DNA of 36,256 nt from positions 1 to 36,256 of the forward strand of contig JAOPYM010000451.1 in assembly GCA_025964615.1 (NCBI GenBank). Direction: 5' to 3'. Position numbers and translations under genes: made by a program. The notes below the pieces were generated by a model, which was not told where the DNA came from, searched no databases, and saw only the letters and a program-made list of their open reading frames with translations. Each line of letters starts with the position of its first letter. The stretch's first letter is position 1. Positions 1 to 36,256 of the stretch are shown here, one piece after another. The stretch comes from Actinomycetes bacterium. GTDB taxonomy: Bacteria; Actinomycetota; Actinomycetes; Streptosporangiales; Streptosporangiaceae.

Positions 1-12
1 CCAGGAGGATGC

Positions 13-330
13 GTGGGAGTGACCGACTGCAACTGGGACGACGATGACGTCACCGCTGCGGAGAAGGCGCAACTGGCGTGGGACAAGGCGGTGGCCTCAA
101 TGGGCCGTCAGGACGCCCTGGCAGTGAACCTCATCGACGTGCGCCGGACCGTCAAGAAGATCGAGCGCAAGCAGAACGGCATGGCCCGGACCCTGGAGAA
201 GCACGACAGAAGGTTCGACGCCATGGACAGAAGGTTCGATGCCATGGACAACCGGTTCGATGCCATGGACAACAGGTTCGATGCCATGGAGGCGAAGGTG
301 GACCGGATCCTCGCCAAGCTCGACGCCTGA
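13..330 (+). CDS. Small hypothetical coiled-coil protein with RFDAMD heptad repeats
   Basis: ORF with AGGAGG at 3-8 upstream; GTG start at 13 (or 19); C-terminal heptads RRFDAMD/NRFDAMD. Confidence 0.7.
   Translation: MGVTDCNWDDDDVTAAEKAQLAWDKAVASMGRQDALAVNLIDVRRTVKKIERKQNGMARTLEKHDRRFDAMDRRFDAMDNRFDAMDNRFDAMEAKVDRILAKLDA
208..291 (+). repeat. Four tandem 21-bp repeats (agaaggttcgatgccatggac-like) encoding coiled-coil heptads
   Basis: Direct reading: units at 208-228, 229-249, 250-270, 271-291 with few substitutions. Confidence 0.95.
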
Positions 331-443
331 TCCAGGCCGCCGGTCCCGTCGGGGCCGGCGGCTCCGGCGTTATAGGGCGGCCCCGGAACGAGATCGCCGA
401 TAGTCTGACAGTTCGGTGTTTCCTGATCGGGAGGTCATCCGGA

Positions 444-2189
444 GTGGACCAGGCGTTCCAAGTCGATCTTCGTGGCGTGGTCGATCTGCTGAGCCGGCAT
501 CTCTACTCCAGCCCCAGGGTCTACCTCCGTGAGCTGCTGCAGAACGCGGTCGACGCCATCACCGCCCGCGCGGACGGCCCACGGGAGGTCCGCGTCGAGA
601 CCGGCGAGACCCTGCGCGTCCACGACAGCGGCATCGGCCTCACCGAGGACGAGGTACACCAGCTGCTCGCCACCATCGGGCGGTCGTCCAAGCGGGACGA
701 GCTCGGTTTCGCCAGGCATGACTTCCTCGGGCAGTTCGGGATCGGCCTGCTCTCGGCGTTCCTGGTGGCCGATGAGGTCGAGGTCGTCACCCGCTCCGCG
801 AGGGGCGGCGCCGCGGTCCGCTGGACCGGGTTCGCCGACGGCCGCTACCGGGTCGAGCCGGGCGAGCGCGACGAACCCGGCACCACGGTGACGATGACCG
901 CGCGCCACGGGGCTGCGGACTGGCTGACCCCGGCGACCGTGACCGAGCTGGCCAGGACGTACGGTTCGCTGCTGCCGATCGACCTCACCGTCGACGGCGA
1001 GAAGATCACCGGTGGCGGCCCGCCCTGGCAGGGCCCCTACGACGGTCCGGGCAGGCGGCGCAGGGCGCTTGAGGAGTACTGCCAGGAGCTGTACGGCTTC
1101 AAGCCGTTCGACGTGATCGACCTGGACGTACCGGAGGCCGGGCTGACCGGCGCGGCGTTCGTACTCCCGCAGCCGGTGACGCCGACCAGCAAGGCCGCTC
1201 ATCGGGTCTACCTGAAACGGATGCTGCTCGCCGAGGGGGTGCAGGGCCTGCTGCCCGAGTGGGCCTTCTTCGTGCGCTGCGTGGTCGACGCCGGTGAGCT
1301 GCGGCCCACCGCGAGCAGGGAGGCCCTCTATGAGGACGAGCTGCTCGAATCCACCCGGCGGGCGCTGGGCGAATGCCTCCGGCAGTGGCTGGTACGGCTG
1401 TCGGAGACCGATCCGGCGCGGCTGCGGGCGTTCCTGCGCCTGCACCAGCTGGGTGTGAAGGCGATGGCGGTGCATGACGACGACATGCTGCGGATCGTCG
1501 ACCGCTGGCTGGAGTACGACACGAGCTCGGGGCCCATGACCCTTGAGGAGTTCCGCAGGCGCCACCCGGATGGCCGGTTCACCGCCAGCGTCGACGAGTT
1601 CAGGCGGCTGTCGGCGGTGTCCGGCGCACAGGGCATCGGGCTGGTCAATGGTGGTTACGTCTATGACACCGAGATCATCGACCGGCTGCCCGTACTCGAT
1701 GAGGCGGCCGTGCTCCAGCGGCTCGACCCGGGTGAGCTGACCACCTGCTTCGGGGTGCTCGACCCGGCGGCGGAACTCGGCCTGCGCCCGTTCCTCGACC
1801 AGGCGCAGGGGGCCTTGGACGCACTCGGCTGCGAGGTCGTCGTCCGCGACTTCGACCCGGCCTCGCTGCCCGCGCTCTACCTGACCAGCCGTGCGTCCGA
1901 GCACCAGGCCGAGCTGGGACAGGCCAGGGATCTGGCCGACGACCTGTGGGCGGACGTGCTCGGGGCCCTGACCCAGGCCGTCGCGGCGGACCGGCCGCAG
2001 CTGGTGCTCAACCACCGCAATCCTCTGACCCGCAGGGTGACGTCGCTGACCGAGGAGGGCCTCGTCGAGGCTGCGGTCCAGGGCCTCTACGGGCAGGCGC
2101 TGCTGCTCGGGCACCACCCGCTGCGGGCCGCGGACACGGCCGTGCTCAACAGGTCCTTCCTCACCCTCCTCGACTGGGCGGTCTCATGA
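444..2189 (+). CDS. HSP90 family protein (HtpG-like GHKL ATPase)
   Basis: N-terminal VDLRGVVDLLSRHLYSSPRVYLRELLQNAVDAI, HDSGIGLTEDEV and GQFGIGLLSAFLVADEVEVV match Hsp90 ATP-binding motifs; GTG start at 444. Confidence 0.9.
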   Translation: MDQAFQVDLRGVVDLLSRHLYSSPRVYLRELLQNAVDAITARADGPREVRVETGETLRVHDSGIGLTEDEVHQLLATIGRSSKRDELGFARHDFLGQFGIGLLSAFLVADEVEVVTRSARGGAAVRWTGFADGRYRVEPGERDEPGTTVTMTARHGAADWLTPATVTELARTYGSLLPIDLTVDGEKITGGGPPWQGPYDGPGRRRRALEEYCQELYGFKPFDVIDLDVPEAGLTGAAFVLPQPVTPTSKAAHRVYLKRMLLAEGVQGLLPEWAFFVRCVVDAGELRPTASREALYEDELLESTRRALGECLRQWLVRLSETDPARLRAFLRLHQLGVKAMAVHDDDMLRIVDRWLEYDTSSGPMTLEEFRRRHPDGRFTASVDEFRRLSAVSGAQGIGLVNGGYVYDTEIIDRLPVLDEAAVLQRLDPGELTTCFGVLDPAAELGLRPFLDQAQGALDALGCEVVVRDFDPASLPALYLTSRASEHQAELGQARDLADDLWADVLGALTQAVAADRPQLVLNHRNPLTRRVTSLTEEGLVEAAVQGLYGQALLLGHHPLRAADTAVLNRSFLTLLDWAVS

Positions 2190-4864
2190 GCACCGTGTAC
2201 GAGCTGATGGGCCGTGCCGGGGAGCTCCCGTACGGCGAGGCCCGGACGCTGCTGGTGGAGGAGGCCCTGCGGACCGCCGAGACGGGCACAGACGACCTGC
2301 TGACCTTCCGGGTACGGCTCGAACTCCTCACCGCCTACACCCAGGGCGGCGAGCGGGCGAAGGCGTTCACCGCCTTCGCCCGCTGCCTCAGCGACTACGA
2401 CCGCGATCCGGGGGGCTTCGACCGCAGCGACGAGCATCTGCTCCTCTGGGCGTTCAAGGGCACGGTCAAGGCCCTGACCGAGTTCCCCGAGGTCCCGCTC
2501 GACCGTACCCGAGCCGTACTCGACGACATGGAGCGCAGGTTCCAGCTGGGCGGGCACGGGCTGCAGCCGGTTCACATGTGCCGCACCGTGGTGGCCCAGC
2601 ACGTGGGTGACACCACCGGCGCCGACGACTGGTACGGCCGGTGGCACGCCGCGCCGCGGACCGTGCTGTCGGACTGCGAGGGCTGTGACCCGGGGACCAT
2701 GGTGGGCTACCTGGCCTGGCGGGGACGCGACGCGGACGCGCTGACCCTCGCCGAGCCGGTCCTGCAGGGCCGGATGACCTGCATCGAACAGCCGCAGACG
2801 ATCCTCACCCAGCTGCTGCCCATCTTCCTGCGCGAGGGACGCCTCGCCGAGGCCGCCGACGCCCACCGGCGGGCCTACCGGGTACAGCGCACACGGATCG
2901 GCGAGCTGTGGTCGATCTCCGCGCACCTGGAGTTCTGCGCGCGCACCGGGAACGAGGCGCGCGGCCTGGAGATCCTCGAACGGCACCTGGACTGGCTGGA
3001 CCGGGCGCCGACGCCGCGCGACGGCATGCGCTTCGCCGCCGCGGGCGCGCTGGTGCTGCGCAGGCTGGCCGAGACCGGTCACGGCTCCCTGACGGTACGG
3101 CGCGGTGACACCGCGCTGCCGGCCGCCGGGCTGCGCGAGGAGCTCACGGCGCACGTTCTGGATCTCGCGTCGCGGTTCGACGCCCGCAACGGCACCTCCC
3201 ATCAGGGCGATCTGGTCCAGGGGGTGCTCGACGCCGAGCCGCTGGTCGACTATCTGCCGCTCACGCCGCACGCCAGGCGGCCGGCCCCGGCCCGTACCGC
3301 AGCCGAGGAGCAGGTGGAGGCCGCAGATCCCGATCTGCTGCTCGACGTGGCGGAGGAGCACTGGACCCGCCGTGAGTCGTCCGCCGCACTGGCGGCCTGG
3401 GCGCGTTTCGACGCGCTGGGGGCCGCGCCGACCACGCTGCGGACCGCCCGGCGGATGGACGGCACCGGGTTCGCCCTGGTGCTCGCGGGAGATCCGGAGG
3501 CCGCCGCCGGGGAGTGGCGGCGGGCCGCCGGCCTGTACGCCTCGGTTCCCGACGAGGAACGCAGGCAGTCGGCGCTGAGCCGGGTCGGGGTCCTGCTGTG
3601 CCAGCTCGGCGAGCCCGGCGAGGGCCTGGTGCTGCTCGAGGTGGCGCTGACCTGGCTGGAGGCCCACGCGCTGCGCCGGCGTCGTGCGCTGTCGGCCAGG
3701 TTCCGGCTTGCCACGGCCTACACCGGTACGGGCCGCAGTGGCGAAGCGCTGGCGTTGCTCGACGAGGCCGCCCCCGACGGCGTGGAGGACATCGCCGACG
3801 TCGAACTGGAGCGGGCCCGGGTGCTGTTGCAGGCGGGCGGCCGTGAGGCCGAGGTCGAGGCGGCCCTCCGGCTGGCCCTGACCGGCTACCGGCAGGTCGG
3901 CCCGGCAGGGCCCCGCGCCGAGACGGCACTGCTGCTCGGGCAGCTGCTCGGCGCCGAGCCCGTTGAGCCGTCTGCCGAGTCGCCTGGTGGGTCGCCTGCT
4001 GGGTCGCCTGCTGGGTCGCCCGGTGACGAGCTGGGCGAGCTGCTCACCGAGGCGGTGGTGTACGCGCCCGCCGACGCCCCTGGGCTGCGTGCGGCCGCGC
4101 ACGCGATCCGCGGCGGGTGGCAGCTTTCGGCGGGGGAGGCCGGGCAGGCGGTGGAGGACCTCATCGAGGCCGTCGCCGGATTCACCGCGATGGGGGCGTA
4201 CGAACAGGCCGCCAACATCCGGCAGGACCTGTCCACCGCGTACCTGCAGTCCGGCCGCGCCCTTGAGGCCGCCGAGGCCGCCGAGGAGGCCATTCCCGTC
4301 CTCGTCGAGCTGGGCGATCTGGAGCATGCCCGGCGCTGCCGGTACGTGCTGGCGGAGGCCCAGCGTGAGCTCGGCGAGACCGAGGCGGCCGCGGGTACGT
4401 TCACCGGTCTGGCCCATGACGAGCGGGCCGACAACCCCGGGGTGGCCGCGCAGTTCTTCGAGGCCGCCGGCGATCTGCTCAGCGGGCTCGACAAGGACGC
4501 GCTGGCGGCCGAGCGGTTCGCCGCCGCGGCCGACGCGTTCACCGTGGCGGGGGACCGGCGCGGATCGGTGGAGTGCCGCCGCCGCCAGGCGATGTGCCTG
4601 CACTGGAGCGGGCGGGCCGAGGCCGGACTGGTGGTCATGGGCACCGCCAGGGAGGCGCTGTCCGGTCTTGCCGCGGACGAGCCCACACTGACCTGGGAGA
4701 CCGCCCTGATCGATTTTGACGAGGCTCGCATCCTGGTCGCGCTGCGCCGCCGCAATGACGCCCTGGCCCGGGTCGAGGAGGCCATCGCCGGCTTCGACCG
4801 CTTGGGCCAGCACGCGGCAGCCGAAGCCGCCCGAACCCTCCGCACCGACATCCTCGCCACCTGA
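2186..4864 (+). CDS. Large tetratricopeptide-repeat (TPR)-like helical protein
   Basis: Ala/Leu/Glu-rich helical repeats (e.g. AANIRQDLSTAYLQSGRALEAAEAAEEAIPVLVELGDLEHARRCRYVLAEAQRELGE); ATGA overlap with upstream Hsp90 gene. Confidence 0.85.
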   Translation: MSTVYELMGRAGELPYGEARTLLVEEALRTAETGTDDLLTFRVRLELLTAYTQGGERAKAFTAFARCLSDYDRDPGGFDRSDEHLLLWAFKGTVKALTEFPEVPLDRTRAVLDDMERRFQLGGHGLQPVHMCRTVVAQHVGDTTGADDWYGRWHAAPRTVLSDCEGCDPGTMVGYLAWRGRDADALTLAEPVLQGRMTCIEQPQTILTQLLPIFLREGRLAEAADAHRRAYRVQRTRIGELWSISAHLEFCARTGNEARGLEILERHLDWLDRAPTPRDGMRFAAAGALVLRRLAETGHGSLTVRRGDTALPAAGLREELTAHVLDLASRFDARNGTSHQGDLVQGVLDAEPLVDYLPLTPHARRPAPARTAAEEQVEAADPDLLLDVAEEHWTRRESSAALAAWARFDALGAAPTTLRTARRMDGTGFALVLAGDPEAAAGEWRRAAGLYASVPDEERRQSALSRVGVLLCQLGEPGEGLVLLEVALTWLEAHALRRRRALSARFRLATAYTGTGRSGEALALLDEAAPDGVEDIADVELERARVLLQAGGREAEVEAALRLALTGYRQVGPAGPRAETALLLGQLLGAEPVEPSAESPGGSPAGSPAGSPGDELGELLTEAVVYAPADAPGLRAAAHAIRGGWQLSAGEAGQAVEDLIEAVAGFTAMGAYEQAANIRQDLSTAYLQSGRALEAAEAAEEAIPVLVELGDLEHARRCRYVLAEAQRELGETEAAAGTFTGLAHDERADNPGVAAQFFEAAGDLLSGLDKDALAAERFAAAADAFTVAGDRRGSVECRRRQAMCLHWSGRAEAGLVVMGTAREALSGLAADEPTLTWETALIDFDEARILVALRRRNDALARVEEAIAGFDRLGQHAAAEAARTLRTDILAT
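3977..4024 (+). repeat. Four imperfect 12-bp tandem repeats (gggtcgcctgct) encoding a (GSPA)n-like linker
   Basis: Direct reading; encodes ESPGGSPAGSPAGSPG inside the TPR protein. Confidence 0.9.
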
Positions 4865-4890
4865 CCCAACACTCTCCGTAACCTTCCAAT

Positions 4891-4956
4891 CCGTTGACTC
4901 GTGGCGTTTGCCGCACCGCTTACCAGAACAGTGCGGGAAACGCCACCAGTCAACGG
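4891..4956. repeat. Dispersed palindromic element, copy 1 (intergenic)
   Basis: CCGTTGACTCGTGGCGTTTGCCGCAC-CGCTTACCAGAACA-GTGCGGGAAACGCCACCAGTCAACGG; arms pair at 24 of 26 positions. Confidence 0.97.
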
Positions 4957-5062
4957 AGGGGGTGACCGTTGGTGACGGATAGGATTCGCACCGTACGTGG
5001 GACTCGGAGTGGGCTGTGGCTTGGCGCCCGGCGCTCCCTTTCGGCCGGGGTGGTCTTTCTCA

Positions 5063-6037
5063 GTGCGTCGCATCGTCGCGATCGTCGGTTGTCTTGTCAT
5101 CGGCATGTTCTTCACAGCGGGGCCCGTCCGGGCGGGCGCACCCGTCCCCGAACCGGGTGGGGCCGACGTGTCCGCCGGCCAGGAGCAGGCGGGGCAGGAC
5201 GGGGCGCGGGGGGATCAGGCGGAGGCGGATCTTTCGGTGGCGATGTCGGCTTCGCCGGGGCGGGCACGGGCGGGTGCGGCGCTCGTCTACACGATCACGC
5301 TGCGGAACAACGGCCCGGCGCCGGCGCGCGACATCTCCTTCGTGGACCGGCTGCCGGCGGGGACCGCCGTCATCGGGATGGACCCGCCGGACTGTGCGGA
5401 GGCGCGCGGTGTGGTCCGCTGCAGGGTGCGCACCGTGCGGGCGGGCGAGTCCATGTCCGTACGGGTCGTGGTCCTGGTAGAGCCATCCGCCTCGGGAACG
5501 CTGACCAGTGCGGCACGGGTGGCCGCGCGGACGCCCGACCCGGTCCCGGGCAACGACCAGGCGAGTACGGCCACGCCGCTGCTGCCGGGCACCGATCTGG
5601 CGGTCAGGCTGGCCGGGCCCCGCGAAACCGAGCCCGGCGGGCTGCTCAGACTGACGGCCAGGGTCGTCAACCGGGGGCCGAGGACGGCGTCCGGTGTGCG
5701 GCTCGCGGTGGGCGCGCACGGCTCCCGGCTGCTGGCCGCCACCGGCGGCGCCTGCCGCCTCGGCCGTCCCCCGGCCGCCCCTGAAGCGGCGGTGCGGACG
5801 TCTTCCCGGTACGGGGCCGGGCCTGGCAGGCGGAGCTTCGCCGGGTGCAGGCTCGGGACCCTCAGGCCCGGAGAGTCCAGGACGGTACGGCTCCTGGTCC
5901 GGATGGGCCGCCGGCCGGCCGAGGTGGCCGTCGCGGTCTCACCGGACCTGGGGGACCCCAGGCCCGGCGACAACACCGGCCTGGCCCGCGTGCGGATCAG
6001 CCGAGGCGGCGGGCCCCCGGGGCGGGTAGAGCCGTGA
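5063..6037 (+). CDS. Secreted DUF11-type (conserved repeat) domain protein
   Basis: Signal peptide VRRIVAIVGCLVIGMFFTAGPVRA; ADLSVAMSASPGRARAGAALVYTITLRNNGPAPARDISFVDRLPAG is typical DUF11; GTG 5063 likely start (ORF extends to 4997). Confidence 0.8.
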   Translation: MRRIVAIVGCLVIGMFFTAGPVRAGAPVPEPGGADVSAGQEQAGQDGARGDQAEADLSVAMSASPGRARAGAALVYTITLRNNGPAPARDISFVDRLPAGTAVIGMDPPDCAEARGVVRCRVRTVRAGESMSVRVVVLVEPSASGTLTSAARVAARTPDPVPGNDQASTATPLLPGTDLAVRLAGPRETEPGGLLRLTARVVNRGPRTASGVRLAVGAHGSRLLAATGGACRLGRPPAAPEAAVRTSSRYGAGPGRRSFAGCRLGTLRPGESRTVRLLVRMGRRPAEVAVAVSPDLGDPRPGDNTGLARVRISRGGGPPGRVEP

Positions 6038-7148
6038 GGTAGGCGGGGGCGGCCCAGCCCCGGGACAGGAACGCGGAGGTCACCGCCTCCCGCACCTGGG
6101 GCACGCGGTCAAGGGGGACCAGGGTGATCACCGAACCGCCGAAGCCGCCGCCGACCATCCGGCCGCCCCGGGCCCCGGCGGCCAGCGCCGTGGCGACGGC
6201 CACGTCGGCCTCCGGCCAGGAGACCTCGAACTGGTCGCGCAGGGACAGATGCGAGGCCGTCAGAAGTGCGCCGACCTCGGCCACCGCCCCGGCCCGCAGC
6301 AGCCCGACGACCGCCTCCACCCGGTGGTTCTCGGTGACCACGTGCTGTACCCGGCGGCGCAGCACCGGGTCGGGCAGCGCGGCCAGTGCGCCCGCCAGGT
6401 CCTTGACGTCCCTGAGCGCCGGCACACCGAGCAGTCGCGCCGCCTCCTCGCACGCGGCCCGCCGCGAGGCGTACTCCCCGTCGACCAGCGAGTGCACCGC
6501 CCTGGTGTCGATCACCAGCACTGTGAACGCGCCGAGGGCGAGCGGGATCTGCGAGGACAGCCCGCTGCGGCAGTCGAGCAGCAGGGCGTGATCCTCCTTA
6601 CAGAGCATGGACGCCGACTGGTCCAGGATCCCGCAGGGCATCCCCACGAAGCCGTTCTCGGCCCGCTGCGCGGCACGGGCCAGTTCCAGACCCGGCAGGC
6701 CGAGCCCGAAGAGATCGTTGACGGCGAGCGCCGTCGCGCACTCCAGGGCGGCCGACGACGAGAGGCCCGCGCCCTGCGGCAGATCCGAGTCGTACAGGAG
6801 CGAGATCCCGCCGACCGGGTGGCCCGCGTTCCGGAGCGCCCACAGGACCCCGGCCGGATAGGCGGCCCAGCCGGAGACGGAGCCGGGCTCCAGGGCGGAG
6901 AGGGAGACGAAGGCGGGCGACTCGATCGCCTGCAGGGACCGCAGTTCGAGCAGGTCATCGTCGCGGCGCGACGCCGCCACCGACACACCCTGCGCGATGG
7001 CGAACGGCAGCACGAGGCCGTCGTTGTAGTCGGTGTGCTCACCGATCAGGTTGATCCGGCCGGGCGCGTGCCAGACGCCCGACGGCCGCCGGGCGTAGGC
7101 CTCGGCGAAGGTCTCCGCGACGGTCGATGCGGTCGATGAGGCGGTCAC
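5997..7148 (-). CDS. galK: Galactokinase
   Basis: [38 protein letters not shown] and [16 protein letters not shown] signatures. Confidence 0.97.
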
Positions 7149-8092
7149 TGGAGGAACGCCCAGGCGTCGGCGACCATCGCATGCAGGTCACGGGACGGCT
7201 TCCAGCCCAGCGCGGCCTGGATCTTGGCGGAGGAGGCGACGAGCACCGCCGGATCGCCGGTCCGCCGCGGCGAGGTCACCACCGGGATGGGGTGACCGGT
7301 CACCGCCCGGCAGACGCCGACCACCTCGGCGACCGACGAGCCGTCCCCGCTGCCCAGGTTGTAGATCTCGTGCGTGCCGGGCCGGCAGGAGCCGAGGGCG
7401 AGCAGGTGCGCGGCGGCCAGGTCGGCCACGTGAATGTAGTCGCGGATACAGGTCCCGTCCGGCGTCGGATAGTCGTCGCCGAAGAGGCTCACCGACTCGC
7501 GGGCTCCCCGGGCGACGGCCAGCACGTTCGGGATGAGGTGCGTCTCGACGGCGTGCCGCTCGCCGTAGGGCCCGCAGGCCCCGGCCACGTTGAAGTACCG
7601 CAGCGACACCGCGCCCAGGCCGTGCAGGGCGGCGAACGAGGTGAGACAGGTGTCGATGGCGAGCTTGGAGGCGCCGTACGGGTTGGTCGGGCGGGTCGGG
7701 TCGGTCTCCATGATCGGGGTCGACTCCGGCTCGCCGTAGGTCGCCGCGGTGGAGGAGAAGACGATCCGCGAGACCCCGCTGATCCGCATCGCGTCGAGCA
7801 GCGCCAGCGTCTCGCCCAGGTTCTTGTCCCAGTACAGCCCCGGCTGCTGCACCGACTCGCCGACCAGCGACTTGGCGGCGAAGTGCAGCACCGCGTCGAA
7901 GCCGCCCCCGTCCAGTACGGGCCGGGCCGACGACCGCAGCGTGCCCTGGACCAGCGTCGCCCCGGCGGGGACGGCGTCCGCGTGCCCGGTGGACATGTCG
8001 TCGACCACCACGACCTCATGATCCGCCGCGAGCAACTGGGCGGTGACAACGCTTCCGATGTATCCGGCGCCACCGGTGACGAGCAACTTCAA
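7145..8092 (-). CDS. galE: UDP-glucose 4-epimerase
   Basis: [37 protein letters not shown] start 8092 behind GGAGG; stop overlaps galK GTG (GTGA). Confidence 0.95.
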
Positions 8093-8183
8093 AACGATGC
8101 CTCCGTAGGTTCGGGACCGGTCCCAGGTTATCGGGCCGGTGCCGGGCCTGGTGAGCGCCAAGGAACGGTAGGCTCACGAGACT

Positions 8184-8222
8184 ATGAACGACCCGGCCAG
8201 TAGTCAGGCCGCCCCACGGTGA
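8184..8222 (+). other. Candidate 12-codon upstream ORF (MNDPASSQAAPR) whose TGA overlaps the GTG of the next gene
   Basis: ATGAACGACCCGGCCAGTAGTCAGGCCGCCCCACGGTGA; TAGGCT -10-like hexamer just upstream. Confidence 0.35.
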
Positions 8223-9586
8223 ACCAGACCCTGTGGAGCGCGGCCATCGTCTTGGCGCTCATCCTCATCGAAGGACTGTTCGTCGCCGCCGAGATCTCTC
8301 TCGTGTCCCTCCGGGAGAGCCAGCTCGGCAACCTCGGCGGCCGTCGCGGCGCCGCCGTGCGCCGTCTGGTCAGCGACCCCAACCGGTTCCTGGCGGTGGT
8401 GCAGATCGGTGTGACGCTGACCGCACTGCTCTCCAGCGCGTACGGCGCCATCACCCTGTCGGCGACGGCCAGGATGGCGCTCGTCCGGCACACCGGAATG
8501 CACCCGGGACTCGCTGGCTTCATCGGTGTCGTCGGTGTCACCCTGGCCATCTCCTACGTCACCCTGGTCATCGGCGAGCTCGCCCCCAAGCGGATCGGGT
8601 TGCAGCGGGCGCAGGGCATCGCGCTGATCGTGGCGCCGTTCCTGGACCGGATGGCTTCGATCTCCCGCCCGGTCATCTGGCTGCTCTCGCACTCCACCAA
8701 CCTGGTCGTACGGATGCTGGGGGGCGATCCGAACACCAGCCGGGAGGAGATCACGGCGGAGGAGGTACGGTCGCTGGTCGCCGGCAACATGCAGATCACC
8801 GCCGACGAGCGCAAGCTCATCAAGGAGGTCTTCGCCGCCGGGGAGCGCCAGCTGCGCGAGGTCCTGGTGCCGCGTACCGAGGTGGAGTTCCTGGACGCGG
8901 CCACGCCGCTGTTCAAGGCGGCGCGGCTGGCGGCGGGCAGCCCGCACTCGCGGTTCCCGGTCTACCGCGACTCGCACGACGAGGTGATCGGCTTCGTGCA
9001 CGTCCGTGACCTGCTCGACCCGGCGTACTCGGGCCGCTCGGCCCCGGTCGCGGAGGTCGTACGCCCGGTCAAGTACCTGCCCGCGAGTAAGCGGGTGCTG
9101 ACGGTCATGTCGGAGATGCGCCGCGAGGGCCATCACCTGGCGATCGTGGTGGACGAATACGGGGGTACGGCCGGCATCGTCACCCTCGAGGACCTGGTCG
9201 AGGAACTGATCGGGGACATCAGGGACGAGTACGACGTGGAGGACGCCCAGGCCCGCAGGCTGCAGGGCGGCGCCGTCGAGGTCGACGGGCTGCTCAACCT
9301 GGACGCCTTCGAGACCGAGACCGGGATCGAGCTGCCCGAGGGGCCGTACGAGACCGTCGCCGGCCACGTGGTCGCGGTGCTCGGCCACGTGCCCGACGTG
9401 GGGGAGACGGTGGACGTGCCAGGTCACCGGCTGGCGATCATCGAGATGGACGGGCGCCGGGTGGCCCGGGTGCGGGTGACGCCGGTCAGCACCCCGCCGG
9501 CGCCGGAGATCACGCCTGAGGCCGCACCCGCGCCGCCTCCCGAGGGCGAGGTGCCGGGGGACGTCACACCGGACGCGCAGACCTGA
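8219..9586 (+). CDS. Hemolysin/CorC family membrane protein with CNNM (DUF21) and CBS domains
   Basis: EGLFVAAEISLVSLRES, VTLVIGELAPKRIGLQ, MREVLVPRTEVEFLD-type region, HHLAIVVDEYGGTAGIVTLEDLVEELIGDI. Confidence 0.95.
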   Translation: MNQTLWSAAIVLALILIEGLFVAAEISLVSLRESQLGNLGGRRGAAVRRLVSDPNRFLAVVQIGVTLTALLSSAYGAITLSATARMALVRHTGMHPGLAGFIGVVGVTLAISYVTLVIGELAPKRIGLQRAQGIALIVAPFLDRMASISRPVIWLLSHSTNLVVRMLGGDPNTSREEITAEEVRSLVAGNMQITADERKLIKEVFAAGERQLREVLVPRTEVEFLDAATPLFKAARLAAGSPHSRFPVYRDSHDEVIGFVHVRDLLDPAYSGRSAPVAEVVRPVKYLPASKRVLTVMSEMRREGHHLAIVVDEYGGTAGIVTLEDLVEELIGDIRDEYDVEDAQARRLQGGAVEVDGLLNLDAFETETGIELPEGPYETVAGHVVAVLGHVPDVGETVDVPGHRLAIIEMDGRRVARVRVTPVSTPPAPEITPEAAPAPPPEGEVPGDVTPDAQT

Positions 9587-9598
9587 GAGAATCGGCTG

Positions 9599-10636
9599 GT
9601 GACCATGTCGACACCGAGGGTCCTGTCCGGGATCCAGCCCACCGCTGACTCCTTCCACCTGGGCAACTACCTGGGTGCGCTCCGGCAGTGGGTGGCGTTG
9701 CAGGACGATCACGAGGCGTTCTACTGCGTCGTCGACCTGCATGCGATCACCGTCGAGCAGGCCCCGGAGCTGCTCCGCCGCCGTACCAAGCTGGCCACCG
9801 CCCAGTTGCTCGCGATGGGCGTGGACCCCGAGCGCAGCGCCCTGTTCGTGCAGAGTCACGTGCGCGAGCACAGCGAGCTGGCCTGGATCCTCAGCTGCAT
9901 CACCGGGTTCGGCGAGGCCGGCCGGATGACCCAGTTCAAGGACAAGTCCACCAAGCAGGGGTCGGCGGCGACGAGCGTCGGCCTGTTCACGTACCCGATC
10001 CTGCAGGCCGCCGACATTCTGCTCTACACACCATCACCGGGTGAGCACGCACCGCCGTTCCAGGTGCCGGTCGGCGAGGATCAGCGGCAGCACCTGGAGC
10101 TCACCAGGACCCTGGCCCAGCGGTTCAACCACCGCTACGGCGACACCTTCGTCGTGCCCGAGGCGTACATCCTGAAGAACACCGCGAAGATCACCGACCT
10201 GCAGGAGCCGACGGCCAAGATGTCCAAGTCGGCGTCCTCGCCCGCGGGCATCGTGGACGTCATGGAGGCCCCCGGCCCGCTGCGGAAGAAGTTCATGCGC
10301 GCCGTCACCGACACCGGCACCGAGATCAAGGCGGACCTGGAGGGCAAGCCAGGGATCACCAACCTGCTCGCCATCATGGCGGCGCTGGACCACTCGAACG
10401 TGCCGGAGCTGGAGCAGCGCTACGCGGGGCAGGGTTACGGGCAGCTCAAGAAGGACCTCGCCGAGCTCGTCATGGACACGTTCACGCCGATCAGGGAGCG
10501 TACCGAGGCGCTGCTCGCCGACGACAGGCAGCTTGAGGCGATCCTCGCCCAGGGCGCCGGTAAGGCACGCGGGGTGGCCGCGCAGACCATGGAGGTCGTG
10601 CGCGATCGGGTGGGGTTCCTTGGACGTGCCGGCTGA
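9599..10636 (+). CDS. trpS: Tryptophanyl-tRNA synthetase
   Basis: [42 protein letters not shown] motif; alternative ATG at 9605. Confidence 0.97.
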
Positions 10637-11219
10637 CCTGCAGTACACCGCAGCCCGATCAGGCGGGTCCTGGGAACTCCCCGGGCCCGACGTCCGCACG
10701 ATCGGGGTGGCCATCCCGATCCCCGACCCGTACGGCCCGGAGCTGAGGCGCTGGCGCGAGTCCTTCGGGGATCCGCAGGCCCGGTCGATACCGACGCACA
10801 TCACGCTGCTGCCGCCCACGCCGGTGGGGGCCGCCGAGCTGGCGGCGCTCGAGGAGCACCTCACTGGGGTGGCCGAGGGCGGTGAGCCCTTTCTGATCCG
10901 GCTGCGCGGCACGGGAACCTTCCGCCCGGTCTCGCCAGTGGTGTTCGTCGCGGTGGCCGAGGGCATCGGCGCCTGCGAGCAGGTCCAGGGCAAGGTACGG
11001 ACCGGCCCCCTGCACAGGGAACTGCAGTACCCGTACCATCCGCACGTGACCGTCGCCCACCACCTCGACGAGGCCCATCTCGACCGCGCCTACCGGGAGC
11101 TCGCCGGTTATGAGGCGCGCTTTGCCACGTGGGGGTTCTCGCTGTACGAACACGGTGACGACGGAGTGTGGCGGCCTCGCCGCGACTTCGCTTTCGGGGG
11201 TACGGTCCGCGGGTGGTGA
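10620..11219 (+). CDS. 2'-5' RNA ligase family protein
   Basis: Two HxT/HxTxxH-type motifs: [12 protein letters not shown] and [13 protein letters not shown]; start approximate (TTG 10620 or GTG 10626). Confidence 0.8.
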
Positions 11220-12133
11220 AAGTGATCGACTCGGTGATGCGCCGGTACGAGTCGGAGCACGAACGCGTTCTCGGGGTGCTGCGGACGGCGCGGCGGCGGT
11301 GGAGCTGGTTCGATCATCTGGCAGTCGCGCACGAGCGCTACCAGGAGCGGCGCGGCGACCGGATGGCGGCGGCGCTGACCTTCTTCGGGTTCCTGTCCTT
11401 CTTTCCGCTGGTGGCCCTCGCGTACGCGGCGCTCGGGTACGCCGTGTGGTTCAGCGACCAGGCCAGGCAGTCGCTGATCGACGCGATCAATTCGTGGCTG
11501 CCCGGTGTGTCCGAGGAGCTGCAGGTGGACCGGATCGCGCAGGCCCGCGTCGGCGCCGGGGCCATCGGCCTGGTCGGACTGCTGTTCGGCGGGCTCGGCT
11601 GGGCCTCGAACCTGCGCGCCTCGCTCCGTGAGATGTGGCTGAACGACCCGAAGGGAGGGAACTTCTTCCTCAAGAAGCTGGGCGACGTCGGGCTGCTGCT
11701 CTTCCTCGGCTCGGTGCTGATCCTGTCGGTCGGCGCCTCGACGCTGGCCGCGGCGGCGTCGAGCCGGGTGCTGTCCGCGCTGGGCCTGTCCGGCGTGCCG
11801 GGGGCGGACCTGGGGCTGCGGCTGCTTTCGGTGCTGGTGGCGATGGCCTTCGACACATGCATCTTCCTGGTGCTGTTCGCCCGGCTGTCCGGTACCAAGG
11901 CGCGCTGGCGGTCCCTGCTGGGCGGCGCGGTGCTCGGCGCCTTCGGCCTCGAGGTGCTCAAGCAGACGGCGACCTACCTGATCCGGCACACCACGTCCAA
12001 CCCGGTGTACGCCTCGTTCGCCGTCCTCGTGGGGGTGCTGATCTGGATGAACCTGGTCTCCCGGTTCCTGTTCTTCACCGCCGCCTGGACCGCCACCCGC
12101 GCGGCCGTCCGCACCGCCGACGCGGAGACCTGA
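11213..12133 (+). CDS. YihY/virulence factor BrkB family membrane protein
   Basis: DRMAAALTFFGFLSFFPLVALAYAALGY and multiple TM segments; start overlaps stop of upstream gene. Confidence 0.9.
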   Translation: MVKVIDSVMRRYESEHERVLGVLRTARRRWSWFDHLAVAHERYQERRGDRMAAALTFFGFLSFFPLVALAYAALGYAVWFSDQARQSLIDAINSWLPGVSEELQVDRIAQARVGAGAIGLVGLLFGGLGWASNLRASLREMWLNDPKGGNFFLKKLGDVGLLLFLGSVLILSVGASTLAAAASSRVLSALGLSGVPGADLGLRLLSVLVAMAFDTCIFLVLFARLSGTKARWRSLLGGAVLGAFGLEVLKQTATYLIRHTTSNPVYASFAVLVGVLIWMNLVSRFLFFTAAWTATRAAVRTADAET

Positions 12134-12136
12134 CGG

Positions 12137-13519
12137 CTATTTCCGGTTGGGTTGCTCCCAGGGCGGCAGGTCCCCCGGAGCCGCCGGCCCGGGATCCGGC
12201 GCACCGGACGACTCCGGTGCACTGAAGGGCTCCGGAGCGCCGAACGGCTCGAAGCGGACGAGCGGTGGGTCGCCGGGGAGCGCCTCCGGCGTGAACGGGC
12301 CGGGATCGGCCGGGGGCGGGGGTGAGGTCACCGTGACGGGCGGCGGCGGGCCGTCCACGGCGGGCGTACGGCGCCGCCGTACCAGGAACAGGATGCCCGC
12401 GAGGAGGATCACGCCGCCCCCGGCGCCGGCCGCCATCACCATCATGCTCGTGCCCGGCTTGGCGGCGGCCGATCTGCCTGCGCCGGCACCGGCCGAGCCG
12501 GGGGAGGCCGGCGCGGTGGCCTGGTGGGTGCCCACCGCGTCCACCAGGGTGCCCACCGGCTTCACCTTGCCGTCCGCCGCGAACCCCCAGTCGAGCAGCT
12601 TGACGGCGCTCTCCCAGAGCACCTCGCCATGCATGAGCGAGATGACGATGGTGTGCCCGTTGCGCCTGGCGGCGCCCACGAAGGTCTGCCCGGCGTGCAC
12701 GGTGTAGCCGTTCTTGCCGCCGATCATTCCTCGGTAGGCGTACGGCTCGCCGGGCAGCAGCCTGTCGTGGGAGTAGATCGGCTCGGTGGTGGTGGTCGTG
12801 GAACTCTTCTTCTGGCCCTTCTTGGGGGCCGGGACCGGGATCGGGAACTTCGCGTTGACCGTCGAGATGTAGTCCTTGAAGTCGGGCAGCTTCAGCCCCT
12901 GCTTCAGGAACAGCGCCAGGTCGTACGCGGAGGTGTGCTGGGTGTGCAGATTCAGGCCCAGGTCCACGTCCAGGCCGTTCGGTGAGGCCGCCAGGGTGTC
13001 GTCCGCCTGCAGCCTCCTGGCCTCGGCGTTCATGGCGTCCAGGGTGGCCTTGAGCCCGTTCCCGGTGGACGCCACGGCCAGTGCCGCGTCGTTGGCCGAC
13101 ATCAGCAGCATCGCCTTGAACAGGTCGTCGGCGCGGTATTTCAGCTTCGGCGTCATCCCGACCTTGGTGCCCTCCACGTCGCAGGTCTGCTGCGACGGCT
13201 GGATCAGGTCGCTCCGGTTCAGCTTGGGGATCAGCGTGATCGAGGTGAGGGTCTTGAGCGCGCTGGCGGGAAGGTACTGGCCGTGCGGGTCCTTGGCAGC
13301 GAGTACCTGGCCGGTGTCGACGTCGGCGATGATCCACGAAGAGGCGTCGATCTTCGGTGCGGCGGGGACTCCGGGCGTCGTGACCTCGATCACGCCGTGG
13401 CCTGCCAGCAGTGACCCGCCGACCGGCTCCGGGACCACCACCGCCCCGGCAGGGCAGGCCAAGGAGGCTGCGATCAGCGGCACGGTCAGCGCGGCGGACA
13501 CTCGGCGTACGGTTCGCAT
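12137..13519 (-). CDS. D-alanyl-D-alanine carboxypeptidase (S11 serine-type PBP) with C-terminal TM anchor
   Basis: Signal peptide; SxxK in YLPASALKTLTS; SAN in LLMSANDAAL; KNG in GGKNGYTVHAG. Confidence 0.9.
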   Translation of the reverse strand: MRTVRRVSAALTVPLIAASLACPAGAVVVPEPVGGSLLAGHGVIEVTTPGVPAAPKIDASSWIIADVDTGQVLAAKDPHGQYLPASALKTLTSITLIPKLNRSDLIQPSQQTCDVEGTKVGMTPKLKYRADDLFKAMLLMSANDAALAVASTGNGLKATLDAMNAEARRLQADDTLAASPNGLDVDLGLNLHTQHTSAYDLALFLKQGLKLPDFKDYISTVNAKFPIPVPAPKKGQKKSSTTTTTEPIYSHDRLLPGEPYAYRGMIGGKNGYTVHAGQTFVGAARRNGHTIVISLMHGEVLWESAVKLLDWGFAADGKVKPVGTLVDAVGTHQATAPASPGSAGAGAGRSAAAKPGTSMMVMAAGAGGGVILLAGILFLVRRRRTPAVDGPPPPVTVTSPPPPADPGPFTPEALPGDPPLVRFEPFGAPEPFSAPESSGAPDPGPAAPGDLPPWEQPNRK

Positions 13520-13740
13520 GATTTCAGAAATCGTAGGGGACTCTCCAGGTGAAGCCCACTAGGCCGGGCTGCGAGTTCGGTGAGAGCGGCCACGTCCGGC
13601 CGTCCCGGGCGCGCGTCGGGACGGCCCGCCCGGGCAATGACTCATGCGGTATGCGGCTGCATGATGGCAACAGGGTGTACTGGCCGAATTGCGTCACGTG
13701 CGCAGCATCGACCTGCAAGGATTCAGACTGGAGGTTTCTC

Positions 13741-14904
13741 GTGGCCATTGCGTTCAATGCGTCGCGCGGGGCGACGCTGGGTATCGAATGGGAACTACAG
13801 CTCATCGACGCCGAAACCAAGCACCTGAGGCAGGATGCCCGCGAGGTGCTGGCTGCGCTGCCCGGGCTCAGCCAGCAGGGTTTCTCGAAGCTCCGTCATG
13901 AACTGATGGAGTCGACTATCGAGGTCGTCACCGACGTGTGTCACACCGTGGGTCAGGCCAAGGCCGATCTGGCGCACAGCGTCGTCGAGCTGCAGAGGGT
14001 GGCGGCGGACCGCGGCATAGTCCTGGCCTGCGCGGGGACCCACCCGATCAGTGACTGGCGGGACGCGGTGATGGCACCCGTACAGCGCTACGCGGAACTG
14101 GTCGAGCAGATGCAGTGGCTGGCACGCCGGATCCAGACCTTCGGCGTGCACGTGCACGTGGGCATCACCGATCGGGAGAAGGCGATCCCGATCGTCAACG
14201 CGCTGTCGGCATACCTGCCGCACTTCCTCGCCCTGACCGCGTCCAGCCCATACTGGAGCGGCCACGACACCGGGCTGGCCTCCAGCCGCTCCATCGTCTT
14301 CGGCTCGCTGCCCACCGCGGGGCCGCCGCACTCGCTCAAGGACTGGGCCGAGTTCGAGGCATATATGGCGACTCTGCTGCGGGCCGGGACGATCCGGAGT
14401 ATCAAGGAGGTCTGGTGGGACATCCGCCCGCACCCGGACTTCGGCACGGTCGAGATCCGGATGTTCGACGGCATTCCCACCCTGCGTGAGGTCGGCATGG
14501 CAGCCGCGCTGTGCCAGAGTCTGGTCACGCTGTTCGAGCAGCAGTTGGATCGGGGGTATACGCTGCCGAGACCTGCCGCTTGGTGCGTAAGAGACAACAA
14601 ATGGCGCGCGACCAGGTATGGTCTCGACGCAGTCGTCATCACAGACGACACGGGCAACACCGCGCCGCTGCGCGATGATCTTTATGAACTGATCCGGGAG
14701 CTCGAACCCGTCGCTGATCGTCTCGGCTGTGCGGAAGAGCTGAAGGTGGCCAGTGACGTCCTTGACCAGGGCGCCTCATATGAACGCCAGCGCGCTATCC
14801 GCGCGGAGGGCGGAACGCTCGAAAACGTGGTCTCCGCGTCCATCCTGGAGTTCCGCGAGGACCGATTCGTCAGCCCGTGGGAGGTGACCCGTGCCGGGAC
14901 CTGA
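13741..14904 (+). CDS. Glutamate-cysteine ligase GCS2 / carboxylate-amine ligase (YbdK/EgtA-like)
   Basis: GIEWELQLIDAETKHL, FGVHVHVGI, RPHPDFGTVEIRMFDG; GTG start at 13741. Confidence 0.92.
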   Translation: MAIAFNASRGATLGIEWELQLIDAETKHLRQDAREVLAALPGLSQQGFSKLRHELMESTIEVVTDVCHTVGQAKADLAHSVVELQRVAADRGIVLACAGTHPISDWRDAVMAPVQRYAELVEQMQWLARRIQTFGVHVHVGITDREKAIPIVNALSAYLPHFLALTASSPYWSGHDTGLASSRSIVFGSLPTAGPPHSLKDWAEFEAYMATLLRAGTIRSIKEVWWDIRPHPDFGTVEIRMFDGIPTLREVGMAAALCQSLVTLFEQQLDRGYTLPRPAAWCVRDNKWRATRYGLDAVVITDDTGNTAPLRDDLYELIRELEPVADRLGCAEELKVASDVLDQGASYERQRAIRAEGGTLENVVSASILEFREDRFVSPWEVTRAGT

Positions 14905-14941
14905 ACCAGCGGGTGAGGAGGCGCCCGATGAGGGCGCCGTC

Positions 14942-16252
14942 ATGCCGAAGGGGGCAGACATGACGTACACCGGGCCCGGAGTGATGCCGGGATTTGAGGA
15001 CAGGCTTCCGCATGCCCGCGATGGCGCCGCCCTGCAGATGCAGCTGGACGCCTTCCTCGGAGCACATGAGGAGGGCCTGATCGGGTTCCGCCGCGATCTC
15101 CACATGCATCCCGAGCTCGGTTTCGCCGAGTACCGGACCACGGGCCGCATCGTCGAACGCCTGGAGGCCGCAGGGCTGAAGCCGGTCGTGCTGCCCAAGG
15201 GCACCGGGGTGATCTGCGACATCGGCCCGTCAGACGGGCCGACCGTGGCCCTGCGCGCCGACATCGACGCCCTGCCGCTCCTCGACGAGAAGCCCGACGT
15301 GCCGTACCGCTCCACGGTCGAGGGTGTCTGCCACGCGTGCGGTCACGACGTGCACACCACCGTCATGCTCGGCGCCGGGCTGTTCCTGGCCGGGCAGGCC
15401 GAGGCGGGGCTGCTGCCGGGCCGGGTACGGCTCATCTTCCAGCCCGCCGAGGAGACGCCGGGCGGGGCACTCGACGTCATCGCCGCCGGTGGCCTCGCCG
15501 GGGTGGACCGGATCTTCGCGGTGCACTGCGACCCCCGCGTGGAGGTGGGCGGTCTCGGCCTTCGGGTCGGCCCGATCACGGCCGCCTGCGACAAGGTCTT
15601 CGTCAAGGTCACCGGGCCCGGCGGGCACACCGCCCGGCCGCATCTGACGGCCGATCTGGTGTACGCGCTGGCCAAGATCGTGACTGAGCTCCCGGCGGCC
15701 CTGTCGCGGCGGGTCGACCCCCGTTCCAGCCTGTCCCTCGTGTGGGGCCGGATCGCCGCGGGCTCGGTGGCCAACGCGATCCCCGACGACGGCATCGCCG
15801 AGGGCACCGTCCGCTGCCTGGACGACGAGGCCTGGCACCGGGCGCCGGACATGATGAAGTCCCTGCTCCAGTCCGTGGCCAGCGCCTACGACGTGGAGGC
15901 CTCCCTGGAGTACGTCCGGGGGGTCGCACCGACCATCAACGACGCCACCAGCGTGCAGATGTTCCGGGACGCGGCGGGTCAGGTGCTGGGCGAGGACGCC
16001 GTGGTGCCCACTCCGCAGAGCCTCGGCGGTGACGACTTCGGGTGGTACCTGGAGAGCGTCCCCGGGGCGTACGCGCGGCTCGGCGTCCGGCCGCCCGGCG
16101 CAGGCGACTACGACATCCACCAGGGCGACTTCGACGTCGACGAGCGGTGCATCGCGTTCGGTGTACGGATCATGGCTGCGACCGCGCTGACGGCCCTGTG
16201 GGAGGGCCGCAGGCCGACCGGTGACGAGGCCGTCGACGCCGCCCTGATCTGA
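14942..16252 (+). CDS. M20 family amidohydrolase / metallopeptidase
   Basis: RRDLHMHPELGFAEYRTT, LRADIDALPLLDE, HACGHDVHTTVMLGAG, FQPAEETPGGA; possible GTG start at 14891 overlapping upstream CDS. Confidence 0.93.
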   Translation: MPKGADMTYTGPGVMPGFEDRLPHARDGAALQMQLDAFLGAHEEGLIGFRRDLHMHPELGFAEYRTTGRIVERLEAAGLKPVVLPKGTGVICDIGPSDGPTVALRADIDALPLLDEKPDVPYRSTVEGVCHACGHDVHTTVMLGAGLFLAGQAEAGLLPGRVRLIFQPAEETPGGALDVIAAGGLAGVDRIFAVHCDPRVEVGGLGLRVGPITAACDKVFVKVTGPGGHTARPHLTADLVYALAKIVTELPAALSRRVDPRSSLSLVWGRIAAGSVANAIPDDGIAEGTVRCLDDEAWHRAPDMMKSLLQSVASAYDVEASLEYVRGVAPTINDATSVQMFRDAAGQVLGEDAVVPTPQSLGGDDFGWYLESVPGAYARLGVRPPGAGDYDIHQGDFDVDERCIAFGVRIMAATALTALWEGRRPTGDEAVDAALI

Positions 16253-16269
16253 CGGAGGCCCGGCCGGCC

Positions 16270-17505
16270 TCAGGCCTTCACGTACGGGATGCCCTCGGCG
16301 GCGGGCGCGCGGACGTGGCCGACGAGGCCGGCCACCGCGAAGATGGTGGCGAGGTAGGGCGTCATGGACAGGAATGCCGTCGGCACCGGGGTGTTCAGCG
16401 GCTGCAACGAGATCGAGATGCCCTGCGCGAAGCCGAACAGCAGCGCGGCCGACAGCGAGCCCAGCGGGGACCAGCGGCCGAAGATCAGCGCCGCCAGGGC
16501 GATGAAACCCTGCCCGGCCGCCATGTCCTTGCCGAACGGTGCCCCCGATCCGAGGGTCATCCAGACGCCGCCGAGCCCGGAGATCAGGCCGGCCATGATG
16601 ACGTTGCGATAGCGGGTCGCGAGCACCCGGATGCCGACCGTCTCCGCCGCCGTCGGATGCTCGCCGACCGCCCGGGTCCGCAGCCCCCACCGGGTGTGGA
16701 AAAGACCGATCTGGACCGCCGCGATGAGCAGCACGGCCAGGTAGAAGATGATGTTCTGGTCGAACAGCACCGGGCCGACGACCGGGAGCGAGGCGAGGCC
16801 GGGAATCCGGATGTCGGCGAACGTGAGGGCCTTGTTGCGGTGGTTGGGGTCGGCCTGCAGCAACCGCTCGTACAGGAACCCCGTCAGCCCGGCGGCGAAC
16901 ACGTTGAGGACCACGCCGAGCACCACCTGCCCGACCAGATAGCGGTTGGCGAACACCGCGAGCAGTGCGCCGAGCAGGGCCCCGGCCAGGCACCCGGCGA
17001 TCAGCCCCGCCCACAGGCTGCCGCTGACCGAGCCGACGTACGCGGACGCGCAGGCCCCGACCAGGAACTGGCCCTCGATCGCCACGTTGATGATCCCGGA
17101 CCGCTCGCAGAGCAGACCGCAGAGCGAGCCGAGCACCAGCGGTACGGCGGCCAGCAGGGTCGCGTTCAGCAGGCCGGTGAAGGCCAGGCTCTGCCCGGCC
17201 GTACCCCACGTCAGGAAGGCCGCGACCAGGCAGGCCAGGAACCCGGCGATCGCCCAGGTCTGCAGGGCCGGACGAGCCAGCCGGAGCACCCCGAAGGTCA
17301 CACAGAGCGCACCCAGGCCGATGGCGGCCGGCCCGGCGGGGACCGTCAGGTCCGGCAGGTGGATGCTGCTCTTGCCCAGATAGTCGAAGCCGAACGCGGC
17401 CTTGGCGCCGTGCCCGGTCCGGCTGCCGAGACCGAACGCGACGATCGCGAACAGCCCGATGACGATCATCGAGCCTGCGGCCAGGTGCCGTCTCAACCGT
17501 TCCAT
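16270..17505 (-). CDS. BMP-type (nucleoside) ABC transporter permease
   Basis: ATG 17505 MERLRRHLAAG; LCERSGIINVAIEGQFLVGA; RAVGEHPTAAETVGI. Confidence 0.93.
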   Translation of the reverse strand: MERLRRHLAAGSMIVIGLFAIVAFGLGSRTGHGAKAAFGFDYLGKSSIHLPDLTVPAGPAAIGLGALCVTFGVLRLARPALQTWAIAGFLACLVAAFLTWGTAGQSLAFTGLLNATLLAAVPLVLGSLCGLLCERSGIINVAIEGQFLVGACASAYVGSVSGSLWAGLIAGCLAGALLGALLAVFANRYLVGQVVLGVVLNVFAAGLTGFLYERLLQADPNHRNKALTFADIRIPGLASLPVVGPVLFDQNIIFYLAVLLIAAVQIGLFHTRWGLRTRAVGEHPTAAETVGIRVLATRYRNVIMAGLISGLGGVWMTLGSGAPFGKDMAAGQGFIALAALIFGRWSPLGSLSAALLFGFAQGISISLQPLNTPVPTAFLSMTPYLATIFAVAGLVGHVRAPAAEGIPYVKA

Positions 17506-18698
17506 CCCTTCGCGGCCAGGGTGTTCGTGCCGCCGTTCTCGCCGCGCAGCCGGAAGATCGCCCGGATCAGCGGTGGTGCGGCCACGAACAGCACGATCAG
17601 CGACTGGATGACCGTGACGATCTCGATGGACACGCCCGCCGAGGCCTGCATCGCCCGCCCGCCCGCGTCCAGCGCGCCGAACAGCAGCGCCGCCAGCACG
17701 GTGCCGACGGGTGAGGCGCGGCCGAGGAGCGCCACCGTGATGGCGGTGAAGCCGAGCCCGGCGTCGATCTGCTGGGTCAGGGCGTTGTTCGCGTTGGCCG
17801 TACCGAGCACCTGGGAAACGCCGACCAGGCCCATCAGGCCGCCCGCGAGCAGCATCGCCATGATCTGGGTCCGGCCCACGCTCATCCCGGCTGTGCGAGC
17901 GGCACTCTGGTTCGCGCCCACCGTCCGCAGCTCGAAGCCCAGCGTCGAGCGGTTCAGCAGCCACCAGGCGAAACCGACCGCCGCGATGGCCAGCAGCAGC
18001 CCGGCGTTGACCCGCAGCGAGTCCCCGGCCAGATGCGGCAGCCGCGCCTGCGGCAGCACCGGCTTGGAGACCGGCTGCGGGTTGTTCGGGTCGCGGAACG
18101 CGTCGCTGGCGATCAGGTAGCCGAGCAGCAGGTACGCGACGTAGTTCAGCATGATCGTGACGATCACCTCGTGCGCGCCGGTCGCCGCCTTCAGCCAGCC
18201 GACCAGGCCGCCGTACGCCGCGCCGCCCGCGATCCCCGCGATGATCGCGGCGGGCAGCGCCAGGACCCCGGGGACGTGCAGGGTGAAACCGGCGTAGCAC
18301 GCGCAGATCGCACCGGCGATCAGCTGGCCCTGGCCGCCGATGTTGAACAGACCGGCCCGGAAGGCCAGCCCGATCGAGAGCCCGCCGAAGATCAGCGGGA
18401 TGGCCTCGGTGATCGTCTCGCTGATCGGCCGGAACGCCTCGGTGACACTCCCGGCGGTGCCCGGGTCGAAGATCGCGCCCTTCAGCATCGCGCCGTACGC
18501 CGCCGCGACCGCATGCCAGGACGAGGACAGCGCGTCGCCCGGGGCGGCGAAGAAGTAGCCGAACTTGCCCGGTACCTCAGGATCGGAGACGAGGATCAGC
18601 AGCGCCCCGACCAGCAGCGCGAGGAAGATCGCAAGCGCGGTGACCAACCAGGACGGGCCCTTCAGTACCGCGTCGAAGATCTTCCTATTCATGCGCAC
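17493..18698 (-). CDS. BMP-type (nucleoside) ABC transporter permease
   Basis: LIFGGLSIGLAFRAGLFNIGGQGQLIAGA; VIVTIMLNYVAYLL; RTVGANQSAARTAGM. Confidence 0.93.
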   Translation of the reverse strand: MRMNRKIFDAVLKGPSWLVTALAIFLALLVGALLILVSDPEVPGKFGYFFAAPGDALSSSWHAVAAAYGAMLKGAIFDPGTAGSVTEAFRPISETITEAIPLIFGGLSIGLAFRAGLFNIGGQGQLIAGAICACYAGFTLHVPGVLALPAAIIAGIAGGAAYGGLVGWLKAATGAHEVIVTIMLNYVAYLLLGYLIASDAFRDPNNPQPVSKPVLPQARLPHLAGDSLRVNAGLLLAIAAVGFAWWLLNRSTLGFELRTVGANQSAARTAGMSVGRTQIMAMLLAGGLMGLVGVSQVLGTANANNALTQQIDAGLGFTAITVALLGRASPVGTVLAALLFGALDAGGRAMQASAGVSIEIVTVIQSLIVLFVAAPPLIRAIFRLRGENGGTNTLAAKGWNG

Positions 18699-20205
18699 CC
18701 GCCATCAGCAACCCGATCCGCTCCCGGGAGGTCTCCGGCGGCACGATGCCCACGATCTTCCCCCGGAACATCACGGCGATCCGGTCTGCCAGCGCGAAGA
18801 TCTCGTCCAGTTCGGTGGAGATGATCAGGATCGGGCGGCCGAGCGCCCGCTCGGCCACGATCCGCTCATGGATGAACGCCATCGCGCCGACATCGACCCC
18901 GCGGGTCGGCTGGGCGGCCACCAGGAGCCGCAGCGGCCGCGACATCTCCCGCGCCACCACGACCTTCTGCTGGTTGCCACCGGACAGTGTGCCGACCGCC
19001 GCGTGCACGGACGTGGTGCGGATGTCGAACTCCGCGACCCGCTGCTCCGCGTTGTCCTGCACGGCCTTCACGTCGATGGAACCGTGCCGCCCGAACGGGG
19101 CGTCCCGGTACAGGTCGAGTACCAGGTTCTCCGCGACGGAGGCGCTCTCCACCAGCGCGTCGTGGCCGCGGTCCTCGGGGATGAAACCGACCCCGCCGCC
19201 CAGCACCTGGCGGGGCGTACGGCCGGAGAGCCGCGCGCCGTCCAGGGTGATGGTCCCGGTGGCGGTCCGCAGGCCGAGGATGGCCTCGGCCAGTTCGGTC
19301 TGCCCGTTGCCCTGCACGCCCGCGACCCCGAGGATCTCGCCGGGCCGGATGTCGAAGCTCACATCGTCGAGTACGGCTCGCCCCGACTCGTCGAGCACGG
19401 TCAGGTTCCGTACCTCGAAAACGGGCTCCGCACCGGCCGCGGCGGGCGGTTTGTCCACCGTGAGCCGGACGTCGCGGCCCACCATCAGCGCGGCCAGTTC
19501 GGCCTCGGAGTCGGACGGGTCGGCCGTACCGACCACTGCGCCGCGCCGGATCACGGTGATCCGGTCCGCGATCGCCTTGACCTCTTTCAGCTTGTGCGTG
19601 ATGAACACGATGGAGTGGCCCGCCTCGCGCAGCGCGCGCATCACGGTGAACAGCTCCTCGGTCTCCTGCGGGGTCAGCACCGCCGTCGGCTCGTCCAGGA
19701 TCAGCACCCTGGCGTTCCTGATCAGCGCCTTGACGATCTCCACCCGCTGCTGCACCCCGACCGGGAGGCCGCCGACCACCGCGTCCGGATCGACCTCGAG
19801 GCCGTACTTGCGGGAGATGTCCAGGACGTCCCGCCGGGCCCTCGCATGGTCGAGCAGACCGCCACGCCGGGTCCGCTCCTCGCCCAGCATGATGTTCTCC
19901 AGGACGGTGAACACCGGAATGAGCATGAAGTGCTGGTGCACCATCCCGATCCCGGCGGCGATCGCGTCCCGGGGACCCCGCACGACCAGGGGCTCGTCGT
20001 CGATCAGGAGCTGCCCCTCGTCCGGCTCGTACAGGCCGTACAGGATGTTCATGAGCGTGGACTTGCCGGCGCCGTTCTCGCCGAGCAGGCAGTGGATTTC
20101 GCCGGGGCGGACCTCCAGATCGATGCCATCGTTGGCCACCAGCGAACCGAACCGCTTGGTGATCCCGCGTAGCTCCAGAGATCCGCCCCCCGTGCCTTTG
20201 GTCAC
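18685..20205 (-). CDS. Nucleoside/sugar-type ABC transporter ATP-binding protein (two ABC domains)
   Basis: LLGENGAGKSTLMNILYG, LILDEPTAVLTPQE, second domain GVQGNGQTELAEAI and LSGGNQQKVVVAREM; GTG start 20205 overlaps upstream stop. Confidence 0.95.
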   Translation of the reverse strand: MTKGTGGGSLELRGITKRFGSLVANDGIDLEVRPGEIHCLLGENGAGKSTLMNILYGLYEPDEGQLLIDDEPLVVRGPRDAIAAGIGMVHQHFMLIPVFTVLENIMLGEERTRRGGLLDHARARRDVLDISRKYGLEVDPDAVVGGLPVGVQQRVEIVKALIRNARVLILDEPTAVLTPQETEELFTVMRALREAGHSIVFITHKLKEVKAIADRITVIRRGAVVGTADPSDSEAELAALMVGRDVRLTVDKPPAAAGAEPVFEVRNLTVLDESGRAVLDDVSFDIRPGEILGVAGVQGNGQTELAEAILGLRTATGTITLDGARLSGRTPRQVLGGGVGFIPEDRGHDALVESASVAENLVLDLYRDAPFGRHGSIDVKAVQDNAEQRVAEFDIRTTSVHAAVGTLSGGNQQKVVVAREMSRPLRLLVAAQPTRGVDVGAMAFIHERIVAERALGRPILIISTELDEIFALADRIAVMFRGKIVGIVPPETSRERIGLLMAGAHE

Positions 20206-21278
20206 TTGGGCTGGTTCGGCGACGCGATGGTGATCTTGCCGGACTCGATGTCGGCCTTGACGGTATCGAGCTCGGCCTTCAGCGCCGCCGGGACCTTGGC
20301 GTCGAAGTCGTGGAACGGGGCCAGGCCCGTGCCGTTGTTCTGCAGCGTGCCCAGGTAGCCGCCGGTCAGCGCGGTGCCCTTCGCCGCCGTGTCCACGGCC
20401 TGCTGGACGGCGCCGGAGATGCCCTTGACGACGCTGGTCAGGAACACCGAGCAGTACTGCTGCGCGGACACGCAGCCGTCGGTGTCCACCCAGATGATGC
20501 TGACCTTGCCACCGGACGCCTGGGCCGCCGCGGCCGCGCCGAGGCCGACACCGCCGGCCACCGGGAAGATGACGTCGGCGCCCTGCTGGATGAAGTTGGT
20601 GGCGATCTGCTTGCCCTTGGCCTGATCGGTGAAGGAGTTCGCCATCGAGCCGCTCTTGGGCTTGGCCTCGTCCCAGCCGAGCACCTGGACCTTGGTGCCC
20701 TTCTGCTTGTTGTAGTAGTTCACGCCCTCCTGAAAGCCGTCCATGTAGACGGTCACGGGCGGGATCGGGAGCCCGCCGAAGGTCGCGACCTTGCCGGACT
20801 TGGACATGCCCGCCGCGAGGTAACCGCCAAGGAAGCCGCCCTGCGCGGTGTTGAACTGCATCCCGTAGATGTTGGTGCCGACCGACGGCGAGTCGACGAT
20901 CGCGAACTTCTGGCTCGGGTTGGCCGTGGCCGCCTTGGTGGTCGCGGTGCCCATCAGGCCGCCGACCGTGACGATCAGCCCGCACTTCTTGGCGACGAGG
21001 CTGTTGATGTTCGGGACGTAGTCGTTCTCGCTCGTTGACTGGATGTAGCTCACGTCCGTACCGGAATCGGTCTTGGCGGCCTGCATGCCCGCCCACGAGG
21101 TGGCGTTGAACGAACGGTCGTCGATGCCACCGGTGTCGGTGACCATGCACGCGCTGAACTTCGCCGCCGCTGCCGCTGCCTTGCTCGGGGTCGCGCTCGT
21201 CGGCTTCGAGCCACATCCGGCGGCTGCCAGAGCCAGCACGGACACCCCCGCGACAAGCCTGAGTACCTTGGCCACCAT
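20202..21278 (-). CDS. BMP family ABC transporter substrate-binding lipoprotein
   Basis: Lipobox LALAAAGCGS; VTDTGGIDDRSFNATSWAGMQAAK; AGGVGLGAAAAAQA; AGGAGG RBS. Confidence 0.94.
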   Translation of the reverse strand: MVAKVLRLVAGVSVLALAAAGCGSKPTSATPSKAAAAAAKFSACMVTDTGGIDDRSFNATSWAGMQAAKTDSGTDVSYIQSTSENDYVPNINSLVAKKCGLIVTVGGLMGTATTKAATANPSQKFAIVDSPSVGTNIYGMQFNTAQGGFLGGYLAAGMSKSGKVATFGGLPIPPVTVYMDGFQEGVNYYNKQKGTKVQVLGWDEAKPKSGSMANSFTDQAKGKQIATNFIQQGADVIFPVAGGVGLGAAAAAQASGGKVSIIWVDTDGCVSAQQYCSVFLTSVVKGISGAVQQAVDTAAKGTALTGGYLGTLQNNGTGLAPFHDFDAKVPAALKAELDTVKADIESGKITIASPNQPK

Positions 21279-21288
21279 TGCCTCCTTG

Positions 21289-21323
21289 TGAAGCCCTCCG
21301 GAAGGCCGGACGGGCAGGCTTCA
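21289..21323 (-). promoter_or_regulatory. Hairpin-forming leader of the BMP operon
   Basis: TGAAGCC/GGCTTCA arms with inner CCGG/CCGG pairing, about 10 nt upstream of the minus-strand start codon. Confidence 0.4.
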
Positions 21324-21371
21324 GCCCAGAATCTCGAGGTTACGGGTGCCTGAGAACGGCCCAACAGACTT

Positions 21372-21410
21372 GTAGGCAGACCGTTACCTGAGAGGCTACG
21401 GTCTGGCTAC
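21372..21410. promoter_or_regulatory. 13-bp inverted repeat between divergent BMP operon and cdd (operator/promoter candidate)
   Basis: GTAGGCAGACCGT-tacctgagaggct-ACGGTCTGGCTAC, 12 of 13 pairing, ends exactly at the cdd ATG. Confidence 0.6.
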
Positions 21411-21794
21411 ATGACGGAGATCGACTGGGTGCGGCTGCGGGCGGCCGCCGTCGCGGCGATGACAAGGGCGTACGCGCCGTATTCCAACTTCCCGGTGGGC
21501 GCCGCCGGGTTCACCGAAGATGGCCGGATGGTCACCGGCTGTAACGTCGAGAACGCGTCGTACGGCCTGACGCTGTGCGCTGAGTGCGGCCTGGTCTCGG
21601 CGCTGCACGGCTCGGGCGGTGGACGCCTGGTGGCGGTCGCGGTGGTCGACGGGAACGGTGACCCGCTGATGCCGTGCGGCCGCTGCCGTCAGCTGCTCTG
21701 GGAACACGGCGGTGCCGCTCTGCTCCTGGAGACGGTACGGGGCGTACGGCCCATGTCCGTGGTCCTGCCCGACGCCTTCGAACTGGATCACTGA
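21411..21794 (+). CDS. cdd: Cytidine deaminase
   Basis: AYAPYSNFPVGAAGF, GCNVENASYGLTLCAE, MPCGRCRQLLWE. Confidence 0.97.
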   Translation: MTEIDWVRLRAAAVAAMTRAYAPYSNFPVGAAGFTEDGRMVTGCNVENASYGLTLCAECGLVSALHGSGGGRLVAVAVVDGNGDPLMPCGRCRQLLWEHGGAALLLETVRGVRPMSVVLPDAFELDH

Positions 21795-23065
21795 TGGACG
21801 CGATCGACGTCATCGTCACCAAGAGGGACGGCGGTGAGCTGTCCGGGGAGCAGATCGCCTGGGTGGTCGACGCGTACACCCACGGCAATGTGGCCGAGGA
21901 GCAGATGTCGGCGCTGGCCATGGCCATCCTGCTCAACGGGATGAACCGGCGCGAGATCTCCGCCTGGACCGAGGCGATGATCGAGTCGGGATCCCGGATG
22001 GACTGGTCGGCCCTGGACCGCATGACCACCGACAAGCACTCCACCGGAGGTGTCGGCGACAAGATCACGCTGCCGCTCGCGCCGCTCGTCGCCGCGTGCG
22101 GGGCGGCCGTGCCGCAGCTGTCCGGACGCGGGCTCGGCCACACCGGCGGCACCCTCGACAAGCTGGAGTCCATCCCGGGCTGGCGGGCCTCGCTGTCGGC
22201 CGCCGAGATGCTGGACGTGCTGCGCGCCACGGGCGCGGTGGTCTGCGCGGCGGGCGCCGGCCTGGCCCCCGCGGACCGCAAGCTGTACGCGCTGCGCGAC
22301 GTCACAGGCACGGTCGAGTCGATCCCGCTGATCGCTTCGTCGATCATGTCCAAGAAGATCGCCGAGGGGACGTCGGCCCTGGTCCTGGATGTCAAGACGG
22401 GTTCCGGGGCCTTCATGAAGACCGTGGAGCGGGCCCGTGAGCTGGCCGCGACCATGGTCGACATCGGCAGGGACCACGGAGTACGGACCGTCGCGCTGCT
22501 GACCGCCATGGACCGGCCGCTCGGCCGCGCGGTCGGCAACGCCGTCGAGGTCACCGAGTCCGTCGAGGTCCTCGCCGGGGGCGGCCCTGCGGACGTCGTC
22601 GAGCTGACCGTGGCGCTGGCCCGTGAGATGCTCGCCGCCGCAGACCTGCCGGGGACGAAGGACCCGGCCGACGCGCTGCGGGACGGCAGCGCCATGGACG
22701 TCTGGCGGAAGATGATCTCAGCCCAGGGCGGAGATCCCTCCGCCGCGCTGCCGGTGGCGCGCGAGTCGCATGTGCTGACGGCCCCCGCGACCGGCGTCCT
22801 GTCCACACTGGACGCCTACGGGGTCGGGCTCGCCGCCTGGCGCCTGGGCGCGGGACGGGCCCGCAAGGAGGACCCGGTCTCCTTCGGCGCCGGCATCATC
22901 TGCCACGCCAAGCCCGGCGACCACGTCACAGCGGGCACCCCCCTCCTGACCCTGTACGCAGACGACCCGGCCCGCTTCGACCGCGCCCTCGAAGCCCTCA
23001 CCCCCGCCATCAAGATCGGCGGCGCCCCCGATCTCCTCCCGCTCATCATCGACCGCCTCCGTTGA
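21794..23065 (+). CDS. deoA: Thymidine phosphorylase
   Basis: MDAIDVIVTKRDGGELS, TDKHSTGGVGDKI, GRGLGHTGGTLDKLESIPG; TGATG overlap with cdd. Confidence 0.97.
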   Translation: MDAIDVIVTKRDGGELSGEQIAWVVDAYTHGNVAEEQMSALAMAILLNGMNRREISAWTEAMIESGSRMDWSALDRMTTDKHSTGGVGDKITLPLAPLVAACGAAVPQLSGRGLGHTGGTLDKLESIPGWRASLSAAEMLDVLRATGAVVCAAGAGLAPADRKLYALRDVTGTVESIPLIASSIMSKKIAEGTSALVLDVKTGSGAFMKTVERARELAATMVDIGRDHGVRTVALLTAMDRPLGRAVGNAVEVTESVEVLAGGGPADVVELTVALAREMLAAADLPGTKDPADALRDGSAMDVWRKMISAQGGDPSAALPVARESHVLTAPATGVLSTLDAYGVGLAAWRLGAGRARKEDPVSFGAGIICHAKPGDHVTAGTPLLTLYADDPARFDRALEALTPAIKIGGAPDLLPLIIDRLR

Positions 23066-23123
23066 CCCGTGGCGTTTCCCGCCCTCTTTCTTCAAACGGT
23101 GCGGGAAACGCCACGGGTCAACG
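23060..23123. repeat. Dispersed palindromic element, copy 2 (contains the deoA stop codon)
   Basis: CGTTGACCCGTGGCGTTTCCCGCCC-...-GTGCGGGAAACGCCACGGGTCAACG; compensatory T-A to C-G change versus other copies. Confidence 0.97.
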
Positions 23124-23141
23124 AACCGGTAGCGTGTGGAG

Positions 23142-24212
23142 ATGAGCGTCAAGCCGAGCCTTGAGGACATCCGCAAGGCCCCCAAGGTGCTGCTGCACGA
23201 CCACCTCGACGGGGGCCTGCGGCCGGAGACGATCGTGGACCTCGCCCGCTCGGGCGGCTATGACGGGCTGCCGGTGACCGATCCTTCGGAGCTGGCAACC
23301 TGGTTCGCCGAGGCGGCGGACTCCGGGTCGCTCGAACGGTACCTGGAGACCTTCGCGCACACCGTCGCCGTCATGCAGACCGCCGAGGCGCTGCGCCGGG
23401 TCGCCTACGAGTGCGCCACGGACCTGGCCGCCGACGGGGTCGTCTACGCCGAGGTGCGGTACGCCCCGGAACTGCACACCAGTACCGGGCTGAGCCTGGA
23501 CGAGGTCGTGGAGGCGGTGCTCGCCGGGTTCGCTGACGGTGGCCGTGAGCACGGCATCCGGGTCGGCACGCTGGTCACCGCGATCCGGCACCAGGCGCGC
23601 AGCATGGAGATCGCCGAACTGGCTGTCCGCTACCGCAACGACGGGGTGGTCGGGTTCGACATCGCCGGCGCCGAGGCGGGTTACCCGCCCACCAGGCACC
23701 TGGACGCCTTCGAGTACCTGCAGCGCAACAACGCCCACTTCACCATCCATGCCGGTGAGGCCTTCGGGACCCCGTCCATCTGGCAGGCCATCCAGTGGTG
23801 CGGCGCGGACCGGCTCGGTCACGGCGTACGGATCGTGGACGACATCGACGGCGACACCCTCGGTCTGCTGGCCGCCTACGTGCGCGACAAGCGGATCCCG
23901 CTGGAGATGTGCCCGTCGTCCAACATCCAGACCGGTGCCGCGAAGTCGATCGCCTCGCACCCGATCGGGCTGCTCAAACGCCTTGGCTTCCGGGTGACGG
24001 TGAACACCGACAACCGGCTGATGAGCCGGACTTCGCTGTCGGAGGAGTTCCACAAGCTGGTGGAGGTGTTCGAGTACGATTGGGACGATCTTCGCTGGTT
24101 CACCATCAATGCCATGAAATCGGCCTTCATCGGCTTCGACGAGCGCCTGGAACTCATCAACGGCGTGATCAAGCCGGGCTTCGAGCAACTGAAATGGCGC
24201 CACCGGCCATGA
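23142..24212 (+). CDS. add: Adenosine deaminase
   Basis: [45 protein letters not shown]; alternative GTG at 23136. Confidence 0.96.
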
Positions 24213-24796
24213 GATTCCGTTCCACCGCCGCCTACGTCTGCGGCTGGGCCTTCATGGTCTTCGCGGCCCTGAACCTCCTCGACCTTGCCCTGCACGGCCG
24301 GGATGTCGCGTCGGTGGTGGCCACCGCGGCCCTGCTGTTCGGCTGCGGCCTGGCGTACGTGATCGGGTTGCGGCCCCGCATCCTCGGCTCGGACGACGGG
24401 GTGCTGCTGGTCAACCCCCTGCGGGATGTACGGCTGCCGTGGTCGTCCGTCGAGAAGATCGAGTCCACCGATGCCCTGACCGTCGCGTACACGGCCGCCG
24501 ACGGTACCCGGCGGACGGCCCGCTCGTGGGTGTTCCAGTCCTCACCCCGGGCTCGGGCGCGTGCCGATCTGCGTACCGCGCGGGCCGGTTCGTCCTCGCT
24601 CGCTCGCGGCCGCACGCCCGCCGGGTTCGCCGCCGAGCAGCTCACCGCTGCCCGGCAGGCGTCCGCATCGGCCGGTACGGGCGCCTCCCAAGCCGGTGAT
24701 CGGGTCTCGGTGACGTGGTCGATCCCCGCCGTGGCGGCGCTCGCCGCGCCGGGACTGCTCCTGCTGGGCTCGATCCTCTTCGCGACCGTGCGCTGA
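24209..24796 (+). CDS. PH-domain-like membrane protein
   Basis: Two N-terminal TM segments, then [36 protein letters not shown] typical of bacterial PH domains, C-terminal TM; ATGA overlap with add. Confidence 0.75.
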
Positions 24797-24823
24797 ACCT
24801 CTGGCGCACCGCCCCGGTAGTGG

Positions 24824-26764
24824 TCAGGCGAGAGCGAGCAGCTCGGCGAGGGCGGATTTGAGCGCGGCGAGATCCGAGGCCGCCTGGGCGCGGGTCTCGG
24901 CGACCTCGCCCTGGACCGGGATCATGGTCTCCAGATAGCACTTCAGCTTGGGCTCGGTCCCCGAGGGCCTGATCACCACCCTCGTGTCGGAAGAGGCCAA
25001 TCCCCCGGACTGGGAGTCACCGCCATTGGTGAGGGCCGCACCGTCACCGGAGAGATCGGCAGGTCGCCGGGGCGCGAGGCGAAGGCGCAGGCCCTCGGTG
25101 GGGGGTAGGCCGCCGGGCCCGTCGGCCAGGTCCTCGAACAGGACGACCCGCCGCCCGCCGAGCTCCGCGGGTGGATCGGCGCGCAGCCGGGTCATCGCGT
25201 CGGTGATCAGCGTGGGATCGTCTACCCGTACCGACAGCTGGGCCGTCGCATGCAGGCCGTACCGGCGGGCCTGGTCGTCGAGCAGGTCCAGAAGGGTCAG
25301 GCCTTCCTGCGCCGCCTCGGTCGCGAGCGCCGTGATCGCCAATGCCGCGCCGATCCCGTCCTTGTCCCTGACCGGCACGTGCGGGTTGTCCGGTGCTTCG
25401 GGCACGACCGGTTCGTCGCCCGCGATGCAGTATCCGAGCGCCTCCTCGTACCCGAACACGAACCGCCCGGTGCCCGCCTTCATGATCCACTTGAACCCGG
25501 TGAGCGACTCGGCGAACCGCACCCCATGTGCACGAGCGATCTTGCTCAACAGCGACGAGGACACGATCGTCGTCACCACCAGCCGGTCGTCCCCCCGCGT
25601 CCTCCGCAGCACATGCTCGGCCAGCAGCCCCCCCACCTCATCCCCCGTCAACACCCGCCACTTTTCGTTGAGTCGTGGCGTTTCCCGCACCTGGACCCCC
25701 CCTGAGTGCGGGAAACGCCACGAGTCAACGAGCGGGACGGCGACGGCGAGGCGGTCGGCGTCGGGGTCGTTGGCGATCGCGAGGTCCGCATCGCCGGCCT
25801 CGGCGAGCGCCAGGACCAGGTCCATCGCCCCAGGTTCCTCCGGATTCGGAAAGGCCACGGTCGGGAAGTCGGGATCAGGCCGTACCTGCTCCGCCACCAT
25901 CATCGGAGCCCCGAACCCCGCCGCATCGAACGCCCGCCCCAGCACCCCCGCCCCAACGCCGTGCAACGCCGTATACGCAACCCGCACTCCGTTGACTCGT
26001 GGCGTTTGCCGCCCCTGGACCCCCGCTGGGTGGGGGAAACGCCACGAGTCAACGGTTATGGCGTGGAGGTACGCGTCGGTGATCTGTTGGTCCAGGGGGA
26101 TCCAGGTGTCTGACAGGGGGAGGTGGTCGACTCTGCCGACGGCGTCGATGGCGGCGGAGATCTCGGCGTCGAGCGGCGGGACGATCTGGGCGCCGTCGTG
26201 CCAGTAGATCTTGTAGCCGTTGTCCTGGGGTGGGTTGTGGCTGGCGGTCACCATGACCCCGGCGGACGCGCTCAGGTACCGTACGGCGAAGGCCAGGACC
26301 GGCGTGGGGAGCGGGCCCGGCAGCAGCCATGCGGTCAGCCCGGCTCCGGTGAGTACGGCGGCCGTGTCCAGTGCGAACCGCTCCGACCCGTGCCGGGCGT
26401 CATACCCGATCACCACCCCTCGCGGCCGCTCCGGGCGGTCAGGTGAAGGGCGGTCAGGTGAAGGGCGGTCAGGCGAACGGCGGTCAGGTGAAGGGCGGTC
26501 AGGTGAGGGGTGCTCAGCGAGGAGGCGGGCGGCGAGGCCGGCGGCGGCGCGCATGACGGTGACCCGGTTCATCCGGTTGGGGCCCGCCCCGAGGGCACCT
26601 CGGAGGCCTGCGGTGCCGAATTCCAGCTTCGTGGCGAACCGCTCCGCCAGCGCAGCCTCCGCTGCGGAGGTTGCGGAGGCGAGGAGGGCGCGGAGTTCGG
26701 CGCGGGTGACGGGGTCGGGGTCCTGGGCCAGCCACGCCTCCGCCTGGTCTCGGTAGGTGTTCAC
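24824..26764 (-). CDS. Phospho-sugar mutase (PGM2/PmmB type; phosphoglucomutase, phosphomannomutase or phosphopentomutase) carrying two in-frame palindromic-element inserts and a (PSPDR)n tract
   Basis: FGTAGLRGALGAGPNRMN, VTASHNPPQDNGYKIYWHDGAQI, YTALHGVGAGVLG, NDPDADRLAVAVP, WRVLTGDEVGGLL, FGYEEALGYC, RPSGTEPKLKCYLE. Confidence 0.95.
   Translation of the reverse strand: MNTYRDQAEAWLAQDPDPVTRAELRALLASATSAAEAALAERFATKLEFGTAGLRGALGAGPNRMNRVTVMRAAAGLAARLLAEHPSPDRPSPDRRSPDRPSPDRPSPDRPERPRGVVIGYDARHGSERFALDTAAVLTGAGLTAWLLPGPLPTPVLAFAVRYLSASAGVMVTASHNPPQDNGYKIYWHDGAQIVPPLDAEISAAIDAVGRVDHLPLSDTWIPLDQQITDAYLHAITVDSWRFPHPAGVQGRQTPRVNGVRVAYTALHGVGAGVLGRAFDAAGFGAPMMVAEQVRPDPDFPTVAFPNPEEPGAMDLVLALAEAGDADLAIANDPDADRLAVAVPLVDSWRFPHSGGVQVRETPRLNEKWRVLTGDEVGGLLAEHVLRRTRGDDRLVVTTIVSSSLLSKIARAHGVRFAESLTGFKWIMKAGTGRFVFGYEEALGYCIAGDEPVVPEAPDNPHVPVRDKDGIGAALAITALATEAAQEGLTLLDLLDDQARRYGLHATAQLSVRVDDPTLITDAMTRLRADPPAELGGRRVVLFEDLADGPGGLPPTEGLRLRLAPRRPADLSGDGAALTNGGDSQSGGLASSDTRVVIRPSGTEPKLKCYLETMIPVQGEVAETRAQAASDLAALKSALAELLALA
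25666..25730. repeat. Dispersed palindromic element, copy 3 (in frame inside the mutase gene)
   Basis: CGTTGAGTCGTGGCGTTTCCCGCAC-CTGGACCCCCCCTGA-GTGCGGGAAACGCCACGAGTCAACG; encodes VDSWRFPHSGGVQVRETPRLNE on the minus strand. Confidence 0.98.
25989..26055. repeat. Dispersed palindromic element, copy 4 (in frame inside the mutase gene)
   Basis: CCGTTGACTCGTGGCGTTTGCCGCCCCTGGACCCCCGCTGGGTGGGGGAAACGCCACGAGTCAACGG; encodes VDSWRFPHPAGVQGRQTPRVNG on the minus strand. Confidence 0.98.
26436..26510. repeat. Five tandem 15-bp repeats (cggtcaggtgaaggg) encoding (PSPDR)n in the mutase
   Basis: Direct reading; units at 26436, 26451, 26466, 26481, 26496. Confidence 0.95.
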
Positions 26765-26770
26765 CGGGTC

Positions 26771-27643
26771 TTAGAGCTTGGACACGACGGTGGCCAGGAG
26801 GGCGCCCATCCGGGCGGCGGCGGCCTTACCGGCCGCGAGGACCTCCTCGTGGTCGAGGAGCTTGCCGGACAGACCGGCCGCGATGTTGGTGACCAGGGAG
26901 ATGCCGAGCACCTCGGCACCGGGAACCGCCGCGGTGGCGGAGTTCGTACCGGCAGTGAAGCCGGGGAAGGCGCCCGCGGCCGAGCCGGGCAGGGCGGGGA
27001 GGCCCTGGCGGGCGGCGATGGTCTCCAGGACGGTGGACATGCCGATCAGGTCGGCGCCCATGGTGCGCAGCATCCGGATCTCGGCGGGGGTCTCGTAGGT
27101 AGGCCCGCGGAAGGCCGCGTAGACGCCCGAGGCGAGGGTGGGATCCACCGTGAGGGCGAGAGCACGCAGCCGCTCGGAGTAGGCCTCGGTCAGGTCGAGG
27201 AACGTGGGGCCGGTCAGCGGGTTGGCGCCCGTCAGGTTGAGATGATCGCTGATGAGCACCGGGTCGCCGACCTGCTGGGTCTCCGGCCTGAGCCCGCCCG
27301 CGGCGTTGGTCAGGATGACCGTTCGCACCCCGGCGGCCAGTGCCGTACGGACGCCGTGCACGACCGGGTCCACGCCGCGGCCTTCGTACAGATGCGTACG
27401 TCCCAGGAGCACCAGGGCGTTCCTGCCGCCCACCGAGACCGCGCGCAGCACCCCCGCATGGCCCTCGACCGCCGGTGCCGCGAAGCCTGGCAGCGCGGTG
27501 ACCGGGAGTTCGAAGGCCGGGGTTCCCAGCGCATCGGCGGCCGGCACCCAGCCGGACCCCATGACCAGGGCGACGTCGAAGGAGGGGAAGGTACGCGAGC
27601 ACAGCTCGGAGGCAGCGGATCGGGCCAGCTCAAAAGGGTCCAC
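26771..27643 (-). CDS. punA: Purine nucleoside phosphorylase
   Basis: [80 protein letters not shown] start. Confidence 0.95.
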
Positions 27644-27664
27644 CGGCCTACCGTACCCGCCGGG

Positions 27665-28117
27665 CTACTCGCCCAGGGACTTGCACCTTCGGGTGCGGAG
27701 CTCCTTGACGTAGTCGTCGGGCGCGCCGGCCCGTTCGGCGGCGTCGGCGAGGATCCCCACATATCGGGCGGACGGCAGCCCGCCCTCATAGGCGTCCAGG
27801 GCGTACATCCAGCACAGGACGTCCCCGTCCAGGGTCTCGACGCGGACCCGGATCTTCGCGTAGACGCCGAGGTCCGTGCCCTCCCAGCGGTCCAGCGACT
27901 CCTCGTCCTGCGGGGTCACGTCGTACAACGCGACGAACACATGCTCGCCGGCGTCCTCGACCACGGTCGCCAGGGCGCCGTCCCAGCCGATGTCGGAACC
28001 CCCGAAGGTCAACCGCCAGCCCTGAAGCCAGCCGGTTCCGCGCAGGGGTGAGTGCGGGGCCCGCTGAGCCATCTGCTCGGGGTCCATGTTGGAGGCGTAC
28101 GCCGCGTACCAGGCCAC
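27665..28117 (-). CDS. Gamma-glutamylcyclotransferase-like protein
   Basis: WYAAYASNMDPEQMAQRAP (YxSN motif), WDGALATVVEDAGEHVFVALYDVT. Confidence 0.8.
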   Translation of the reverse strand: MAWYAAYASNMDPEQMAQRAPHSPLRGTGWLQGWRLTFGGSDIGWDGALATVVEDAGEHVFVALYDVTPQDEESLDRWEGTDLGVYAKIRVRVETLDGDVLCWMYALDAYEGGLPSARYVGILADAAERAGAPDDYVKELRTRRCKSLGE

Positions 28118-28173
28118 GAGTGGAGCCTACCGAACAGGTCAGGTCACTCTTGCCGGTAGGAAAGAATGGGCAG

Positions 28174-29559
28174 GTGACCAGCATTGTGATCATCGGAGGC
28201 GGACCCGGCGGCTACGAGGCCGCACTCGTCGCGGCGCAGCTCGGCGCCGACGTGACCGTGGTGGAGCGCGACGGGCCGGGCGGCGCCTGTGTGCTGACCG
28301 ATTGCGTGCCGTCCAAGACGCTGATCGCGACCGCGACCCGGATGGCCGTCATGTCCGAGTCCGAGCGCCTCGGCGTGCGGTTCAACGGCGGGGCCGACGG
28401 CGACGTCGGCGGTCTCGAGGCCGACCTGGGCGTGGTCAACAAGCGGGTCAAGGACCTGGCCAGGCAGCAGTCCTTCGACGTGGCCGAGCGGCTCGGGTAC
28501 GAGGACGTGAACATCGTCCGGGGCGAGGCCCGGCTGATCGACCAGCACACGGTGGAGGCCGCCGGGGAGCGGCTCAGCGCCGACATCGTGCTGATCGCGA
28601 CCGGGGCCACCCCCCGGGTGCTGCCCGGCGCGGAGCCGGACGGTGAGCGGATCCTGAACTGGCGGCAGCTGTACGACCTGCCGGCGCTCCCGGAGGAGCT
28701 CGTCGTGGTCGGGTCCGGGGTCACCGGCGCGGAACTGGCGAGCGCGTACCTCTCGCTCGGCTCCAGGGTCACCCTCGTGTCGAGCCGGGACCGGGTGCTG
28801 CCCAACGAGGACGCCGACGCCGCCATCGTCCTCGAGGACGTGTTCCGCCGCCGTGGCATGAACGTGATGTCCAGGAGCCGGGCCGGAGCTGTGGAGCGTT
28901 CCGGGGACGGCGTGATCGTCACCCTGGAGGACGGCCGCAAGGTCGAGGGGTCGCACTGCCTGATGACGGTCGGCATGATCCCCAACACCCGGGGCATCGG
29001 CCTGGAGGCGGCGGGGGTACGGCTCGGGCGCGGCGGATTCGTCGAGGTCGACAAGGTCTCCCGGACGTCGGTGTCCAACATCTACGCCTCGGGCGACTGC
29101 ACCGGGGTGCTGATGCTGGCGTCGGTGGCCGCCATGCAGGGCCGGATCGCCATGTGGCACGCGCTGGGCGAGGCCGTACAGCCGCTCAAGCTGGGCTGGG
29201 TGTCGGCCAACATCTTCACCGACCCCGAGGTCGCCACCGTCGGCGTGTCCCAGCAGATGGTCGACTCGTGCGAGGTCAACGCCCGTACGGTCATGCTGCC
29301 GCTGCACACCAACGCACGGGCCAAGATGCAGGGCTTCGAGGACGGGTTCGTCAAGCTCTTCTGCCGTCCATCGACCGGGATCATCCTGGGCGGGGTGATC
29401 GTCGCACCCCGGGCCAGTGAGCTCGTCCTGGGGCTCTCCATCGCCGTACAGCAGCATCTGACGGTGGATCAGCTGGCGCACACCTTCGCCGTCTACCCGT
29501 CGCTCTCGGGCAGCCTCACCGAAGCCGCCCGCCGCTTGATGCAGGAGCACCAGTATTAA
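28174..29559 (+). CDS. lpdA: LpdA-like flavoprotein disulfide reductase / NAD(P)H-quinone dehydrogenase
   Basis: IVIIGGGPGGYEAALVAAQLGADVTVVE, GGACVLTDCVPSKTLIA, ASGDCTGVLMLA; C-terminus HTFAVYPSLSGS in place of the canonical HAHPTLSE. Confidence 0.88.
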   Translation: MTSIVIIGGGPGGYEAALVAAQLGADVTVVERDGPGGACVLTDCVPSKTLIATATRMAVMSESERLGVRFNGGADGDVGGLEADLGVVNKRVKDLARQQSFDVAERLGYEDVNIVRGEARLIDQHTVEAAGERLSADIVLIATGATPRVLPGAEPDGERILNWRQLYDLPALPEELVVVGSGVTGAELASAYLSLGSRVTLVSSRDRVLPNEDADAAIVLEDVFRRRGMNVMSRSRAGAVERSGDGVIVTLEDGRKVEGSHCLMTVGMIPNTRGIGLEAAGVRLGRGGFVEVDKVSRTSVSNIYASGDCTGVLMLASVAAMQGRIAMWHALGEAVQPLKLGWVSANIFTDPEVATVGVSQQMVDSCEVNARTVMLPLHTNARAKMQGFEDGFVKLFCRPSTGIILGGVIVAPRASELVLGLSIAVQQHLTVDQLAHTFAVYPSLSGSLTEAARRLMQEHQY

Positions 29560-29560
29560 T

Positions 29561-29637
29561 GGCGCTCGCTCCGCTCGCGCGGCCCACCGGGGCTCCTTCG
29601 CTCCTCAGTCCAGACGACGCGGCCCAAGCGCGCTGCG
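29561..29637. repeat. Second dispersed repeat family, copy A
   Basis: GGCGCTCGCTCCGCTCGCGCGG ... GACGACGCGGCCCAAGC shared with 34608-34713. Confidence 0.75.
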
Positions 29638-29638
29638 G

Positions 29639-29950
29639 CTAGCTGCGGTTGACGTTGCGGAAGCCGTGCTGGTGCAGGCGTGAGTTGCGCAGGTCGCCCA
29701 TGCTGATGACCACCACGAACGTACTGGCCAGCAGGGCCATCAACGCGACCGCGAACCGGATCCACAGGTCCGCGGGCAGCAGCGCCAGGACGACGCAGAT
29801 GGGGAACATGACCGCGAGGTGGCGGGCCAGCAACCGGCCCCGCCACCCCGCATCGGTCAGATCGTGCCGTACCCAGTCCCGGTTCTCAGCCGGTAGCCGG
29901 AACCCGAGCGCATAGCGGATCCACCGCCACGGACCCGGGTCGCCGGTCAC
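29639..29950 (-). CDS. Small membrane protein, DUF5313-like
   Basis: PGPWRWIRYALGFRLPAENRDWVRHDLTDAGWRGRLLARHL followed by two TM segments. Confidence 0.7.
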   Translation of the reverse strand: MTGDPGPWRWIRYALGFRLPAENRDWVRHDLTDAGWRGRLLARHLAVMFPICVVLALLPADLWIRFAVALMALLASTFVVVISMGDLRNSRLHQHGFRNVNRS

Positions 29951-29986
29951 CGGAATGTCCCCGCCTGGTCGGGAGTGCCTGCAGGG

Positions 29987-31330
29987 CTAGAAGTCGCCGC
30001 CGCCACCCCAGTCTCCGCCGCCACCGAAGTCGCCGCCACCGAAGTCCCAGCCGCCGCCCGCATCGCCGGAGTCACCACCGAAGCCACCGCCGGAATCACC
30101 TCCGCCGAAGCCGCCGCCATCGCCATAGCCGCCTCCCCAGCCCCCACCGAGCATGGAGCCGATCGCGGTGCCGACGAGAATGCCGCTCAGCATGTTCATT
30201 CCCCCGAAACCGGAGTAATAGCCACCGGCGTACGGCCCGTACGCGGGTCCGGCGTCCCAATATGGCCGCTGGTAACCGTTGACGTTCATCATGCGGGTGT
30301 GCGGGTCCTCGCCGCGCAGCACCCGGGCGGCGTCGGCGGCGCAGGCCGGTACGGGACGGGACACCCCGCCGGGCGGGGCCCAGCCGACGTCGGTCACCGA
30401 GGGCCCGTGCTGCGGGTTGAAGAAGCAGGGCGCGCGCCGCTCCGGGACCGGCTGTCCGGCGAGCCGGGCCCGGGTGGCGATCATGTAGTAGCGGCCGTCC
30501 TCGAGAGCGGTGGTGACCCGCTGCATGTCGGCGGGCTGCCGCGCGGTCTCGACGGCCTTCTTCGCCGAGTCGTACGAGTCGAGGGCCCGGGTGTAGTCGC
30601 CACGGGTCTCCTCGGGGAGCGCGGAGTCCATCACGTTGAGGTCGAGCGCGCTGATCTCCTCACCGAGCCGTGTCACGTCCTCCTGGACGTTCCCCTTGAG
30701 CTCGGCCATCTGCACCGCTTCGCGCTGGAGCCGCTTCTTGCGGGCCACCATGAACAGCCCGGCGCCGCCGGCCACGATCAGGATCACCACGCCGAGCATC
30801 ACGAAGGTGCCGACCATGCCGGACTTGGCCTGCGAGGCGGCCTGTGTCTCGGCGACCTGGGAGAACGCGATCAACCTGGTCTTGGCGTCGGAGCCCTCGG
30901 CCGACTGGGTGATCAGCTTGTTCATCTCGGTACCGGAGAACTTCTTGGAGATACCGGACATGAGGCGCCCGTCGGCGGTGATGGCCACGAACGTGTCGCC
31001 CGAGACCCGGTTCTTCACCGACACGAGCATGCCGAGCGTGGCCTGCTTGGAAGCTGTGTTCGCGACCACGACGGCCTTGAGGTCGGTGTCGGAGGCCGCA
31101 TTGAGGGCGGTCTTCACTGCGGCCTGGTCGGCGGTGGTCATCGAGTTGCTTGCCAGGCTCGTCACGTACAGCTTCGAATCGGTCAGCCCGGCGGCGATCT
31201 GCCCGATGGTGTCGGCATGCGCGGGCGCGGCGAACCCGAACAGCACCATCGCCAGGGCCGCCATCACCCCCGGCAGCGCCAGGCGGCGGACGGCGCGTAC
31301 CAGGCGCGGAGCGTTCAAGTATGAGCTCAT
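29987..31330 (-). CDS. Secreted/membrane protein with signal peptide, one internal TM and a glycine-rich C-terminal tail
   Basis: MAALAMVLFGFAAPAHA signal; TM GTFVMLGVVILIVAGGAGLFMVA; tail GGGDFGGGGDWGGGGDF. Confidence 0.75.
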   Translation of the reverse strand: MSSYLNAPRLVRAVRRLALPGVMAALAMVLFGFAAPAHADTIGQIAAGLTDSKLYVTSLASNSMTTADQAAVKTALNAASDTDLKAVVVANTASKQATLGMLVSVKNRVSGDTFVAITADGRLMSGISKKFSGTEMNKLITQSAEGSDAKTRLIAFSQVAETQAASQAKSGMVGTFVMLGVVILIVAGGAGLFMVARKKRLQREAVQMAELKGNVQEDVTRLGEEISALDLNVMDSALPEETRGDYTRALDSYDSAKKAVETARQPADMQRVTTALEDGRYYMIATRARLAGQPVPERRAPCFFNPQHGPSVTDVGWAPPGGVSRPVPACAADAARVLRGEDPHTRMMNVNGYQRPYWDAGPAYGPYAGGYYSGFGGMNMLSGILVGTAIGSMLGGGWGGGYGDGGGFGGGDSGGGFGGDSGDAGGGWDFGGGDFGGGGDWGGGGDF

Positions 31331-31391
31331 GGTGTAAGTCTGCCCCCTTCACCGAGGGCGACGAACCATGAGTGCTGGAAGGTAGGAAAGG

Positions 31392-33146
31392 TCAGTCCTT
31401 GAGCTCGCAGATGGTGGCGCCGCTGGTGACGGTCTGCCCGACCTCCGCGGACAGGCCGGTGACGGTCCCGGCCTTGTGCGCGGTCAGTGGCTGCTCCATC
31501 TTCATCGCCTCCAGGACCACGATGGTGTCCCCGGCCGCCACCGCGTCGCCCTCGGAGGCGACGATCTTGACGATGGTGCCCTGCATGGGGCTCACGACCG
31601 CGTCGCCGCTCGCTGCCTTGCCTGCCTTCTTGGCACCGCCGCGCTTGGCCGGCGCCCGGCCGGCGGCGGCGGGTCCGGCGGACGCTCCCAGACCTGCCGG
31701 GAGTACGACCTCAAGGCGCTTCCCGCCGACCTCCACGGTGATCCGCTCCCGGGGGGCCTCCGGCTCGTCGGCGACGGTGAAGCCCTCGTACGGCGGGATC
31801 TGGTTGTCGTACTCGGTCTCGATCCACCGGGTGTGCACGGTGAACGGGTCGCTCACGAAGGCCGGGTCGGAGACGATCGCCTGGTGGAAGGGGAGCACCG
31901 TGGGCATGCCCTCGATCACGAACTCGGCGAGCGCCCGCCGGGACCGTTCGAGTGCCTGTTCGCGGGTCGCGCCGGTGACGATCAGCTTGGCGATCAGCGA
32001 GTCGAAGGCCTGCGGTACGGTCTGCCCCTTGCTGTAGCCGGAGTCGAGCCGTACGCCCGGACCGGACGGCGGCTGCCACTCGGTCAGCGTGCCGACGGCC
32101 GGCAGGAACCCGCGCCCCGCGTCCTCGGCGTTCAGCCGGAACTCGAAGGAGTGCCCGCGCTGCGCCGGGTCGTCGTACCCGAGAGCCTCGCCGCCGGCGA
32201 TCCGGAACATCTCGCGGACCAGGTCGACGCCGGCGACCTCCTCGGTCACCGGGTGCTCGACCTGCAGCCGGGTGTTGACCTCCAGGAAGGAGATCGTGCC
32301 GTCCTGGCCGACCAGGAACTCACAGGTCCCCGCCCCGACATAGCCCGCCTCCTTGAGGATGGCCTTGGAACTCGTGTACAGCAGGTCGAGTTGCTCCGCC
32401 GACAGGAAGGGCGCCGGGGCCTCCTCGACGAGCTTCTGGTGGCGCCGCTGGAGCGAGCAGTCCCGCGTTGAGACGACCACCACGTTGCCGTGCGAGTCGG
32501 CCAGGCACTGGGTCTCCACGTGCCGTGGCTTGTCCAGGTACCGCTCGACGAAGCACTCGCCGCGGCCGAATGCGCCGATCGCCTCGCGTACCGCCGAGTC
32601 GTACAGCTCGGGGATCTCCTCCAGCGTGCGGGCCACCTTCAGGCCACGCCCGCCACCGCCGAACGCCGCCTTGATCGCGACCGGCAGCCCGTGCTCGCGC
32701 GCGAACACGACGACCTCGTCGGAACCGGACACCGGATCCGCCGTACCTGCGACCAGTGGCGCCCCGACCCGCTGGGCGATGTGCCTGGCCTGCACCTTGT
32801 CGCCAAGGGCGGTGATCGCGGCGGGCGGCGGGCCGATCCAGGTCAGCCCGGCCTCGATGACGGCCTCCGCGAAGGAGGCGTTCTCGGCCAGGAACCCGTA
32901 CCCGGGGTGCACCGCGTCCGCCCCGGACTCCGCAGCGATCTTGAGCAGCTTGTCGATGTCGAGGTAGGACTCGGCGGCCGTCTGGCCGCCCAGGGCGTAC
33001 GCCTCGTCGGCGACCTTGACGTGCAGCGCGTCCAGGTCCGGCTCCGCGTAGACGGCAACGCTGACCAGCCCGGCGTCCTTGCAGGCGCGAGCGATACGAA
33101 CCGCGATCTCAGCGCGATTGGCGATCAAGACCTTGCGCACGTACAT
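31392..33146 (-). CDS. Acetyl/propionyl-CoA carboxylase alpha subunit (biotin carboxylase + BCCP)
   Basis: [51 protein letters not shown]; biotinyl motif [10 protein letters not shown]. Confidence 0.96.
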
Positions 33147-33294
33147 CTCCCCATAGTCGACCTGGTCAGAGTGTAGAGAACCCGGTCGAAGGCACTTCGT
33201 AACCCCCTCCTTATTTCGACGTTCGCCCAGTTCGGGGGATCCGGCAGACCGCCCGCAACGTCACATTCGCGATCTCTCAGACAGGAGCTCTCCC

Positions 33295-34287
33295 ATGCCG
33301 GCTCTCCGCAAGCTGCCCCGGTACAAGCCGGGCCTGCGCGGCACCATCGCCATCGCGGTCATCGCAGTGATCGCCGCCTTCGTCGGCCTGCCCGCCCTGT
33401 TCGCGGGCTTCCAGCGGACCAACGGCGGCGAGGTCGCGGTGGTCCGCAATGGGGGCCCGTTCAACAACAATCTGATCAGGCAGATCATCGATCCCGGGTC
33501 CGGGAACACCTGGATCGGGTTCGGCTCGACCGCGCACAAGTACCCGGCCCAGCAGCGGTTCTACACGATCACCTCGGACGCCGGGCGCGGTGACCGGGTC
33601 GGTGTCGACGTGGTGACGGTGCCCTCCGCGGACGGGGTGAACATGGGCATCGAGGGCACCCTGTACTTCAGCCTCAACCTGGACCACCAGACGCTCAAGC
33701 AGTTCGACGACAGGTTCGGTACCCGGAAGTTCCGCGGCGCCGACGGGAACTCCCGCTATGCCTGGGACGGGGACGACGGCTGGTCGGCCTTCCTCGACCA
33801 GATCATCAGGCCCGTCATCGACAACGACCTGCGTACCCAGGTGAACAACTTCCGCTGCGCCGAACTGGTCTCGTCCTGCGCGCTCGTACAGAACGCTTCG
33901 GCCGTTGCCGGCAAGAACCCGCAGGCGGTCAGCAACAACGGCAACATCGCCAAGGTGCAGACCGCGATCAACACCAGCCTCGAACAGGACCTGCAGCAGA
34001 CCCTGGGCGCCCAGTTCCTCACCGACCTGCACTTCACGCTGTCGCGGATCACCCTGCCCTCCTCGGTACAGGACGCCGTCGACCGGGCCCAGGCAGCGTT
34101 CGCCTCGGTCAGCGAGGCCCAGGCCAAGGTCGCGCAGGCCCGCGCCGACGCTGAGGCCAACCAGGCCCGCCAGGACGGCTACAACAAGTGCCCGACCTGC
34201 GCCCGCATCGACGAGCTGAAGGCGCTTCCATCGGGCATCACCGTTTACGCTCCAGGGAACGGCAATATCGCCCTTCCGACTAAGTAA
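33295..34287 (+). CDS. SPFH/band-7 domain membrane protein
   Basis: N-terminal TM then GGEVAVVRNGGPFNNNLIRQIIDPGSGNTWIG and VTVPSADGVNMGIEGTLYFSLN; C-terminal alanine-rich helix; AGGAGCT RBS. Confidence 0.85.
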   Translation: MPALRKLPRYKPGLRGTIAIAVIAVIAAFVGLPALFAGFQRTNGGEVAVVRNGGPFNNNLIRQIIDPGSGNTWIGFGSTAHKYPAQQRFYTITSDAGRGDRVGVDVVTVPSADGVNMGIEGTLYFSLNLDHQTLKQFDDRFGTRKFRGADGNSRYAWDGDDGWSAFLDQIIRPVIDNDLRTQVNNFRCAELVSSCALVQNASAVAGKNPQAVSNNGNIAKVQTAINTSLEQDLQQTLGAQFLTDLHFTLSRITLPSSVQDAVDRAQAAFASVSEAQAKVAQARADAEANQARQDGYNKCPTCARIDELKALPSGITVYAPGNGNIALPTK

Positions 34288-34295
34288 GGCCCAGG

Positions 34296-34601
34296 ATGTT
34301 TCGTCTGCTCCTTGAGCTCGTGATCGTGGGCGGTGCCTGCTGGCTGGTGCTGCGCCGCCTGGCCTTGGCCCTGCCGCGCCGCGCGAGCCTGGAGGCCGGG
34401 GCTCGGTGGGAGACCCACACCGAGTCCCGGGACGGGGTGACGTCGGTTCTGGTACGGCGGGTGGCGACGAACGGCGTGGAACTGGGCCGTCAGGTGATCG
34501 GCGCCATCCCCGACACGGCGCCGGACTGGGACACCCGCTACCACGAGGCGATGGCCGAAGCCCGCTCCCGCCTGGCCGCCATCAAGGCCCAGGGCGCTTA
34601 A
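34296..34601 (+). CDS. Small hypothetical membrane-anchored protein
   Basis: N-terminal TM MFRLLLELVIVGGACWLVLRRLALALP; 8 nt downstream of the SPFH gene. Confidence 0.7.
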   Translation: MFRLLLELVIVGGACWLVLRRLALALPRRASLEAGARWETHTESRDGVTSVLVRRVATNGVELGRQVIGAIPDTAPDWDTRYHEAMAEARSRLAAIKAQGA

Positions 34602-34607
34602 CTTGCC

Positions 34608-34713
34608 GGCGCTCGCTCCGCTCGCGCGGTGCCTGGGCTGTGTTCATGGCCGCGCCTGCGGCACGGCGCCGGGCGGGCCTTGACGCGCCGCCTTCCCGAC
34701 GACGCGGCCCGAG
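34608..34713. repeat. Second dispersed repeat family, copy B
   Basis: Shares the exact 22-mer GGCGCTCGCTCCGCTCGCGCGG and GACGACGCGGCCC with copy A. Confidence 0.75.
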
Positions 34714-34760
34714 CACCTGGGCTGCGTGATTCTCAAGGGCCTGGGTCTGTCGTGTCCTGG

Positions 34761-35816
34761 TCAGCGGGGGAGGGTGCCGTACGCCTCGATGGAGCCTGCG
34801 CGGGTGGCGGCCAGTACGGCTGTGGAGCCCGGGAGGGCGGCCAGGCCGACGATCGCATCGTCGCGACCGAGCGGGCGGGGGTACGCGACCATGCTCCAGC
34901 CGGTGCCCTCCCAGCCGGCGAGCTGCGGGAAGCCCGCTGTGTTGCCCGCGTTGGTCGAGGCGATCCACACGTGCCCGGCACCGTCCTGGGCCAGGGCGAC
35001 CGGCAGGGCGGCCTTCAGGGGGCTGGTCACCCGCGTCCAGGTGCTCCCGTTCCAGCGCAGGGCCACCGGTACCGAGGCCGAGTCGACCCCGGTCGCCCAC
35101 GCGTCGGTCTTGGACTGGGCAGTGACGGCTGTGAGTTTGAAACCATCTGCCTTTGCGGACTTCCAGACGGAGCCGTCCCAGTGCTGCAGCAGGCTGTTGC
35201 CGACCGCCCACACATCGTCATGTGACCCGGCCGCCAGGGCGTTCACGTCGCCCTTCGGCGAGCTCCAGGTCTTGGTCCACATGTGCCCGTCCCAGCGCTG
35301 GAGGGTGAAGTTGTCGGTGACCCAGACGTCTGCGGCGGACAGGGCGGAGACCGCGCAGCAGCCCGCGCCGGCCGACGTCTTGTCCAGCGTCCACGTCCTC
35401 CAGGTCTGTCCGTCCCAGTGTGCGACGTTGAACGCCGAGCTGTCCTTGCCCGTGTTACCCGTCAGCCAGACATCCTTGGCCGAGGGCGCCGAGACGCCGT
35501 TCCACCCCGTCTGCCCCTTCGGGACCGGCGTGACGCTCCATCGGGCGCCGTCCCAGTGCTCCAGGAACCCCACGCCCGAGTTCTTCCATGAACCGACCGC
35601 CCAGACGTTGCGCGGCCCGCCCGCGGTGATGCCGCTCAGATACGCCCGGCCCTTGCCCGCGTCCGGGATGACCCGCCAGGCCCCCGTGATCTTCGAAGGC
35701 TTCGGTGGTTTCGGTGCTGGGGACGGTAGCGACCGCTGGGCCACCCGTTCCGGGCTCGCCGAACACGCGCCGACGGCCAGTGCCGCCGCCATGATGACCA
35801 TTGCCGCGCGCTTCAT
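34761..35816 (-). CDS. Lipoprotein with beta-propeller-like repeats
   Basis: MKRAAMVIMAAALAVGACSAS lipoprotein signal; repeated DVWAVG...LxHWDGxxW units. Confidence 0.75.
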   Translation of the reverse strand: MKRAAMVIMAAALAVGACSASPERVAQRSLPSPAPKPPKPSKITGAWRVIPDAGKGRAYLSGITAGGPRNVWAVGSWKNSGVGFLEHWDGARWSVTPVPKGQTGWNGVSAPSAKDVWLTGNTGKDSSAFNVAHWDGQTWRTWTLDKTSAGAGCCAVSALSAADVWVTDNFTLQRWDGHMWTKTWSSPKGDVNALAAGSHDDVWAVGNSLLQHWDGSVWKSAKADGFKLTAVTAQSKTDAWATGVDSASVPVALRWNGSTWTRVTSPLKAALPVALAQDGAGHVWIASTNAGNTAGFPQLAGWEGTGWSMVAYPRPLGRDDAIVGLAALPGSTAVLAATRAGSIEAYGTLPR

Positions 35817-36152
35817 CGCTACTCTCCCATGACGGGCCATCAGATTGCGGTGAGGTGAATTACCGACGACTGACGGGCAGCGTACCGATCTGAAACCCGT
35901 TCGGCCATCGGAGCCAACTGATTCCCCCGCTTTCACCGCAGAACCTCAAACCCCCGCCCAGTTCCTGCGTCCCTCCTGTGCCCTAGCTCCCCGTATGCCC
36001 CAGACCACCCCGGGCCGCCCCGTACGCCCCGAGCCGCGCGGGTTACCCGTGCCTCTGGGCCTCAAGGCCGCTCAGATCGAGCGGGGATCTCGACCGCGAC
36101 CACTTCGGTTGACTACCAACCGTGCTTCCACGGTAACCGGTAAGAAAGACCA

Positions 36153-36196
36153 GTCCGGGGCTCCGCCGCTCACCGACCCCCGGCGGAGCCCCGGAC
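36153..36196. terminator. Perfect 15-bp-stem hairpin, terminator-like or repeat element
   Basis: GTCCGGGGCTCCGCC-gctcaccgaccccc-GGCGGAGCCCCGGAC. Confidence 0.6.
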
Positions 36197-36201
36197 CCTC
36201 C

Positions 36202-36256
36202 CCGTTGACTCGTGGCGTTTCCCGCACCGTTTCGCGTTTCGGTGCGGGAAACGCCA
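36202..36256. repeat. Dispersed palindromic element, copy 5 (truncated by window end)
   Basis: CCGTTGACTCGTGGCGTTTCCCGCACCGTTTCGCGTTTCGGTGCGGGAAACGCCA. Confidence 0.96.

Follow-up and report, generated by a model that had tools for sequence, protein, structure and literature searches.

A lineage-specific palindromic repeat of high copy number, probably translated within a mutase gene of an actinobacterium

We observed that a phosphoglucomutase/phosphomannomutase-family gene carries two palindromes within its open reading frame. The gene lies in the window (the whole 36,256-nucleotide contig that was analysed, JAOPYM010000451.1, from a member of the Streptosporangiaceae). The two segments belong, with good probability, to a palindromic repeat that is specific to this lineage, is present in high copy number and acts like the REP and RPE elements of other bacteria, and whose copies in ORFs are translated and tolerated.

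Results

Two palindromes in the mutase reading frame

The mutase gene (24824..26764, minus strand) has an open frame of 646 aa in which Pfam PGM_PMM domains I-IV were all matched. The active-site and metal-loop motifs ASHNP, DPDADR, GFKWI and SGTEPK are intact, and belong to the invariant columns of the alignment with homologues. Each palindrome is 65 bp long and consists of two conserved 25-nt arms and a 15-nt loop. The palindrome at 25666..25730 (palindromes are given here without a strand) has the loop CTGGACCCCCCCTGA and encodes VDSWRFPHSGGVQVRETPRLNE (codons 25664-25729, residues 346-367), while the one at 25990..26054 has the loop CTGGACCCCCGCTGG and encodes VDSWRFPHPAGVQGRQTPRVNG (codons 25988-26053, residues 238-259). 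Both folded much more stably than shuffled sequences (z -7 to -10). An initial annotation of this DNA had reported two palindromes in frame in one mutase ORF, with conserved family motifs on both sides and one insert after DPDADR, and the open frame, the positions of the peptides and the alignment all confirm this. It had also called the two peptides near-identical; both are indeed 22 aa long, but with 16/22 residues identical that wording was generous.

When we compared the protein with 80 mutase homologues (from Streptosporangium, Actinomadura, Nonomuraea, Microbispora, Actinoallomurus and others), as the annotation had proposed, both 22-aa segments were absent from 80/80. At site 1 (238-259), the 22 residues stand where homologues have about 9 (e.g. 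RLPVGAERD), a net gain of about 13. At site 2 (346-367), which directly follows the DPDADR metal loop and has intact motifs on either side, homologues have 4-8 residues (e.g. PDGG or TAHEAGGR), and the net gain is 14 to 18. To judge from the residues that homologues have at both sites, each repeat took the place of some native loop residues. The earlier description of each palindrome as adding 22 aa is correct for the segments themselves, but not as a pure addition, since about 9 native residues (site 1) and about 4-8 (site 2) were replaced.

An AlphaFold model of the mutase (31-sequence alignment) gave a pLDDT of 79 and a pTM of 0.81 overall, with residues 244-257 and 348-365 having a pLDDT < 50 and no secondary structure. 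Both inserts are predicted to be disordered loops in an otherwise confident structure, in agreement with the loop placement expected in the annotation.

We also noted that the mutase gene contains, in its N-terminal part, a tandem repeat of 15 bp (window positions 26430-26517), which encodes repeated SPDRP units that are not in homologues. The mutase homologue in L034 shows another repeat expansion where the SPDRP units lie, together with a long insertion in the site-2 loop.

A dispersed family with a constant arm and a variable loop

The host genome comprises 6.07 Mb in 614 contigs (99% complete), the window being one of these. The window contains 9 occurrences of the arm motif, where 0.01 would be expected, and the whole genome contains 473, where a reversed control gave 0. 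Allowing up to 3 core mismatches, the family has about 268 copies in the genome, of which 259 have a 14-nt loop and 9 a 15-nt loop. An element is carried by 32/207 examined contig ends, and one copy of the window (36203..36256) is truncated by the contig end, with the assembly break within the repeat. As the assembly breaks at repeats, the copy number is a lower bound.

A direct reading of 1.46 Mb, which showed about half of the copies in their context, gave both the consensus and the genomic surroundings. The consensus is the perfect palindrome CGTTGACTCGTGGCGTTTCCCGCACCGTTTCGCGAAACGGTGCGGGAAACGCCACGAGTCAACG, and both its ends read CGTTGA..TCAACG. The arms are nearly invariant; the loop is variable at every position and constant in length in nearly all copies. 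Forms of 76 and 88 bp arise where an inserted 12-nt block (of the GCTTCTGTTGGA or TGCCTTTGTTGG type) lies in one outer arm or in both; the 88-bp long-arm forms were seen on L127 (5290-5377 and 15729-15816), L203 (432-519) and L179 (2270-2357). Some copies have identical loops but differ in their outer arms, which looks like a reassortment of arms and loops.

A search of 346 other genomes of the order, mostly from the same family and none from the same genus, found no copy, nor did searches of phage and plasmid records and of viral contigs. Among described RNA families, no Rfam model matched the repeat above the gathering score.

Inheritance of the loop and spread of the copies

Loop pairs that are one change apart numbered 65, against 4.5 expected. 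This excess of near-identical pairs indicates that copying includes the loop, and it rules out that the loop is made anew at every insertion. The loops of the two mutase copies differ at 2/15 positions and are more alike than those of any other pair of 15-nt-loop copies, which fits the shared origin that the annotation had suggested for them from the sequence. A relaxed scan detected almost no decayed old copies.

The arms showed no covariation (2046 pairs observed vs 2047 in shuffles), and pairing in the loop was slightly under chance (263 vs 276). These results speak against structural selection on the stem, and the conserved feature is the arm sequence and not demonstrably the hairpin. A fixed arm sequence would be expected both from recent spread and from recognition by a protein.

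Target duplication was not detected around 130 copies, where direct flank repeats of 2-9 nt were at the chance level. The only three Y1_Tnp genes found were all of the IS200/IS605 type, beside TnpB. There were no repeat arms near these Y1 transposase genes and no arm similarity in the IS copies, so that IS605 can be ruled out as the donor. A parent insertion sequence was sought through arms lacking a nearby partner, and 0 of these were found in the 1.46 Mb read of the 6.07-Mb genome. The copies may have spread by a process in which part of the target sequence is overwritten and no target duplication arises, with the loop being inherited on copying but changing much faster than the arms. The three IS200/IS605-type copies (L240, L241 and L242, each with TnpA beside TnpB) are 88-90% identical, and one TnpA is broken by a TGA.

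Copies with a 14-nt loop at gene ends

The copies with a 14-nt loop are for the most part located outside genes. With gene ends and coding calls taken from a home-made, simple codon-usage gene finder, 71% of the 119 non-ORF copies lie ≤12 nt from a gene 3' end, compared with 7.8% of noncoding positions. In 41/119 of them the repeat supplies the stop codon (CGT TGA). The window contains an example in the 64-bp copy with a 14-nt loop (23060..23123) between deoA and an adenosine deaminase gene, whose CGT TGA forms the last codon and stop of deoA. The homologues of deoA end in ..PLIIDRxTA*, whereas the protein in the window ends in ..PLIIDRLR*, with the final R and the stop coming from the repeat. 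Another 64-bp copy with a 14-nt loop (4892..4955) is intergenic, 27 nt past a predicted gene end. Convergent gaps were enriched for copies (30/90 vs 97/706) and divergent gaps depleted, and many copies lie between co-directional genes just 10-30 nt apart.

The tight placement at stop codons, the bias towards convergent gaps, and a loop length that is fixed despite the variable sequence (as for a paired binding site) would also suit host-selected sites, i.e. terminators, mRNA 3' stabilisers or protein-binding sites that are not mobile and of which the ORF copies are strays. We consider this unlikely, although it is the alternative that deserves most weight. The hairpin is followed by a purine-rich flank and not by a T tract (in the 6 nt after the repeat, T reaches at most about a quarter at any position), unlike in an intrinsic terminator, and a strong terminator would be harmful between closely spaced co-directional genes. 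The missing T tract and the copies within tight operons rule out a terminator as the sole explanation. The lack of covariation in the arms, and the absence of the repeat from every relative searched (the 346 genomes of the order), also speak against host-selected sites.

Copies inside open reading frames

All nine 15-nt-loop copies lie inside ORFs, as compared with 5/124 other copies (Fisher p = 7e-11), which rules out chance as the cause. They are 65 bp long, in frame and free of stops, with related G-rich loops, and their hosts are the mutase (twice), a ketosynthase-type PKS, a GAP1-domain protein, AtuA, hydantoinase A, a MocR regulator, an AMP-dependent ligase and an MptB-like mannosyltransferase. 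Six of the nine are read as VDSWRFPH..VRETPRVN and three as LTRGVSRT..CGKRHEST; the genome search suggested in the annotation has yielded further proteins carrying the same peptide. The five other ORF copies, with 14- or 26-nt loops, are in frame in NadC, a PKS, a UvrD-like helicase, and a methyltransferase-like and a glycosyltransferase-like protein (these last two named by eye from the sequence). Because the gene calls are simple and about half of the copies were read in context, the number of ORF copies in the 14-nt class is an undercount.

All 14 ORF copies (of lengths 64, 65, 76 and 88) keep one open frame through the repeat, and the one arm frame of three that contains a TGA is never used in them. 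As these lengths are not multiples of three, the preserved frame suggests that the copies are translated and not bypassed or excised. Removal before or during translation, by RNA excision or by ribosome bypassing as with the yeast mitochondrial byp elements, would add no peptide. The hairpins are highly stable, and bypassed palindromes are known in Magnusiomyces (PMC6649704). However, skipping needs neither a kept frame nor freedom from stops, nor would it require that the TGA-bearing frame be avoided, and we regard removal as very improbable. An artefact of short-read assembly that misplaced repeats into genes might be suspected from the 614 contigs and the elements at 32 of the contig ends examined, but can practically be dismissed, since each aligned gene has the same protein in the same frame on both sides of the repeat (a false join would fuse unrelated genes) and each of the nine 15-nt-loop copies has its own distinct loop.

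On the reading that we favour, the ORF copies would be transcribed and translated straight through. Alignments of the MocR regulator, AtuA, the AMP-ligase, NadC and the MptB-like mannosyltransferase place the peptide in a linker or loop of variable length, and relatives are without it. Part of the native linker was lost in each aligned insertion; the total linker length in MocR and AtuA is about that of relatives, and NadC has a net gain of about 13 residues. In the PKS, hydantoinase and GAP1 genes, the repeat lies between or beside domains. The loops of the ORF copies encode mainly G, P, D, S, Q and R, a composition that suits exposed turns and may result from protein-level selection. That the copies persist would be explained by the turn-rich, hydrophilic 22-aa peptide sitting in surface loops or inter-domain linkers and leaving the enzyme functional.

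Discussion

The best-known coding palindromes are those of Rickettsia, and there neither their origin nor their mobility has been explained. RPEs insert in frame in Rickettsia, and only some RPE families do so (PMC10969869). Like the present family, they are palindromes found in frame in unrelated genes, with a recurring peptide and with some families specialised for ORFs, and they are tolerated by host proteins. They differ in being about 150 bp long and in belonging to intracellular Rickettsia (PMC10969869), whereas the repeats described here measure 64-65 bp (76/88 bp in the long-arm forms), occur in a GC-rich actinobacterium, and have a hypervariable loop of fixed length. The features of the RPE type that we found are in-frame palindromes dispersed over unrelated genes (9/9 plus 5 others), their absence from orthologues and, in the mutase, their predicted location in disordered loops. 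The parallel drawn in the annotation holds by analogy, as a likeness of behaviour, and as the host is an actinobacterium we claim no RPE membership; coding palindromes are, however, not limited to Rickettsia and Wolbachia, the two groups it had named (PMC3733652, PMC2759123).

Intragenic REPs have been described in several genera, in some cases as two insertions into a single gene (PMC3733652), and enterobacteria are reported to have small mobile repeats within genes (PMC2759123). The GTAG/CGTC REPs resemble the present family in having hundreds of copies at gene 3' ends, in both convergent and co-directional gaps, in having termini that serve as stop codons, and in having some copies in ORFs and some genes hit twice (PMC3733652). 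The survey of these REPs makes no mention of Actinobacteria in its text (PMC3733652). The family shares the 3'-end placement with REPs, but we found neither a GTAG/CGTC tag nor a cognate RAYT gene flanked by repeats; moreover, its elements are longer and almost fully palindromic, and include a separate loop type confined to ORFs. MITEs and the enterobacterial repeat units ERIC/RU are likewise small and non-autonomous, and can become fused to ORFs and alter stop codons (PMC2759123, PMC10969869), but the present family showed no target-site duplication, and no parent insertion sequence was found in the part of the genome read. The bypassed palindromes of Magnusiomyces mitochondria and the coding inverted repeats of Nematomorpha likewise lie in protein-coding genes (PMC6649704), whereas the present family preserves the frame and is scattered mostly outside genes. 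Attachment sites of the attC type were considered and set aside, as the end motifs are oriented the wrong way for them. The family behaves like both REPs and RPEs, and we file it neither as REP (no tag, no RAYT) nor as MITE (no duplication, and no parent found in the 1.46 Mb read).

A more detailed model can be put forward only tentatively. One family would have diverged into two forms that share their arms. The form with a 14-nt loop would stay mainly at gene ends and often serve as the stop codon, and in the form with a 15-nt loop, restricted to ORFs, protein-level selection would hold the loop so that it encodes a tolerated turn. The family would spread without RAYT or target duplication, overwriting the target, with the loop changing and the arms fixed.

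REP-like repeats in frame are already known from several bacteria, some of them doubled in one gene. What is new is an actinobacterial family without the GTAG/CGTC tag, a REP transposase or target duplication, with an ORF-confined loop type beside a gene-end loop type, a fast-changing loop of fixed length, and a 12-nt arm module. With one form found only in ORFs, it represents an independent case of coding palindromes. With this family one can test how a repeat becomes tolerated protein, what restricts one loop type to genes, and by what means such repeats move without RAYT. For annotators it is also a warning, as this genome has at least 14 repeat-derived protein segments and dozens of repeat-derived stop codons.

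Different palindromes were seen downstream of the mutase gene in relatives. In Streptosporangium genomes, one of the GGTCTCATCTGTGAGAGTCTCA / TGAGACTCTCACAGATGAGACC type lies just downstream of the gene (L036, 3029-3093; L043, 3715-3773; L066, 3710-3767; L067, 3697-3750), and is perhaps another gene-end palindrome family. In another Streptosporangiaceae genome, tandem-like palindromes (GGTACTACCAAATTTGGTAGTACC) are found downstream of the mutase (L097, 3598-3652).
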